64,000 nt of DNA from Bacilli bacterium (GTDB lineage: Bacteria > Bacillota_I > Bacilli_A > ML615J-28 > CAG-698): assembly GCA_017962745.1 (NCBI GenBank), contig JAGCUR010000002.1:62001-126000 (forward strand), in the 5' to 3' direction. The number at the start of each line of letters is the position of its first letter. The stretch's first letter is position 1. The notes under the pieces were generated by a model. The model had not been told where the DNA came from. It saw only the letters and a list, made by a program, of their open reading frames with translations, and searched no databases. The position numbers were made by a program, and so were the translations under genes. This document shows positions 1 through 64,000 of this stretch, one piece after another.

Positions 1-67
1 ATAGTTGATGCAATCATTTTAAGTTTATTTTAAGAAAAAATAGTTAATGGCAGGTTTATGTTCGATA

Positions 68-96
68 TTGAATAGATATAATATTAATAGTATAAT
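68..96 (+). promoter_or_regulatory. promoter of the first acyltransferase-like gene
   Basis: TTGAAT at 68-73 and TATAAT at 91-96 are separated by 17 bases, matching a vegetative sigma-A promoter. An AGGAGA ribosome binding site follows just before the ATG at 121. A second TATAAT-like string near 76-81 has no matching -35. Confidence 0.55.
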
Positions 97-120
97 TTTA
101 ATGAATATAGGAGACCAGTT

Positions 121-1389
121 ATGAAAAAAGATTTTAAGCGATTTGATATGTACATTCCACCTAAAAAGGTTAAGTGGTTTTTAAAACCGCTTATTCCTCT
201 AATTGTAAATAGCGGAATTAAAAAACATAAACCTGTTATCACTTATGAAAATACAAAAGATTTAAAAGCACCATTTTTATTACTATGTAATCACAATGCT
301 TTCTTTGATTTTTCGGTAGCTGAGCATGTACTTGGTAAAAATGAAGCTAACTATGTTGTGGCAATTGATGGGTTTTTAAATAGAGAATGGTTGCTTAGAG
401 ATGTTGGCTGTATTTGTAAAAGAAAGTTTACAAATGATTTAGTGCTAGTTAAGCAATTAAAAAGAGTAATTAATATGGGTAACGTTGCTGTTTTATATCC
501 CGAAGCTAGATATTCTTTATGCGGAACAACAGCAGTACTACCTGCATCTTTAGGAAAACTAGTAAAATTCTTAAAAGTGCCAGTTGCTAGCTTAATTTGT
601 CATGGTCATCATGTTAATTCACCATTCTGGGATACATCACACGAACGTGGCGTCGTGGGGACTGAGGCTACTTATAAATTACTATTTACAGCAGATGAAG
701 TTAATAGTTTAAGCATTGAAGAGATTAACAGCCGAATCGTCAATGAATTCCAATATGATGATTTCAAGTGGCAAAAAGATAAAGGCGTTATTATAAATGA
801 TCCTAACCGTGCTAAAGGCTTGCACCGCGTTTTATATAAATGTCCGGTTTGCGGAGAAGAACATAGCATGGATTCGCATAATGCAGTTTTAGAATGCACT
901 GCCTGCGATGCTAAATGGGAAATGACCGAACTAGGTGAGCTAAAACGCATAAATGGTGAAGACCAATTCACTCATATTCCTGATTGGTATGAATGGGAAA
1001 GAAAATGTGTAGCCGAAGAAATCGAAAAAGGAACATATTCAAGTGGTGAATTAGAAGTCAGCGTTGATACGCTACCTAAAGATAAATTCATTCATCTAGG
1101 CAAAGGAACGCTAATCCACGATATGGAAGGCTTTAGAGTCAAAGGAATAGATGTAGAGGGTGATGAATTTAATATGGAAATCGATGCAAGAACGCAGTAT
1201 TCAGTTCATATTGAATACCAATACCTATTTAAACATGGCGATTGTATTGACTTAAATACAATTAATGATACTTGGTATATTTATCCAACTGGTAAATTTA
1301 ATGTTACTAAGATGGCTCTTGCTACTGAAGAACTATATTTAAAATACCAAAGAGATAAAGGTGTTAACTTACCGAAAGGATTAGCTTAA
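121..1389 (+). CDS. PlsC-like 1-acyl-glycerol-3-phosphate acyltransferase with C-terminal zinc ribbon
   Basis: A 422-residue protein with a PlsC/LPLAT-type acyltransferase domain over roughly residues 45-200. The catalytic HX4D motif is intact (NHNAFFD, His58 and Asp63), and a YPEAR motif follows near residue 127. Family members transfer an acyl chain to lysophosphatidic acid at the inner membrane face. After the acyltransferase domain come two CxxC pairs (CPVC and CTAC, about residues 240-265) that look like a zinc ribbon, then an uncharacterised C-terminal domain. The ribbon and extra domain make it much longer than an ordinary PlsC of about 240 residues, so the substrate is uncertain. A diverged paralogue lies at 1906-3075 on the other strand. 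The start is supported by AGGAGA upstream. Confidence 0.75.
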   Translation: MKKDFKRFDMYIPPKKVKWFLKPLIPLIVNSGIKKHKPVITYENTKDLKAPFLLLCNHNAFFDFSVAEHVLGKNEANYVVAIDGFLNREWLLRDVGCICKRKFTNDLVLVKQLKRVINMGNVAVLYPEARYSLCGTTAVLPASLGKLVKFLKVPVASLICHGHHVNSPFWDTSHERGVVGTEATYKLLFTADEVNSLSIEEINSRIVNEFQYDDFKWQKDKGVIINDPNRAKGLHRVLYKCPVCGEEHSMDSHNAVLECTACDAKWEMTELGELKRINGEDQFTHIPDWYEWERKCVAEEIEKGTYSSGELEVSVDTLPKDKFIHLGKGTLIHDMEGFRVKGIDVEGDEFNMEIDARTQYSVHIEYQYLFKHGDCIDLNTINDTWYIYPTGKFNVTKMALATEELYLKYQRDKGVNLPKGLA

Positions 1390-1390
1390 T

Positions 1391-1885
1391 ATGAAAAATG
1401 CATATTTAGCAGGTGGATGCTTTTGGTGTATCGCATCATTTATTAGTGAATTAAATGGTGTTATAGATGTGGTTAGTGGTTTCTCTGGTGGGGATGAAGT
1501 AGACCCTACTTATGAGGAAGTTAAGAATCAAGAAACTAATCATCGTGAAACGATTAAAGTAGTATATGATGAAAAGAAGATTAGTTATAAAGAATTAGTA
1601 GCATTTTTCATTGATAGCGTAGACCCATTTGATGATGGTGGCCAGTATATTGATAGAGGATATTCATATACTCTAGCTATCTATTATAATGATGAAGCTG
1701 AAAAAGAAGAAGCAATTAGACAAATTAAAGAATTAGAAGAAAAAGCTAAAGCAAAAGTCTATATTGCGGTTGAAAAGTTTAAAGAATTTTATGAAGCTGA
1801 AGAATATCATCAAGATTATCATTTGAAGAATCCAGAAGCTTTTAAAGAAGAGTTAGAAAAATCAGGTAGAAACAAAAAGATGTAA
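1391..1885 (+). CDS. msrA: peptide methionine sulfoxide reductase MsrA
   Basis: A 164-residue protein with the GCFWC signature near the N-terminus (Cys10 and Cys13), a SGFSGG segment and a C-terminal EEYHQDY motif, all typical of MsrA. The enzyme reduces the S-epimer of methionine sulfoxide in proteins or as free amino acid. Cys10 is the expected catalytic residue. There is no cysteine after Cys13, so the usual distal resolving cysteines are missing and Cys13 or an external thiol would have to resolve the intermediate. The gene starts two bases after the preceding stop codon, so it is probably cotranscribed with the acyltransferase gene. Confidence 0.92.
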   Translation: MKNAYLAGGCFWCIASFISELNGVIDVVSGFSGGDEVDPTYEEVKNQETNHRETIKVVYDEKKISYKELVAFFIDSVDPFDDGGQYIDRGYSYTLAIYYNDEAEKEEAIRQIKELEEKAKAKVYIAVEKFKEFYEAEEYHQDYHLKNPEAFKEELEKSGRNKKM

Positions 1886-1911
1886 CAATTTCTTGTTACA
1901 TCTTTTTATTT
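1874..1911. terminator. bidirectional terminator between msrA and the convergent acyltransferase-like gene
   Basis: A perfect 15-bp stem (1874-1888 with 1893-1907) and a four-base loop are flanked by A and T tracts, so it can act on both strands. It overlaps the 3' ends of both convergent genes. Confidence 0.8.
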
Positions 1912-3075
1912 TGGACCAAGTCCATATAATCTAATTGCTTCTTTACGTTTATAGAATAATTTACGATATTTTAATGGTTTAAATGTTGGACTTGTTAACT
2001 TGTAGTATTCGTTATTATGACTAAATACTAATGATGTTGCTTTATCGTCAACTTCAACTTTTTGAATATCATTGAATAAGAATGTATGGAAGCCAACACT
2101 AATCCCATCTTTATCCACATGCATCTTATCGGTAGTGATTAGTTTTAGTGAATGATTATCTTTAATTAAAGATAAAGATACATTGTCTTCATTAAAATTA
2201 ATTTCACTATCAGCGATACGATCGATTTGGTTTTCTTCCCATTTCATAAAATCAGTAACTGTTTTGAAACGGAAATTAGCGTGGATGATTCCTTGGTCAG
2301 TGTAAGATCCACGGGCATCACATTTAGTGCAGTGGTAATCTTTGCCACTAGTCTCATATGAATCATATTCACCGCAGTTAGGGCAAATATAGAAGACGTT
2401 TTCTAAGCCTTCAGCTAAATGATCAGATGCATATGTAATTGGTGAATTACATTGTCTAGCGTATGCATCTTCCTTTAAGTCATCTTCAAGTAGTTTAGTA
2501 ACTTGCGCGTTAGTTAGTTTTTCTAAATCAAATTTAGAATAAACATTAACGATGTGACCATTGATCCAGCCCTTTCTTTTATCTTTAGCCCAAGCAGGTT
2601 CAGTAAAGTATCCGCCAGTGAAGCAATATGTAACTAGTGTACAGTTAGCTTCTTTAATGATTTCTGCTACATCAGGATCAATTGGACTAGTTACACCTGA
2701 ATAGTTAGTATACATTTCAGGGTATATACAAACATTATTACCATCTTTCACAAGTTTAACTAATTGATCTTTGTATGTTTCGATTGGATAACCGATCTTA
2801 TAAGGGATGTTACCATAGAAGTCTTGGCGCTTCGCAATCTCCGGATTAGTTCTATAGATTCCTTCGTTGAATGTGAAGTACATAAATTCTTTAAATGATA
2901 ACATTATTAAATATTGATCAGCGCTACTAATTCTACTCGCTGCCACAATGAATGGTCCTTTAATATCAAAAGGAGTTGGCTTGAAAGAATATGTTTGCTT
3001 AATGTATGACTTCATTCTAATTTTATCTAAGCCATACATAAATCTCTGGGTTAGTTTTGGTTTGATCTTTTTCAT
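1906..3075 (-). CDS. PlsC-like zinc-ribbon protein with a substituted catalytic histidine
   Basis: A 389-residue paralogue of the protein at 121-1389, with the same arrangement: an acyltransferase-like region, a YPEMY motif, then CPNC and CTKC pairs (about residues 232-255) resembling a zinc ribbon, and a C-terminal domain. In the HX4D position the sequence reads SRISSAD: Arg48 replaces the catalytic histidine while Asp53 is kept. In known PlsC enzymes the histidine is essential, so this protein is probably not a standard acyltransferase; it may bind lipid, or act with the intact paralogue. Upstream on the minus strand are TATAAT (3098-3093) and a GAGGAA ribosome binding site. It is one of only four minus-strand genes in the window. 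Confidence 0.65.
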   Translation of the reverse strand: MKKIKPKLTQRFMYGLDKIRMKSYIKQTYSFKPTPFDIKGPFIVAASRISSADQYLIMLSFKEFMYFTFNEGIYRTNPEIAKRQDFYGNIPYKIGYPIETYKDQLVKLVKDGNNVCIYPEMYTNYSGVTSPIDPDVAEIIKEANCTLVTYCFTGGYFTEPAWAKDKRKGWINGHIVNVYSKFDLEKLTNAQVTKLLEDDLKEDAYARQCNSPITYASDHLAEGLENVFYICPNCGEYDSYETSGKDYHCTKCDARGSYTDQGIIHANFRFKTVTDFMKWEENQIDRIADSEINFNEDNVSLSLIKDNHSLKLITTDKMHVDKDGISVGFHTFLFNDIQKVEVDDKATSLVFSHNNEYYKLTSPTFKPLKYRKLFYKRKEAIRLYGLGPK

Positions 3076-3161
3076 AATAATTCCTCATAGACATTATATA
3101 ATAATCTGTTAATTATTTCATTATAAAATAAGAAAAAGTCAAAAATGATGATTTAATTTAT

Positions 3162-3189
3162 TTGCGTAAAAAAATATATATGCTATAAT
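3162..3189 (+). promoter_or_regulatory. promoter of the small lipoprotein gene
   Basis: TTGCGT at 3162-3167 and TATAAT at 3184-3189 are spaced by 16 bases, with a TGC extended -10 element directly upstream of TATAAT. Confidence 0.6.
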
Positions 3190-3223
3190 GTTTATGTAAA
3201 ATTTTTTTATGTGGAGGTTAAAT

Positions 3224-3580
3224 ATGAAAAGAATTTTAGGCGTTATTACATTATTAGTTTTCGCAGTTCTTTTAGTTGCTTGCGCACCTAAAGATACAGA
3301 AGCTGCAGCTGCTAAAATGAAAAAAGCAGGTTATATCGCTACTGCTTCAGTTGCTAGCGAAGTTAAAGAAGACGGCTATGTTGGACAAGTTACTGGTACT
3401 AAAGATTCATTAAGTGAAGCTTTATCAAGCGCTTACACAGCACAACTTTACAAGACTGCAAAACAAGCTAAAGCTGCTTACGAAAAAACTCAAGACGCAG
3501 AAGGCAAATCTAGTGCTACATTAGTTGGCAAATGGGTATTCTACGGAAATGAAGATGCTCTAAAAGCATTCAAGAAATAA
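3224..3580 (+). CDS. small secreted lipoprotein of unknown function
   Basis: A 118-residue protein starting with a basic end, a hydrophobic stretch and a lipobox (LVAC, Cys20), so it should be exported, lipidated by Lgt and anchored on the outer face of the membrane. The mature part is rich in Ala and Lys and appears mostly helical; I recognise no domain. The start at 3224 is preferred over the in-frame ATG at 3209 because TGGAGG lies directly upstream of 3224 and the signal peptide then begins MKRIL. It is a single-gene unit with its own promoter and terminator. Codons such as GCT, GTT and GAA dominate, hinting at good expression. Confidence 0.7.
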   Translation: MKRILGVITLLVFAVLLVACAPKDTEAAAAKMKKAGYIATASVASEVKEDGYVGQVTGTKDSLSEALSSAYTAQLYKTAKQAKAAYEKTQDAEGKSSATLVGKWVFYGNEDALKAFKK

Positions 3581-3600
3581 GTTGCTTTGATATAAAAGAA

Positions 3601-3624
3601 GGCTAGATTTTCTAGCCTTTTTTT
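3601..3624 (+). terminator. terminator after the small lipoprotein gene
   Basis: GGCTAGA and TCTAGCC form a 7-bp stem (3601-3617) followed by a T run to 3624. Other terminators in this window also use a GGCTAG stem (39209, 57885). Confidence 0.85.
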
Positions 3625-3670
3625 ATTACTTGGATATTAAAAAACAATAGAAGTTTAAATAAATAACATA

Positions 3671-3795
3671 TATAATGTATATAGATATCGCGTTTTTTTG
3701 CTGATGCAACCAATAGTTGCCTCAATGAAAAGTAGAATTGGTAGAACGCAACCACCCTATTTTATAAAATGAAAGTGTAATTAGGAGGGAAAATT
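3671..3795 (+). promoter_or_regulatory. promoter and uncharacterised leader of the XRE regulator gene
   Basis: TATAAT at 3671-3676 could be a -10 element, though no good -35 is visible. The following transcribed stretch of about 110 bases contains short inverted repeats (GCAAC near 3706 with GTTGC near 3716, and CCAAT with ATTGG), suggesting a folded leader. I do not recognise a known riboswitch. It ends in a strong AGGAGGG ribosome binding site before the ATG at 3796. Confidence 0.3.
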
Positions 3796-4503
3796 ATGAA
3801 TATCGAAATTGCAAACAGATTAGTAGAATTTAGAAAGAAAAACGGATTATCACAAGAAGAACTTGCTGATAAGTTAGGCCTTTCTCGCCAAGCTGTCTCT
3901 AAATGGGAAAGAGCAGAATCATCACCTGATACAGATAATTTAATTTGCTTAGCAAAACTTTATAATGTGTCGCTTGATGAATTACTTCAAACTAGCCAAG
4001 ATGTAGATGAGATAGCAGAAAACGTCAAAGAAAAAGAAAGCGAAAAAGAAAATAGCATTAAAGAGTTAAAAGAAAAACTAGAAGAAAAAAGATGGGCTAA
4101 CTTACCACCTGAAGAACAAGCTAGATATAAAAAGTTTAGTATGTTTGATCATGTTTTCACTGGTGTATTATACTTTTTAGCTGTTGCTACTTATTTCACT
4201 GTATCGTTTTTAGTAGAAGGTCAGTGGCAAAAGTTATGGGTAATCTTTTTAGTACCAATCGTACTATCTTCAATAATTTCGTGTATTAAGAAAAGAAGAT
4301 TTTCACCATTTGCTTTTCCAGTATTAGTAGCACTAGTTTACTTAACAATTGGTGTATATTTAAATATTTGGCACCCAACATGGGTAATGTTTATTGCCGT
4401 TCCTCTATTTTATACTTTAGCTGGACCACTTGATAGAGCTATCGCCGAAAAGAGAAACGAAAAAGTCGATCCTGATGATTTCGATGATGAAGATGAAGAA
4501 TAA
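3796..4503 (+). CDS. XRE-family HTH regulator with membrane-spanning C-terminal domain
   Basis: A 235-residue protein. Residues 1-65 are a Cro/C1-type helix-turn-helix (LSQEELADKLGLSRQAVSKW). A charged Glu/Lys-rich linker that could form a coiled coil follows (about residues 70-105). The C-terminal half holds about four hydrophobic segments and ends in an acidic tail (DDFDDEDEE). DNA-binding proteins of this shape sit at the membrane and are common in Firmicutes, often sensing envelope stress or antimicrobials, but target and signal cannot be read here. It may be transcribed with the following genes, which start 14 bases later. Confidence 0.75.
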   Translation: MNIEIANRLVEFRKKNGLSQEELADKLGLSRQAVSKWERAESSPDTDNLICLAKLYNVSLDELLQTSQDVDEIAENVKEKESEKENSIKELKEKLEEKRWANLPPEEQARYKKFSMFDHVFTGVLYFLAVATYFTVSFLVEGQWQKLWVIFLVPIVLSSIISCIKKRRFSPFAFPVLVALVYLTIGVYLNIWHPTWVMFIAVPLFYTLAGPLDRAIAEKRNEKVDPDDFDDEDEE

Positions 4504-4517
4504 TTAAAGGTAAGAAT

Positions 4518-5204
4518 ATGAATAAAAAGTCATTACAAGAAAAACTAATAAATCTCCAAGATAAGAATTATCAATCATTTCAATATAAGCTTATCCCAAC
4601 AGTAAAAGCTGATTCTATCATTGGTGTTAGAACACCTGACTTAAGGGCTATCGCTAAAGAAATGAATAAAGATAATTACAAAGAAGAATTTATAAATGAT
4701 TTACCTCATTTATATTTTGAGGAAAATCAAATTCATTCATTCTTAATTGGTCTTGAGAAAGATTTTGATAAAGTACTTGTAATGATTAATAACTTTCTAC
4801 CTTTTATTGATAACTGGGCTACTTGTGATCAAGCAACACCTGTTGCTTTAAAGAAAAAGCCAGATATCGCTCTTATTGAAATTAAAAAATGGATTGATAC
4901 AAATAAACCATATTATATAAGATATGGAGTAGGTGTCTTACTTGCATTATTCTTAGATGATTTATTTGAAGAAGAACATTTAGAAATAGTAGCAAACATT
5001 CATAGTGATGAATATTATGTACAAATGATGCAAGGCTGGTATTTTGCTACAGCTTTAGCTAAACAATATGATTATGCAATTAAATATATTGAAAAAGGAT
5101 TATTAGATAAAGGCGTAAATAACATTACAATTAAAAAAGCGATTGAAAGTTATCGTATAACTGAAGCTCAAAAAGAATATTTAAGAAAGTATAGGATAAA
5201 ATAA
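4518..5204 (+). CDS. AlkD-like DNA alkylation repair protein
   Basis: A 228-residue helical-repeat protein resembling the DNA alkylation repair (AlkD-like) glycosylase family: the N-terminal segment has a GVRTPDLRAIAKEM motif typical of the family, followed by repeated helices with conserved Trp and Asp residues (DNWATCD near residue 95; RYGVGVLLA). AlkD enzymes remove bulky cationic alkylated bases such as 3-methyladenine using HEAT-like repeats. Length fits the family. An AAAGG ribosome binding site precedes the start. It overlaps the next gene by one base (TAATG), which indicates translational coupling. Confidence 0.8.
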   Translation: MNKKSLQEKLINLQDKNYQSFQYKLIPTVKADSIIGVRTPDLRAIAKEMNKDNYKEEFINDLPHLYFEENQIHSFLIGLEKDFDKVLVMINNFLPFIDNWATCDQATPVALKKKPDIALIEIKKWIDTNKPYYIRYGVGVLLALFLDDLFEEEHLEIVANIHSDEYYVQMMQGWYFATALAKQYDYAIKYIEKGLLDKGVNNITIKKAIESYRITEAQKEYLRKYRIK

Positions 5205-6112
5205 TGCCTTGGTATGTTATTGTAATTATTGTCTTTGTTGCTTCGGTGATCCTTTCAGTATTTATATCCTTGCCTTTGTATTTAGCAATTAAAACTACTC
5301 ATCCACTTCATTTGAGTAGAGAAGAAGTAACTTCTTTATGGAAAGAAAAAAGATTTGCTAGTGAGTATGATAAAACTTTAAGAAAAGACATAACATTTAC
5401 GATGGATGATGGATACATCATTCATGGTGATTATATGTTATATCCTGGATCTAAAAAGTTTGTCATCTGTTGTCACGGTTATTCGGTAAACCGTGAAGCA
5501 GAACTAGAATATGGTTTAATCTTTTATCGTTTAGGCTATAATGTAGTGCTATTTGATGAAAGAGGCCATGGTGATAATGAACAATTTATCTCAACAATGG
5601 GTTATTTAGAATCTAAAGATCTAAACCAAATCATTGATCAAGTAAAAGATAAGTTTGGGCTAGATTCTAGTATCGGCTTGCACGGAGTATCAATGGGTGC
5701 AGCAGTCTCTTTATTTGTAACTAAATACCGCAAAGATATTGAGTTTATTATAGAAGACTGCGGGTATGTTAACTTCAAAAATGTTTTAACAATGCAAGTA
5801 AATAAAGGGCATTTGCCAGGAGTTATTTTTGCACCACTTGCATCGTTTACTAGTAAGCTTCTTTATAAGTTTTCATTTAAAGATGCATCAATTGAGCCTG
5901 ATTTAGAAAAGATTGATGTACCAATGCTTATCATCCATGGAGACATTGATGAATCGGTACCAGTTAAAAATGCCTATATTTTAAATGAAAGGCTAAATTG
6001 TAAACATAAAATGGTTTTGTATCATAGTAAGCATGCTAATGCGCTTACTGATTATAGATCTGAATATGAAAAAGAAGTTGAAGACTTCTTAGCTAGCTTA
6101 AATAGCGACTAA
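5204..6112 (+). CDS. membrane-anchored alpha/beta hydrolase
   Basis: A 302-residue protein with one N-terminal hydrophobic segment (about residues 4-28) and an alpha/beta hydrolase domain. The nucleophile elbow is GVSMGA, with an oxyanion-side CCHGYS motif upstream, an acid candidate in HGDIDESVP and a histidine in KHAN near the C-terminus, so a Ser-Asp-His triad seems complete. The organisation resembles the BEM46/YqkD group of prolyl-oligopeptidase-like hydrolases; the substrate is unknown. The start codon overlaps the preceding stop codon by one base, so it is coupled to the AlkD-like gene. Confidence 0.75.
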   Translation: MPWYVIVIIVFVASVILSVFISLPLYLAIKTTHPLHLSREEVTSLWKEKRFASEYDKTLRKDITFTMDDGYIIHGDYMLYPGSKKFVICCHGYSVNREAELEYGLIFYRLGYNVVLFDERGHGDNEQFISTMGYLESKDLNQIIDQVKDKFGLDSSIGLHGVSMGAAVSLFVTKYRKDIEFIIEDCGYVNFKNVLTMQVNKGHLPGVIFAPLASFTSKLLYKFSFKDASIEPDLEKIDVPMLIIHGDIDESVPVKNAYILNERLNCKHKMVLYHSKHANALTDYRSEYEKEVEDFLASLNSD

Positions 6113-6113
6113 T

Positions 6114-6142
6114 TTGCTTAGAATTATTATTTATTGTATAAT
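6114..6142 (+). promoter_or_regulatory. promoter of the membrane protein gene at 6173
   Basis: TTGCTT at 6114-6119 and TATAAT at 6137-6142 are spaced by 17 bases. Confidence 0.6.
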
Positions 6143-6172
6143 GAATATGTAATAAGAAAAGGAGTGATAGTT

Positions 6173-6838
6173 ATGTTAGCTAAAATTCAAAAAACTTTAG
6201 TAATTGTATCAATATCTACAGTTGGTCTAGTTATGGCCATGTTAATTGCAGCTGTATTTAAAGCACCAGTATTTGATAAAGATAAAATACTTTTACCAAT
6301 TATGCTAAGTTTAGCAGTAATTGCTGCTGGCTGTTTCTTCGCCAATAATGCTTTAGATATGTTTGAAGATAAAAAGCCATTATCGATTAGTTGCTTAGTT
6401 TTACTAGCATTTAGTGCAATTCTTGGCTTTATTCATTTTTGGAGTAAGTTTAGTTTATCTGAAGGATTTGGCAAATTCACTGGTATTGTAGTTATTACAT
6501 CAGTTTTATTTGTTATTATCGTAACTACTTATGGTGCCCTTGATAAACATTTCTTCGTTCTTCAAATGATTACTTATGTTTTAGTCGGACTAATTGATGT
6601 TGTTTTAATTATGACAATCCTTGGCGCTGATTTATTCCATGGTGCCTTTACTACCATTTTTGTAGTAACATGCATTGCGGCAGTTGCTTTGCTGCTTACA
6701 ACTAACATCTTAGGTAAGAGACTTGGTAAGATAGTGGAAGCAGGATTCATCAAGGTTAATAAAGCTGAATATGAAGCATTAAAACAAAGAGTAGAAGAAT
6801 TAGAAAAAGAAAATGCGGAATTAAAGAGTAGACAATAA
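6173..6838 (+). CDS. polytopic membrane protein with C-terminal coiled coil
   Basis: A 221-residue protein with about six hydrophobic segments followed by a cytoplasmic C-terminal tail (about residues 190-221) with heptad spacing (YEALKQRVEELEKENAEL), likely a coiled coil for oligomerisation. I recognise no family. The start at 6173 is preferred over 6134 because AAAGGAG lies directly upstream and because 6134 would fall inside the promoter. It has its own promoter and terminator, so it is monocistronic. Confidence 0.6.
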   Translation: MLAKIQKTLVIVSISTVGLVMAMLIAAVFKAPVFDKDKILLPIMLSLAVIAAGCFFANNALDMFEDKKPLSISCLVLLAFSAILGFIHFWSKFSLSEGFGKFTGIVVITSVLFVIIVTTYGALDKHFFVLQMITYVLVGLIDVVLIMTILGADLFHGAFTTIFVVTCIAAVALLLTTNILGKRLGKIVEAGFIKVNKAEYEALKQRVEELEKENAELKSRQ

Positions 6839-6854
6839 AATTAATATAAACTTA

Positions 6855-6878
6855 AACTGCTAGCTTCTAGCAGTTTTT
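6855..6878 (+). terminator. terminator after the coiled-coil membrane protein gene
   Basis: AACTGCTAG (6855-6863) pairs perfectly with CTAGCAGTT (6867-6875) across a three-base loop, and the 3' arm runs into a T tract. Confidence 0.82.
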
Positions 6879-6880
6879 GT

Positions 6881-6909
6881 TTGCTTAATTAGCAATGTTT
6901 TGTTATAAT
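6881..6909 (+). promoter_or_regulatory. promoter of the gene at 6934
   Basis: TTGCTT at 6881-6886 and TATAAT at 6904-6909 have a 17-base spacer. The pair is nearly identical to the promoter at 6114-6142. Confidence 0.65.
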
Positions 6910-6933
6910 CTTGTATGTTGTAAGGAGAGTTGT

Positions 6934-7911
6934 ATGGACTTTTTAAAATCATTTATATTTCCTTTAAAAATGAGGCGCTTTAGAAATATGAGTATCTTGT
7001 TTGCTATTATAATCTTTATAATGGCTACATATCTTGCTATTGTTCCCGTTAAATATAAACATAGTAAACCAGATAATGTTATTAAGACTAATGCTTACTT
7101 AACAAAAGATTTCTATGATGCCACAACTGATTTTGATTATGCTGCTATCAAAAACAAGAATTATGCGATCAAAGATGCTTCTGAACTAGTAGCAGATGAT
7201 ACCACTTTTAGTAGTTATACAATTAATGGTATTGTGAATAATACAAATTACAAATTCTATATTGTTTTTGATTTTGATAATGAAGCGTTCTCGGCTACTG
7301 ATGACTTATATGAGATTTACGGCTTTGAAAAAGAAAAAGCAAGTTGCGTTTTGTTATTCGCAAAAGGCTATTACGAATTACAAAACACTAAAGAAGAAAC
7401 AGTAAATGAAGAAAAGAAGCTAGTCTATAGTACGATTCAAGGTAGCTCATATCGCGATGCTAACTTAGATTTTGCATCATATAATGATACAAATGAATTT
7501 TTGGATGCAATCGCAATGATGTTAGCTAAGTTATATGGCGCAGTATATGTTTCAATGTTTACATTGACTTGCGCATTTATGATAATCGTATTACCTTTAG
7601 TATTAATATTAGTAATGTGGTTAGTATTTAAAAAACGTGGATCGATTACTAGATTTAAAGAATATTATAATATTGCTGCCATCTCTTGCATTATCCCAAC
7701 GCTAATCGCCTTTGGAGTTGCTTGGTTCTGGCCACAAATTATTAATTTCTATACAACGGCATTTGTAGTTTATTATTTATTCGTAATTTATCGAATCAAT
7801 GCATTCCCAATTGATTACGAAGAAAAGAAACCAGCAAAACCTACTGCTAAGCCACAACCAACAAAAGTTGAGGAAGTAGAAGTAGTAGAAGAAAACACAA
7901 CCCAAGAATAA
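6934..7911 (+). CDS. membrane protein, possibly DUF1189-like
   Basis: A 325-residue protein. One hydrophobic segment lies near residues 20-42, then a stretch of about 150 hydrophilic residues likely outside the cell, then a bundle of about four hydrophobic segments and a charged Pro/Glu-rich C-terminal tail. The layout (short cytoplasmic N-terminus, external domain, C-terminal helix bundle with an FKEYYN-type segment) resembles the DUF1189 family, but this is a shape-based impression. The start at 6934 has an AAGGAGAG ribosome binding site; the upstream in-frame start at 6895 would lie inside the promoter. Function unknown. Confidence 0.5.
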   Translation: MDFLKSFIFPLKMRRFRNMSILFAIIIFIMATYLAIVPVKYKHSKPDNVIKTNAYLTKDFYDATTDFDYAAIKNKNYAIKDASELVADDTTFSSYTINGIVNNTNYKFYIVFDFDNEAFSATDDLYEIYGFEKEKASCVLLFAKGYYELQNTKEETVNEEKKLVYSTIQGSSYRDANLDFASYNDTNEFLDAIAMMLAKLYGAVYVSMFTLTCAFMIIVLPLVLILVMWLVFKKRGSITRFKEYYNIAAISCIIPTLIAFGVAWFWPQIINFYTTAFVVYYLFVIYRINAFPIDYEEKKPAKPTAKPQPTKVEEVEVVEENTTQE

Positions 7912-7920
7912 TTATAAATA

Positions 7921-7965
7921 GATGGTGTTCCTTGCCTAACCACCATCGAAAATAATAAAACAAGG
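7921..7965 (+). promoter_or_regulatory. preQ1-I riboswitch controlling queT
   Basis: GATGGTG (7921-7927) pairs with CACCATC (7941-7947). The 13-base loop contains CCTTG (7930-7934), which pairs with CAAGG (7961-7965), the ribosome binding site of the next gene, forming an H-type pseudoknot across an A-rich linker. This is the architecture of the preQ1 class I riboswitch. Ligand binding would hide the Shine-Dalgarno and lower translation of the queuosine-precursor transporter. Confidence 0.82.
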
Positions 7966-7972
7966 AGGAATT

Positions 7973-8470
7973 ATGAACACATCAAGTTCTAGGCGCGTAA
8001 CGTTATTGCGCATTGTGAAACTAGCGGTGATTGCGGCTTTGTATGTAGTGCTAACCGTATTGTTAGCGCCAATTTCGTTTGGTCCAATTCAATTTAGAGT
8101 ATCTGAGATTTTAGTATTGCTTTGTTTCTTTAAAAGAGATTATTGTATTTCTTTAATCTTAGGATGTTTAATCGCTAATCTATTCTCAATTGAACTAGGC
8201 TATATTGATTTAATATTTGGTACTTTGCATACAGCAATAAGCGTAATCCTAATATCTTTCACTAAGAAGAATATGTTTATAGCATCTTTATGGCCAACAA
8301 TCTTTATGCCAATTATTGCTTTTGAACTTTGGTATTTCTTAGGCTATGAATTCTTTATGACATGGTTAACTTTATCAATCAGTGAATTCATAGTAGTAAG
8401 TATTTTAGGATTTTGGATCTTTTTCTTTATTAGAAAGAACGAAACGCTTGTTAAGTTTATCACTGAGTAA
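7973..8470 (+). CDS. queT: QueT-type queuosine precursor transporter (ECF S component)
   Basis: A 165-residue hydrophobic protein with about five to six membrane segments. The region with SFGPIQFRVSEIL followed by GCLIANLF matches the QueT family, which serves as the substrate-binding S subunit of energy-coupling factor transporters for preQ1 or related 7-deazaguanines. The assignment is strengthened by the preQ1-I riboswitch in its leader, whose pseudoknot includes this gene's ribosome binding site. The general ECF module (EcfA1, EcfA2, EcfT) is not in the window and would be shared. No queuosine biosynthesis gene is adjacent, suggesting salvage. Confidence 0.85.
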   Translation: MNTSSSRRVTLLRIVKLAVIAALYVVLTVLLAPISFGPIQFRVSEILVLLCFFKRDYCISLILGCLIANLFSIELGYIDLIFGTLHTAISVILISFTKKNMFIASLWPTIFMPIIAFELWYFLGYEFFMTWLTLSISEFIVVSILGFWIFFFIRKNETLVKFITE

Positions 8471-8476
8471 AAGAAA

Positions 8477-8503
8477 AGATACTACTTCCGTAGTATCTTT
8501 TTC
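8477..8503. terminator. bidirectional terminator between queT and pepT
   Basis: AGATACTAC (8477-8485) and GTAGTATCT (8490-8498) form a 9-bp stem with a TTCC loop, flanked by A-rich and T-rich tracts usable from both convergent genes. Confidence 0.82.
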
Positions 8504-8506
8504 TTT

Positions 8507-9724
8507 TTATTTTGTAGTTAAAATATTGATTCCAACCATAACGGCCTTTTCCATACCGTCTAAGCTAACATATTCATACTTGCCGTGGTAGTTGCCACCA
8601 CCTGTTCCAAGGTTAGGGGTAATGATTCCATCATATGTAAGTCTAGCACCATCAGTGCCACCTCTTATTGGGGCAAGACCTGGTTCCATACCAGCTTTTT
8701 TAATAGCTGCTTTAGCGCGATCAACAACTTCAGGTTTAGTTGCTACAATATTGTACATATTAAAGTATGAATCTTTAATTGTTATTTCGCATGTCCCTTC
8801 ACCATATTTGGTATTAATTGCTTTTCTTGCTTTTTCAAAATCTTCTTTTTGACTGGCAAACTTACCTAAATCGTGGTTACGAATAATGTATTTCATTTCT
8901 GTCGCTTCCACATTCCCCTTAATCTCATTTAGATGATTAAAGCCTTCATACTTTTCAGTAAACTGTGGACGAGCGAATGGTGATAATAAGTTATCAAATT
9001 CGTTAGCAATCATAATGCTATTTTTCATCTTATCTTTAGCGCTACCTGGATGGATATTAGCACCTTGAATATGGACAAAGGCGCTTGCCGCATTAAAGTT
9101 CTCGCAGTTTATAATGTTTTCTTCATCGCCATCATAAGTATATGCGAAGTCACAAGCAAATCTTTCTAGATCCACATTATCAGCACCTTCCCCAATTTCT
9201 TCATCTGGTGTAAAACAAATTTTGATTTTACCATGAGGAAGGTTAGGGCTAGCTTTTAGATATTTAATGATTTCCATAATGATAGCAATACCGGCTTTAT
9301 CATCAGCACCAAGTAGAGTAGTTCCATCAGTTACAATGATAGTTTCGCCTTTGCGTTTAGCAAGATTAGGAAAATCTTTAACTAACATATTGATATTTAA
9401 TTCTTTATTTAAGACGACATCGCCACCATCATAATTTTCTATTACTTGCGGCTTAACATCTTTGCCGCTCATATCAGGCGCTGTATCCATATGGGCCATA
9501 AGACCGATTGTTGGGAAAGATGAATCAGTTGCATCAAGTGTTGCATAACAATAACATTTATCTGATAAATAAACATCCTTGCAACCTAACTCGTTTAATT
9601 CCTCAATCAATTCTTTAGCTAAAGCGAATTGATGAGATGTAGATGGGTGAAGCCCACTTGTAGGAGATGAGATAGTATCATAACTAACATAGTTCAAAAA
9701 GTTTTTTAATAACGATTGTTTCAT
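8507..9724 (-). CDS. pepT: peptidase T (tripeptide aminopeptidase)
   Basis: A 405-residue M20-family dizinc peptidase. The metal-binding HMDTAPD motif lies near residue 78, the catalytic EEIGEG motif near 175, and the GGTDG motif near 356. PepT cleaves the N-terminal residue from tripeptides in the cytoplasm, completing peptide utilisation. Length matches the family. The start has AAAGGA upstream on the minus strand. Its ATG overlaps the stop codon of yidD (ATGA), so the two are probably one transcript. Confidence 0.93.
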
Positions 9725-9987
9725 AATTGGTCCTTTCTAAAAATATCATATACTAAATATTCATATTCTTTTTCGCAAATACTAAATGGAGATGGGTCAT
9801 ATCCCCCTTTACTGAAAGGGTTACACCTCAGGATTCTCCAAATCGTTAAGCCTAAAGCTTTGAAAAAATTATATTTTTCAAAACACTCAAGCGAATAACT
9901 TGAACATGTGGGGATATACTTGCAGCTACCGCGCGATGCCCCACTTTGTTTATACATTTTAATTAGTTTGATAAATAGTTTATTCAT
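9721..9987 (-). CDS. yidD: membrane protein insertion efficiency factor YidD
   Basis: A protein of about 88 residues with the YidD signature: [16 protein letters not shown], then [17 protein letters not shown]. YidD assists YidC-dependent membrane protein insertion. It ends in TGA overlapping the pepT ATG. The start is uncertain. The ATG at 9987 fits the usual family start ([13 protein letters not shown]), but it has no clear ribosome binding site and a TATAAT lies only a few bases upstream, which would give a nearly leaderless mRNA. A TTG at 10038 would add 17 residues. The family is usually next to rpmH/rnpA/yidC or scattered, so its pairing with pepT is not informative. Confidence 0.85.
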
Positions 9988-10031
9988 ACATAGATTATAT
10001 GCTAAAGAGGGAGTATTTGCAATCAAGAAGG

Positions 10032-10060
10032 TTGGCAAAAGGCCTAATTAATGATATAAT
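10032..10060 (+). promoter_or_regulatory. promoter of the YtxK-like gene
   Basis: TTGGCA at 10032-10037 and TATAAT at 10055-10060 are separated by 17 bases; a GAGGT ribosome binding site precedes the ATG at 10079. It lies opposite the yidD upstream region, so the two genes are transcribed divergently. Confidence 0.7.
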
Positions 10061-10078
10061 GCATACGCGAGGTAAAAG

Positions 10079-11005
10079 ATGAAACAAGAAAATTACGACT
10101 TTTTTTACGATATTATTGATGAAGCATGTATGCTAATTTGTAGTGAGACTAATTGCAACTACTTAGATGCTTTAATTAGAGTAAGTAAAGATATTATCGA
10201 AGATATCGACGATTCTAGACTTGATGCATCTAGCCTAAATAAATTAGGTGAAATCTATGACCGCCTAAATGAAAGAATCGTATCTAATGAAGATATTAGA
10301 CTAGCTTATAATTTCTTGTTTGTTAAGGCATTAAAGCATGCGAAATATCCACTAGATATTTTGATCCCAGATTCAATTGGCTTACTATTTGCTAACATCA
10401 TTAGAAATTATTATGATTATAATATTAATATGTTAGAGATCAATGCGAAGTGCGCTAGCCTTACTAATACAATCGCAAACTTCTTAGAACTAGATACATA
10501 CTGTTTTGCCCAAGAAGAAGATAGCAAGTTAGCTACAATCGCCAAATATTCTTCAAACATGCAAGACCGCGATTTAGTTGTTTACAATAATAAATTACTA
10601 GATCCTTTGGAAGTAAGCGTTGATACAATCTTTGGTTATTTAGAAAGTAAAACGGAAGATAATACATTTATTCCCTATAAAGCAATTTCTAAATTAATGA
10701 AATATTTAGATGAAGATGGCATCTTCATTTTCTTAATCGATAATGATTTCTTTAGTTATCCAGATTTAAATAACTTTAGAAATTCATTTACGGGTACTTT
10801 GCTTGGTTTACTTATTTTACCGGATACAATGTTTCAAGCAGGTAAAGCAAGAAGCGTATTAATTGGTTCTAAAAAACAAATCAATGATTTTGAAATGATT
10901 GTTATGAATATGCCAAGCTTCGCGGATGCAGTAAAACTAAATGAAGCCATGATGAATATAGAAGCATGGGTTAGAGAGCTATCGCATATCGTTAAAGAAA
11001 ATTAA
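10079..11005 (+). CDS. degenerate YtxK-like (N6-methyltransferase fold) protein
   Basis: A 308-residue protein that resembles the YtxK family found with the competence and acetate kinase genes of Bacillus. An IPDSIGLLF segment at residues 96-104 corresponds to the family's TPDxIG motif, and the C-terminal part has GIFIFLIDNDFF and LLILPDTMF stretches similar to the late strands of N6-adenine methyltransferases. The SAM-binding DPAxGTG motif expected near residues 117-131 is replaced by MLEINAKCASLTN, and no NPPY is seen, so catalysis is doubtful. It may share a transcript with the surface-protein genes starting 54 bases later. The assignment is a distant one. Confidence 0.5.
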   Translation: MKQENYDFFYDIIDEACMLICSETNCNYLDALIRVSKDIIEDIDDSRLDASSLNKLGEIYDRLNERIVSNEDIRLAYNFLFVKALKHAKYPLDILIPDSIGLLFANIIRNYYDYNINMLEINAKCASLTNTIANFLELDTYCFAQEEDSKLATIAKYSSNMQDRDLVVYNNKLLDPLEVSVDTIFGYLESKTEDNTFIPYKAISKLMKYLDEDGIFIFLIDNDFFSYPDLNNFRNSFTGTLLGLLILPDTMFQAGKARSVLIGSKKQINDFEMIVMNMPSFADAVKLNEAMMNIEAWVRELSHIVKEN

Positions 11006-11059
11006 AATAAATAAGAAAATAATAGTGATTTTTTTAAATATATAATTAGGAGGCTAATT

Positions 11060-12973
11060 ATGTTTAAGAAAATCACTTTTTTTATTTTTGCCTTTTTCTT
11101 ATTATATATAGGGCTTTTATCTATTAATAAGGTAAGCGCAAATGAAGAACAAATTATATATTTAGAACTAGGATTAACTGGCTATGATTATGAAATAGAA
11201 GATAGTGTAATCGTAAGTGGGACTATTGATTTTAATAATATTGGTGAATACAAACTTACTTATTTTAATAAAATAACTAAATCGTATTTTGATATTTTAT
11301 ATATAGTAACTGATAGTAGCGATATTAATTATTTTCAAAAGATGATTGAAATAAAGAATACTTCGGCCACCTTTACCCCTAATAATATTATTTATAAAGA
11401 TGGGATAGTGATTATAGCTAGCTATAAGTTAGACCCAGCAAAACTAAATAGCTTAAATGATAAAAAAGCGATGATCAATGTTTATAATGGCACGACTTTA
11501 AGGGCCATGATGACTTATAGTTATTATTCAGAAGTAGTCAAAATGGTTTTTTCCCAAGCCGGTTTTATAGCTCTAGTTAGGTATGATGATAATGGTAAAA
11601 ACCATTTTAAAATAATTGAATATAACTTAAATGGGGAATTTTTAAGAGAATATAGTGTAGCTAGTAATGCATTTGATAAACCGCAAAATATTATAATCGC
11701 TGATGATTATATTTATTTAGTCTTTAATTCATCTTCAAATACGTCCCCTTTCATTTCTAAAATCAGCGGTATCTCAACAGCCTTTATCGCAAAGATTAAT
11801 TACTTGAGTTTTGAAGAAGTAAATTATATTTCATTTGGAAATAATACTTCAAATGAGATAATTGATTCGGTTTACAATGATGATTATTTATATGTAGTCT
11901 TTAAACCATTTGGGAGTGGGGACTTTTTAAAGAAGTTATCAGGATCTAAATTTATCGTTAAACTAGATAAAGATTTACATATTGAAAAATATGTTGAGAC
12001 TGATAATGATGATGGTTATTTTGGTATAAACCTAAATAACGATACTATCTATTTGTTTACATCTGCTAGCCTTCCGACCAACAAAATAACAATATCAGCC
12101 TTCGATCTAGATTTAAATAAAGGGGCTAAACAAGAATTATTTATTAACAATAATGATTATTTAGTAACTAAAATAATAAGTTATTCGAACCATTCTTTAT
12201 TTGTAAATGGCAAAGATAAAGAAGAAGATACGCCTTGCATGCTAGGTGCCATCAATATTGAAAATGGTGAATTTTTGTTTCATCCAGAATTAAAAACAAA
12301 CTTCAAAATTAACAATATTGAAGTAGTAGATAATGTAATTTATTTATATGGGATAAGCGATAAAGATATTATTATTTATGATTATTATTATCTAAATAAT
12401 AAAGAAGATAATCTATTTTTGAATAATTCTTTAGTTGAAGGTGATGTAATTAGCGATACTTTTAGTGAAAATCAGCTATATGGCGCTAACCAAAAAATAG
12501 TTAAATTCAGGATGGGAAATAGCTTTTATATTAAAAAAATAGATTATTATTTGCCCCTAGAATCTTCTATTATGGGTGGGTCTGCTTATGAATTAGGGAC
12601 TAAAATATATGCAAATGGACGCATATATTTAGATGATTTAGAGATCAAAAATGGTTATAGTATTGAAAAAGTTGGTGCTTATTTACTTAAAGTTTATGGG
12701 ACTGATAATGAAGTAGCCTATCTTGAATTTAGTGTAAAACAGATAATTAATGAAGCAACAAGTGCTCCCTTAATAGAAGTAGAATCAGTAGATATTACTA
12801 ATCTAGATTATGAAGAATATAAAGTAAGTGACTTATCGATTAGGGATATAAATATCGCTAGCACCGAAGATAATAATAAACTGGGCGATGTTGGGATTAT
12901 CTTAATAATTCTATCTGCTAGTCTAATTATAGCTTTTATCATACCCGTTACTAAAATAAGAGGTAGGAAATAA
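11060..12973 (+). CDS. large surface protein with signal peptide, Ig-like start and C-terminal membrane anchor
   Basis: A 637-residue protein. Residues 1-27 form a signal peptide with a likely cleavage after VSA. Next comes a segment (GTIDFNNIGEYKLTYF) like DUF5011/HYR-type Ig domains. Residues 80-440 contain recurring short beta-strand motifs (DDYIYLVF, DDYLYVVF, NNDTIYLF), suggesting a beta-propeller-like fold. One hydrophobic helix near residues 610-630 and a basic end (TKIRGRK) anchor it with the bulk outside. I recognise no function. AGGAGG precedes the start. Its TAA overlaps by one base the ATG of a similar protein, so the two form a coupled pair. Confidence 0.65.
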   Translation: MFKKITFFIFAFFLLYIGLLSINKVSANEEQIIYLELGLTGYDYEIEDSVIVSGTIDFNNIGEYKLTYFNKITKSYFDILYIVTDSSDINYFQKMIEIKNTSATFTPNNIIYKDGIVIIASYKLDPAKLNSLNDKKAMINVYNGTTLRAMMTYSYYSEVVKMVFSQAGFIALVRYDDNGKNHFKIIEYNLNGEFLREYSVASNAFDKPQNIIIADDYIYLVFNSSSNTSPFISKISGISTAFIAKINYLSFEEVNYISFGNNTSNEIIDSVYNDDYLYVVFKPFGSGDFLKKLSGSKFIVKLDKDLHIEKYVETDNDDGYFGINLNNDTIYLFTSASLPTNKITISAFDLDLNKGAKQELFINNNDYLVTKIISYSNHSLFVNGKDKEEDTPCMLGAINIENGEFLFHPELKTNFKINNIEVVDNVIYLYGISDKDIIIYDYYYLNNKEDNLFLNNSLVEGDVISDTFSENQLYGANQKIVKFRMGNSFYIKKIDYYLPLESSIMGGSAYELGTKIYANGRIYLDDLEIKNGYSIEKVGAYLLKVYGTDNEVAYLEFSVKQIINEATSAPLIEVESVDITNLDYEEYKVSDLSIRDINIASTEDNNKLGDVGIILIILSASLIIAFIIPVTKIRGRK

Positions 12974-15129
12974 TGGTTAAGCTAATATTATCTTTAATGG
13001 TGGGAATAAGCTTGTTATCACCAAAATATAGCAAGTATTTTATCGAAATAGATGAAGTGGTTTATGAAAGAACTGGTGATCTGGTTTATTTATATGATGA
13101 TAGTTACAAAGTAAAATATAAAGATATTCTAATTTATGAAGCTGCATATTATACCGATTTAACAATCGGTATTTTAAATAACAATATTTATATTTTATTT
13201 AAAGGTGATAATTATACTTTATCTAAATATTCTCTAAGCGGTAATCTAATTAGCTCAATAAATCTATTTAACTGTTATAGTTATCTAGATTTATTAACAA
13301 CCGCTGATTATTTATATTTATATGGCGGTATTGATTTAGATTTATTAAATAGTGAGGCCATAAAAGAAGAAAATAGCTTAACTAATTTTGACCTAGATTT
13401 ACTAACTAAATGTGCCGATTTAGATCATTACCTGCTAGATGGCTTCACCATGAAGCTAAACTTAGATTTAGAGATTGAGGAAATCAATATTTATAAAGGC
13501 AATAAAGAAGAAAAAATATCTAAAATTTATAATATCGATAACAAGTTATACTTAACTGGTAGCAAAGATTATTTAAGCGAAGGAATATATGGAAATGGGG
13601 GATTAACTGAGGCTTACTTTTTAATATTACTAGAAGATAGTGAAATTATCTTAAGAGAAATATATCAAGAAAAGATTATTAACTTAGTAAAAGTTAATAA
13701 TAATTTAGTAGTTTGTACAAAAGATGAAATATATTGTTATGATAGCGATTATTCTTTAGTTTTAAGCCTAAATTTGCCATCTGAATCAATCTTTAGTTAT
13801 GTAACGTTTAATTATTCGCTTTTGGTTATAAGCGAAGATAAAGGATATTTGATTGATTTAGATGATGGGAAGCTGTTAGATAGTTTTGATATAGATGGAT
13901 ATGATTATGTATGCGCTAGTGACTTTCTATATTTTAAAAAAGAAGGTAAACCTTATGTACTTGATTTTTTAGAAGAAGGGTTATTTTTTGATGAAGTAAA
14001 TTATTGTTATTATAGACAGATTGAAGAAATGAATGGGTTATATGGAAAATATATGCTAGTAGATACAATGTATGAACCTTATTTTGATAGATTAGTATAT
14101 GGGGCTTACGATGTTACATATTTTTATAAGTACTCTGATTTAGTGATTGAAAAATGCGGTAAGTGTGTTGTGGAGAGGGAAGCAAATGTTATGGAAGGAG
14201 GAATTTATCCTGCTAATTATCATTTGTTTTTTAGTGGGACCGGCTACCTTGATGGTAAAATGATTTACCAAAATCATGAGCTAGTGGAAGCTAAAGAGTA
14301 CGAACTGGTTTTAGAAGGGACAAATGAAACTAGAACAATTCATTTTAGAGTGGATAGTAATCAAATTAGTTTTACTAATAATATCAATACTAGTTATGAT
14401 TTATATGTTTTAGAAAATGAATATATTAAAGTAGAAATCTCATCTTCAGATAAATTAGAATCAGTCTATGTTAATGATAAGTTATATGATGTAATAAGCG
14501 AAAATGATAAATACTATATTAACTTGCTAGTTTATAGAGGTGATAATGGGTATATAATTAGATATGCGCTAGATGAAGCTGGTAATAAAATACCAATTAA
14601 TTACTTTGTTAAAGTGTTAGGGATTATTGATGGGATAATTGATATTGATACTAATGCATATATTAATAATGAAGATGTAGAAGTTGATTTAATAATTAAT
14701 AGTGGGAATGAATTAATTAGAGTAATTGTTTTAAAAGTATTAAAAGATGGGATTGAAAATATTTATTATTATCCAGTAGGTAATATAAATATTGACCTAC
14801 CTAATTTAGATAGTGCTAATTTTAATTTATATTTAGGTTTATATAATGGATCAACTAGTTATGATTTAATAAAAGTATTTGAAGGGATGGTAGATGATAG
14901 CCTATACCTAGAAGTAGAGATTAAAAGCAAGCAAGAATTTATCGAAGAGTTAGCTTTTAAGATAAATAAAAATAAAGGGATTAGTTATATTGAAGTAGGT
15001 GATAATTATATTAATTTAGCCAAAACTAAGAATTATAAATTAATTATCATATTTTCTTGCATTAGCATTTTAATAAGTATTATTATCTTAACTACAAGAT
15101 ATAAAAAGAAGATTAAAAAAAATAAGTAA
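12973..15129 (+). CDS. large single-pass surface protein, partner of the preceding gene
   Basis: A 718-residue protein with a short hydrophobic N-terminus that may be a weak signal peptide. A long extracellular region follows with repeated strand motifs such as NNNIYILF, ADYLYLYGG and IDNKLYLTGS, again propeller-like. A C-terminal membrane helix (about residues 690-712) precedes a lysine-rich tail (RYKKKIKKNK). The middle holds a Cys pair (KCGKCVV near residue 396). Base use is very AT-rich, with many ATA and TTA codons, unlike the ribosomal genes. It starts on the last base of the preceding stop codon. Its topology and style match the neighbour, so they may form a complex. No known family is recognised. 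Confidence 0.6.
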   Translation: MVKLILSLMVGISLLSPKYSKYFIEIDEVVYERTGDLVYLYDDSYKVKYKDILIYEAAYYTDLTIGILNNNIYILFKGDNYTLSKYSLSGNLISSINLFNCYSYLDLLTTADYLYLYGGIDLDLLNSEAIKEENSLTNFDLDLLTKCADLDHYLLDGFTMKLNLDLEIEEINIYKGNKEEKISKIYNIDNKLYLTGSKDYLSEGIYGNGGLTEAYFLILLEDSEIILREIYQEKIINLVKVNNNLVVCTKDEIYCYDSDYSLVLSLNLPSESIFSYVTFNYSLLVISEDKGYLIDLDDGKLLDSFDIDGYDYVCASDFLYFKKEGKPYVLDFLEEGLFFDEVNYCYYRQIEEMNGLYGKYMLVDTMYEPYFDRLVYGAYDVTYFYKYSDLVIEKCGKCVVEREANVMEGGIYPANYHLFFSGTGYLDGKMIYQNHELVEAKEYELVLEGTNETRTIHFRVDSNQISFTNNINTSYDLYVLENEYIKVEISSSDKLESVYVNDKLYDVISENDKYYINLLVYRGDNGYIIRYALDEAGNKIPINYFVKVLGIIDGIIDIDTNAYINNEDVEVDLIINSGNELIRVIVLKVLKDGIENIYYYPVGNINIDLPNLDSANFNLYLGLYNGSTSYDLIKVFEGMVDDSLYLEVEIKSKQEFIEELAFKINKNKGISYIEVGDNYINLAKTKNYKLIIIFSCISILISIIILTTRYKKKIKKNK

Positions 15130-15159
15130 TTATGTTATACTTAATTTATGAGGTAAGGT

Positions 15160-18100
15160 ATGGAATTTGTAAATTTATATGTCCAAACTGAATATTCTAT
15201 TTTATCATCAGCTATAAGGCTTGATGATTATTTTAAGTATGCAAAAGCAAATGGGCTAAATGAAATAGCAATTTGTGATAGCGATATGTATGGCGCATAT
15301 AAATTCTACTTAGGATGTATTAAGAATAACCTTAAACCAATTATTGGTATGGCCTTAAATATAGCATCAAAGAACGAGGCCCAAGACGTCATTCTTTTAT
15401 ATGCATATAATTATGAAGGCTATATTAATTTATGCCACCTAGCAACAATTGCTCATCTTGAAGGCTTTGGAGCTGATAAATATTCAGTTTTAGCTAAACA
15501 CGCTAAAGGCATAATTGCTATTTTACCGGGAAGTGAATCAGCAGTTCTTAGAGAATTTAGAAAAGATAGTAATAATAAAGAATTAGTTGATAATTTATTA
15601 TTTATTAAAGGGATCTTTGAACATTTTTATATTGGATTAATGGTTCAAAACATCTCCGAAAAAGAAATGTTTGGCGGCTTATATGTATTAGCTCGCGCTA
15701 ATAACATTAAAATGGTTGCTTTACATAAAACATGTTATTTAGAAAAAGAAGATTTAGAAGTTTATAAAGTAGTTAAAAAAATTAGCCAAATTGGTAATGG
15801 CAATACGCAATATAACTTTAACCAAAAAGAAGAAAATGGTTTTTATTTAAATAATGATTTAGCTAATTTCATGTACATTAATTACCCTGATCTACTTGAT
15901 GCAAGTTGCGAGATTAGTAATTTATGTAATTTAGAAATTAAAAAAGATGGTTATCATTTCCCTAAATACGTACTACCTGATGGAAGTGATATCGATAGTA
16001 AAGAATATTTAGCAGATCTTGCTAAGATCGGGCTAAATAAAAGGTTAGCTAGTAAGAAGCTAGATAACGAACAAATAAATGTTTATAAAAATAGATTGTT
16101 ATACGAACTAGATGTTATTAGCAAAATGGGCTTTTGCGATTATTTCTTAATCGTTTATGATTATGTAAGGTTTGCCAAGACTAATAATATCTTAGTAGGA
16201 CCAGGTAGAGGCTCGGCAGCTGGAAGCCTAGTTAGTTATGTCTTAGGAATAACTAATACGGATCCAATTGAGTATAATTTATTATTCGAAAGATTTTTAA
16301 ATCCAGAACGTATCAGTATGCCTGATATCGATGTGGACTTCCCGGATGATGCGAGAGAGAAAATATATCACTACTTAATTGAAAAATATGGGGCTAAAAA
16401 AGTAGCCCATATCGGTACATTTGGTACATTTAAGCCAAGAAGTGCGATCCGTGATGTAGCGAAAGTAATGGGCATCAAGGATTCCACATTAAAAACAATT
16501 AATAACTATATTCCGCAGTATAATAGCCCAAGTCTTGATTCGATTGCCCAAGGGGTAATAGATATCAAGAAGATGATTATGGGTAATGATGATATTAAGA
16601 ATCTATTTTACTTAGCTAGTAAAATTGAAAATATGCCGCGTAATATCTCGATTCATGCATCAGGGGTTGTAATTGGTGATGAAGACTTAGATTTATATAC
16701 ACCACTATCTAGGGGTAGTGATGGTGTCTATCAAACTGAGTATGAAGCTAGCGATATCGAATCAATTGGCCTAGTCAAGATGGATATTTTAAGTTTATCT
16801 AACTTAAATACTATTACAAAGATTGTTAGGGATGTGGAAGAGAAAACGGGGAAGAAGATTGATTTATATAAAATCAGTTATAACGATCCAAATGTCTTCA
16901 AGCTAATGGCAAGTGGGGATACGGATGGTATTTTCCAATTTGAAAGTAGCGGTATGCGTAAACTTTTAAAAGAATTAAAAGTTAGTAGTTTAGAAGATAT
17001 GATTATTGCGAATGCGATTTATCGTCCAGGCCCTCAGGATATGATCCCGACTCTAATCAAACGTAAATTTGGTCAAAGTTATAAAGGAATTGATCCTTCA
17101 ATTGATGATATCTTAGCACCAACTTATGGAATTGTTATTTTCCAAGAACAAATATTGTTAATTGCCCAAAAATATGCTGGCTTTACTTTAGGTCAAGCAG
17201 ACTTACTTAGAAGAGCAGTATCAAAGAAAAAAGCAGAAGAGTTACTTAATATGCGTGAAGCATTCTTAAAAGGAGCTTTTAATAAAGGGCACATGCTAGA
17301 TGATGCTAATAAAATTTACGATTATATCGTTAAATTTGGTGATTATGGCTTTAATAGAAGCCATGCGGCAGTATATTCAATTGTTGCTTATCAAATGGCA
17401 TATTTAAAAACTCATTATTATCCATTCTTTATGAGTACATTGATGGAGGCAAGCTTGTCTGATAAAGACACACTTAATAATTATTTTTCATCTTTGAGAC
17501 AAAGAAGATATAATATTTTACCGCCTGATATCAATGTTTCATCAACTGTTTTTGAAGTAAGAGGTAATGATATTTATTATCCTTTACAAGGGGTAAAAGA
17601 AATATCAGCTGGCGTTGCTAAAGACATCTTAAAGATCAAAGAGAATGGCATCTTTTTAAATTATGAAGATTTTGTTATTCGTACTAAAGAATTATTAAAT
17701 AAAAAGATGGTTATTAGTCTTGCTAATAGTGGGGCATTTGATTCATTTAATATTACAAGAAAAGCGGCTAATGAAGAATACGATAATATCATTAGGATGA
17801 GTTTATTTAGTAGAGTAGGCGATAAGATCGAAGATACTTCATATTCAAATATTGAATACGACCTTTCTACAATCTCCGAAAATGAAAGAAATGCTTTAGG
17901 TTTTAATCTAAAATATGATGAGTTTATTAAATATAAAGAACTAGCAGCAAGCGTTGGTGCTACTAGACTAATTGATGTCAAGATTGGTAAAAACTTAGTA
18001 ATAGCAAAAGTAGATAGTATTAGTGAATATAATTCCAAAGGTGGCTTAATGGCTTTCATTAAAATTAGTGATTCATCAGCTAGCCACGATGTTACTATTT

Positions 18101-18225
18101 TTGCTAGTGATTATGTAAATATTAGAAGTAGCTTATTTAGTGATAAAATATATTTATTTGAGATAATGGTTAATCAAAAAGAAGATAGTTTAAGATATCA
18201 TCTTACTAATTTGAAAAAATTATAA
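15160..18225 (+). CDS. dnaE: DNA polymerase III alpha subunit, DnaE type
   Basis: A 1021-residue C-family polymerase. The palm is identified by GPGRGSAAGS (near 346) and the catalytic PDIDVDFPDD at 388-397, followed by the finger region with FQFESSGMRKL and NRSHAAVYSIVAYQMAYLK. An OB-like end closes the protein. It is shorter than typical DnaE of about 1100 residues. The N-terminal PHP domain lacks the usual metal ligands: the HLHVHS position reads NLYVQT, and the second motif reads CDSDMYG, so PHP hydrolase activity is unlikely. In Bacilli, DnaE works beside PolC, extending primers on the lagging strand; polC is not in this window. GAGGTAAGG precedes the ATG. Confidence 0.95.
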   Translation: MEFVNLYVQTEYSILSSAIRLDDYFKYAKANGLNEIAICDSDMYGAYKFYLGCIKNNLKPIIGMALNIASKNEAQDVILLYAYNYEGYINLCHLATIAHLEGFGADKYSVLAKHAKGIIAILPGSESAVLREFRKDSNNKELVDNLLFIKGIFEHFYIGLMVQNISEKEMFGGLYVLARANNIKMVALHKTCYLEKEDLEVYKVVKKISQIGNGNTQYNFNQKEENGFYLNNDLANFMYINYPDLLDASCEISNLCNLEIKKDGYHFPKYVLPDGSDIDSKEYLADLAKIGLNKRLASKKLDNEQINVYKNRLLYELDVISKMGFCDYFLIVYDYVRFAKTNNILVGPGRGSAAGSLVSYVLGITNTDPIEYNLLFERFLNPERISMPDIDVDFPDDAREKIYHYLIEKYGAKKVAHIGTFGTFKPRSAIRDVAKVMGIKDSTLKTINNYIPQYNSPSLDSIAQGVIDIKKMIMGNDDIKNLFYLASKIENMPRNISIHASGVVIGDEDLDLYTPLSRGSDGVYQTEYEASDIESIGLVKMDILSLSNLNTITKIVRDVEEKTGKKIDLYKISYNDPNVFKLMASGDTDGIFQFESSGMRKLLKELKVSSLEDMIIANAIYRPGPQDMIPTLIKRKFGQSYKGIDPSIDDILAPTYGIVIFQEQILLIAQKYAGFTLGQADLLRRAVSKKKAEELLNMREAFLKGAFNKGHMLDDANKIYDYIVKFGDYGFNRSHAAVYSIVAYQMAYLKTHYYPFFMSTLMEASLSDKDTLNNYFSSLRQRRYNILPPDINVSSTVFEVRGNDIYYPLQGVKEISAGVAKDILKIKENGIFLNYEDFVIRTKELLNKKMVISLANSGAFDSFNITRKAANEEYDNIIRMSLFSRVGDKIEDTSYSNIEYDLSTISENERNALGFNLKYDEFIKYKELAASVGATRLIDVKIGKNLVIAKVDSISEYNSKGGLMAFIKISDSSASHDVTIFASDYVNIRSSLFSDKIYLFEIMVNQKEDSLRYHLTNLKKL

Positions 18226-18253
18226 TTGTTTTATTAGATAGTTTTGATATAAT
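18226..18253 (+). promoter_or_regulatory. promoter of pfkA-metG
   Basis: TTGTTT at 18226-18231 and TATAAT at 18248-18253 are spaced by 16 bases, directly after the dnaE stop codon. Confidence 0.5.
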
Positions 18254-18295
18254 GATTACGATTTTCATTTAATTTTGTATAAGAAGGTGAAAGCG

Positions 18296-19267
18296 ATGGA
18301 AAAGAAGTCTAAGATTAAAAGAATTGCAGTATTAACTAGTGGTGGCGATGCTCCCGGAATGAATGCGGCAATAAGAGCGGTTGTTAGGTGCGGAATTGAA
18401 GCAGGGCTAGAAGTTTATGGCATTTACAATGGTTACCTTGGGATGTACGAAGGTAAGATTGAAAGAATGACTAGAAAGTCAGTTTCGGAAAAGCTTGACC
18501 GCGGTGGCACATTCTTAGGAACAGCAAGACTTCCTGAATTTAAAAATGAAGAAGTAAGATTAGCTGCCATTGAAAACTTAACTGAATATGGCATTCAAGG
18601 ACTTGTAGCGATTGGTGGAGATGGAACTTATCGCGGTGCCCTATCTTTAAGCAAGATGGGTATTAAAGTAGTAGGTATCCCTGGAACTATCGATAATGAT
18701 ATCGCTGGAACGGACTTTACAATCGGTTTTGATACAGCTGTTAATACCGCAGTTGATGCGGTCGATAAACTGCGTGATACATCTTCATCACATCATAGAT
18801 GTAGTGTTGTAGAAGTAATGGGTAGAAACTGCGGGGATATCGCGGTTTGGACTGGCCTTGCCGTTGGGGCTGAAGTTGTAATTAGTAAAGAAACTGGTTA
18901 TAACGAAGAAGAAGTTTTATCAATTATTAGAAAAGCAAGTTTAGTTAAAAAACATGCAATCGTAATCGTAGCCGAAAACTTAGTAGATATTAATGAATTA
19001 GCTAAAACTATTACCGAAAATACCCAGTTTGCAGCGCGTGCTACCGTACTTGGTCATATCCAAAGAGGTGGAAGCCCAACAGCAAGAGATCGAGTTCTAG
19101 CATCACTTATGGGTGTTAAAGCCGTTGATGAATTAATAAATGGCGCCAGTGGAGTTTGCATTTGCCACCGTGGTGGAAAGATTGTAAGCTTACCAATCGA
19201 AGAAGCTTTAGCTAGTACAGATGAACGTATATTAGAAAAATATGAAGCATTTAAGAAATTATTCTAG
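18296..19267 (+). CDS. pfkA: ATP-dependent 6-phosphofructokinase
   Basis: A 323-residue glycolytic enzyme that phosphorylates fructose 6-phosphate to the 1,6-bisphosphate. It carries LTSGGDAPGMNA at the nucleotide-binding N-terminus, IGGDGTYRGA, the catalytic PGTIDNDI segment, VVEVMGRNCG for sugar phosphate binding and GHIQRGGSPTARD. The length is that of standard PfkA. The ATG at 18296 is chosen because AGAAGGTG lies directly upstream and the protein then begins MEKKSKIKRIAVL; a TTG 21 bases earlier has no support. The gene shares a promoter with metG, which begins nine bases after its stop. Confidence 0.96.
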   Translation: MEKKSKIKRIAVLTSGGDAPGMNAAIRAVVRCGIEAGLEVYGIYNGYLGMYEGKIERMTRKSVSEKLDRGGTFLGTARLPEFKNEEVRLAAIENLTEYGIQGLVAIGGDGTYRGALSLSKMGIKVVGIPGTIDNDIAGTDFTIGFDTAVNTAVDAVDKLRDTSSSHHRCSVVEVMGRNCGDIAVWTGLAVGAEVVISKETGYNEEEVLSIIRKASLVKKHAIVIVAENLVDINELAKTITENTQFAARATVLGHIQRGGSPTARDRVLASLMGVKAVDELINGASGVCICHRGGKIVSLPIEEALASTDERILEKYEAFKKLF

Positions 19268-19276
19268 GTGATAAAT

Positions 19277-20854
19277 ATGGAAAAAAAGACATGTTACATT
19301 ACAACACCAATATATTATGCCAGTGGTGAAGTTCATATCGGTAATTCTTATTCCACAATCGCATGTGACGCGCTTGCGCGTTATAAGAGATTAGCGGGAT
19401 TTGATACAGTTTATTTAACTGGAATGGATGAACATGGTCAAAAGATCGAAGAAGCTGCTAAAAAAGCCGGCCTTGAACCTCAAGCATTTGTAGATAATAT
19501 TGCAGATAAGACTGCTAGCTTATGGCAAGAATTAAATATTTCTAATGATGGATTCATTAGAACAAGTTATGATTACCATGTAGAGGCTGTGCAAAAGTTA
19601 TTTGAACAATTGTTAGCCCAAGATGATATTTATCTAGGTGAATACGAAGGTAATTATTGTGTAGCTTGTGAATCATTCTTTACTAAAACCCAACTAGGAC
19701 CAGATGAGACTTGTCCTGATTGTGGAGCGAAGACGAGAATCGTAAAAGAAGAATCATATTTCTTAAGATTAAAGAAATACGAAAAGAAGTTACTAGATTA
19801 TATTGAAGAACATCCTGATTTTATAATGCCAGTTACAAGAAGAAACGAAGTAGTTTCATTTATTAAACAAGGTTTAGAAGATTTATGTGTTAGTAGAACA
19901 TCATATAAATGGGGTATTCAAATCCCATCTAATCCAAAACATGTAATCTATGTTTGGATTGATGCGTTAGCTAACTATATTACATACCTTGGATATAATA
20001 GTAATAATGATGCTAACTTTAAAAAATACTGGTTAGAAGGTGACCAAGTAATTCATGTGGTTGGTAAAGATATCTTGCGTTTCCACGCCATTTACTGGCC
20101 AATTATGTTAATGGCTTTAGGCTTACCAATTAAATTTAGGCTTTATGCCCATGGCTGGATTATGATGAGCGGTGGTAAGATGAGTAAATCTAAAGGAAAT
20201 GTTGTTTATCCTTTAACTGTAAAGGAGAGATATGGCCTAGATCCACTTAGATTTTATTTATGTAAAGAAATGCCAACAACTGAAGATGGATTATTTACAT
20301 ATGAACGCTTTATCGAGCAATATAATGTTTATTTAGCTAATGACTTAGGTAACTTAGTTAGTAGAAGTATTGCGATGGTTAATAAGTATTTTGGTGGCAC
20401 GATTGAAAAATGCGCTAGTACTAGTCTAAATAAAGATGCTAATGAACAATTAGAAAAAATAATTAGTGAAAACACTAAGAAATATTTAGATTATATGGAA
20501 TCATTCCAACTTCAAAATGGTATTAATGCTATTTTTGAAATCGTTGGTTTTGCTAATAAATATATTGACTTAACTACGCCTTGGGCACTAGCTAAAGATG
20601 AAGCTTTAAAGAATGAATTAAATGATTGTTTATATCATTTATTAGAAACTTTAAGATTAGTTACAATTATGCTTCAACCATTTATGCCTGATACTACAAA
20701 TACAATATTTGAAGAATTAGGTGTAACTGATAAATCATTTGCTAGCCTAACATTTGGGAAAAATAGCAAATATACAGTTATTGAAAAACCTATCGTTTTA
20801 TTTAAACGTTTAGATTTAACTGAAGAATATAAGAAGTACGGGATTAGTGAATAA
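19277..20854 (+). CDS. metG: methionyl-tRNA synthetase
   Basis: A 525-residue class I synthetase charging tRNA-Met. The HIGH motif appears as HIGN near residue 18 and the KMSKS motif as KMSKSKGN near 297. A connective-peptide zinc site has two cysteine pairs (CVAC and CPDC). The C-terminal Trbp111-like dimerisation domain seen in the 650-residue Bacillus enzyme is absent. The ATG at 19277 is preferred over GTG at 19268, because that GTG is part of the AGGTGAT ribosome binding site. Clustered with pfkA upstream and a YitT-type gene two bases downstream. Confidence 0.95.
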   Translation: MEKKTCYITTPIYYASGEVHIGNSYSTIACDALARYKRLAGFDTVYLTGMDEHGQKIEEAAKKAGLEPQAFVDNIADKTASLWQELNISNDGFIRTSYDYHVEAVQKLFEQLLAQDDIYLGEYEGNYCVACESFFTKTQLGPDETCPDCGAKTRIVKEESYFLRLKKYEKKLLDYIEEHPDFIMPVTRRNEVVSFIKQGLEDLCVSRTSYKWGIQIPSNPKHVIYVWIDALANYITYLGYNSNNDANFKKYWLEGDQVIHVVGKDILRFHAIYWPIMLMALGLPIKFRLYAHGWIMMSGGKMSKSKGNVVYPLTVKERYGLDPLRFYLCKEMPTTEDGLFTYERFIEQYNVYLANDLGNLVSRSIAMVNKYFGGTIEKCASTSLNKDANEQLEKIISENTKKYLDYMESFQLQNGINAIFEIVGFANKYIDLTTPWALAKDEALKNELNDCLYHLLETLRLVTIMLQPFMPDTTNTIFEELGVTDKSFASLTFGKNSKYTVIEKPIVLFKRLDLTEEYKKYGISE

Positions 20855-20856
20855 AA

Positions 20857-21768
20857 ATGGCGCTAAATAGATTAAAAAAACTTATTCACAGCCGTGACTT
20901 TAAAGCTATCCTTGGAACAATCATAGGCTCTACAGTAGAAGCGATGGGCGTAGTATGGATATTAGAATATGGTAATTTCTTTGCTACTGGTATTACAGGT
21001 ATTGCCCAAGTAATTAATAAATTGTTTTTATTAATCAATGAAAACTTAATTATAAGTGTCGGTATTTTATACTTCGTATTAAATGTTCCACTTTTAATAA
21101 TTGGTTTTATTGGTGTTAGTAAAAGATTTTCTATCTTTACTAGTATAAGTGTAATTTTACAGTCGGTATTAATTTTAGTTTTTGAAATAGTTAGAGATAA
21201 AACTGGCTTTTCACCTTTTGCTTCATTTGGGGAGGATAGATTGCTTCTTGCCATCATTGGTGGCTTAATTGGTGGATTATCTTCAGGTATCATGTTAAGA
21301 AGTGGTGGATCAGCTGGTGGAGTAGAAATCATTTCCCAATACTTACATTTCAAAAAGAAATCTAATTTTGCCTTAGTATCACTTGTGATTAATGCTACGA
21401 TCTTAATCGCTGGTTTCTTCTTAGAAGATATTGCGTGTGTAGCATATACTTCAATCCGTCTAATTATATATGTAGTTGTAATGGATAAGATTAATACTAT
21501 TTATAAATACATTAAGATTTCAATTGTAACTACTAAACCAGATGAAATTAGAAATATATTAGTTAATAGATTTAACCATGGGATTACGATTTATAAAGTA
21601 ACTGGTGGTTACTCGCTAACCGAGAAAACCGAACTAGAAATCATCGCTTCAAGTTATGAAGTAGAAGAATATCGTAAGATTGCTCACGATATTGATCCTA
21701 ATGCCTTTATGACATTTACGACCATCAATCGTGTTGATGGAAGGTTCAATCATAATCGAATTGCATAA
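20857..21768 (+). CDS. YitT family membrane protein
   Basis: A 303-residue protein with five to six hydrophobic segments followed by a C-terminal DUF2179 domain of about 80 residues (GITIYKVTGGYS, then EYRKIAHDIDPNAFMTF), the layout of the YitT/YebE family. A glycine-rich GGLIGGLSSGIMLRSGGSAGG loop region lies near residues 128-150. These proteins are widespread in Firmicutes; their transport role is not established. It is very close to metG, so probably the third gene of the pfkA-metG operon, and it ends at a strong terminator. Confidence 0.85.
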   Translation: MALNRLKKLIHSRDFKAILGTIIGSTVEAMGVVWILEYGNFFATGITGIAQVINKLFLLINENLIISVGILYFVLNVPLLIIGFIGVSKRFSIFTSISVILQSVLILVFEIVRDKTGFSPFASFGEDRLLLAIIGGLIGGLSSGIMLRSGGSAGGVEIISQYLHFKKKSNFALVSLVINATILIAGFFLEDIACVAYTSIRLIIYVVVMDKINTIYKYIKISIVTTKPDEIRNILVNRFNHGITIYKVTGGYSLTEKTELEIIASSYEVEEYRKIAHDIDPNAFMTFTTINRVDGRFNHNRIA

Positions 21769-21770
21769 AA

Positions 21771-21797
21771 ACAGAAACTATTCGTTTCTGTTTTTTT
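21771..21797 (+). terminator. terminator of the pfkA-metG-YitT operon
   Basis: ACAGAAAC (21771-21778) pairs with GTTTCTGT (21784-21791) around a five-base loop, and a T run follows to 21797. Confidence 0.85.
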
Positions 21798-21842
21798 ACT
21801 TATATATATTTATATGTTATAATCAATTAGTTAGGAGAAAAA

Positions 21843-23240
21843 ATGCTTATGGAAAAAGTATTGAAAAGTAAATATTATTCCTTAATAGTTATGGCCATAA
21901 TATTTGTTTTTTGGCTTTTATGTTACTTGCAATATGATAAAGTAAGTAGAGTTGCTAGTAGTTACTTAATCACGATTGAAAGTATCGAGCTAACTATTAT
22001 AGGTTTAATTTGCGCCTTTTTACTAATAAAATACCAAGACTTATTTTATGTGGTGCCATGGATTACTTATACACCATTTGTTTTCGCAAGGCCGTTTACT
22101 TCGCAAACTATTCCATATGCTCTAATAATTGCTGGTGCCTTATTATTCATTGGTTTAATTATTCATATTATTAGATTTAAACCAAAATTTACGATTGGAT
22201 CTAATTTTGCAGGGTTAGCGTTACTTGCTGTAGCTTTAGTTTTGGGTGGGATTAACACTAAACAAACTTTTTTAGGTGAACAAATATTATTTACTTCAAT
22301 TGCAGCTGTTGGCTTAATTGCAATATATGTTTTATTTGTCAGCATGCTAGATGTTCCGTTTAGAACGCTTGCCCACTTAATAAACTATTTAGGTATCTTA
22401 CTTTGCTTAGAAGTAGTTTGCTCAATCAACCATTCAGCAGATCCATTAAGTTTCTTAATTTATAAAAATATCGGTGTTGGTTGGGGAATAAGTAACAATA
22501 TCGCCATTATTATGTTAATGACATTCCCAATTAGTGCTTATCTTGCCGTTAAGTCAAAAGGACCAAAAGTAGTCCTTTATGTATTTACGGGTTATGCTCA
22601 AGTTATGACAATTATTCTAACTTACTCAAGAGGCGCTATTGCAGCATTAATTATCGGGGGAGTCGCTACTATAATTATTGGCATCATTAAAAGCCTTAGT
22701 GAAGAAAGAAGTACTTATCTACCACACATTATTTCGATGGGCGCCTTCGTTTTGATTACATCCGTCGTTTTAATGTGGTTTGTAAATACGAAAAATGAAA
22801 ACCTAGTGGTGTACGCCGAAGGTTTTAAAAATAACATTAGTAATCTAAACTTGACCACATTTAATGGCCGTACTGATATTTACGAACATTGTATCGAAGA
22901 ATTTAAAAATAATATGCTCTTTGGTAAAGGATTATATGCACCATTCTTCGATAATAGCTTTACAGGCGGTTACCAGTGGGGCCACTCGACTGTCATCCAT
23001 ACGATGTATACGATGGGACTAGTGGGCTTACTAGCTCTTGCTTTCCATATGGCACAAAAATATTTGAATTTGTTCTTAAGACCAAATATTGAAAAAATAT
23101 TTATCGCGATTGGTTTTCTAACTTCTGGTTTATATGGCCTAGTCGATGTAAGTTATTATTTTATTAACTACATGGTTGTTTTAATCATGATTTTAGTTTG
23201 TCTAGAGAAGACTATTAAAGAATCATTCGATATTATTTAA
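21843..23240 (+). CDS. O-antigen ligase-like (Wzy_C) polytopic membrane protein
   Basis: A 465-residue protein with about twelve hydrophobic segments. A TYSRGAIAAL motif near residue 258 and a large extracytoplasmic loop with GRTDIYEHCIEEF and a following GHSTVIH match the Wzy_C superfamily, in which a conserved Arg and His act on lipid-linked glycans. Family members ligate or polymerise surface polysaccharides or attach glycans to proteins. In a monoderm host the acceptor is unknown. The start at 21843 is five bases after AGGAGA; the next ATG (21849) is possible. TATAAT at 21818-21823 probably serves as the -10 element. It lies 11 bases from the next gene. Confidence 0.75.
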   Translation: MLMEKVLKSKYYSLIVMAIIFVFWLLCYLQYDKVSRVASSYLITIESIELTIIGLICAFLLIKYQDLFYVVPWITYTPFVFARPFTSQTIPYALIIAGALLFIGLIIHIIRFKPKFTIGSNFAGLALLAVALVLGGINTKQTFLGEQILFTSIAAVGLIAIYVLFVSMLDVPFRTLAHLINYLGILLCLEVVCSINHSADPLSFLIYKNIGVGWGISNNIAIIMLMTFPISAYLAVKSKGPKVVLYVFTGYAQVMTIILTYSRGAIAALIIGGVATIIIGIIKSLSEERSTYLPHIISMGAFVLITSVVLMWFVNTKNENLVVYAEGFKNNISNLNLTTFNGRTDIYEHCIEEFKNNMLFGKGLYAPFFDNSFTGGYQWGHSTVIHTMYTMGLVGLLALAFHMAQKYLNLFLRPNIEKIFIAIGFLTSGLYGLVDVSYYFINYMVVLIMILVCLEKTIKESFDII

Positions 23241-23251
23241 AAGGAGTAAAT

Positions 23252-24013
23252 ATGAAGTTTTTCCAAAATGATGGAATTGGACCGGTGAGGGGACTGCTTA
23301 GTATTGATCATTTGATCTTTACATTAGTTGGAATATCGTTAATTGTGTTATTCTTAATCCTTACCCGCCATTTTGATCAAATCAAAATTAAAAAGACAAT
23401 TCGTATTCTATTTTGGATTGTCTTCATATTAGAAATATTAAAAATCGTTTGGAACCTAACGATTAGAGAAAATGCTGGCCTTAACCAGTGGGTACCACTA
23501 TATTTTTGTAGCTTATTAATCCCGGCTTTAGGACTAGCGGGTTATGGTAATAAGTTTTTAGAAAAGTTAGGTTTATCATTTATGTTTTATGGGGGCATAG
23601 TAGCCGGAGCCATGTTTGTCATCTGGCCAACTAGTGCGCTACCTGAGCAACCGCTATTGCACTGCTTAACATTTCATACTTTGTTTTACCATAGTGCAAG
23701 TGTTGCAATTGGTTTGTTAATCGTCATAAGAGGTTATTTTACCCCTGTAATTAAAGATATAATTCCTTATAGCATAATTGTTGTTACGTTTTGCATAATC
23801 GCTTATATCTTTAATTTAATAACTGGATCAAACTTAATGTTTATTTCAAATGATAATGGAATGTTCCCGCTAACGCTTGCAACAACGATCTTTGGTGTGC
23901 TTTATCCGTTAGGAATAACAATTGTGCAAACATTTGGAACGTTTTTTGCGACGTTTTATATTTACAAACTGATTTGTTTGATTCATAATGGTAAAGGAAA
24001 TAAAAGTTTATAA
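23252..24013 (+). CDS. YwaF/TIGR02206-like integral membrane protein
   Basis: A 253-residue protein with about six to seven hydrophobic segments. The order of motifs (ENAGLNQWVPLYFCSL, then FHTLFYHSASVAIGL and a C-terminal region with FISNDNG) matches the YwaF/TIGR02206 family, related to eukaryotic TMEM164. Bacterial members have no established role. A conserved Cys in the LYFCSL segment is retained; in TMEM164 this position is reported to be important for acyltransferase activity, but transfer of that role here is inference. AAAGGAG precedes the start, and the gene is close to the Wzy_C-like gene upstream. Confidence 0.72.
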   Translation: MKFFQNDGIGPVRGLLSIDHLIFTLVGISLIVLFLILTRHFDQIKIKKTIRILFWIVFILEILKIVWNLTIRENAGLNQWVPLYFCSLLIPALGLAGYGNKFLEKLGLSFMFYGGIVAGAMFVIWPTSALPEQPLLHCLTFHTLFYHSASVAIGLLIVIRGYFTPVIKDIIPYSIIVVTFCIIAYIFNLITGSNLMFISNDNGMFPLTLATTIFGVLYPLGITIVQTFGTFFATFYIYKLICLIHNGKGNKSL

Positions 24014-24023
24014 AGGTGAAAAT

Positions 24024-26114
24024 ATGGATAAAGGTAATAGATTACTCAATTTTTCCATCAGGGCCCAACAGTTTCGCTTAGTTCGCGCAATTCGTGATGG
24101 ACTTGTTAATATGATTCCAATCTTAATTATTGGGGCATTTGCTCTAATTTTAAAGACATTCCCAGTAAAAGCATACTTAAGTTTTATTGAAAACTTTGCG
24201 GGGGGATTCATATTATCATTACTCGATTTCATTTATAATGCTACATTCGGAATGTTATCGGTTTACATGGCTTTCTCAATTTCTAGATCTTACATGAAAT
24301 TAAGAGAAGAAACCGATATCGTTCACGGCGGAGCCATCTTTGCATCGATCGTTGTGTTCTTTATTTTAACTGGATCACTATCAGAAGGTTTCATTTTAGG
24401 AAACATGGGTCCTAAATCGATGCTACTTGCTATCATTTCAGGTCTTGGGGCATCAGCTTTATATGTAACTTTTTGTAAACTTTTAAAGAGTAGACGTCAA
24501 GTCTTAACGAGTGGCGCTGACCGTGTGTTCAATAAGATGATGTCAACCCTCTTTCCAATTGTGATCGTTGTTGTATCATTTGCTTTAGTAAATGCTTTAC
24601 TTACAAGAATTTTTAATATGGATTCATTCCATGATTTATATATCGCTGCTTTAAACAAAATGTTTTCAGTAGGTAGTGATGGTTTCTTCAAAGGATTCTT
24701 CTTTGTATTATTATCTTCTGTTCTATGGTTCTTTGGTGTACACGGATCTGACGCACTAGAAGGGGTAATGCAAGAAGTATTTGTACCAAACTTAGCAGTA
24801 AACCAAGCATTAGTTGAAAGTGGAGGGGCCGCAACCGAAGTATTAACAAAACAATTCTTTGATTGTTTCGTTTTAATGGGTGGTTGTGGAGCAACAATTT
24901 GCTTACTAATTGCCATCTTGATCTTCTCAAAAAATAGAGCAAGACGAGGACTTGGCTTAACAGCTGCTTTCCCAATGGCCTTTAATATCAACGAGCTAAT
25001 GGTATTTGGCTTGCCAATTATCTTTAACCCACTGATGTTAATCCCATTCTTACTAGTTCCACTTGTATGTTATTCAATTTCATATTTAGCTTTGGCTACG
25101 GGCATTGTACCAATGATTGCTACCGAAATTGAATGGACTACTCCAATCATTATGGGTGGCTATTATGCAACCGGCTCTGTAGCTGGGTCGCTCCTTCAAG
25201 TATTTAATGTGCTTGTAGGTATAGCCATTTACTTCCCATTTGTAAGGATTATGGACCGTCAATCCGCAAGTGCAAGTCAAAAGAACTATGAAGACTTCAA
25301 GAATTACTTCATTGCTAACGAACAAAGCTTACAAAATCAAGAAATCATTAACTTAAATAATATGTATGGTGACTTCGCGAAAGAACTAAGCGCCGAAATT
25401 CGTCACGATCTAGATAAATATATGAATATTTACTATCAGCCGCAATATGACTATGATGGCTTGTGCGTCGGAGTCGAAGCGTTGATGCGTTGGATTCACC
25501 CAACATATGGAGTTGTTTATCCACCGATCGTTGTAAAGCTTGTAACTGAGTGCAATATGCTTAAGGATTTAGAAATCGCCATTTTAGAAAGAGTATTACT
25601 AGAAAGAAAAGACATTTATAAAAAATATGGTGATGGCATTAAAGTATCGATCAATATTACTGGTACAACAGTTGTTACTGAAGACTTTATTAACTTAATC
25701 GAAGAATTAAATAAGGAATACGATTTTGCTAATAAGAATATTTGTATCGAAGTTACCGAAAAAGAAGATTTACCATTTAATGATGATAACTTAAATGCTT
25801 TAAGAAGAATCGTTGATACGGGCCTAGTTTTAGCAATCGATGACTTCTCAATGGGACAAACTTCAATCAATTATTTGAAGTATGACTTATTCTCAATCAT
25901 CAAAATCGATGGCGGACTAGTTAAAGGCTTAACAACTTCATCTAACTGCCGTGAAATTATAGCATCTATTTCAAAACTAGCCGAAAGCTTAGATATGAAA
26001 GTTGTTGCTGAGTTTGTTCAAACCGAAGAAGAAAGAGAAATCTTACACAATATCGGCGTTGATTATTTCCAAGGATACTTATATAGCCCAGCTAAACCTT
26101 TAAAAGAAAAATAG
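24024..26114 (+). CDS. PTS EIIC (lactose/cellobiose type) fused to an EAL phosphodiesterase domain
   Basis: A 696-residue fusion. Residues 1-430 form a polytopic EIIC domain of the cellobiose/chitobiose type; the substrate-contact positions WFFGVHG (His240) and NINE (Glu324) are retained. Residues 455-690 form an EAL domain: VEALMRW with Glu485, SINITG, IEVTEK, the metal-binding IDDFS (Asp606, Asp607), KIDGG and AEFVQTEEE, then GYLYSPA. It therefore looks catalytically competent for c-di-GMP hydrolysis. No EIIA or EIIB lies nearby, so the EIIC part may sense a sugar rather than phosphorylate it. The ATG at 24024 is preferred to an in-frame start at 23988 because AAAGGTGA is just upstream. Confidence 0.85.
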   Translation: MDKGNRLLNFSIRAQQFRLVRAIRDGLVNMIPILIIGAFALILKTFPVKAYLSFIENFAGGFILSLLDFIYNATFGMLSVYMAFSISRSYMKLREETDIVHGGAIFASIVVFFILTGSLSEGFILGNMGPKSMLLAIISGLGASALYVTFCKLLKSRRQVLTSGADRVFNKMMSTLFPIVIVVVSFALVNALLTRIFNMDSFHDLYIAALNKMFSVGSDGFFKGFFFVLLSSVLWFFGVHGSDALEGVMQEVFVPNLAVNQALVESGGAATEVLTKQFFDCFVLMGGCGATICLLIAILIFSKNRARRGLGLTAAFPMAFNINELMVFGLPIIFNPLMLIPFLLVPLVCYSISYLALATGIVPMIATEIEWTTPIIMGGYYATGSVAGSLLQVFNVLVGIAIYFPFVRIMDRQSASASQKNYEDFKNYFIANEQSLQNQEIINLNNMYGDFAKELSAEIRHDLDKYMNIYYQPQYDYDGLCVGVEALMRWIHPTYGVVYPPIVVKLVTECNMLKDLEIAILERVLLERKDIYKKYGDGIKVSINITGTTVVTEDFINLIEELNKEYDFANKNICIEVTEKEDLPFNDDNLNALRRIVDTGLVLAIDDFSMGQTSINYLKYDLFSIIKIDGGLVKGLTTSSNCREIIASISKLAESLDMKVVAEFVQTEEEREILHNIGVDYFQGYLYSPAKPLKEK

Positions 26115-26141
26115 AAATTGTTGTTTGGAAACAAAAAACAA

Positions 26142-26170
26142 TTGACAAATGTACCTTAATCGATTATAAT
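26142..26170 (+). promoter_or_regulatory. strong promoter of rplM-rpsI
   Basis: TTGACA at 26142-26147 and TATAAT at 26165-26170 with a 17-base spacer: a consensus sigma-A promoter. Initiation is expected near 26177. Confidence 0.88.
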
Positions 26171-26181
26171 GGTTAAGGTAC
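26151..26181. promoter_or_regulatory. palindrome spanning the rplM promoter, possible operator
   Basis: GTACCTTAA (26151-26159) and TTAAGGTAC (26173-26181) are perfect 9-bp inverted arms separated by 13 bases that contain the -10 element. Because the left arm lies upstream of the expected start of transcription, it cannot act as an RNA hairpin; a DNA-binding dimer is the simpler reading. The regulator is unknown. Confidence 0.45.
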
Positions 26182-26280
26182 ATTTTATAACCACGCGCTT
26201 TAAGTCTGAAATGGCTTAAAGAATTGCCCTAAAGAAAATAAGTAATCCACGACTTATGATAAATTAGGAGGAAAAATAAT
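26182..26280 (+). promoter_or_regulatory. ribosomal protein L13 leader
   Basis: The untranslated region before rplM can form CTTTAAG (26198-26204) with CTTAAAG (26215-26221), and ATAAGT (26238-26243) with ACTTAT (26252-26257), followed by an AGGAGG ribosome binding site. Position and two-stem shape fit the L13 leader, thought to let L13 control its own operon; I have not checked it against the covariance model. Confidence 0.6.
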
Positions 26281-26281
26281 T

Positions 26282-26722
26282 ATGAATAATAGAACGTATG
26301 TTCCAAGTGCGCAAAACATTGAACGTAAATGGTATGTAATTGACGCAAAAGACCAAGTATTAGGTAGATTAGCAACTGAAGCTGCTGACTTACTTAGAGG
26401 AAAGAAGAAACCTATCTTCACACCAAACTGCGATTGCGGTGACTATGTAATCATCGTTAACGCTGAAAAAGTTGCCCTAACTGGTAACAAATGGGATGAT
26501 AAATTATACATTCATCACACAGGTTACAATAGTGGCTTAAGAACAAGAACAGCTAAAAAGATGTTAGAAGTACAACCTCAAAAGATCGTTGAAAAGGCAA
26601 TCAGAGGCATGTTACCTCATAACAAATTAGGTGACGCTGTTTACCATAAACTTTTCGTTTATTGTGGCGAAAATCATCCACATCAAGCCCAAAAACCAGA
26701 AGTTTATACATTAAGAGGATAG
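26282..26722 (+). CDS. rplM: 50S ribosomal protein L13
   Basis: A 146-residue protein with the L13 features: [19 protein letters not shown] near the start, the [18 protein letters not shown] segment and the [20 protein letters not shown] motif. L13 is an early-assembling protein of the large subunit. Length is standard. AGGAGG precedes the ATG. It is followed after ten bases by rpsI, the conserved rplM-rpsI pair, under one promoter and leader. Confidence 0.97.
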
Positions 26723-26732
26723 GAGGCTAGTT

Positions 26733-27125
26733 ATGGCAAAAGTACAATATGCAGGCACAGGTCGTAGAAAGAGTGCTACAGCACGCGTTAGATTAATCCC
26801 AGGTAGCGGTAAAATTACTGTTAACGGAAGACCATTTACTGAATATGTAACTAGTGCAGCTGTACGATTAGACGTTTTACAACCTCTAACTTTAACAGCA
26901 ACAGAAACTAGTTACGATATCATTGTTAATGTATGCGGTGGCGGAATCACTGGTCAAGCTGGTGCTATCCGTCATGGTATTACAAGAGCATTATTAGAAG
27001 TAAATCCAGAATATAGAAAAGTTTTAAAACCAGCTGGTTTAGTAACACGTGATCCACGTGCTAAAGAACGTAAGAAATATGGTCTTAAAGCTGCTAGACG
27101 TTCTCCTCAATATTCAAAACGTTAA
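26733..27125 (+). CDS. rpsI: 30S ribosomal protein S9
   Basis: A 130-residue protein with the S9 landmarks: [14 protein letters not shown] at the N-terminus, [15 protein letters not shown] in the middle and the basic end RRSPQYSKR, whose last Lys-Arg contact P-site tRNA. Length matches the family. AGGAGG stands before the ATG, and the gene is cotranscribed with rplM and closed by a strong terminator. Confidence 0.97.
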
Positions 27126-27137
27126 GGAGACAAAATT

Positions 27138-27167
27138 GCAAGTACTTATATGTACTTGCTTTTTTTT
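27138..27167 (+). terminator. terminator of rplM-rpsI
   Basis: GCAAGTAC (27138-27145) pairs with GTACTTGC (27152-27159) over a six-base loop; eight T residues follow. Confidence 0.88.
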
Positions 27168-27225
27168 GCCTTATTAAGATTTATTTAAGTAACTATGGTA
27201 TAATTTGAATAGTGAGGTAAGAAAT

Positions 27226-27924
27226 ATGAAGATTTTACTTGTAGAAGATGATAAACATTTAAGTAAAGCAATGTGTGAAATGTTAAAGACAGTGGCTGAT
27301 GTTACACCAGTTTATGATGGTGATGAAGCATTATATATTTTTGAACAAAGCAACATCTATGATTTAGTAATCTTAGATATCATGCTACCAGGGGCAGATG
27401 GGTTTACAGTATTAAAAGCGATTAGAGAAAAGAGTAAAAGTCCCGTTATGATGTTAACGGCACGTGATAGCGTCCGCGATAAAGTAAAAGGGCTAAATCT
27501 AGGTGCTGATGATTACTTAACAAAACCATTTTACCGCGATGAATTTTTAGCAAGGGTTGAAGCATTATTACGTAGAAGCAATAATAGTTTCCAAGGATTG
27601 CAGCTTAAATTTAAAAATTTAGAATTTGATATTACGCACAAAACTGTTACAATTGATGGAAAACCAGTAGAAATAGTTGGTAAGACTTATGATATTTTAG
27701 AATACTTAGTTCGTAATCAAGATATCATTATTCCAAAAGAACAACTATTTAACCGTGTTTGGGGAATCGATTCGGAAACTGTTTGGAGCGTAGTTGAAGT
27801 ATATGTAAGTAACTTAAGAAAAGTACTACGTGAATACGGATATGATGGTTATTTAAAGACTTTAAGAAATGTAGGTTATATGTGGAGTGAAAAGAATCAA
27901 GAATCCCGAGAAGATACTTTATAG
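27226..27924 (+). CDS. OmpR/PhoB-family response regulator
   Basis: A 232-residue protein. The receiver domain (1-115) has the acidic pair EDD at 7-9, the phosphoacceptor Asp51 (ILDIMLPG), a Thr in MLTARD and Lys in TKPF. The C-terminal winged helix (about 130-225) has the EQLFNRVWG and VYVSNLRKVLREYG motifs of OmpR-type DNA-binding domains. The ATG at 27226 has AGGTAAG upstream; an in-frame TTG at 27205 lies within the -10 region (TATAAT 27199-27204). The cognate kinase gene overlaps its 3' end. Target genes are not evident. Confidence 0.92.
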   Translation: MKILLVEDDKHLSKAMCEMLKTVADVTPVYDGDEALYIFEQSNIYDLVILDIMLPGADGFTVLKAIREKSKSPVMMLTARDSVRDKVKGLNLGADDYLTKPFYRDEFLARVEALLRRSNNSFQGLQLKFKNLEFDITHKTVTIDGKPVEIVGKTYDILEYLVRNQDIIIPKEQLFNRVWGIDSETVWSVVEVYVSNLRKVLREYGYDGYLKTLRNVGYMWSEKNQESREDTL

Positions 27925-29227
27925 AACCGTATCGAAAAATGAAAGATTGACATTTATTCTTGCTAATATCCTTTGTTATGTGGTGATTTTTTGTATGCTC
28001 GCCTTAACAACGACATTTATTATTAGCAATGTCATAATGTCAAGCGCAAAAAATGAAATTAAGACATCGCTTGACTTAATTAATGCATCGCAAGTGCGTG
28101 ATGGGTCAGTTGATAATAGAATGATTAATGAAGTCAATAAGCGTATGACAATGGAATTATATGATGATGCAGGAAACCTTGCTGTAAACATCGGTGTCTT
28201 TGGCATTGAAAGAGAAGAAGCTCCAAAGAAAGATGAATTCGAATTAATCGTAGCAAGTTATTATGTAGATGGAGATGTACCAAGTGATTTAGATCGAGGC
28301 GATGTTTATTTACTTGCTTATAATACCGATGTAGACTGGATTTATATAGTGCGTGCACCAGGCTCAGCCCCAACACAAATCCATATTACAAATGTCATAT
28401 TTTATATGGACGTCAATAGCGAACTGCAAATTAGGGCAAGAGTTGTTAGAATTTATGTAGTTAGCGTTATTGCGATTTTAGTCTTAGCACTAGTTGTATC
28501 ATTTTGGGCGAGTAGATTTGTAATCAAAGCGATTATGGAAGCATTTGAAAAACAAACAAATTTCGTATCCGATGCATCGCACGAACTGAGGACCCCGCTA
28601 GCAATAATACAGAGTAAACTAGAAAATGTCTTGTCACATTCCGATAAAACAGTAATGGATGTGAGCGATGATTTAGCGGTATCGCTAAATGAAGTTATTA
28701 GATTATCAAAACTTACTAATAATTTACTTACTTTATCAAGATCAGATAGAGAAAAGATTGATCTAGACTTACAAGAAACTGATGTCTATAACCTCGTTTT
28801 ACAAACAGCTGAACCGTTTGTGGAGATTGGGGCGATGAGCGGGAAGACAATCGATTTTGATTGTGAACATATTGTAGCTAGTATTGATAAAGATAAAATC
28901 AATCAAATTTTAGTAATCTTACTTGATAATGCCCTTCGTTATACTGATGAAGGCGATAAGATTACGGTACGCTTATCTAAAGTAAAAGACGAGTTATCGT
29001 TAAGTGTGATTGATACCGGAATTGGTATTAGCGAAGAGACGAAAGCACATATGTTTGATCGTTTCTACCGCGAAGATAAAGCGCGTAACCGCGATACTGG
29101 TGGTAGAGGACTAGGCCTTGCCATTGCTAAAGCACTAGTTAATATTTGTAATGGTAAAATTAGTGCCGACCACAACAACCCTAAAGGAACAATAATGAGT
29201 ATTATTATTCCTGTTAATAAAAAATAG
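27887..29227 (+). CDS. sensor histidine kinase
   Basis: A 446-residue membrane kinase. Two hydrophobic segments (about residues 23-50 and 185-208) bracket an external sensor region of about 130 residues. The HisKA domain has SHELRTPLA with His232, and the ATPase domain has LLDNALRY, DTGIGIS and GGRGLGLAIAKAL. The GTG start at 27887 lies inside the regulator gene, giving a 38-base overlap, and implies tight coupling. No ATG occurs before the first membrane segment, so GTG is the best choice, though the ribosome binding site is poor. It should phosphorylate the regulator at Asp51. The signal is unknown. Confidence 0.9.
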   Translation: MKRIKNPEKILYRTVSKNERLTFILANILCYVVIFCMLALTTTFIISNVIMSSAKNEIKTSLDLINASQVRDGSVDNRMINEVNKRMTMELYDDAGNLAVNIGVFGIEREEAPKKDEFELIVASYYVDGDVPSDLDRGDVYLLAYNTDVDWIYIVRAPGSAPTQIHITNVIFYMDVNSELQIRARVVRIYVVSVIAILVLALVVSFWASRFVIKAIMEAFEKQTNFVSDASHELRTPLAIIQSKLENVLSHSDKTVMDVSDDLAVSLNEVIRLSKLTNNLLTLSRSDREKIDLDLQETDVYNLVLQTAEPFVEIGAMSGKTIDFDCEHIVASIDKDKINQILVILLDNALRYTDEGDKITVRLSKVKDELSLSVIDTGIGISEETKAHMFDRFYREDKARNRDTGGRGLGLAIAKALVNICNGKISADHNNPKGTIMSIIIPVNKK

Positions 29228-29235
29228 GTAAAAAG

Positions 29236-29278
29236 AAAGTTAAATAATGGTTTTTAAAAATCATTATTTAACTTTTTT
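29236..29278 (+). terminator. terminator of the two-component operon
   Basis: A perfect 14-bp stem (29236-29249 with 29262-29275) with a 12-base loop; the 3' arm merges into a T run. Confidence 0.82.
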
Positions 29279-29307
29279 ATTAAACATTATAAGTTATATG
29301 TAAATCG

Positions 29308-29336
29308 TTGGAAAATGATTGATAAAATGATATAAT
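29308..29336 (+). promoter_or_regulatory. promoter of the cysS cluster
   Basis: TTGGAA at 29308-29313 and TATAAT at 29331-29336 are separated by 17 bases. No T-box leader is present between it and cysS. Confidence 0.7.
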
Positions 29337-29359
29337 GGTTATGCATTAGAGGTGAAAAA

Positions 29360-30715
29360 ATGATTAGAATTTATAATTCATTAACGGGTAAAGTCGAAGA
29401 ATTTAAACCAATCAATGAAAAAGAAGTTAAAATGTATGTCTGTGGATCTACAGTTTATAACGGCATGCATATCGGTAATACTAGACCAATAATCTTTTTT
29501 GATGTGGTTGCTAGATTCTTTAAATATTTAGGATACAAAGTAACTTATGTATCTAACTTTACCGATATTGATGATAAGATTATTAAGAAAGCTAAAGAAG
29601 AAGGCGTTAGCGAAGAAGAAATCGCTAATCGCTATATTAAAGTAATACTTGGCACATATAAAAAATTAAATATCCTTCCTCATGACGCTAACCCTAGAGT
29701 AACGGAAACTATGGATGACATTGTTAAGTTTATTCAAGTGTTAGTTGATAAGAAAAAAGCTTATATTGCGGATGGAGATGTTTATTTTGATGTAGATTGT
29801 GTTAGCGATTATGGCACATTAAGCGGACAAAAGTTAGATGACTTGATTGCCGGTGCAAGAGTTGATGAAAACGATAAGAAACATAATCCATTTGATTTCA
29901 ATTTATGGAAAGAAACAGCTGAAGGTGTTAAATGGCATACATGCTTTAGCGATGGTAGACCTGGTTGGCATACGGAATGCGTGGTAATGATCAATAAAAT
30001 ATTAGGTAGCCCAATCGATATTCATGGTGGCGGCATGGATCTTAAATTCCCGCATCACGAAAATGAGCGCGCTCAAGCCCTAGCGGCTTACGATAACGGC
30101 TTAGCGAACTATTGGATCCATACTGGTTGGATTGGCATGGATAACGTTAAGATGTCTAAATCTTTAGGTAATACCATTGATGCCGACCAACTTGTAACCG
30201 ATTTAGGATATGGAGTATATAGATTAGCGCTCCTTTCTGCACCTTACCGTCAAATGGTAAATTACCAAGCTGACCTAATTCAGGCTAGTAAGAACCAATA
30301 TGATAAGATTAGTAGAGCATACATGCAACTATTTAGAAAATTACAAATTAGTTATGGTCTAGTTAGTCCTAAAGCGGATATTAAAAAGTGCGAATATGTA
30401 AAACTAAATCAAGAATTTATTGATGCTTTAAGCGATGACTTTAATATTTCGAATGCGATTACTGCTTTAGATAAAGTTATTAAAGAAGTAAATGTAGCTA
30501 CTAGACAAAATAACTTAACTGAAGATGAATTAGTAGAGTTATATTCATTATTCTATAATATGTTATGGGTATTAGGAATTGAACCGCATATTGAAGCTTT
30601 AAGTGAAGAAGAACTAGATTTAGTTCGTAAATGGAATGAAGCAAGAATTAATAAAGATTTTGCTTTAGCTGATAATCTAAGAGCTGAAATTAATAATAAA
30701 GGTATTATTTTATAA
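29360..30715 (+). CDS. cysS: cysteinyl-tRNA synthetase
   Basis: A 451-residue class I synthetase charging tRNA-Cys. MYVCGSTVYNGMHIGN gives the first zinc cysteine and the HIGH-like motif; GWHTECVVM and the GGGMDLKFPHHENE segment supply the other zinc ligands; KMSKSLGN near residue 268 is the KMSKS loop. A helical C-terminal domain follows. Length is close to the usual 465. AGGTG precedes the ATG. The cluster cysS-mrnC-rlmB matches Bacillus; cysE, often upstream of cysS there, is absent. Its stop overlaps the mrnC ATG by one base. Confidence 0.96.
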   Translation: MIRIYNSLTGKVEEFKPINEKEVKMYVCGSTVYNGMHIGNTRPIIFFDVVARFFKYLGYKVTYVSNFTDIDDKIIKKAKEEGVSEEEIANRYIKVILGTYKKLNILPHDANPRVTETMDDIVKFIQVLVDKKKAYIADGDVYFDVDCVSDYGTLSGQKLDDLIAGARVDENDKKHNPFDFNLWKETAEGVKWHTCFSDGRPGWHTECVVMINKILGSPIDIHGGGMDLKFPHHENERAQALAAYDNGLANYWIHTGWIGMDNVKMSKSLGNTIDADQLVTDLGYGVYRLALLSAPYRQMVNYQADLIQASKNQYDKISRAYMQLFRKLQISYGLVSPKADIKKCEYVKLNQEFIDALSDDFNISNAITALDKVIKEVNVATRQNNLTEDELVELYSLFYNMLWVLGIEPHIEALSEEELDLVRKWNEARINKDFALADNLRAEINNKGIIL

Positions 30716-31080
30716 TGGATCCAAAACTACTTAGTGGTGGTGATTTAGCATTTATTGGTGATGCTTATTACGAACTAGTCATTAGAGAATATGTATTAAA
30801 AAAAGATATTACTTCTTTATATAAATTACATGATGAGTGTGTGAAGTATGTATCTAGAGATGCGCAATATAAAATTATATTAGCTATCATGGATAAGCTT
30901 GATGAGGAGGAGAAAGATATCTTTAGAAGGGGAAGAAACTATAACTATAAAAATAAAACAGTTGAATACATCCATGCTTCGGGATTTGAAGCAGTAATTG
31001 GTTATTTGTATTTAGAAGGTAAGATGGCTAGATTAAATGAGATTATTAATTTAGCGATAAAAGTTATAGAAGAAAATTAA
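30715..31080 (+). CDS. mrnC: mini-ribonuclease III
   Basis: A 121-residue protein corresponding to an RNase III catalytic domain without the double-stranded RNA-binding domain. The signature LAFIGDAYYELVIREY near residue 10 holds the catalytic acidic residues, and FRRGRN plus the later GFEAVIGYLYLEG segment fit MrnC. In Bacillus the enzyme matures 23S rRNA with L3. Position between cysS and rlmB is the conserved one, and the one-base overlap with cysS indicates coupling. Confidence 0.93.
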   Translation: MDPKLLSGGDLAFIGDAYYELVIREYVLKKDITSLYKLHDECVKYVSRDAQYKIILAIMDKLDEEEKDIFRRGRNYNYKNKTVEYIHASGFEAVIGYLYLEGKMARLNEIINLAIKVIEEN

Positions 31081-31081
31081 A

Positions 31082-31807
31082 ATGAGTAATTATATTTATG
31101 GAAAGAATGCTTTAAGAGAAGCATTGCTAGCTAAAAGGGTTAATAAATTATTTGTTATTAATTATGATGGCTATAATGAATGGATTAATTTAGCCAAGAA
31201 AAATAATGTATTAGTTAAAAAAGTTAGCGAAGTAGAAATTAATAACTTAATCGGTAAAGGTAAGCCTCATCAAGGAATAGTAGGTGAAATTACAGAATAT
31301 AATTATAGTAGCTTAGAAGATATTATTAATTATAAAAATAATTGTAAATATCCGCTAATTATTATGCTTGATGGCCTAGAAGATCCCCATAATTTAGGAG
31401 CAATTCTAAGGACTGCTGATGCTACCAGTGCAAATGGGATTATTATTCCGAAAAATAGAAGCGTATCATTAAATGATACGGTAGCTAAAGTATCAACTGG
31501 GGCTATTGAATATGTAAAGGTATGCCAAGTGGCTAATCTTACCCAAACTCTAAATATATTAAAAGAAAAAGGATATTGGGTAGTAGCATTAGAACTAGCC
31601 GAAGGGGCAGTTGAATATACCAAGGTAAAATATGATATGCCAGTAGTATTAATTGTAGGTTCGGAAGGCAAAGGAATTTCTAGACTTGTTTTAGAGCAAG
31701 CTGATTATAAAGTGTATTTACCAATGAGTGGGCATGTAAATTCACTTAATGCATCAGTATCTGCTTCGATTATGTTATACGAAATAAATAAATATCGAAA
31801 GGAATAA
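31082..31807 (+). CDS. rlmB: 23S rRNA (guanosine-2251-2'-O)-methyltransferase RlmB
   Basis: A 241-residue SpoU/TrmH-family methyltransferase. A short N-terminal substrate-binding domain starts with YIYGKNALREAL. The SPOUT knot has the three motifs DGLEDPHNLGAILRTADA, VLIVGSEGKGISRL and MSGHVNSLNASVSASIML. RlmB methylates the ribose of G2251 in the 23S P-loop. It follows mrnC by one base, as in Bacillus. The next gene in Bacillus would be yacP (rae1); here it is missing and the sigma factor gene follows directly. Confidence 0.94.
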   Translation: MSNYIYGKNALREALLAKRVNKLFVINYDGYNEWINLAKKNNVLVKKVSEVEINNLIGKGKPHQGIVGEITEYNYSSLEDIINYKNNCKYPLIIMLDGLEDPHNLGAILRTADATSANGIIIPKNRSVSLNDTVAKVSTGAIEYVKVCQVANLTQTLNILKEKGYWVVALELAEGAVEYTKVKYDMPVVLIVGSEGKGISRLVLEQADYKVYLPMSGHVNSLNASVSASIMLYEINKYRKE

Positions 31808-31815
31808 GCTACTTT

Positions 31816-32394
31816 ATGAATCAATATAACGATTATGAATTGTTATATTTGATATATGAAGGTGACGAAGAAGCGCTAGGAACGATATTTAATAAATATG
31901 ATCCTTTGATTAAAAAGAAATTATATGACTTTAAGGTAGCTAGAGGGTTATATGATGATTTTTACCAAGAGGGATTAATCATTTTATATTTAGCAGTAAA
32001 AACATATAATCCATTTTTAAATAAAACATTTACGCGATATTTTGAATTATTATTAACAAGAAGGATTATGACTTTACTTAGAAATGTCAAGAAAGAAAAT
32101 GAAAAAGTAGTCGTAATTGAAAGTGATATCTTGAGGGATTCTAGTAATAGCTTTAACTATAGCGATAAAGTATTATCTAGTAGCATAAATCATGATGTAT
32201 GGTTAAAAGATAATAATATCCCATCTGCTATCTTAACTAGATCAGAAAAAGAAGTACTTGCCATGCGTTATTTAAATGGAAGTAGCCCAAAAGAAATAGC
32301 GGATAAGTTAAATATCGATATTAAGAAAGTATATAATGCTTTATATCAAGCGAAAAAGAAGGCTAGAGCCTTTGTAATTGATAAAATGGATTGA
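31816..32394 (+). CDS. sigH: SigH-like sigma-70 family factor
   Basis: A 192-residue sigma factor with region 2 ([33 protein letters not shown]) and a C-terminal region 4 helix-turn-helix ([34 protein letters not shown]). Length and the place between rlmB and rpmG-secE-nusG correspond to sigH of Bacillus, the transition-phase and competence sigma. Since nothing here shows sporulation, its regulon may be competence or stress; that is inference. The gene ends in TGA, and the stop codon overlaps the -35 box of the rpmG promoter. Confidence 0.85.
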
Positions 32395-32419
32395 CAAATG
32401 CAGTTTTCTTATGTATAAT
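32391..32419 (+). promoter_or_regulatory. promoter of rpmG-secE-nusG
   Basis: Consensus TTGACA at 32391-32396 and TATAAT at 32414-32419 with a 17-base spacer. The -35 box contains the TGA stop codon of the sigma factor gene. Confidence 0.88.
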
Positions 32420-32450
32420 GCTTTGTAGTGTTAATTTTAAGGTGAATAGT

Positions 32451-32600
32451 ATGCGCGAAAAAGTTATATTAATTTGCGAAGAATGCTTATCGCGAAATTA
32501 TTATGTTAGTAAAAATAAACTTAATACGCCTAAGAGATTAGAAGTAAAGAAGTTTTGTCCAAAATGTAATAAACATACGATTCATAAGGAAACTAAATGA
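32451..32600 (+). CDS. rpmG: 50S ribosomal protein L33
   Basis: A 49-residue protein with two CxxC pairs (CEEC near the start and CPKC near residue 37), so the zinc-binding form of L33. [10 protein letters not shown] and [12 protein letters not shown] match the family. The ATG at 32451 has AAGGTGA upstream; earlier in-frame starts would lie inside the promoter. It ends in TGA and leads the rpmG-secE-nusG transcript. Confidence 0.94.
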
Positions 32601-32614
32601 TTAGGAGAAATATT

Positions 32615-33058
32615 ATGAGTAAAAAAGAAAACCCTGTTGTACAAAATAACGAAGGAACAGCAAAAAAGAAAAAGAATAGATTAGCTGAAGTATTTATGAA
32701 GGATTACCGTTTTGAAGGTTTAATTCTTTTAATCTTAGCAGTTGTAGCAATCGTACTTGGTGTATTAATTTTAGTTAATACTTTAACAATCGATGCTTCA
32801 ATTCCAGTTTTAGGCGATTATCCAAAAGTATTTGCTTGGATCTTAGTTGGTTTAGGCGTTGTATCTTTAGGACTAGCTGTATGGCCATTCTATAAACCAA
32901 GTGTAGAAGAAGTAAAGAGAGTTACATGGCCTACTGGTAAACAATTCTTATATGATTCAATTATCGTATTATTATTCGTTGCTATTTTAGCATTATTCTA
33001 TACTGCTATTGATACAGGATTCTCTGCTTTAGTAAGCTGGCTTGAGGGTCTACGTTAA
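32615..33058 (+). CDS. secE: preprotein translocase subunit SecE, three-helix form
   Basis: A 147-residue protein. The C-terminal third holds the conserved SecE part: the amphipathic VEEVKRVTWPTGKQ motif and one membrane helix. Two additional membrane helices occur before it (about residues 36-58 and 73-92), preceded by a charged N-terminus. Firmicute SecE usually has about 60 residues and one helix; three helices are typical of enterobacterial SecE. SecE stabilises SecY at the membrane. AGGAGA precedes the ATG at 32615. Its stop overlaps the nusG ATG (TAATG). Confidence 0.92.
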   Translation: MSKKENPVVQNNEGTAKKKKNRLAEVFMKDYRFEGLILLILAVVAIVLGVLILVNTLTIDASIPVLGDYPKVFAWILVGLGVVSLGLAVWPFYKPSVEEVKRVTWPTGKQFLYDSIIVLLFVAILALFYTAIDTGFSALVSWLEGLR

Positions 33059-33606
33059 TGGAAGAAAAAAACGAAAGAGCGTGGTACATACTTCAAACCT
33101 TTAATGGTGTAGAACACGCTGTTAAAAGAAACATAATGAGCCGTGTAGAATCATTTAATATGGGCGATAAAATCTTTGATGTTTTAATTCCCGAAAAAAC
33201 GGTTGTGGAAAAGAAGAAAAACGGCGAAATCAAAGAAAAGAAAATCGTTATTCACCCAGGTTATGTATTCATCGATATGATAGTAACTGATGATACATGG
33301 TTTATGGTTCGTAACACCCCAATGGTTACTGGTTTTTTAGGATCAAGCGGTGGTGGGGCAAAACCAGTTTCAGTTCCTGAACACGAAATGGCAGCCGTAT
33401 TTAAAGAATGCGGAATCACTGGTGAACAAAAATATCACTTTGAAATCGGTGAAGTTGTATCAATTTTATCAGGTCCATTCGGTGGTCAAACAGGAAAAGT
33501 AGCTGAAGTAGATTATGAAAAGGGAATCGTTAAAGTTGAAGTCGACTTCTTCGGAAGAAGTACACCAACCGAGTTAGAATTCGTAGAAGTTAAACAAAAC
33601 AAATAA
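33058..33606 (+). CDS. nusG: transcription termination/antitermination factor NusG
   Basis: A 182-residue protein with the NGN domain (WYILQTFNGVEHAVKRNI; HPGYVFIDM; WFMVRNTPMVTGFLG) and a C-terminal KOW domain (EVVSILSGPFGGQTGKVAEVD). NusG binds the RNA polymerase clamp and modulates pausing and coupling. Length is standard. It is translationally coupled to secE by a one-base overlap, and the operon is closed by a terminator. In many Bacilli rplK follows directly; here a sensor gene intervenes. Confidence 0.96.
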   Translation: MEEKNERAWYILQTFNGVEHAVKRNIMSRVESFNMGDKIFDVLIPEKTVVEKKKNGEIKEKKIVIHPGYVFIDMIVTDDTWFMVRNTPMVTGFLGSSGGGAKPVSVPEHEMAAVFKECGITGEQKYHFEIGEVVSILSGPFGGQTGKVAEVDYEKGIVKVEVDFFGRSTPTELEFVEVKQNK

Positions 33607-33609
33607 AAT

Positions 33610-33640
33610 TGAGTTTAGTCTTAACTAAACTCATTTTTTT
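33610..33640 (+). terminator. terminator of rpmG-secE-nusG
   Basis: TGAGTTTAGT (33610-33619) pairs with ACTAAACTCA (33624-33633) over CTTA, followed by seven T residues. Confidence 0.87.
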
Positions 33641-33701
33641 ATGCATTGTTGTGTAATTTGTAATTTGTTTGTGATAGAATGATAATATGGAGATATAAAA
33701 A

Positions 33702-36665
33702 ATGAAAAAGTTATTAACTACATTATTTTTAATAGTGACAATAGTACTTTCATTTAGTTTAGTTAAAGTATCTGCGGAATCATATTTGAGCGATAAAACG
33801 GAAATTCCAATCAATTTGGAAGTTCCGGGAGTAGAAGCTTTATGCCAAACTGAAGATGGTTTCGTTTGGATCGCGCAATACTCAGGCTTAATTAGATATG
33901 ACTCAAAAGAATTTGTTACTTATAAAGAATTTGAAGAAGATGGTAAGAAATACGATATTATTAATGTTAGAGAACTTGTATCGAAAGGCAATACATTATA
34001 TATCGCCACTTCTACAACCATTTATAAATATGAAGACAACAAATTTTCTAATACCGGCTTAACATATGGTGCTATTACTGACATTCAATTAGACAAAGAA
34101 AATGATTTGCTTTATGTTTCTTCAAGCGATGGTTTATATATTTATAATACAAAAACTAAAGAAGTGGCAGTAGCTAGCGGAACTAAAGATTATAGCGTTA
34201 CTGATTCAGCTTTCGATAATGCTAGAAATGCTTATTATTATGTAAGGCCAGATGGCGTTTATTCTTCAAGTGGAGTACGTATCTTTGTTAGCAATAAAGT
34301 ATTAGATATTCATATCTACCAAGATACTCTACTAATTGGTGTTCTTGATGGTGGTGTTTATCGCTATGATTTAGTTAATAACGTGTTATTAGATGATTAT
34401 TATCACATCAATGACCAAGTAAATAAAATATTATATTCAGAAGTTGATAAAACGATATTCGTTGCTTGCGAAAACGATGGCGTATATTGTATTGATGAGC
34501 CGACAGGAAAAATAAGTGTAGCTGATAATTTATCAAACAAATCACAACTTGTGGATTTGATGGTCGATTATGAGGGCAACTTGTGGGTTGCATCACATTA
34601 TATCGGTTCTTCAGGCGTATCAATTATTACCAAAAATGCGCTTGTTGATTTGTTCTATGATGATGAAGTATGGCAACAACTTCCTCAAGATAGTAATCGT
34701 AATATTTATGCAGTAGAACGCATTGGTAATATTTTATATGTTGCGGCTAAATCAGGCATATATTTATATGATATGCAAGCAAAACAAATAATCGAAGATA
34801 ATATCATCATGCCTGTTATCAATAATTATGTTAGCGAAAAAGGCATCGTTAGTTACGATTTTAGAGATGTAGAGGAATTTAATAACAAAATTTACTTTGC
34901 TGCTAACAATATTGGGCTTGTTGAATATGATCCAAGTAATAATAATATAAAAATATATGATATCGATTATATTGAGAATCATATTAACAATAGTTATAAT
35001 GAACCAATTATATCAGTTACAAATTCAATACGTTGCCTAAGAGCTTTTGATAATTATTTAATAATCGGTTATGCAAAAGGTGTAATGCGTTTTGATGGAA
35101 CTAGTTTTGATGTAAATTATCGCGGTGAGAAAAGTGTTTTATACATTACTAAGACTGTTGATGGTAAAGTAATGTTCAATAAAACCGAAGGTATATACAT
35201 TATGAGTGATGATTTCTCAACGGCAACGGAAGTAAGTAGACACTCAGATGATAATGGAAGTGCTTTAAAAACTTTGGTTGATGGAAATAATCTTTATTAT
35301 AGTTCTAATAGTAGATTATTCTGCATTGATACATCTACAAACCAAGAACGTGAAATTATCATTCCAGCTGTTAGTGGATCGATTGTAGAGATAGCAAAAG
35401 TACAACTGACTAATAATTCAGGTGATATAAGTTATAAATATGTTATTTGCAGTGAGACACAAGTATATATTGTAAATTCACTAGATGGAAATATTTTGGA
35501 AGGCTATGATTTTTATGATGCATCTAATGGATTAAAGACCATTAAGGCAAATACATCAGGATTTTATGACCAAGAAAATCAAAAATATTATTTTCAATCG
35601 ACAAATGGTGTTTTTGTATATGATTTTAATACATCAGTTGGTGTCAAAGAACCTACTAAGATTGCTATTAATTCGATTAGATTAGATGGTAAAGATTATT
35701 ATGGAACTAATCTATCATTAGATAAAAATGTGAATCGTATCGAATTTAATTTATCGATATTTGGTTTTAAACCAAATAAAGGTCATACGATTTATTATAA
35801 ATTAGATGGTGTTGATGCTGATTATGTAGTGGTTGGTGAAGACACAACAACTATTTCATATACTAATATTTCTGGTGGGGAACACACATTCCATATTTAT
35901 GTTCTTGATGAATATGGTCAAATGAGTAACCAAGTTGAGATTCATATTAACAAAGCAAAACATTATTACGAACAAATATGGTTCTGGGTATTAGTGGCAC
36001 TATTAGTAATTGCTTTAGGTATCTTAATCAACTTCTTGATTATTCACCATCGTACAAAAATAGCAAAGCAAAGAGAAAATGAGTTAAAGAGTATCACGAT
36101 TGAATCAATCGAAGCAATTGCGAGGACAATTGACGCGAAGGATAATTATACGAATGGTCACTCAATCCGTGTTGGTCATTTCTCAAAGCTGATTGCGCAA
36201 GAGTTGGGCATGCAAGGAGATGAATTGGCTAACCTTTATTATATTGCCTTACTTCATGATATTGGTAAAATTGGTATTACAGATGCGATCCTTAATAAAC
36301 CAGATCGCTTGACTGATGAAGAATTTGCAATCATGAAGAGTCATACGACTAAAGGTGCTAAAATCTTAAAGGATATCTCTACAATCCCTAATATCGTAGA
36401 AGGAGCTAAATACCACCATGAAAAATATAATGGTAGTGGTTATCCAGATGGACTAAAGGGCGAAGAAATTCCATACATCGCGCGAATTATTTGTTGTGCG
36501 GACTGCTACGACGCTATGGCAACAAGAAGAGTTTATAAAGAACCTTATTCAAAAGAAAGAATGATTGAGGAATTTGAAAAAGGTAAAGGTATTCAATTTG
36601 ATGCTAAGATAGCAGATGTAGTGATTAAGCTTATTAAGGAAGATAAAATGGGCTTTAATGGATAA
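33702..36665 (+). CDS. propeller-sensor HD-GYP phosphodiesterase
   Basis: A 987-residue membrane sensor. A signal peptide (1-25) is followed by a long region of two-component-regulator propeller repeats (for example GFVWIAQYSGLIRYD and GNLWVASHY) to about residue 650. A Y_Y_Y domain follows (about 665-750), then one membrane helix (about 760-780) and a cytoplasmic HD-GYP domain (800-985). The metal site LLHDIGKIGI (His852, Asp853) and YNGSGYPDG (Gly913, Tyr914, Pro915) are intact, so c-di-GMP hydrolysis is expected. It has its own ribosome binding site and terminator and interrupts the nusG-rplK junction. The ligand is unknown. Confidence 0.88.
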   Translation: MKKLLTTLFLIVTIVLSFSLVKVSAESYLSDKTEIPINLEVPGVEALCQTEDGFVWIAQYSGLIRYDSKEFVTYKEFEEDGKKYDIINVRELVSKGNTLYIATSTTIYKYEDNKFSNTGLTYGAITDIQLDKENDLLYVSSSDGLYIYNTKTKEVAVASGTKDYSVTDSAFDNARNAYYYVRPDGVYSSSGVRIFVSNKVLDIHIYQDTLLIGVLDGGVYRYDLVNNVLLDDYYHINDQVNKILYSEVDKTIFVACENDGVYCIDEPTGKISVADNLSNKSQLVDLMVDYEGNLWVASHYIGSSGVSIITKNALVDLFYDDEVWQQLPQDSNRNIYAVERIGNILYVAAKSGIYLYDMQAKQIIEDNIIMPVINNYVSEKGIVSYDFRDVEEFNNKIYFAANNIGLVEYDPSNNNIKIYDIDYIENHINNSYNEPIISVTNSIRCLRAFDNYLIIGYAKGVMRFDGTSFDVNYRGEKSVLYITKTVDGKVMFNKTEGIYIMSDDFSTATEVSRHSDDNGSALKTLVDGNNLYYSSNSRLFCIDTSTNQEREIIIPAVSGSIVEIAKVQLTNNSGDISYKYVICSETQVYIVNSLDGNILEGYDFYDASNGLKTIKANTSGFYDQENQKYYFQSTNGVFVYDFNTSVGVKEPTKIAINSIRLDGKDYYGTNLSLDKNVNRIEFNLSIFGFKPNKGHTIYYKLDGVDADYVVVGEDTTTISYTNISGGEHTFHIYVLDEYGQMSNQVEIHINKAKHYYEQIWFWVLVALLVIALGILINFLIIHHRTKIAKQRENELKSITIESIEAIARTIDAKDNYTNGHSIRVGHFSKLIAQELGMQGDELANLYYIALLHDIGKIGITDAILNKPDRLTDEEFAIMKSHTTKGAKILKDISTIPNIVEGAKYHHEKYNGSGYPDGLKGEEIPYIARIICCADCYDAMATRRVYKEPYSKERMIEEFEKGKGIQFDAKIADVVIKLIKEDKMGFNG

Positions 36666-36673
36666 ATAATAGT

Positions 36674-36715
36674 AAGTCAATGGTAGAAATAACATTTTAC
36701 TATTGACTTTTTTTT
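36674..36715 (+). terminator. terminator of the HD-GYP gene
   Basis: The AAGTCAATGGTA arm (from 36674) pairs with the TACTATTGACTT arm (ending 36709), with one G-T pair, and eight or more T residues follow. Its right arm supplies the -35 box of the next promoter. Confidence 0.8.
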
Positions 36716-36731
36716 GAAAAAATAGTATACT
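36703..36731 (+). promoter_or_regulatory. promoter of rplK-rplA, embedded in the preceding terminator
   Basis: TTGACT at 36703-36708 (inside the 3' arm of the terminator) and TATACT at 36726-36731 have a 17-base spacer. Confidence 0.65.
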
Positions 36732-36778
36732 CCTAATAGCGTGCAATAATCACGTATCTATTTTTATTATTATATTGT

Positions 36779-36813
36779 GTGGAAGATAAGCGAAATGCTT
36801 ATTGTATGACCAC
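36779..36813 (+). promoter_or_regulatory. probable L1-binding leader site before rplK
   Basis: GTGG (36779-36782) pairs with CCAC (36810-36813), enclosing a hairpin made of ATAAGC and GCTTAT. GTGGAAG on the left and ATGACCACA on the right resemble the conserved L1 recognition motif of L11/L1 operon leaders. A closely similar element precedes rplA. Confidence 0.5.
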
Positions 36814-36840
36814 AACACGGACAAAAAGGAGGTGCGTCTC

Positions 36841-37269
36841 GTGGCTGCAAAGAAAGTTACAAAAGTCATCAAATTGCAAGTTCCAGCAGGTAAGGCAGCA
36901 ATGGTTGTTCCAGTAGGACCAGTTCTAGGTCAAGCAGGTATCAACGGTATGCAATTTTGTACTCAATTCAATGATCAAACAAAAGATCAAATTGGCAACA
37001 TCTTACCAGTAATCATTACAGTTTATGATGACCGTTCTTTTAGTTTCATCGTCAAGACTCCACCAGCAGCAGACTTATTAAAGAAAGCAGCTGGAATTCA
37101 AAGCGGTTCTTCAAATGCCAAGAAGACTAAAGTAGCAACAATTAAACGTGAACAATTACGTGAAATCGCTACTATCAAATTACCTGACTTAAATGCTTAC
37201 ACAGTAGAAGCAGGTATGAACATTATTGAAGGTACTGCAAGAAATATGGGAATTGTTGTTGAGGATTAA
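36841..37269 (+). CDS. rplK: 50S ribosomal protein L11
   Basis: A 142-residue protein with the L11 features: [32 protein letters not shown], then the RNA-binding C-terminal domain with [14 protein letters not shown] and the end [10 protein letters not shown]11 forms the GTPase-associated centre and the stringent factor sensor site. The start is GTG at 36841, chosen because AGGAGGTG is placed correctly and the sequence then begins MAAKKVTK; the earlier in-frame TTG at 36802 lies inside the leader structure. First gene of rplK-rplA. Confidence 0.96.
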
Positions 37270-37349
37270 TTAACAAAAAATTTCTAACGATGTTTTCTTA
37301 AACAAAATAATTATAAAAATAATTATTTGACCTAGACAATTGGGTTTAG

Positions 37350-37377
37350 GTGGTGGGAGGAATTTCCGTTAGACCAC
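37350..37377 (+). promoter_or_regulatory. probable L1-binding site before rplA
   Basis: GTGG (37350-37353) and CCAC (37374-37377) enclose GGAGG and TTAGA elements that parallel the site before rplK: the right sides read TTAGACCACA here and TATGACCACA there. It is 13 bases before the rplA start, so L1 binding would block translation. Confidence 0.5.
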
Positions 37378-37390
37378 AAGGAGGAAAAAA

Positions 37391-38083
37391 ATGGCAAAAT
37401 ATGGTAAAAAATATCAAGAAGCTGCAAAACTTGTAGATTCTACAAAACGTTATCCACTAGATGAAGCTGTTAAGTTAGTTAAAGAAACTTGCGTTACTAA
37501 ATTTGATAGTACAATCGAACTTGCATTAAACATGAATCTTGATCAACGTAAAGCTGAACAAAATTTACGTGGTGCAATTGTTCTACCAAATGGAACTGGT
37601 AAAACTCGTAAAGTATTAGTATTAACAAAGAACGCTAATTTAGTTAACGAAGCAAAAGAAGCTGGTGCTGATTTCGTTGGTGATAATGAATATCTTGAAA
37701 AGATTAAAGCTGGTTGGTTCGAATTCGACATTATCGTTGCTTCACCTGATATGATGGGTGAACTTGGTAAGTTAGGTAAGATTTTAGGACCTAAAGGTTT
37801 AATGCCTAATGCAAAGACTGGTACAGTTACAATGACTGTTGGTAAAGCTGTAAATGAAATTAAACTAGGTAAGGTTGAATACCGTGTTGATAAGACTGGT
37901 AACATCCAAACATTAGTTGGTAAATCTTCATTCGAAGCTGAAAAATTAGCTGAAAACATTCGTACAATCATGAATGTTATCATCAAAGCTAAACCTTCAA
38001 CTGTTAAAGGTGCTTACATTAAAGATATTACAATTTCAAGTACTATGGGCCCTGGCATTAAAGTTGCCATCGACTCAATTTAA
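37391..38083 (+). CDS. rplA: 50S ribosomal protein L1
   Basis: A 230-residue protein with [14 protein letters not shown] at the start, [21 protein letters not shown], the [20 protein letters not shown] signature and the [13 protein letters not shown] end. L1 forms the mobile stalk and represses its own operon by binding mRNA that mimics 23S rRNA. Length is standard. AAGGAGG precedes the ATG. It follows rplK after a 121-base spacer that carries a possible L1 site. Confidence 0.96.
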
Positions 38084-38131
38084 GATTTTAAATAATAATA
38101 AAAAATAACAAATAAATAAAAATAGAAATAC

Positions 38132-38242
38132 AGATTATCTGCCGTAGACAGTAGGTGCCCAAGAGGCTTAATTCCCTACCGAGGTATAGAAGGATGTATT
38201 AAGATTCATAAGAATTATTAATGCATGCATTTGAAAAGTGCT
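38132..38242 (+). promoter_or_regulatory. ribosomal protein L10 leader
   Basis: GCCGTAGACAGTAGGTGC (from 38141), then AGGCTTAATTCCCTACCGAGG, is the conserved core of the L10 leader, which binds L10(L12)4 and sets transcription of rplJL. The core is followed by an intrinsic terminator at 38243-38276, so this leader probably works by attenuation. Confidence 0.9.
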
Positions 38243-38276
38243 TCCTCTTTACCTTAGTTGGCAAAGAGGATTTTTT
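38243..38276 (+). terminator. attenuator terminator in the rplJ leader
   Basis: TCCTCTTT (38243-38250) pairs with AAAGAGGA (38263-38270), followed by six T residues, 24 bases upstream of rplJ. Its position after the L10 leader core suggests regulated premature termination. Confidence 0.85.
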
Positions 38277-38300
38277 ACATCAATTCATGGAGGTGACAAG

Positions 38301-38792
38301 ATGAAAGAAGCAACTTTACAAAGAAAAGTCGATAGAGTTAATGAAGTTGCAAGTCAAGTTAAAGCTTGCGAATCTATCGTAGTTGTTAATTGCATTGGTT
38401 TGACAGTTGCTGAAGTTTCAGAACTTAGAACTCAATTGTATGAGAAAGGTTGTCGTCTTGAAGTCATTAAAAACAATATCTTAACACGTGCATGCCAAGA
38501 ATTAGGTTATAACGAGTTAACAGAAGTATTTAAAGGCCCAAGTGCAATTGCATTCTCAAGTGATGCATTTGCTGCTGCAAAAGTTTGCTACGCATATGCA
38601 AAGAATAATAAAAAGTTAGAAATCAAAGCCGGTGTTGTTGATGGTACAGTTTACAACGTTGAAGATCTTAAAGTTATATCTTCACTACCAGACAAGAACG
38701 GTATGTTATCTATGTTACTAAGTGTTCTACAAGCACCTATTCGCAATCTTGGTTGCGCTATTAAGGCTGTTGCAGATCAACAAAATGCTTAA
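38301..38792 (+). CDS. rplJ: 50S ribosomal protein L10
   Basis: A 163-residue protein: N-terminal RNA-binding part (VNCIGLTVAEVSELRTQLYE, KGPSAIAFSSD) and a C-terminal helix (MLSMLLSVLQAPIRNLG) that carries L7/L12 dimers. The ATG at 38301 has GGAGGTGA upstream; the earlier in-frame start at 38238 lies inside the attenuator and is rejected. It heads the rplJ-rplL unit under the L10 leader. Confidence 0.96.
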   Translation: MKEATLQRKVDRVNEVASQVKACESIVVVNCIGLTVAEVSELRTQLYEKGCRLEVIKNNILTRACQELGYNELTEVFKGPSAIAFSSDAFAAAKVCYAYAKNNKKLEIKAGVVDGTVYNVEDLKVISSLPDKNGMLSMLLSVLQAPIRNLGCAIKAVADQQNA

Positions 38793-38816
38793 AATTTAAG
38801 GGGAGGAATTAAAATT

Positions 38817-39188
38817 ATGAGTAAAATTAATGTAACTGAATTTATCGCATCATTAAAAGAAATGACAGTATTAGAATTAAATGAATTAGTAAAAGCTATC
38901 GAAGAAGAATTCGGTGTTACTGCTGCCGCTCCTGTTGCTGTTGCAGCTGCAGCTGGCGAAGCTGTTGAAGAAGGTCCATCTACAGTTAATGTAATCTTAA
39001 AAGAAGTTGGTCCTAACAAGATTGCTGTTATTAAAGTAGTTCGTGAATTAACAGGTTTAGGATTAAAAGAAGCTAAAGACTTAGTTGATGCTGCTCCTAA
39101 AGCTATTAAAGAAGGCGTTTCTGAAGATGAAGGAAACTCATTAAAGGCTAAATTAGAAGAAGCTGGCGCTGTTGTTGAATTCAAATAA
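38817..39188 (+). CDS. rplL: 50S ribosomal protein L7/L12
   Basis: A 123-residue acidic stalk protein: N-terminal dimerisation helices ([20 protein letters not shown]), an Ala-rich hinge ([10 protein letters not shown]) and the C-terminal factor-binding domain ([20 protein letters not shown]). It recruits translation GTPases. GGGGAGG precedes the ATG. Codon choice is that of a highly expressed gene. The unit ends at a GGCTAG-stem terminator. Confidence 0.97.
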
Positions 39189-39204
39189 GAAAAGCAAATA
39201 ATTA

Positions 39205-39232
39205 AAAAGGCTAGGTTTTAATCTAGCCTTTT
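39205..39232 (+). terminator. terminator of rplJ-rplL
   Basis: AAAAGGCTAG (39205-39214) pairs with CTAGCCTTTT (39223-39232) over an eight-base loop; the T run is short, so some read-through into the next gene is possible. Confidence 0.75.
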
Positions 39233-39246
39233 ATTTAGGAGGATTT

Positions 39247-39843
39247 ATGCCACATTATTATACTAATGATAATTTATATTCAGGAAGTGAATATAAATTT
39301 AATTATACATTCAAAGGTAAAGAATTTACATTTATCGCAAGCGATGCCGTCTTCTCTAAAAAAAGAGTAGACTATGGCACTAACTTACTAATTAATTCAC
39401 TAGAAGACTTATCTAATAAGAAAGTATTAGATTTAGGGACAGGAGTTGGCGTAATCGGTATTTTAGTTGCTAAAGGATATGCTAATACAAATGTATTGAT
39501 GAGCGATGTAAATATTCATGCGCTAGAACTAGCTAATAAAAACATCGAGTTAAATCGTGTAAACAATGCGAAGACGATTGAAAGCAGTTTATATGAAGCA
39601 ATTGAAGAGTCGTTTGATGTCATCATCTCTAATCCGCCAATTAGAGCCGGTAAACAAATAGTACATGGGGTAATTAAAGAAGGCTTTAGCCATTTAAATA
39701 AAGGCGGAATGGTATATGTTGTCATTCAAAAGAAGCAAGGCGCTGAATCGCTTAAAAAAGTAATGGAAAAAACATTCGGTAATGTATCTTTAGTTAATAA
39801 GAATAATGGGTATATGATCTATAAAAGTGTAAAAGAAATGTAA
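39247..39843 (+). CDS. ybxB: RsmC-like (YbxB) class I methyltransferase
   Basis: A 198-residue Rossmann-fold methyltransferase. Motif I is LDLGTGVGVIGIL, an acidic strand end follows (MSDVN), and motif IV is ISNPPIRAG, typical of enzymes acting on exocyclic amines; the overall shape matches RsmC, which methylates G1207 of 16S rRNA. The position between rplL and rpoB is the same as ybxB in Bacillus, supporting the assignment. AGGAGG precedes the ATG, close behind the rplL terminator. The terminator that follows overlaps its last codons. Confidence 0.88.
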   Translation: MPHYYTNDNLYSGSEYKFNYTFKGKEFTFIASDAVFSKKRVDYGTNLLINSLEDLSNKKVLDLGTGVGVIGILVAKGYANTNVLMSDVNIHALELANKNIELNRVNNAKTIESSLYEAIEESFDVIISNPPIRAGKQIVHGVIKEGFSHLNKGGMVYVVIQKKQGAESLKKVMEKTFGNVSLVNKNNGYMIYKSVKEM

Positions 39844-39869
39844 AACTCTGTTTTTACATTTCTTTTTTT
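39834..39869 (+). terminator. terminator overlapping the ybxB stop codon
   Basis: AGAAATGTAAAA (39834-39845, includes the stop codon) pairs with TTTTACATTTCT over a short loop, followed by a T run to 39869. Confidence 0.8.
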
Positions 39870-39898
39870 ATGTTATAATTTTTTTAAGAGGTACTATT

Positions 39899-41773
39899 AT
39901 GAGACGACTAGTTTTCTTATTATATATAGGATTGATATTTACTATTTTAATATTTACCGGTTGTACTAAACAAAAGATGGAAATTAGTGGGCCTAGTGCA
40001 GTAGCAGTAGGTGCTACAATTACCTTAGAAGTTAAGACTTCCTCAAATGAACCGGTTATTTGGCGTAGTTCTGATAAAGAAGTTGCTACTGTTTCTAAGG
40101 GAATCGTAACTGGAGTTAGTGCAGGGGAAGCCACGATTTATGCAAGCTGCGGAAAAGAGGATGCTAGCATTAAAATTAAAGTAGTAGGTGAAATAGAAGA
40201 TAAAGAAGATGATCCATACTTAGGAAAAGCTAAAGAGATTCTAGGAAGAATGACTTTAGAACAAAAAGTAGGAGAAATGTTTATCATTAGCATTAATGGT
40301 AGTTTGTCTAATAACACTAAACGTCTAATTGGAAATAATAATATTGGTAATGTAATCCTAAATCCAAGCAAAGTTTTAGATTATCAAGCATTAATTGATT
40401 TAGTAAATTCAGTTCAAACTGAAATATTAACAAATAATGTCATTCCAGGATTTATTATCAATACTAAAGATAGTGCTACATATCGATTATTAGATAGTCT
40501 AGCTACTATTCCATCAAGTATTACAGTACTAGCTACTGATAATGAAGCTAATGCATATGATGTAGCGTATGGATTAGGTAATGAACTTAGAGCTTTTGGT
40601 TTTAATGCAACTTTAAGTCCAAATATGTTACTAGAAGATGATTCAGAATATAGTTATTTAGATGATCCGGCTACAGTTACTAAGTATGCGATGAAAGAAA
40701 TGGATGGATATACTTATGCCGGCATTATGCCAATTGGCATTAGCTTCCCAGGAACGGGCGAAGCTAGATGGGATACCATGCCAACAAATGGCAATTCAAT
40801 GGATGCTTTAAAGAAAGAAGATTTAATGCCATTCTTAGAAGCATTTGAAGGAGGACTTGATGCTGTTGTAGCGAGTAGCGTAATATTTACAGTATTTGAT
40901 ACTACATATCCAGCTACCTTATCTTATCCAATTATCACTACAATGCTTAAAGAAGGACTTGAATATGATGGCTTAATCATTAGTGATTATCTAGATACGG
41001 ATCTAATGAACCGCGATTACCGCGATGAAGAAGATAATGTAGCTGTTATGGCGATTAATGCTGGCCTTGATATGTTAACTTATTCGAGTGATCAATATGT
41101 TTCGGAAGACTATAGTGCTGTACTAGATGCTATCGCCGCTGGTAAAATTGAAAAATCAAGAATTGATGAAGCAGTATTAAAGATTATCTTAAAGAAATAT
41201 AAATATGATTTACTTGATGGCAATAGTTATCAACCAGCATGGGATGCGGTTGATTATGATGCTTCAAATGAATATGCAACTTATGAACGCGTAGCCAAAG
41301 AAAGCATAGCCTTACTTGCTGGTAATATCCCAGAACTTGATACATCTAAGAAAATATTAGTAGCTTCATCTGTAGCTAGTAGTGATTTAGGAATAGAAAT
41401 AGAAGTTGAAAATAGTAATTCATTTGCATATGTGGTTTATGAAGAACTACTTGCAAAAGGATATACTGATGTAACATGGCAAGTATATGATCCAAATGAC
41501 TGGTGGAGTGCTAGAGAAATCGGTGATGCTAGTTGGGATTATGATTATGTAATATTTGCAGTTGGTAGTGCAGAACTACGTAGAAGAATGAGTTTTGCGG
41601 ATAACGCAATATTTGTATCATTAACTGTACCAATCGATATTTCCAGAATCACTGGTTATATTTGCTACATTTCAGCTTATGGATATGAAAGAGCTAATGT
41701 AGATGCGGTGATTGATTGCTTACTAAATGGGGCAGAAATCAAAGATTACAGGCCGATTGAGGTTCATGAATAA
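39899..41773 (+). CDS. lipoprotein with Big_2 domain and degenerate GH3 (NagZ-like) domain
   Basis: A 624-residue lipoprotein (FTGC, Cys22). Residues 28-98 are a bacterial Ig-like Big_2 domain (WRSSDKEVATVSKGIVTGVSAG). Residues 110-435 resemble the TIM barrel of family 3 beta-N-acetylhexosaminidases (MTLEQKVGEMFI; GLIISDYLD with Asp363 at the nucleophile position). The KHFPGHG motif is replaced by GISFPGTG (282-287) and the Asp-His acid/base motif by DTMP (292-295), so normal glycosidase activity is doubtful. A C-terminal domain of about 190 residues follows. It splits ybxB from rpoB and is insulated by terminators on both sides. TATAAT at 39874-39879 may be its -10. Confidence 0.75.
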   Translation: MRRLVFLLYIGLIFTILIFTGCTKQKMEISGPSAVAVGATITLEVKTSSNEPVIWRSSDKEVATVSKGIVTGVSAGEATIYASCGKEDASIKIKVVGEIEDKEDDPYLGKAKEILGRMTLEQKVGEMFIISINGSLSNNTKRLIGNNNIGNVILNPSKVLDYQALIDLVNSVQTEILTNNVIPGFIINTKDSATYRLLDSLATIPSSITVLATDNEANAYDVAYGLGNELRAFGFNATLSPNMLLEDDSEYSYLDDPATVTKYAMKEMDGYTYAGIMPIGISFPGTGEARWDTMPTNGNSMDALKKEDLMPFLEAFEGGLDAVVASSVIFTVFDTTYPATLSYPIITTMLKEGLEYDGLIISDYLDTDLMNRDYRDEEDNVAVMAINAGLDMLTYSSDQYVSEDYSAVLDAIAAGKIEKSRIDEAVLKIILKKYKYDLLDGNSYQPAWDAVDYDASNEYATYERVAKESIALLAGNIPELDTSKKILVASSVASSDLGIEIEVENSNSFAYVVYEELLAKGYTDVTWQVYDPNDWWSAREIGDASWDYDYVIFAVGSAELRRRMSFADNAIFVSLTVPIDISRITGYICYISAYGYERANVDAVIDCLLNGAEIKDYRPIEVHE

Positions 41774-41783
41774 TAAAATAATT

Positions 41784-41813
41784 AACCTATCTATTAATAT
41801 AGATAGGTTTTTT
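41784..41813 (+). terminator. terminator of the GH3-like lipoprotein gene
   Basis: AACCTATCTA (from 41784) pairs with TAGATAGGTT (ending 41809), followed by a T run. Confidence 0.82.
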
Positions 41814-41818
41814 AATTT

Positions 41819-41841
41819 ATGAAAATGTTTTACATTTTCAT
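41819..41841. repeat. perfect inverted repeat upstream of the rpoB promoter
   Basis: ATGAAAATGT (41819-41828) and ACATTTTCAT (41832-41841) are perfect 10-bp arms with a three-base centre, 18 bases before the -35 box. It lacks a T run and follows a complete terminator, so it is not needed for termination; a protein-binding site is possible. Confidence 0.45.
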
Positions 41842-41859
41842 AATAATAAAAAAATATTG

Positions 41860-41889
41860 TTGACACGCTAGATTTACAAATGATATAAT
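41860..41889 (+). promoter_or_regulatory. promoter of rpoB-rpoC
   Basis: TTGACA at 41860-41865 and TATAAT at 41884-41889 with an 18-base spacer. The leader behind it contains a near-perfect hairpin (AATAATGCCTAAT with ATTAGGGTTATT, about 41900-41933). Confidence 0.85.
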
Positions 41890-41956
41890 GGTAAACGCAT
41901 AATAATGCCTAATGATATAATTAGGGTTATTGTGGCTTGATTAAGGGGTGAAAATA

Positions 41957-44900
41957 TTGAGCTACAAAGATGTTGTTTATGGTAAAGACCGTGTAAGAAG
42001 AAATTATTCACGTGTGCAAACAAATGTAGAATTACCAAATTTAATTGAAATCCAAACTAAGTCATTTAGTGATTTCATTAGCAATGGTTTGAAAGATTTG
42101 TTCGTTGAAGTGTCTCCAATTAAGGATCACAATGGAAAATTAGAATTGTATTTTGGCGATTTTAGTTTTGATAATCCAGAGTATTCTATTGAAGAAGCTA
42201 AGAAGAACACGAAGAATTACTCTTGCAAACTTAATGTGGATGTAATGTTGAAAAACAATGAAACAGGAGAAATTAAAGAAAATCGTATTTTCTTAGGCGA
42301 TTATCCAAAGATGACTCCTTGGGGTACATTTATCATTAATGGTGCTGAAAGAGTAATCGTTACACAAATCATTCGTTCTGCTGGTGTATTCTTTTCTAAT
42401 GAAGTTGACAAGAAGAGCGGTAAAAAGTTCTATTCTGGTCAAGTAATTCCTACTCGTGGAGCATGGATTGAATACGAACTAGGCAATAAAGATATTTGGT
42501 ATGCAAAAGTTGACCGTTCAAAGAAAATTCCTTTGACTACTTTTTTGCGTGCAATTGGTTTAAGTAAGAACCGTGATTGCAAAGAAATGTTTGGTGATAG
42601 TGAATATCTTCAAAACACTTTCGGCAAAGACGAATCATTTGGTACAGATGATGCCTTAGCTAAGTTATATGACCGTGTACGTCCTGGGGAAAAGAGTACA
42701 CCTGATGGAGCACGTAACTTTTTAGCAAGCCGTCTATTTGATACTAAACGTTATGATTTGGCTAGTGTAGGTCGTTATAAAGTTAATAAGAAATTAGATA
42801 TATTTGCAAGACTTGACTACATCGCTGAAAACTTAGATAACGTTACTTTCAAAAATGATATCACTGTAACTGAGACTGATCCAGATACTGGTGAAATCAC
42901 TGAAAAAGTATTAGTTAAAGCTGGTAGTCCTGTATCTAAAGAAAATGTGGATCTATTACATGAAAACAGAGATGCTCTAAGAAAGACATTTACTTATGAG
43001 CAAATGCTAGAAGGTAATAGTGTAATTTTAGATACTGTAACTGTTGTATTAGAAAATGGTAAAGAAATTAAAGTTGTTGGTAATGATCAAAGAGAAGAAG
43101 CTAACCATATCACTTTATCTGATATCTTAGCATCAACTAGTTATTACATGAACTTACACTTTGGTGTAGGTACATGCGATGACATTGACCATTTAAGCAA
43201 TAGACGTCTTCGTCTAATCGGTGAACTACTTCAAAATCAATTCCGTGTTGGTTTAGCAAAACTAGAAAAGAACGTACGTGATCGTATGTCTACAATTGCT
43301 GATCCAAAGACTGTTAATCCAGAAAACTTGATTAACAACCGTACTTTAACTTCTACAATCAAAGATTTCTTCAGTTCAAGCCAACTTTCACAATTCATGG
43401 ATCAAATTAACCCATTATCTGAGTTAACTCATAAACGTCGTATTTCAGCTTTAGGTGCTGGTGGTCTAACTCGTGATAGAGCCGGATTCGAAGTTCGTGA
43501 CGTTCACGTATCACATTATGGAAGAATTTGTCCAATTGAAACACCTGAAGGTCAAAACATCGGTTTAATTAACTCTATAGCAACATATGCAAGAGCTAAC
43601 CAATATGGATTTATTGAAACTCCATATTTAAGAGTTGAACAAATTGATGGTCATGCAGTTGTTAGAACTGACTTAGAACCTTTATATTTAACAGCAGATA
43701 AAGAAGAAAAATATTATATCGCTCAAGCAAACGTAACACTTAATAAATATGAAAATAGCGAATCAAAGAAAGATGGATTACTAGAAATCGTTGATGAATC
43801 AATTATGGCTCGTTACAATGGTGAAACTGTTGTGTGCGAAAAGAGCAAGATTGGTTTAATGGACGTTTCTCCAAAACAAATTGTAGCAGTATCAACTGCT
43901 TGTATTCCATTCCTAGAACATGACGATGCTAACCGTGCCCTAATGGGTACTAACATGCAACGTCAAGCTATTCCACTATTAAAACCTGAAGCTCCAATCG
44001 TAGCTACCGGTATCGAAGCTAAAGCTGCTAAAGACTCAGGCGTAGCTGTTGTTTGTGAAAACGATGGTGTTGTAGCATATGCGGATGCATTAAAGATTAT
44101 TGTTCAAGAAGACAAAGGATCTTTAAATACATACAATTTAATTAAATACAGCCGTTCTAACCAATCAACTTGTGTTAACCAACGTCCAATCGTTAGTCGC
44201 GGTGAAAGAGTTAAAGCTGGTGACATTTTAGCCGATGGTGCATCAATGGACCGTGGTGAAATGGCATTAGGCCGTAACGTTGTAATCGCCTTTATGACTT
44301 GGAATGGTTATAACTACGAAGATGCTGTAATCATGAGTGAAAGATTAGTTCAAGATGACGTATATACTTCAATTCATATTGAACAATATGAAGTAGAAGC
44401 ACGTGATACTAAACTTGGTAAAGAAGAAATCACTTGTGAATTAGACAATGTTAAGAAAGATGCAATTGCTAATCTTGATGAACATGGTATCGTTAGAATC
44501 GGTGCAGAAGTTAAAGAAAATGATGTGCTTGTTGGTAAAGTTACACCTAAAGGTCAAACTGAACCTACTCCTGAAGATAAATTAGGACAAGTATTATTCT
44601 CTGATAACTCTAAAGACGTTAAGAATACATCATTTGTTGTTCCTCATGGCGGCGGTGGAATCGTTCATCGTATCGATTACTTCAGCCGTGAAAACGGAGA
44701 TGAACTTGATGCTGGCGTTAACCAAAAAGTAAGAATCTTTATCGTTCAAAAACGTAAGATTTCTGAAGGTGATAAGATGTCAGGTCGTCATGGTAATAAA
44801 GGTGTTATCTCACGTATATTACCTCCTGAAGATATGCCATATATGGAAGATGGAACTCCAGTTGATATTATGCTTAACCCACAAGGTGTACCAAGCCGTT

Positions 44901-45517
44901 TAAATATCGGACAAGTATTAGAAGTTCATTTAGGTATGGCAGCTAAGAAGTTAGGTTTACATGTAGCTACACCAGTATTCGATGGTGTTACTAGTGAAGA
45001 CTTAACAGAAATCATGAAAGAAGCTGGCATGGCTCCTGATGGAAAGTGTACTTTAATCGATGGTAGAACTGGTAAACCATTTGATAACAGAATCAATGTT
45101 GGTGTCATGTATATGATCAAGTTAGCCCACATGGTTGACGATAAACTACATGCACGTAGTGATGGCCCATATACGCTAGTTACTCAACAACCTATGGGTG
45201 GTAAAGCTCAAAACGGTGGTCAAAGATTCGGTGAAATGGAAGTTTGGGCCCTTGAAGCATATGGCGCAGCCTACACTCTAAGAGAAATGTTAACTATTAA
45301 ATCAGATGATATCGTTGGTAGAAATAGAGTTTGCAAAGCTATCGTTGATGGCAAACCTATTCCAGAACCAGGTGTCCCTGAAGCATTTAGAGTATTAGTT
45401 AAAGAATTACAATGCTTAGGCTTAAGTGTTAAATTAATTGATAATGAAACAAAAGAAAATGTTGCTAACAAGAGTTTGGTTGAAGAAATCAGTCAAGCTA
45501 TGAGCAACAGAGCATAA
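41957..45517 (+). CDS. rpoB: RNA polymerase beta subunit
   Basis: An 1186-residue beta subunit. Characteristic stretches include [25 protein letters not shown], the rifampicin-region sequences [21 protein letters not shown] and [24 protein letters not shown] and [21 protein letters not shown]. The rifampicin-contact residues look wild type. The start is TTG at 41957: AAGGGGTG is correctly spaced for it, while the in-frame GTG at 41948 is part of that Shine-Dalgarno. It lacks the large lineage insertions of enterobacterial RpoB, as in Firmicutes. rpoC follows after 15 bases. Confidence 0.97.
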
Positions 45518-45532
45518 GGAGGGGGCGTATCT

Positions 45533-48500
45533 ATGAAAAAATATGAATATATGCAAATAGGTATCGCATCTCCTGAAGAAATTTATGAATGGAGTGGCGA
45601 ATACGGCGAAGTTAAAAACGCTGAAACTATTAACTATCGTACATTCAAACCTGAACCAGGTGGCTTGTTCTGCGAAAGAATTTTCGGTCCACAAAAAGAT
45701 TATCAATGTTACTGTGGAAAGAGCAAGAGAACTACTGAAAAAGGCAAACGATGCGAAAAGTGCGGTGTTGAATTAACTGAAAGCAAAGTTAGACGTGAAC
45801 GTTTAGGTCGTATCGAACTTGCTAGCCCAGTTGTTCATACATGGTTTTATAAAAATAGCCCAAGTAAGATTGCCTTACTTCTTCATAAAAAGTCAAAAGA
45901 GATTGAAGATATCGTTTATTCTGCTTCATTTGTAATCGTTGATCCAGGTGAACTTGGACATGTATTCCATAAAGACCAAATCTTGACTGAACAAGATTTA
46001 CGTCATTTCCAAATCGAATATGGTTACAATAAATTTAAAGCTTTAACTGGAGCTGAAGCTATTAAGTGCATGCTTCATGATTTAGATTTAGATAAATTAA
46101 GTGAAGAATTACATGCGGAATTAAAGAAACCTAAGACTCCAAAGCAAAGCAGAGAACAAATTATCAAGCGATTAGAAGTTGTAGAAGCATTCAGAGGTTC
46201 TGGTAATAAACCAGAATGGATGGTTATGACACGTATTCCAGTGTTACCACCAGACTTACGTCCAATGGTACCACTAGATGGTGGCCGTTATGCTAAGACT
46301 GACTTAAACGATTTATATCGTAGAATTATTACTCGTAATAATCGTTTACGTCGTGAAATTGAAAACTTCTCTCCTTCACAAATCACTAAGAATGAAAAAC
46401 GTCTTATCCAAGAAGCAGTAGATGCTTTAATTGATAATAGTAAGAGAAATCGTCGTGTTGCTGTAAGCAATAACCGTCCTCTTAAGTCTTTATCTGATGT
46501 TTTACGTGGTAAGCAAGGACGTTTCCGTCAAAACTTATTAGGTAAGCGTGTTGACTACTCTGGTCGTAGCGTTATCGCTGTAGGTCCAGATCTACAAATG
46601 TATCAATGCGGTATCCCACGTGAAATGGCATTAATTTTATTTAAACCATTTATCATTAATAAGTTAATGGCAAAGAATGCAACTTTACCTGAAACTGGAG
46701 GCAATCGTATTAGCTCTAAACGTGCTAAAGAAATGATTGAAGAAGGCCATCCAGATGCTATAGAACAAGTTGAAAAGGTAATTGTAGAACATCCAGTTCT
46801 ACTTAACCGTGCTCCAACTTTACATAGACTTGGTATCCAAGCATTCGAACCTAAACTAGTTGAAGGAAAAGCAATTCGTCTTCACCCACTAGTATGTACA
46901 GCCTTCAATGCGGACTTCGATGGTGACCAAATGGCTGTCCATGTACCACTATCTGAAGAAGCACAAGCTGAAGCAAGATTATTAATGTTAGCTTCAAAGA
47001 ATATCTTAGCACCAAAAGATGGTAAACCAATCGTTACACCTGGTCAAGATATGGTTTTAGGTAACTATTATCTTACAATTGAAGATGTATACGATGAAAG
47101 AAATGGCCGTGTATTTAAAGATGCTAAAGAAGTAGAACTAGCTTATGAAAATGATCAAATCTCACTTCACACAAGATTATTCTTACCAGTAAGTAGTTTT
47201 GATAGCACTAGATTTACTGATAAACAAAAAGATATGTACATTTGTACTACATACGGTAAGTTAATATTCAATACTATTTTCCCTAAACATGTAATGAATA
47301 TTGAAACAAATCAAGAATTTGAAGATTTACCATATGTTAATGAAGCTAGCGAAAAGAACTTAACTGTTGGTGTTAATGATCGTTTCTTTGTTCCTAAAGG
47401 AACTAACTTAAAAGAATGGTTAAGTTATTGGTATGATGAATCACATCAAATTGATGCTCTTGATGAAGTTAGAAAAGCTTTAACAAGCGAACAATTTGAA
47501 GAAGTTGAAAAACTTAAAGATGGCGATGCTAAGATTAAACTTGCTTCAAAGTTTAATTCTAAATTAAGCGATAAAGTATTAAGAGAAGCATTTGATACAA
47601 AATGGTTGATTCCTCACCCATTCAAGAAGAAATTCTTAGGTGTTGTAATCGCTGAAGTATTTAAACGCTTTAAGCTAGCAGAAACATCTAAAGTTCTAGA
47701 TAGAATGAAAGATTTAGGCTTCAAGTATTCTACAGTTTCTGGTATCACAGTTTCAGTATATGATATTGAAAATGTTGCTACAAAGAAAGAAAAGATTGCG
47801 GAAGCTGATGCTAAGATTGCTGAACTTAATGATTGGTATGACATTGGTGAAATGACTGCTAAAGAAAAGAGCCGTCATACAATCGAAATTTGGAAACAAA
47901 CTAAGGAATCATTAAAGAAAGATATTCAAAAAGAAATGAATAAGCACTACATTGATAACCACATCTATTTGATGGGTGATAGTGGTGCCCGTGGTAATAT
48001 TGATAACTACGTACAACTTTCTGGTATCCGTGGTATTATGGCTAAGCCTAATGGTGAAGAAAGTGATATCCCAATTAAAGCTTCATTCCGTGAAGGTTTA
48101 ACAATGGCCGAATTCTTCACATCAAGCCATGGTTCTAGAAAAGGTTCTACCGATACAGCTTTAAAGACAGCTGAATCTGGTTACTTAACAAGACGTTTAG
48201 TTGACGTTAGCCAAGAAGTTGTTGTTAGAGAAGATGATTGTGGAACTGATCAAGGTATCGATGTTTACGAATTATATAATGAAAAAGAAAAGAAACAAAT
48301 CGAATCATTATATGATCGTATTTGCGGAAGATTCGCTAATGAAGATGTAGTTGATCCTAATACTGGTGAAGTTATTGTTAAGAAAGGTGAATTCATTAGT
48401 GACAGCTTAGCTGGTAAGATTTGTGATGCAGGCATTAAGAAAGTTAACATTCGTAGCTTACTTACATGTACATGCAAGAACGGCGTATGCGTTAAATGTT

Positions 48501-49498
48501 ACGGTGCCGACTTATCTACTCGTGAAGTAGTAGAAAAGGGCGAAACTGTAGGTATTATTGCCGCTCAATCTATCGGTGAACCTGGTACCCAATTAACAAT
48601 GAGAACATTCCACTCAGGTGGTGTTGCCGGTGGTGATGATATCACTCAAGGTTTACCTCGTATTCAAGAATTATTTGAAGCAAGAGAACCAAAAGGTAAA
48701 GCAATCATTAGTGAAACTGATGGTGTTATAGAATCAGTTACTGAAGAAAAAGACCATCGTTACTTAATTAAGATTTGTCATGAATATGCAGACCCATCTG
48801 CTCCTCAAGATAGGATTAAAGAAATTAAGTCTTACTTGACAGATAGCCGTAAAGTGCCACTTGTAAAAGTTGGTGATAGCGTTAAAGCCGGCGATAAGCT
48901 TACTGAAGGTCTAATTCATCCAAAAGAATTATTAAGAGTAACTAACGTAGTAGAAGTAGCTAACTATATCTTATTAGAAGTACAAAAAGTATATAGCAGC
49001 CAAGGTGTAGGCATTGCCGATAAACATATCGAAATCATCATTAAACAAATGCTTCAAAAAGTAGTAGTTGTTAATGAAGGTGATACTGATTTATTACCAG
49101 GTGCTAACCTATCTAAAGCTGAATTATACGAAATCTATAAAGATTGCTTAGCTAATGGTAAACAACCTCCAGTTGTTAAACCAGTAATCTTTGGTATTAC
49201 AAGATCATCACTAAAGAGTGATTCATTCTTGTCTGCTGCATCATTCCAAGAAACAACTCGTATCTTAACTGAAACAGCTATCCGTGGTAAGAAAGACCCA
49301 CTAGAAGGATTAAAAGAAAACTTAATCATCGGTGGATTAATTCCTGCCGGAACTGGTGCAATTGAAATTAACGAGGATGCTCTTGTAAAACATTGTGATG
49401 AAGAATGTGATTGTGGATGCGAACATGACCACGATCATGAAGAAAATCATGATGATGAAGACTATCCTGAAGTAGATGAAAATGCTATTTTAGGTTAA
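45533..49498 (+). CDS. rpoC: RNA polymerase beta' subunit with an added Cys/His-rich acidic tail
   Basis: A 1321-residue beta' subunit. The N-terminal zinc site (CYCG and CEKC) precedes the active-site loop NADFDGDQMAVH; the second zinc site appears as CTCKNGVCVKC, and the trigger loop as GTQLTMRTFHSGG. The core ends near residue 1280, then a tail of about 35 residues begins at His1287 and contains four Cys, five His and many Asp/Glu (CDEECDCGCEHDHDHEEN). Such a tail is not part of normal RpoC and could bind metal. AAGGAGG precedes the ATG. A terminator closes the operon. Confidence 0.97.
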   Translation: MKKYEYMQIGIASPEEIYEWSGEYGEVKNAETINYRTFKPEPGGLFCERIFGPQKDYQCYCGKSKRTTEKGKRCEKCGVELTESKVRRERLGRIELASPVVHTWFYKNSPSKIALLLHKKSKEIEDIVYSASFVIVDPGELGHVFHKDQILTEQDLRHFQIEYGYNKFKALTGAEAIKCMLHDLDLDKLSEELHAELKKPKTPKQSREQIIKRLEVVEAFRGSGNKPEWMVMTRIPVLPPDLRPMVPLDGGRYAKTDLNDLYRRIITRNNRLRREIENFSPSQITKNEKRLIQEAVDALIDNSKRNRRVAVSNNRPLKSLSDVLRGKQGRFRQNLLGKRVDYSGRSVIAVGPDLQMYQCGIPREMALILFKPFIINKLMAKNATLPETGGNRISSKRAKEMIEEGHPDAIEQVEKVIVEHPVLLNRAPTLHRLGIQAFEPKLVEGKAIRLHPLVCTAFNADFDGDQMAVHVPLSEEAQAEARLLMLASKNILAPKDGKPIVTPGQDMVLGNYYLTIEDVYDERNGRVFKDAKEVELAYENDQISLHTRLFLPVSSFDSTRFTDKQKDMYICTTYGKLIFNTIFPKHVMNIETNQEFEDLPYVNEASEKNLTVGVNDRFFVPKGTNLKEWLSYWYDESHQIDALDEVRKALTSEQFEEVEKLKDGDAKIKLASKFNSKLSDKVLREAFDTKWLIPHPFKKKFLGVVIAEVFKRFKLAETSKVLDRMKDLGFKYSTVSGITVSVYDIENVATKKEKIAEADAKIAELNDWYDIGEMTAKEKSRHTIEIWKQTKESLKKDIQKEMNKHYIDNHIYLMGDSGARGNIDNYVQLSGIRGIMAKPNGEESDIPIKASFREGLTMAEFFTSSHGSRKGSTDTALKTAESGYLTRRLVDVSQEVVVREDDCGTDQGIDVYELYNEKEKKQIESLYDRICGRFANEDVVDPNTGEVIVKKGEFISDSLAGKICDAGIKKVNIRSLLTCTCKNGVCVKCYGADLSTREVVEKGETVGIIAAQSIGEPGTQLTMRTFHSGGVAGGDDITQGLPRIQELFEAREPKGKAIISETDGVIESVTEEKDHRYLIKICHEYADPSAPQDRIKEIKSYLTDSRKVPLVKVGDSVKAGDKLTEGLIHPKELLRVTNVVEVANYILLEVQKVYSSQGVGIADKHIEIIIKQMLQKVVVVNEGDTDLLPGANLSKAELYEIYKDCLANGKQPPVVKPVIFGITRSSLKSDSFLSAASFQETTRILTETAIRGKKDPLEGLKENLIIGGLIPAGTGAIEINEDALVKHCDEECDCGCEHDHDHEENHDDEDYPEVDENAILG

Positions 49499-49505
49499 AA
49501 TGATA

Positions 49506-49537
49506 GGTAATTACGCGTGCGTAATTACCTTTTCTTT
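49506..49537 (+). terminator. terminator of rpoB-rpoC
   Basis: A perfect 11-bp stem, GGTAATTACGC (49506-49516) with GCGTAATTACC (49519-49529), and a T-rich tail. The two-base centre means the terminal pairs would open to form a loop. Confidence 0.8.
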
Positions 49538-49643
49538 TGCTTTTTTTTGATTAAAGCATTATACTAATATAGTAATGAATAGAAAAATAAGTATTATTTA
49601 TTGTTTTTAATAGGAAATATTTATTTAATAAATAGGAGTAAGA

Positions 49644-50438
49644 ATGAAGAAAATTAGTGAAAAAAAGATCTTTTTCCTCGATATGGATGGAACCATCTAT
49701 CATGAATCTAAATTAATCGATGGTGCCAAAGAGTTTTTTGAGATATTAGTTGAGAGAAATATTGATTATATTTTCTTAACAAATAACTCTTCAAAGAACA
49801 ATGATACATATTTAAACAAGTTAAAAGGTTTTAATATTCCTTGTAAAATGGAAAATATTTATACTTCCGTTGATGCTACAATCGATTATTTAAAGAAATA
49901 TGATAATCCAGTAGTATACCTAGTTGGTACAAATGATTTCTATTTAGCGTTAGCTAAACATTATAATGTAAAGACAGGACCATATTATGATCATGTAGAT
50001 GTGGTTGTAATTGGTTTTGATACAGAACTTACTTATGAAAAGTTAAGATGCGCTACTTGGCATTTAGAAAATGGGGTAGACTACATTGCAGCAAACCCAG
50101 ATCTACGATGTCCAATCGAAGATGGCAGATATATTCCAGACTGTGGAACATTAATATATATGTTTGAAGCAACAACTGGTAGAAAGCCATTTGTCATTGG
50201 CAAGCCTAGAAGTTATATGATTGATGCGCTTTTAGAAAAATATGGTTATGCTAAAGATGATGCAGTAGTCATTGGTGATAGGCTATATACTGATATAATG
50301 GTTGGAATTAATGCCGGTGTTGATCAAATATGCGTATTGAGCGGTGAAACTACACTTGATGATTTAAATAAATGGGAATATAAACCAACCTACATTATGA
50401 ATTCAATTAAAGATGTAGCAGATAAATTTAAAGAATAA
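49644..50438 (+). CDS. HAD-IIA family sugar phosphatase (NagD/AraL-like)
   Basis: A 264-residue HAD phosphatase: motif I is FLDMDGTIYHE near residue 11, motif II is FLTNNSS, a C2 cap follows, and the last motifs are KPRSYMIDALLEKYG and VIGDRLYTDIMVG. Members dephosphorylate small sugar or nucleotide phosphates such as p-nitrophenyl phosphate analogues in vitro; the natural substrate is unclear. AGGAG precedes the ATG. It lies between rpoC and rpsL, where Bacillus has an L7Ae-like gene, and is separated from both by its own terminator/promoter context. Confidence 0.88.
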   Translation: MKKISEKKIFFLDMDGTIYHESKLIDGAKEFFEILVERNIDYIFLTNNSSKNNDTYLNKLKGFNIPCKMENIYTSVDATIDYLKKYDNPVVYLVGTNDFYLALAKHYNVKTGPYYDHVDVVVIGFDTELTYEKLRCATWHLENGVDYIAANPDLRCPIEDGRYIPDCGTLIYMFEATTGRKPFVIGKPRSYMIDALLEKYGYAKDDAVVIGDRLYTDIMVGINAGVDQICVLSGETTLDDLNKWEYKPTYIMNSIKDVADKFKE

Positions 50439-50448
50439 AATTAAAGTG

Positions 50449-50477
50449 TTGACAAAAAGCATTAAAAAGAATATAAT
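50449..50477 (+). promoter_or_regulatory. promoter of rpsL-rpsG-fusA
   Basis: Consensus TTGACA at 50449-50454 and TATAAT at 50472-50477 with a 17-base spacer. Confidence 0.88.
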
Positions 50478-50494
50478 GCAATAGGTATTTAGAA

Positions 50495-50527
50495 AGATAT
50501 GGTTTTGGGGTTCCAAAACCATTATCT
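50495..50527 (+). promoter_or_regulatory. hairpin in the rpsL leader
   Basis: AGATATGGTTTTGG (50495-50508) pairs with CCAAAACCATTATCT (50513-50527) with one bulge and a GGTT loop. No T run follows, so it is not a terminator; it may take part in autoregulation of the str operon. I do not recognise it as a named leader. Confidence 0.5.
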
Positions 50528-50593
50528 TGTGAAATATTGATACGCCAGGAAATGTGGCAAATAATTATGATTATTAATATGAAAGGAGAAAAT

Positions 50594-51004
50594 ATGCCTA
50601 CAATTAATCAATTAGTTAGAAATTCACGTGAATCAAAGACTTCAAAGTCTAAATCACCTCATTTAGGAATTGGTTACAATACTTTACAAAAGAAGTACAC
50701 TAATGTCCAATCTCCTCAAAAGCGTGGTGTTTGTACTCGTGTAACTGTTATGACTCCTAAAAAGCCTAACTCAGCTATACGTAAGTATTGCCGTGTACGT
50801 TTATCTAATGGAATTGAAGTAACTGCTTATATTCCAGGAATTGGTCATTTGCTTCAAGAACACAGTGTAGTTTTAATTCGTGGCGGTCGTGTTAAAGACC
50901 TTCCAGGTGTACGTTATCATGTTATCCGTGGTACATTAGATGCGACTGGTGTTAAGAACAGAAAACAAGCCCGTTCTAAATACGGTGCAAAAAGAGAAGA
51001 TTAA
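50594..51004 (+). CDS. rpsL: 30S ribosomal protein S12
   Basis: A 136-residue protein with the S12 motifs [30 protein letters not shown] and [13 protein letters not shown]. The lysines in PKKPNS and VKDLPG, where streptomycin-resistance changes occur, are the wild-type residues. S12 controls decoding accuracy at the A site. The ATG at 50594 has AAAGGAGA upstream; the ORF could extend upstream only through the leader. First gene of the str operon. Confidence 0.97.
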
Positions 51005-51038
51005 TCAATAAAATATTTTAACGAAAGGAGGGAACATT

Positions 51039-51509
51039 ATGCCACGTAAAGGACATGTTCCAAAAAGAAAAGTATTACCAGATCCAATATATAATAGTCC
51101 AATTGTTACTAGATTAATCAATAATATCATGTTGGACGGTAAAAAAGGTGTTGCACAAGAAATTTTATACGGTGCTTTTGAAAGAATCGAAAAACAAACT
51201 GGTCGCCCTGCACTAGATGTATTCAATGAAGCACTAGCAAATATTACACCTCAATTAGAAGTTCGTGCTCGTCGTATTGGTGGTGCTAACTACCAAGTAC
51301 CATGCGAAGTTAGACCTGAAAGAAAGATGACTTTAGCCTTAAGATGGTTAACTCAATATTCTAGACTTCGTAAGGAAAAGACAATGGAAGAACGTTTAGC
51401 AAATGAGATCTTAGATGCAGCTCAAGGTTTAGGCGCATCTGTTAAGAAACGTGATGATACTCATAGAATGGCTGAATCTAATAAAGCATTCGCACATTAT
51501 CAATGGTAA
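51039..51509 (+). CDS. rpsG: 30S ribosomal protein S7
   Basis: A 156-residue protein, the usual length, with [51 protein letters not shown] and the end KAFAHYQW. S7 starts assembly of the 30S head and in many bacteria represses the str operon. AAAGGAGG precedes the ATG. Confidence 0.97.
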
Positions 51510-51547
51510 TCATCTAATAAAAATATTAAGAAAAGGAGATATGATTT

Positions 51548-53614
51548 ATGCCTCGTGAAATAGCATTAGCAAATGTACGAAACATAGGTATTATGGCTCA
51601 TATCGATGCTGGAAAAACAACTGTTACTGAAAGAATTCTATTCCATGCAGGCAAAATTCATAAAATGGGTGAAACCCATGATGGAGCTAGCCAAATGGAC
51701 TGGATGGAGCAGGAAAAGGAAAGAGGAATTACAATTACTTCCGCTGCCACAACTGCTTATTGGAAAGGTAATCGTATTAACATTATTGATACTCCCGGCC
51801 ATGTAGACTTTACAGTAGAAGTATCTAGATCTTTGAGGGTTCTAGATGGTGCTGTAACAGTATTGGATGCTCAAGCAGGGGTTGAACCTCAAACAGAAAC
51901 TGTTTGGCATCAAGCGACTGAATATAAAGTTCCAAGAATTGTTTTAGTTAATAAAATGGATAAAACTGGTGCTGATTTCAATTATTCAGTTGCATCTTTA
52001 GGTAAAAGATTAGGTGCCAAAGCATTTCCTATTCAAATGCCGATTGGCTCTGAAGCAACATTCACTGGAATTATCGATCTAGTTTGTATGAAAGCTTATC
52101 ATTTTAATGGCGATCCTGATGAGAACTTTTCAGAAATCGCAATCCCTGATTATCTAATGGATGAAGCATTAGCTAAAAGGGATGAATTAATATCAGCGGT
52201 TGCTGATTATGATGATGATCTATTAATGCAATACTTAGATGGATGTGAAATTGATATTGACTTATTCAAAAATGCCATTAGAAAAGCTACTTTAAGCGTT
52301 GAATTCTTCCCTGTGCTTTGCGGAAGCGCATTTAAAAATAAAGGCTTAAAGCTAGTACTTGATGCAGTAGTTGATTACTTACCATCACCACTAGATGTTG
52401 CTAGTATGATGGGAACAAATGCGAGAGGTGATGAAGTTGAAATCATCGCTGATGATAATAAAGGCTTCGCTGCTTTAGCATTTAAAGTAATGACTGACCC
52501 ATTCGTTGGTAAGTTAACATTCTTTAGAGTATATTCAGGCACATTAGAAAGTGGAAGTTATGTATATAATTCCACAAAAGATAAAAAAGAACGAATCGGC
52601 CGTATTCTTCAAATGCATGCGAACAATCGTACGGAGATTAAAGAAGTTCATGCTGGTGATATCGCTGCCGCAGTTGGTTTAAAAGATACAACTACTGGTG
52701 ATACATTATGTAGCGAAAACCACAAAGTAATCTTAGAAAAGATTGTCTTCCCAGAACCTGTCATTTCGGTTGCTATTGAGCCAAAAACAAAAGGTGACCA
52801 AGACAAGATGGGCGTTGCACTTGCAAAACTAGCCGAAGAAGATCCAACATTTAGAACTCATACCGACATGGAAACTGGTCAAACAATAATCTCAGGAATG
52901 GGTGAACTTCACCTTGATATTATTGTAGACAGAATGAAACGTGAGTTTAGAGTAGAAGCCAATGTTGGTAAACCACAAGTATCGTATCGTGAAACAATTA
53001 AATCGATGGGCGAAGTCCAAGGTAAATTTGTTCGTCAATCTGGTGGTCATGGCCAATATGGTGATGTATGGATCAGATTCGAACCAAATCCTGGTAAAGG
53101 ATTTGAGTTTGTTGATGCTATAGTTGGTGGTGTAGTTCCTAGAGAATACATTCCAGCTGTACAGAAAGGATTAGAGGCCGCAATAACTAATGGTAACTTA
53201 GCTGGATATCCAACAATTGATATCAAAGCTACATTATTTGACGGTAGTTATCATGAAGTGGATTCAAGCTCTGTTGCGTTTGAAGTCGCTGCTTCAATGG
53301 CATTTAAAGCCTCAGCTCAAAAGTGTCAACCTATTTTACTAGAACCGATTATGAGTGTAGAAGTACTAGTACCTGATGAATATTTAGGTAGCGTAATTGG
53401 TGACTTAACTAGTAGAAGAGGAACAATTGAAGGGCAAGATAGTCATGGACATGTACAAAGCGTTAAAGCTTTAGTTCCACTATCTAATATGTTCGGTTAC
53501 GCAACAGCTCTAAGAAGTAATACTCAAGGACGTGGAAACTATACTATGCAATTTAATAAGTATAAAGAATGTCCTAAGAGTATTGCTGATGAAGTTATTA
53601 AGGCTCGTTCTTAA
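51548..53614 (+). CDS. fusA: elongation factor G
   Basis: A 688-residue translocation GTPase. G1 is [10 protein letters not shown]2 lies in [12 protein letters not shown]3 is DTPGHVDF, and G4 is NKMDK. Domains II to V follow, with the domain IV segment [28 protein letters not shown]. It moves tRNAs and mRNA after peptide bond formation. Length is standard. AAGGAGATATG precedes the ATG at 51548. Confidence 0.97.
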
Positions 53615-53652
53615 TAATAGAAAACAATTGGCAATTGTTTAATTTTAAACTC

Positions 53653-53681
53653 TTGCAATTTTAAATAAGATAAAATATAAT
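53653..53681 (+). promoter_or_regulatory. promoter of tuf
   Basis: TTGCAA at 53653-53658 and TATAAT at 53676-53681 with a 17-base spacer, so tuf has its own promoter besides possible read-through from fusA. Confidence 0.8.
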
Positions 53682-53715
53682 TAAGTATGTATGATATTTA
53701 AGGGAGGAAAATTAA

Positions 53716-54897
53716 ATGGCAAAAGCTAAATATGAACGTACTAAACCCCATGTAAACATTGGTACTATTGGCCATGTTGACCATGGAAAAACTACTTTAA
53801 CTGCTGCTATCACTAAAGTTTTAGCAAAGCAAGGTTTCGCAAAAGAAATGAAATACGACCAAATTGATGGTGCTCCAGAAGAAAAAGCTCGTGGTATAAC
53901 TATCAATACTGCTCACGTAGAATATGAAACAGCAAATAGACATTACGCACAAGTAGACAGCCCAGGACATGCTGACTATGTTAAGAACATGATCACTGGA
54001 GCTGCACAAATTGATGGTGCAATTCTAGTTATCGCTGCAACTGATGGCCCTATGGCTCAAACTCGTGAACACATCTTACTTGCTCGTCAAGTTGGTGTTC
54101 CTCGTTTAATCGTATTCTTAAACAAATGCGATCTAGTTGATGATGAAGAATTACTAGAATTAGTTGAAATGGAAGTTATCGAATTATTAGAAGAATATGG
54201 CTTCCCTGGCGATACTCCAATCATTCGTGGTTCTGCATTAAAAGCTGGTGAAGGCGATCCAGTTGAAGAACAACATATCTTAGATTTAATGAAGGTTGTT
54301 GATGAATATATCCCTACTCCAGTACGTGACACTGATAAACCATTCTTAATGCCTGTTGAAGACGTATTCTCTATTTCAGGACGTGGAACAGTTGCTACAG
54401 GACGTGTTGAACGTGGTACTGTTAAAGTTGGTGATCAAGTTGAAATCGTTGGTATTAAACCTACTCAAACTACTGTTGTTACAGGCGTTGAAATGTTCCG
54501 TAAATTATTAGACCAAGCTGAAGCTGGTGATAACATTGGTACATTACTTCGTGGTATCGCAAGAACAGATGTAGAACGTGGACAAGTATTATGTAAACCA
54601 AAGAGCGTTAACCCTCATTCAGAATTCGATGCACAAGTTTACGTATTAAGCAAAGAAGAAGGTGGACGTCATACTCCATTCTTCACTAACTATCGTCCTC
54701 AATTCTATTTCCGTACAACTGACGTTACAGGCGTTATTGAATTAAAAGACGGCGTAGAAATGGTTATGCCTGGTGATAACGCATTATTAAACGTTAAGTT
54801 AATTCACCCAATCGCAATCGAACAAGGAACTAAGTTCTCTATTCGTGAAGGTGGACGTACAGTAGGTGCTGGTAACGTAGTTAACATCATTAAATAA
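53716..54897 (+). CDS. tuf: elongation factor Tu
   Basis: A 393-residue GTPase delivering aminoacyl-tRNA. G1 is [10 protein letters not shown]2 [14 protein letters not shown]3 [10 protein letters not shown]4 NKCD and G5 RGSALKAG. Domains II and III are complete, ending [12 protein letters not shown]. Codon choice is strongly biased. GGAGG precedes the ATG. It is followed by a terminator with a nine-base T run. Confidence 0.97.
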
Positions 54898-54919
54898 TTG
54901 AATTATAAGTAAAATTTAT

Positions 54920-54959
54920 AAGGCTTCAATCATTTTTTATGATTGGAACCTTTTTTTTT
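54920..54959 (+). terminator. terminator of tuf
   Basis: AAGGCTTCAATCAT (54920-54933) pairs imperfectly with ATGATTGGAACCTT (54939-54952), followed by a long T run to 54959. Confidence 0.83.
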
Positions 54960-54969
54960 GCCCTTTTTG

Positions 54970-54999
54970 TTGACTTTACTTAAGAAAAAAAGATACAAT
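54970..54999 (+). promoter_or_regulatory. promoter of the Ig-repeat lipoprotein gene
   Basis: TTGACT at 54970-54975 and TACAAT at 54994-54999 with an 18-base spacer. Confidence 0.7.
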
Positions 55000-55037
55000 A
55001 TATATGTAAATAATTAATTGAAAAATAGGAGGTTTCA

Positions 55038-57872
55038 ATGTTTACAAAAGTTAAAAGATTTATGGCTTTCGCAGTTCTTGTAATCGCTTGCATAATGCTA
55101 GTTGCCTGCGGTGAAAAAGAACCTGCTAAACCAGTTTTAAGAGCTCCAAGTGAAATTACAATTTTAGTTGAAGATGCTCCACTTGAAAAAGCTACAAGTG
55201 TTGATGGCGATGATATCGTTCTTGGAATTGAAGAACAAGACGGCGTTGACACATCTGTTACATGGGAATCAAGCAATCCTGCTATTGCAACAGTTGATGA
55301 TCAAGGTTTCGTTACTCCTGTATCTGCAGGTGAAGTAAAAATCATTGCTACTTCAGTTAAAAACCCTGATGTTCAAGCTGAAATTAAACTACGTGTTCAT
55401 CCAGCTGATATCGGTGCTTTACTAGCTGAAGCAGGAAGTTTCGTAAAAGAAAACTTAGAATTCATCGTTCTTAGTGAAAGTGCTAGAAAATTTGCTCTTC
55501 CTACTAACTACAGACCTGATCTTCTAAAATATCAATATAGAAGCTTATCAACTGGTACAGTAGATGATAGAAATAATTATAGAAACGATACATGGCTAAT
55601 GAGCGATAGAGCAGACACTGTAGAAAAACTTGAATGTACAATTACATACGTTCCTACTGGTGCTGTTACTACTGTAATGCTTGAAGTTTACATCGTTAAA
55701 GATGCAGAAAACAATGACTTCACAAAGATCGCTGCTACAAAAGCAATGATCAGAGCATTATTCGAAAATGAAAACTTAGATGCATATCAAGTAGCTGAAA
55801 AAGCATTAGCTGTTCAAAAAGCTGCTGACGTTGCAGTTATTTGGTCTTCAGATGTTGCTGACGTATTAAAAGTTGTTTACGTTGAAGGTGAAGCAACAGA
55901 TGATAAGACAGATGACGTATTCAAATTAGTTTACACTAGACCATTAGACTGGACTGCAGTTGAATTAACTGCTACAGTTATGGCTGGTTCTCAAGGTGAA
56001 ACTGAAAAGTTCAACATCAATGCTGTTGGTTATACAAAGACTGAAAAGATCGAATACTTCAGAGATGTTGTATGCGCTAACTTACCTGCTGCAGATGCAC
56101 ATGTAAGCAAAGACATCAAGTTACCATTAGCTGATGCTATGTTCGGTTTAAGAATTTCTTGGGCTTCAGATCATCCTGAATTATTAAGTGCTGAAGGTGT
56201 TTATACAGATGACACTACTAAAGATTCAACTCAAGGCACAAAAGTTACTTTAACAGCAACTGTTAAATATCAAAGTCCTAACGATTACATCGGTCAAGTT
56301 AATGAAGCTACTGGTGAAATCTATGAAGACTTTACAGATCCTAACTCATTCATCGAAGAAGTAAAATTCGAAATCATGGTTTACCCTTGCACAGAATCTA
56401 CAAGATCTGCTAACAAAGTTGCTGCTTATACAAAGGCAACTATTGCTGGTGGAACTGGTTGGTTCCCTTGGGGTAAGATTGATCGTGCTTCTAACCAATT
56501 AACTGGTCTTCCTGCAACAATGGGAGAAACTGGTATTACTGGCGACTTAGCAGCTGTTGCACTTAACTGGTCATGCAGTGAAGAAGGTTTATTCGATTCT
56601 GAATGGAATCTATTAAAACAATATTTACGTTACCATCCAGTAACATTATCTGCTACAGTTCAAATCGATGGTGTAACTGAAGTTATCGAAGTACCACTAA
56701 ACGTTGGTATTGCACAAAAAGAAATGACTTCACACATTGGTGGTTCATTCTCAAGATTAGCTGTTCAAAAGAGCGATTCTGTTTACCAAGCAATGGACTC
56801 ATTACAAACAATCTCTGCATTCGATGCTAGAGTTGGTTCTCAACAAGTTTGGTACAAAGGCGACCAAAAAGGTCAATTCTATGAAATCAGAATGGGCGCT
56901 AGTGAAGATTTAACTAAGAACATTATCGTTCAACCAGCCGTAGAAGAAGATACTGCTTATGAAACTAAACCAGTTACAATTAGCATGCAATTCGGTGTTG
57001 GTGTTAACTGTGGATTTGGTGGAGTTACATTATATTGGGATGATCCAGATTCTGGCATTAGATTCCAATTCTATACTGTAGAAGCTATGACATGGGTTAT
57101 CGGACCTGATGATGTAGATGCAAACGGTGACTTCACAGATGCTGATGGCGATGGTAAGATCTTCAGTATGTTAGACAGATATCATCAAAATTGGGATCAT
57201 ATGGTTATCATCAATATGTCTGGTAAAGACGTTAAGATTCCTATTTCATATTCTAAAGATTATGACAATATGACTACTCAATCACGTCAAACTGCTTATT
57301 GGCCATATGATGAAAAGATTTTCGGTTATACTGAAAAATATGGTTCTGAAGGTTTAGGTGCATTATCATTATCATTATATTCTGGCGATTATGCTGGTTT
57401 AGTACAAGCTGATGGTAAAGTTGGTTGTATCGAAGCTGAAACTGAATGGGAAGATTACCTAAGCGATTTATCAAGCGGATTAACTGATGATGCTGGTAAT
57501 ACAGTTTACTGCCAATACTTAACACTTCAAGATGGTGGTATCGCTTGGACAGCTGGTGAAGCTCAAGATGATGGTTATACTGACACTAAAGGTGCTTCAG
57601 TACATCATACTACTAAGGAAAATGTTGGAATTATGTTCTCTACTCCTGGCAATGAAATCCATGTTGAGTTCTGGAACATTCATCCATGCAACACATTCAC
57701 TACTAATGATGAATGGCAACTTCCTGAAGGCTATACTGCACAATTAAGCGGTGTAAGAGTTCGTGAAAGCAAACTTACTAACGTTTACTTCTGGGCTAGA
57801 ACATTAGATGCTACTAAGTACAATGTTAACGCTGCATGGATTGCTGCTGCACAAGCTGAATTAGGTGAATAA
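55038..57872 (+). CDS. large lipoprotein with Big_2 and atrophied Ig-like repeats
   Basis: A 944-residue lipoprotein (LVAC, Cys24). Residues 35-125 contain a Big_2 domain (WESSNPAIATVDDQGFVTPVSAG). Several further units share the pattern of a WSS or WAS strand, a short loop and a VTLTATV-like strand (for example near 275, 375 and 520), resembling atrophied bacterial Ig domains. Residues after 570 form a different domain with DADGDGK and rich Trp/Tyr content, which might bind glycan or calcium; this is inference. Its codon use is close to that of the ribosomal genes (ATA is rare), so it may be abundant. AGGAGG precedes the ATG; it has its own promoter and terminator. Confidence 0.7.
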   Translation: MFTKVKRFMAFAVLVIACIMLVACGEKEPAKPVLRAPSEITILVEDAPLEKATSVDGDDIVLGIEEQDGVDTSVTWESSNPAIATVDDQGFVTPVSAGEVKIIATSVKNPDVQAEIKLRVHPADIGALLAEAGSFVKENLEFIVLSESARKFALPTNYRPDLLKYQYRSLSTGTVDDRNNYRNDTWLMSDRADTVEKLECTITYVPTGAVTTVMLEVYIVKDAENNDFTKIAATKAMIRALFENENLDAYQVAEKALAVQKAADVAVIWSSDVADVLKVVYVEGEATDDKTDDVFKLVYTRPLDWTAVELTATVMAGSQGETEKFNINAVGYTKTEKIEYFRDVVCANLPAADAHVSKDIKLPLADAMFGLRISWASDHPELLSAEGVYTDDTTKDSTQGTKVTLTATVKYQSPNDYIGQVNEATGEIYEDFTDPNSFIEEVKFEIMVYPCTESTRSANKVAAYTKATIAGGTGWFPWGKIDRASNQLTGLPATMGETGITGDLAAVALNWSCSEEGLFDSEWNLLKQYLRYHPVTLSATVQIDGVTEVIEVPLNVGIAQKEMTSHIGGSFSRLAVQKSDSVYQAMDSLQTISAFDARVGSQQVWYKGDQKGQFYEIRMGASEDLTKNIIVQPAVEEDTAYETKPVTISMQFGVGVNCGFGGVTLYWDDPDSGIRFQFYTVEAMTWVIGPDDVDANGDFTDADGDGKIFSMLDRYHQNWDHMVIINMSGKDVKIPISYSKDYDNMTTQSRQTAYWPYDEKIFGYTEKYGSEGLGALSLSLYSGDYAGLVQADGKVGCIEAETEWEDYLSDLSSGLTDDAGNTVYCQYLTLQDGGIAWTAGEAQDDGYTDTKGASVHHTTKENVGIMFSTPGNEIHVEFWNIHPCNTFTTNDEWQLPEGYTAQLSGVRVRESKLTNVYFWARTLDATKYNVNAAWIAAAQAELGE

Positions 57873-57884
57873 TTCAAAACTAAA

Positions 57885-57912
57885 GGCTAGTAAATTTTAC
57901 TAGCCTTTTTTT
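57885..57912 (+). terminator. terminator of the Ig-repeat lipoprotein gene
   Basis: GGCTAGTAA (57885-57893) pairs with TTACTAGCC (57897-57905) over three bases, then a seven-base T run. Confidence 0.86.
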
Positions 57913-57919
57913 AATGCAT

Positions 57920-57948
57920 AAAACCTCAACGGGTATTGTTGAGGTTTT
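57920..57948. terminator. terminator shared with the convergent glycosyltransferase gene
   Basis: AAAACCTCAAC (57920-57930) and GTTGAGGTTTT (57938-57948) form an 11-bp stem with a seven-base loop; T-rich on the + side, weaker on the - side. It overlaps the stop codon of the minus-strand gene. Confidence 0.65.
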
Positions 57949-59251
57949 ATTTTATGTCTTCAATTTTAATATCTTCAATATGTTTAATTGGTTTCCACTG
58001 GACCTTTACAAATATTGATATAAAAGAAATTAATAAATAGCTTATGGCATAAAGTGGGAAAGTGAAGATATGCCATATTTTCTTAATTTGTTTAGCCTTA
58101 ATGTCTTTCCAACAAAGCACGCTAACAATAATTGCAACTAAAATAGTATAAGCCACGCAGAAGATCAAACTATCAATTAATGGTCTAACTGCTGCTTCAA
58201 AATACTTTTGAAAACTAACATTAGCGACTAATGCATATATTCCATATGATAGTGGTAAAACAAATCCTAACCAACCAACGCTTAGGATTGATGCTGGAAA
58301 AGTATGGGCATATAAATCAATATTTGAATAACTTGGGTGCTTAATTCCATTTTTAAATAATTTAAAATGGAATTTTTTAAAGCATTGATGATTACCTTTG
58401 CACCAACGCATTCTTTGTCTCCAAGAATCTTTGAATGATTCAGGGTGTTCATCATACATTATCGCATCAGCAACATATGCTACTTTATATCCTTTTAAAT
58501 ATTCATCGATTGAGAACTCTACATCCTCAATTAATAAGTGGTTAACCCAACCACCATTTTCTTCAATAATATCTTTACTAACCATAAAGCCAGTTCCCGA
58601 TACGTAAGTAGTCATTTTAAATCTGCTACGCATGCGGTGCATTACTCTACATTCTCTAAAGAATGTCATACCAGCCCCACTTGCTACCCAAGTAGATCCG
58701 TAGTTTTTAGAATTTCTAAAAGAAGTAGCAATTTTGTATCCTTCATCAAAGGCTTTATTCATTTCTTTTGTGAATGATTTATCAACTAAATTATCCGCAT
58801 CAAATACGATAAATGCTTCAACACGCTCTTCATCATTAATTGCATACTTTAATACTTCATCAAGGGCATAACTTTTACCAATTAATTCGGTATTAAATCT
58901 TTCAATTACATTAGCACCTTTTTCTTTGGCAATACTAGCAGTATTATCGGTGCAGTTATCGGCAATCACATATATTTTATATAAGTCAGCCGGATAATCT
59001 TGGGCTTTAATACTATCGATTAGGTTACCAATCACTTTTTCTTCATTGCGAGCGGAAATGATAAAGGCATAAAAGTGATTAGTACTTGCCTCTTGATATT
59101 TTTTCTTTTTGAAAAAGATTGATAATATCAAAAAAAGATTATGGTGAAAGTAAATGATAGCAAGAATTGCAAATACTATGTAGTTGATTAGACTTAAGAT
59201 TTCCCCAAAATTTATTTCTGGTAATATCTCTGGAAAAAACTTAAACACCAT
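57947..59251 (-). CDS. processive glycosyltransferase family 2, N-acetylglucosaminyltransferase-like
   Basis: A 434-residue membrane glycosyltransferase. One N-terminal membrane helix precedes a GT-A domain with ISARNEE, IADNCTDNT, the metal-binding DADN and the acceptor/processivity motifs EDVE and QRMRW; two to three C-terminal helices complete a BcsA/IcaA-like shape. Such enzymes extend and export beta-linked polysaccharides. No PilZ domain is present. The start is the ATG at 59251; the upstream in-frame GTG forms part of the AGAAGGTG ribosome binding site. It is monocistronic with its own promoter; no export or deacetylase partner is adjacent. The polymer is unknown. Confidence 0.82.
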   Translation of the reverse strand: MVFKFFPEILPEINFGEILSLINYIVFAILAIIYFHHNLFLILSIFFKKKKYQEASTNHFYAFIISARNEEKVIGNLIDSIKAQDYPADLYKIYVIADNCTDNTASIAKEKGANVIERFNTELIGKSYALDEVLKYAINDEERVEAFIVFDADNLVDKSFTKEMNKAFDEGYKIATSFRNSKNYGSTWVASGAGMTFFRECRVMHRMRSRFKMTTYVSGTGFMVSKDIIEENGGWVNHLLIEDVEFSIDEYLKGYKVAYVADAIMYDEHPESFKDSWRQRMRWCKGNHQCFKKFHFKLFKNGIKHPSYSNIDLYAHTFPASILSVGWLGFVLPLSYGIYALVANVSFQKYFEAAVRPLIDSLIFCVAYTILVAIIVSVLCWKDIKAKQIKKIWHIFTFPLYAISYLLISFISIFVKVQWKPIKHIEDIKIEDIK

Positions 59252-59275
59252 TATCACCTTCTTTTACTTTATATC

Positions 59276-59304
59276 ATTGTATCTTATTATCTAATTAAAG
59301 TCAA
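59276..59304 (-). promoter_or_regulatory. promoter of the glycosyltransferase gene
   Basis: On the minus strand, TTGACT (59304-59299) and TACAAT (59281-59276) are separated by 17 bases. It is divergent from the tatD promoter. Confidence 0.7.
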
Positions 59305-59311
59305 AGAATGG

Positions 59312-59340
59312 TTAAACAAAGTATTGAAATATGGTATAAT
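59312..59340 (+). promoter_or_regulatory. promoter of tatD and the HtrA-like genes
   Basis: TTAAAC at 59312-59317 and TATAAT at 59335-59340 with a 17-base spacer; the -35 is poor, the -10 is perfect. Confidence 0.5.
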
Positions 59341-59406
59341 GGATAAAACTAGGATTATTAAGAATCGTTTAAGAAAAAAGTGGATAATATATATTGTAGG
59401 TGAGAT

Positions 59407-60159
59407 ATGTTAATCGACACACATTGCCATCTTAATGATGAAGCATTCCAAGACAATCTAGAAGAGATAATTGCGAGAGCTAAAAGCCGTGGTATTAGCA
59501 AAATAATCGTTATTGGTTATAACAAAGCTTCAAGTATTGAAGCGGTAAAGCTAGCAAATTCGTATGAAGGCATTTATGCTTCAATTGGTGTTCATCCAAG
59601 TGATGTCCAAAAAGAAGAAGATAACTTAGACTGGCTTTATGAATTAGCTAAGGACAAGAAAGTTGTAGCAATTGGAGAAATTGGCTTAGATTATTATTGG
59701 GATAAATCATATAATGATTTACAAAAAGAATGGTTTATTAAGCAAATTAATATTGCGAAAGAACTAGGATTACCGATTGCGGTGCATTGCCGCGATGCCA
59801 ATCAAGATTGTTTTGATATCATTAAAGAGCATGGAAATGGATGTGGCGTAATTCATTGCTATTCGGGTAGCTTCGAGATGGCTAAGGAATATGTAAAGCT
59901 GGGCTATTATCTTGGCATTGGTGGTGTAATAACATTTAAGAATAGCCATTTAGGAGAAACAGTTGCAAAACTTGGTATTAATAATATCGTAACTGAAACT
60001 GATGCACCTTATTTGGCACCAGTTCCATATCGCGGAAAAACTAATGAGCCTGCTTATATTTATGAAGTAGTACAAAAGATTAGCGAAGTAACTGGTATTA
60101 TTTTTGAAGAAGTAGAAAAGAAAGTAGAAGAGAACACTTATAAATTATTTAAAATTTAA
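59407..60159 (+). CDS. tatD: TatD family metal-dependent hydrolase
   Basis: A 250-residue amidohydrolase-type TIM barrel with the TatD motifs: DTHCHLND at the start, IGEIGLDYYW, PIAVHCRDAN, IHCYSG and TETDAPYLAP. Family members have 3'-5' DNase and related activities; metal ligands look complete. Length is standard. AGGTGAG precedes the ATG. In Bacilli the gene often follows metG; here it heads a probable operon with two exported proteases, the next of which starts 12 bases later. Confidence 0.93.
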   Translation: MLIDTHCHLNDEAFQDNLEEIIARAKSRGISKIIVIGYNKASSIEAVKLANSYEGIYASIGVHPSDVQKEEDNLDWLYELAKDKKVVAIGEIGLDYYWDKSYNDLQKEWFIKQINIAKELGLPIAVHCRDANQDCFDIIKEHGNGCGVIHCYSGSFEMAKEYVKLGYYLGIGGVITFKNSHLGETVAKLGINNIVTETDAPYLAPVPYRGKTNEPAYIYEVVQKISEVTGIIFEEVEKKVEENTYKLFKI

Positions 60160-60171
60160 GGATATAGCATT

Positions 60172-61872
60172 ATGAAGAAATTTTTAACAATTTTCTTATT
60201 AATATTTGCTTTATTATTTGCTTCAGCTGCGGCAAGCAAGGGGCCAAAGAATCTAACGATTCATTATGATATGGCTCAACATGTGTATGTAGGGGAACAG
60301 TTTGGCCTAAGATCTAATAGCTTATATACATATAGGAGCACTAATGAGGCTATTGCTTCATATGATGAAGCTAATGGCGTCGTTACAGCCTTATCTAGTG
60401 GCTATGTAGTGATTCAAAAGGTCAATCGAGAAACTGGTGAAGTTGTAAAGACTTATACGCTACTAGTTAAAGATGAAGCAAGTAATATTACCATTATTGG
60501 TACTAATAGCATGCATGTTGGGGATATTTATACATTTGAAGCAAATGTTTATCCAGATTGTGCTAGTAAAGATGTAATTTGGTCTAGTAGCGATGAAGCG
60601 GTAGTAACAGTTGGTGAAGATGGCAAAGCAAGTGCGGTTGCGAAAGGATTAGTGACACTTAAAGCAACATCTAAAGATTATAACGATGTATATGGAACTA
60701 TTTATGTAATGGTATCAGAAGTAGATGATATTGAAACAGAAACACAAAACATTACAATCGATGGATCTGATTTGAGCGAAGCTTTTGAAGCAGTTGGTAG
60801 AAAAAGTGAATCATCAGTCATTATGGTAACAGGCTACCAGGTAAATGGTGATAAAAAGAAAGAAGCATCGGTTGGCTGCGGAATAATTTATAAACGTATT
60901 GCTCACCTAAATGATGGAACAGAAACTGAAGAAGTAGTTATTGATACAAACACAGTATTAAATTATGAATATTATGTAGTTACAAATAGACATGTAGTGG
61001 CTGAAACTACATATAATGAAAGAACAGCTACATCTACAACAACTAATTATGATTATATTGGCTTATATTACGGCGCAAGCAGTGAAATTGGGGCTAAGAT
61101 CATCGCCTATGATGCAAAAGTTGATATTGCCGTTATATCATTTACATCTACGGTTTATTTCCCAACGGCAACATTAGGTGATAGCGATGATGTACAAGCT
61201 GGTGAATTCATCGTATCAATTGGAACAGCCGAAGGAAAAGAGTTCTTTAGAACTTTAACATTTGGTATTGTTTCTCATCCACAAAGATATATTTCAGATG
61301 ATACCGATGGCGATGGTACTAATGATTGGGACGCAGAATATATTCAACATGATGCACCAATTAATAATGCGGACTGCGGAAGCCCAATTATTAATATGAA
61401 AGGCGAAGTAATTGGTATTAATACAACTAAGAAGATTGCATCTTCTAGTGGTATTAGAGTTGAAAACTTATCATTTGCCATTCCAATTAATCTAGTTAAA
61501 ACATTAATTGCTAAGCTAGAAAAAGGAGAAACAATCAATCGACCAATACTTGGTGTATCGATTATGGATGTTAAGACAATCTTAGCTAATGCGGATTTGT
61601 TTGCAACCCCTGGTTATGCAACTGATGATGGAATTGTTATTCCTGATATTATTGAATTTGGATTCTATGTATCAGAAGTTACTGAAGGTGGTGTAGGTCA
61701 CAAAGCTGGTATGCTTCCTGGTGATATCGTTACCGCATTTAATGGTGTAGAAGTGAGATACTCATATCAATTAAGAGCTCAACTTGGTAACTTTATTATC
61801 GATAGTGGTCAAACAACAACGATTGTTGTTTATCGTAACGGAGAATTTGTAACGTTAGAGGTTACATTCTAG
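60172..61872 (+). CDS. HtrA-like protease homologue with cysteine in place of the catalytic serine
   Basis: A 566-residue exported protein. A signal peptide (1-20) is followed by two Ig-like units (about 25-105 and 107-185; WSSSDEAVVTVGEDGKA), a trypsin-like domain (215-440) and a C-terminal PDZ domain (455-560; GVGHKAGMLPGDIVTAFNG). The triad positions are His274 (TNRHVV), Asp318 (KVDIAVI) and Cys402: the GNSGGP site reads ADCGSP (TGC codon at 61375). The neighbouring paralogue has the normal serine. A chymotrypsin-fold cysteine protease, or an inactive chaperone or decoy, is possible. No cysteine motif resembling a lipobox is present. It lies just after tatD. Confidence 0.85.
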   Translation: MKKFLTIFLLIFALLFASAAASKGPKNLTIHYDMAQHVYVGEQFGLRSNSLYTYRSTNEAIASYDEANGVVTALSSGYVVIQKVNRETGEVVKTYTLLVKDEASNITIIGTNSMHVGDIYTFEANVYPDCASKDVIWSSSDEAVVTVGEDGKASAVAKGLVTLKATSKDYNDVYGTIYVMVSEVDDIETETQNITIDGSDLSEAFEAVGRKSESSVIMVTGYQVNGDKKKEASVGCGIIYKRIAHLNDGTETEEVVIDTNTVLNYEYYVVTNRHVVAETTYNERTATSTTTNYDYIGLYYGASSEIGAKIIAYDAKVDIAVISFTSTVYFPTATLGDSDDVQAGEFIVSIGTAEGKEFFRTLTFGIVSHPQRYISDDTDGDGTNDWDAEYIQHDAPINNADCGSPIINMKGEVIGINTTKKIASSSGIRVENLSFAIPINLVKTLIAKLEKGETINRPILGVSIMDVKTILANADLFATPGYATDDGIVIPDIIEFGFYVSEVTEGGVGHKAGMLPGDIVTAFNGVEVRYSYQLRAQLGNFIIDSGQTTTIVVYRNGEFVTLEVTF

Positions 61873-61882
61873 AGGTATGAAT

Positions 61883-63196
61883 ATGAAAAAAATAGGAAGA
61901 TTATTTATAATTGTCATATTGTTTAGTATTACACTAGTGGGACTAACTGGCTGTGATATATTCGGTTCTAATACTTTAGCCATTGGCTCTAGCGTATCAA
62001 AGAGCGATATATACGTTGGGGAAGTATTAAAACTATATTCAAATGCTAGTGAAATTGGCCTTGAAGGTGAAGCTACTTGGTCTAGTTCTAATACTGATGT
62101 TGCTAGTATTGATGAAAATGGTGTTTTAGAAGCACTAGCAGCAGGTGAGACTACTATTACATTAACAGTTGGTGAACAAAGCGTAAGCGTTGATGTAACA
62201 GTTTTACTTAGAGCTGAAACTGCAAGATTAAGCGTAACTGGTAGTCAAACAGTAGAAATCGGAAAGACAGTAACGCTAGAAGCCACATTATACAATTCTA
62301 GCAGTAAAGCAGGTTTCAATTGGTCAAGCAGTAACCCTAGCATTGCTAGAGTTGATGAAAATGGTGTAGTAACTGGTGTTAGTGGCGGACTTTGTACAAT
62401 CATTGCTACTTGCAAAGATGATGATTCGATTAGCGGCTCTACATTAGTGTATGTAGTTGATGATACTAAAGAGTTAACAACTATCATTAATGCAATTTAT
62501 CAAGTAAGTGGTGATTTTGATTTCACTTCTTTATCAGAAAATGTAATTAACGTAATTGATAATAACTTAGAAAGCATCGTTGGTGTATCTAATTATGCTT
62601 ACCAAAAAGTTGGAAGTGGATTATATTCCGAAAATGTCCTTGTTAGAGTAGCAATTGGAACAGGCTTTGTATACGCTAAAGAAGCTACTGCAACTGAGGG
62701 TACATATAAATATAAAGTATTAACTAATCATCACGTAATTGAAGATAACGAACAAGTTAAGATTTACATTCAATCAATTGAAAAAGATATTGATGCGACA
62801 GTTTTAGTAAGTGATAAATCATTAGATTTAGCAGTTATTGAATTTACATATGCAATTGATATTAAACCAGCAACGCTTGGTAATATTGATACAGTTAAAG
62901 CAGGATCATTTGTAGTGGCAATTGGACACCCTACAGGATATGATTATTTCTCATCAGCTACATTTGGAATAGTTTCATATGTAAATAGAAAAATGCAAGG
63001 CGAAAAAGCCCTCTTTATTCAACATGATGCAGCTATCAATAGTGGTAATAGCGGCGGACCAATTTTTGATATGAATGGAACTGTCATTGGTATTAACACT
63101 TTAAAGATAGCAAGTGATGATGTAGATAATATGGGATTTGCTGTTTCTATTCAAACAGTAAGAGAATACTTAGCAGCAAATAATCTATTACCATAA
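61883..63196 (+). CDS. HtrA-like serine protease lipoprotein with two Big_2 domains
   Basis: A 437-residue lipoprotein (LTGC, Cys24) anchored outside the membrane. Two Big_2 domains (about 30-110 and 112-192; WSSSNTDVASIDENGVL and WSSSNPSIARVDENGVV) precede a trypsin-like S1C domain with an intact triad: His284 (NHHVIE), Asp315 (LDLAVIE) and Ser390 (GNSGGP). There is no PDZ domain, so it is a minimal DegP/HtrA-type protease. The ATG at 61883 is chosen because AGAGGT would abut the ATG at 61877. It follows the cysteine paralogue after ten bases and is probably cotranscribed with it. Confidence 0.88.
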   Translation: MKKIGRLFIIVILFSITLVGLTGCDIFGSNTLAIGSSVSKSDIYVGEVLKLYSNASEIGLEGEATWSSSNTDVASIDENGVLEALAAGETTITLTVGEQSVSVDVTVLLRAETARLSVTGSQTVEIGKTVTLEATLYNSSSKAGFNWSSSNPSIARVDENGVVTGVSGGLCTIIATCKDDDSISGSTLVYVVDDTKELTTIINAIYQVSGDFDFTSLSENVINVIDNNLESIVGVSNYAYQKVGSGLYSENVLVRVAIGTGFVYAKEATATEGTYKYKVLTNHHVIEDNEQVKIYIQSIEKDIDATVLVSDKSLDLAVIEFTYAIDIKPATLGNIDTVKAGSFVVAIGHPTGYDYFSSATFGIVSYVNRKMQGEKALFIQHDAAINSGNSGGPIFDMNGTVIGINTLKIASDDVDNMGFAVSIQTVREYLAANNLLP

Positions 63197-63203
63197 TAAA
63201 AAT

Positions 63204-63236
63204 AAGTATTAATGATTTTATCATTAATACTTTTTT
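63204..63236 (+). terminator. terminator after the HtrA-like genes
   Basis: AAGTATTAATGA (63204-63215) pairs perfectly with TCATTAATACTT (63221-63232), followed by T residues. Confidence 0.86.
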
Positions 63237-63277
63237 ATTATCTTATTTAATATTATAATTTAGATAGAGGTAAAAAT

Positions 63278-63733
63278 ATGGCAATCGTAACTTTATGCTT
63301 TGTACAAAAAGATAATAAGATATTGATGATTAACCGTAACAAATATCCATTCATGGGGATGTGGAACGGAGTTGGGGGGCATGTAGAAGCGGGAGAAGAG
63401 GCACTTAGCGGTGCCATCCGTGAAATTAAAGAAGAAAGTGGCATAACTGTTAATGATGCTAAACTAATATCTATTTCTACTTGGAATTATGATGATGATT
63501 TAATTTATGTATATGTATCCACTTTACCAAAAGATTTTGACATTTCCATTTACCCAATAAAGATTAGTGAAGGAATTGTGGATTTTAAAGATATTGATTG
63601 GATATTAGATGATAAAAATTATGGAATAGTGCCAGATTTAAGATTATTCATTGATGATATTAAACATGGTAGATGCCAAAACTATCATTTAGTATATGAT
63701 AACGATAAACTTATTGAAGTTATTAAAAAATAG
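63278..63733 (+). CDS. NUDIX hydrolase (MutT/8-oxo-dGTP diphosphatase-like)
   Basis: A 151-residue protein with a complete NUDIX box (GHVEAGEEALSGAIREIKEESGI, about residues 32-54, with the REIKEE metal-binding core) preceded by WNGVGG. The N-terminal strand MAIVTLCFVQKDNKIL resembles 8-oxo-dGTP diphosphatase-like proteins of Firmicutes, but substrate is not decided by sequence alone. TATAAT at 63254-63259 is a likely -10 element, and AGAGG precedes the ATG. Confidence 0.87.
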   Translation: MAIVTLCFVQKDNKILMINRNKYPFMGMWNGVGGHVEAGEEALSGAIREIKEESGITVNDAKLISISTWNYDDDLIYVYVSTLPKDFDISIYPIKISEGIVDFKDIDWILDDKNYGIVPDLRLFIDDIKHGRCQNYHLVYDNDKLIEVIKK

Positions 63734-63762
63734 ATGTAAAATGAATTAGAAAGGAAATGAAT

Positions 63763-64000
63763 ATGACACCTACAATTTATTTAATTATTTATTTAGGATT
63801 AACTGTTCTATTTTCATTAATTGCTTTAATTGCTTATTTTAGAGATAAGAAATTAGCAGTAAAAGGAAAAGAAAGAACTAAAGAAAAAACATTATTGTTT
63901 TTAGCAGTATTCTTTGGATCAGTTGGAGCCTTCTTAGGAAGAATCCTTGCTCATCATAAAACTGATAAAAAGTATTTCTCAATGGTCATTTATTTTAGTA
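63763..64000 (+). CDS. DUF1294 family membrane protein, cut by the window end
   Basis: The first 79 residues of a small membrane protein. It has an N-terminal hydrophobic segment, a basic loop (KGKERTKEKT), and a second segment with GSVGAFLGRILAHHKTDKKYF, which matches the DUF1294 signature (G-GA-G-----HKT-K--F). Function is unknown. AAAGGA precedes the ATG at 63763, about 30 bases after the NUDIX gene, so the two may be cotranscribed. The 3' end lies outside the window. Confidence 0.78.
   Translation, partial: MTPTIYLIIYLGLTVLFSLIALIAYFRDKKLAVKGKERTKEKTLLFLAVFFGSVGAFLGRILAHHKTDKKYFSMVIYFS

Follow-up and report, generated by a model that had tools for sequence, protein, structure and literature searches.

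Results

Two adjacent HtrA genes with different nucleophile residues

In the 64,000-nucleotide stretch of DNA analysed here (the window), two adjacent genes, referred to as B and C, encode HtrA-family proteins that a Bacilli bacterium (Acholeplasmatales-like) has on the outer side of its membrane. B, which carries a PDZ domain and has a cysteine at the nucleophile position, is probably a non-catalytic HtrA pseudoprotease, co-expressed as the partner of the active, PDZ-less HtrA C. An earlier note on this DNA had described tandem HtrA-like reading frames with Cys in one and Ser in the other at the nucleophile position, and both are present as described. They form a tightly spaced pair, presumably co-transcribed, with the following features:

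60172..61872, + strand: gene B, Big_2-Big_2-Trypsin_2-PDZ, 566 aa; signal peptide of the cleavable type, lipobox absent
60877..60879, + strand: Cys236 of B, at about chymotrypsin position 42; Ser in nearly all relatives, presumably close to the active site
60991..60993, + strand: His274, triad histidine of B (triad column)
61123..61125, + strand: Asp318, triad aspartate of B (triad column)
61297..61332, + strand: DDTDGDGTNDWD, calcium-loop-like acidic motif of B, in the loop ahead of the active-site loop (L3 position), from the alignment
61369..61371, + strand: Ala400 of B, in the oxyanion-hole glycine column (chymotrypsin 193); Gly in the sister species G001
61375..61377, + strand: Cys402 (TGC), nucleophile position of B, from gapless alignment to C and orthologue comparison
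61552..61866, + strand: PDZ domain of B (PDZ_6 and PDZ_2 over cut-off)
61877..63196, + strand: gene C, lipoprotein Big_2-Big_2-Trypsin_2, 439 aa, PDZ absent; starts 4 nt past gene B
61943..61954, + strand: lipobox LTGC of gene C, from the sequence
62732..62734, + strand: triad His286 of gene C (triad column)
62825..62827, + strand: triad Asp317 of gene C (triad column)
63050..63052, + strand: triad Ser392 (AGC) of gene C (triad column)

Pfam matched Trypsin_2 in both proteins (1e-20 in B and 4e-27 in C), as well as Big_2, and PDZ in B only. The contrast in anchoring that had been pointed out previously was recovered by motifs and Pfam: B has an AxA-type signal peptide and a PDZ domain, and C is a lipoprotein with an LTGC lipobox and no PDZ. 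No other Trypsin_2 genes are found in the genome from which the window comes. Sequence and fold searches alike placed B in the HtrA/DegP family; a single-chain structure model of B was obtained (pLDDT 77.5), and Foldseek confirmed the HtrA fold, with DegP, DegQ, and HtrA1 among the PDB and Foldseek matches of B. B thus has the arrangement that defines the HtrA/Deg family, a Trypsin_2-type protease domain followed by 0–3 PDZ domains, of which C has the protease domain only.

The register of the nucleophile is fixed by the motifs QHDAPIN-NADCGSP (B) and QHDAAIN-SGNSGGP (C), which align with zero gaps. Another serine acting as the nucleophile of B was ruled out, as the alignment is gapless from QHDxxIN to the end of the motif and the nearby Ser404 occupies position 197. 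His274 and Asp318, said in the earlier note to be kept, both lie on the triad columns. The same note took TGC to be two changes away from the AGC of the neighbour; the two codons (61375–61377 and 63050–63052) differ at one base, and the argument based on the codon therefore falls.

The combination of His-Asp-Ser and Gly193 that characterizes active HtrA/Deg serine proteases is present in C and missing from B (Cys402, Ala400). Judging from its sequence, C is expected to be an active serine protease, lipid-anchored and PDZ-less. According to the crystal study of MamO, a glycine at 193 is needed for the active loop of HtrA, and other residues are strongly disfavoured (PMC4794232). A replaced triad residue together with a non-glycine 193, the combination looked for in an HtrA pseudoprotease, is found in the window B; the sister copy in G001 has the triad change only. 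B also shows one trait of a clan PA cysteine peptidase, a Cys at 195 accompanied by His and Asp/Glu.

The cysteine is shared by a second species and B is under purifying selection

The second genome of the window genus, G001 (MAG RGIG8164, from water buffalo rumen), carries both B and C. Its B is 76% identical to that of the window (G000), with the loop SGDCGSA and, again, a TGC codon for the cysteine. An assembly or sequencing error is ruled out by this independent MAG, and the cysteine is not a sporadic change of one strain, being common to both species of the genus examined. The two Cys copies differ at the oxyanion position 193, which is Ala in G000 and Gly in G001.

Between G000 and G001, the dN/dS of the protease domains was 0.166 for B and 0.168 for C, and these equal values indicate that B is functional. 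That B would be a decaying duplicate without function is very improbable. Repeated loss of the nucleophile and a long branch speak for it, but the reading frames of B are full-length and stop-free in all 14 genomes that carry it, its overall dN/dS is about 0.2 (0.17 for the protease domain), and it always adjoins C. Neutral decay is ruled out by the dN/dS and the intact frames, and the earlier view that the Cys protein is not simply decaying holds, since it is under purifying selection.

B and C are always paired, and only B changes its nucleophile

Using C as the query, 43 genomes of the order were searched, and 28 genomes of the family were searched with B. B was detected in 14 family genomes and C in 15, as one contig ends ahead of B. 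The co-occurrence of the two genes, proposed earlier as a check, is complete: C adjoins B in all 14 B-bearing genomes, always in the order B then C and with a gap of 1–14 nt, so that in 14/14 cases B lies beside an active HtrA paralogue. Among the 43 order genomes searched with C, those of the order's other family yielded no such pair.

The nucleophile position of B is occupied by Ser in six genomes (G011, G013, G015, G020, G022, and G040), Asn in three (G042, G014, and G023), Cys in two (G000 and G001 only), Asp in two (G006 and G041), and Tyr in one (G018). The triad of C (Ser, His, and Asp), on the other hand, is complete in 14/14 readable copies. Every Ser or Cys copy of B has an intact His and Asp, and so do the copies of G006, G041, and G014; His is lost in G042, G023, and G018, the last of which has lost Asp as well. 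The Asp and Asn copies with His and Asp intact indicate that the remaining triad persists without catalysis, and its retention in the Cys copies, on which the earlier note mainly relied, is hence no sign of a thiol protease over a dead enzyme. In the B proteins of G014 and G023 (L090 and L092), the Asn replacement is accompanied by insertions in or next to the active-site loop.

In 11 of the 14 genomes B is a lipoprotein; the lipobox is absent from G000, G001, and G014, which also have no Trypsin_2 genes other than B and C. HtrA genes are found downstream of fusA-tuf-tatD in several genera (L094 in G022; 51548–63196 in the window). The arrangement fusA-tuf-tatD-HtrA-B-C, kept in several genomes, looks from gene order like the older one; the window genus lacks the additional HtrA, and its tatD lies directly next to B. 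In the window, tuf and tatD are separated by genes for a Big_2-like lipoprotein of 944 aa and a glycosyltransferase-like protein. Elsewhere in the window, 39899–41773 encodes a lipoprotein in which a Big_2-like segment is followed by a glycosidase-like domain (GH3-type, by eye), and two neighbouring genes at 11060–15129 encode large secreted proteins of 637 and 718 aa that have membrane segments at their C termini.

Loss of the serine and rates of change

In a protease-domain tree built without the triad columns, B formed one clade (98/91), as did C (99/98). The fewest changes on the gene tree are four losses of Ser and five residue changes. In the tree of rpoC, Ser genera are the closest neighbours of the Cys genus (88/73), which stands separate from g6 and from g5+g14. 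Several independent losses of Ser in B, favoured by both trees, are therefore likely, while a topology that unites the Ser-less copies in one clade was not rejected (p-AU 0.36).

Outside the triad columns, root-to-tip distances were 1.06–1.88 for the Ser-less B (1.19–1.32 in the Cys genus) and 0.67–1.01 for the Ser-type B. The B/C ratio was 1.21–1.47 for the Cys genus and 0.64–0.85 for the Ser copies, from few independent lineages, and the window genus is fast-evolving at rpoC also. On this longer time scale, B of the Cys genus resembles the other Ser-less copies. Among 72 positions with a conservation of 90% or more in canonical relatives, 57–65 are kept in the Ser copies of B, 53–54 in the Cys copies, 52 in the Asp copies, and 47–59 in the Asn and Tyr copies.

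Could the Cys form be a thiol protease?

We consider it quite unlikely that B works as a thiol protease of the chymotrypsin fold with a Cys-His-Asp triad, which would make it a cellular equivalent of the viral 3C/2A-type enzymes. Cys, His, and Asp are all kept in the two species at 76% identity, B is under strong purifying selection, and in G001 the changes Asn194 to Asp and Ser195 to Cys yield GDCG. The loop of G001 appears in this respect similar to that of the picornaviral 3C/2A cysteine proteases (clan PA), which combine a Cys nucleophile with the chymotrypsin fold; these proteins are however viral and have no PDZ or Big_2 domains, and the window copy lacks the oxyanion glycine. Thiol proteases of the chymotrypsin fold are not known outside viruses. 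The reading is most credible in G001, where the loop SGDCGSA keeps Gly193.

Several observations speak against it: Ala stands at the oxyanion position 193 in the window species, orthologues have Asp, Asn, or Tyr at the nucleophile site, and the loss of conserved positions in the Cys copies is on a par with that of the Asp type. In trypsin, the engineered replacement of Ser by Cys gave a thiol enzyme inactive toward amides (PMC6642262). In addition, when 395 genomes of this class were scanned with a pattern that requires Gly193 and so misses copies like that of the window, only one of the five matches, G001, was a real Cys HtrA; the other four look, by eye, like nucleosidases. No natural Cys nucleophile in an HtrA was found in a search of the literature. 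Of the two interpretations offered in the earlier note, a non-proteolytic regulator of the partner is better supported, and the thiol protease is weakened by the Asp, Asn, and Tyr orthologues, by Ala400, and by the wrong codon argument.

Cys236 and the acidic loop

Cys236 occurs in exactly four B proteins, those with Cys or Asp as the nucleophile residue, with His274 kept in all of them, and in 0 of 57 other HtrA rows. This distribution would suit a former active site that is now a metal-binding or redox site in which Cys236 and His274 are joined by Cys402, or by Asp in the g6 lineage, a reading that we regard as unlikely. A second origin of the residue is suggested by the grouping of G006 and G041 with G042, which lacks Cys236 (99/97), and the protease domain of MamO binds metal. 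Against this, only two lineages are involved and a shared origin was not rejected (p-AU 0.245), the closeness of residues 236 and 402 is a prediction from the fold, and the metal of MamO is bound elsewhere on it.

In the family sample, most HtrAs of the B, A, and D types, most of the Ser-less B included, have a motif similar to DDTDGDGxxDWD, which is absent from the C partners. Because most B proteins carry this acidic motif, B may sense calcium through the loop, which points to a possible calcium control of HtrA.

Discussion

The constant pairing of B and C, the repeated replacement of Ser in B but never in C, and the purifying selection on B were all observed directly, and they are the basis on which we favour B as a pseudoprotease beside an active partner; we infer that it lacks proteolytic activity and may form a physical complex with C. 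The active site of B would no longer be constrained by catalysis, with Cys402 as one of several replacements (Cys, Asp, Asn, and Tyr), while the HtrA fold, Big_2, PDZ, and the acidic sensor-loop motif would have been retained. B may then act by binding, by recruiting substrates, or by sensing a signal and regulating C, possibly with both proteins joined in a mixed trimer or hexamer. Several points go against this reading: Cys is known from two species only; G001 keeps Gly193, and its loop, SGDCGS, is similar to the one found in viral cysteine proteases with this fold; a single origin of all the Ser-less copies was not rejected; the branch lengths come from few lineages; and the protease domain of MamO, the nearest parallel, is not enough to activate MamE.

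Pairs of active and inactive HtrAs, as well as heterohexamers of PDZ-less and PDZ-bearing ones, are already known, and the present pair appears similar to them in outline. In the MamE/MamO system of magnetotactic bacteria, the inactive HtrA promotes the activity of the active one without its own triad, and pseudoproteases arose in three taxa. As in our case, two HtrAs are encoded in one cluster, one active and the other altered at the nucleophile, and inactive copies have originated repeatedly; MamO, like the window B, has an altered nucleophile (Thr) and a non-glycine 193 and keeps His and Asp (PMC4794232). MamO, however, needs its TauE domain to activate MamE; the protease domain does not suffice by itself. 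Here, neither a TauE transporter domain nor magnetosome genes are present, PDZ is on the altered protein and missing from the active partner, Big_2 domains are present, and the lineage is unrelated. B is not MamO proper, as the TauE domain is absent and the NCBIfam MamO model gives 21.5 bits against a cut-off of 800.

A PDZ-less HtrA working with a PDZ-bearing one is also known from Arabidopsis, where Deg5 (PDZ-less) and Deg8 (with PDZ) form heterohexamers (PMC3640471, PMC4754418). Ser is kept in both of these, though, and the PDZ-bearing one alone is active as a recombinant protein, whereas here it is the PDZ-less C that is expected to be active. From canonical HtrA/DegP (MEROPS S1C), with which it shares the fold and PDZ, B differs by the loss of the nucleophile and of the oxyanion glycine. 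CspB, CspA, and CspC of Clostridioides difficile likewise combine an active protease with pseudoproteases that have a regulatory or sensing role, but they have the subtilisin fold and act in spore germination (PMC6636752).

A Cys form that did cleave proteins would be without a known cellular precedent. Gene B offers a natural series with Ser, Cys, Asn, Asp, or Tyr at the nucleophile position and a constant partner C, which lets one ask how an enzyme turns into a regulator and, with PDZ on the altered B and catalysis on C, whether both work as one mixed complex.
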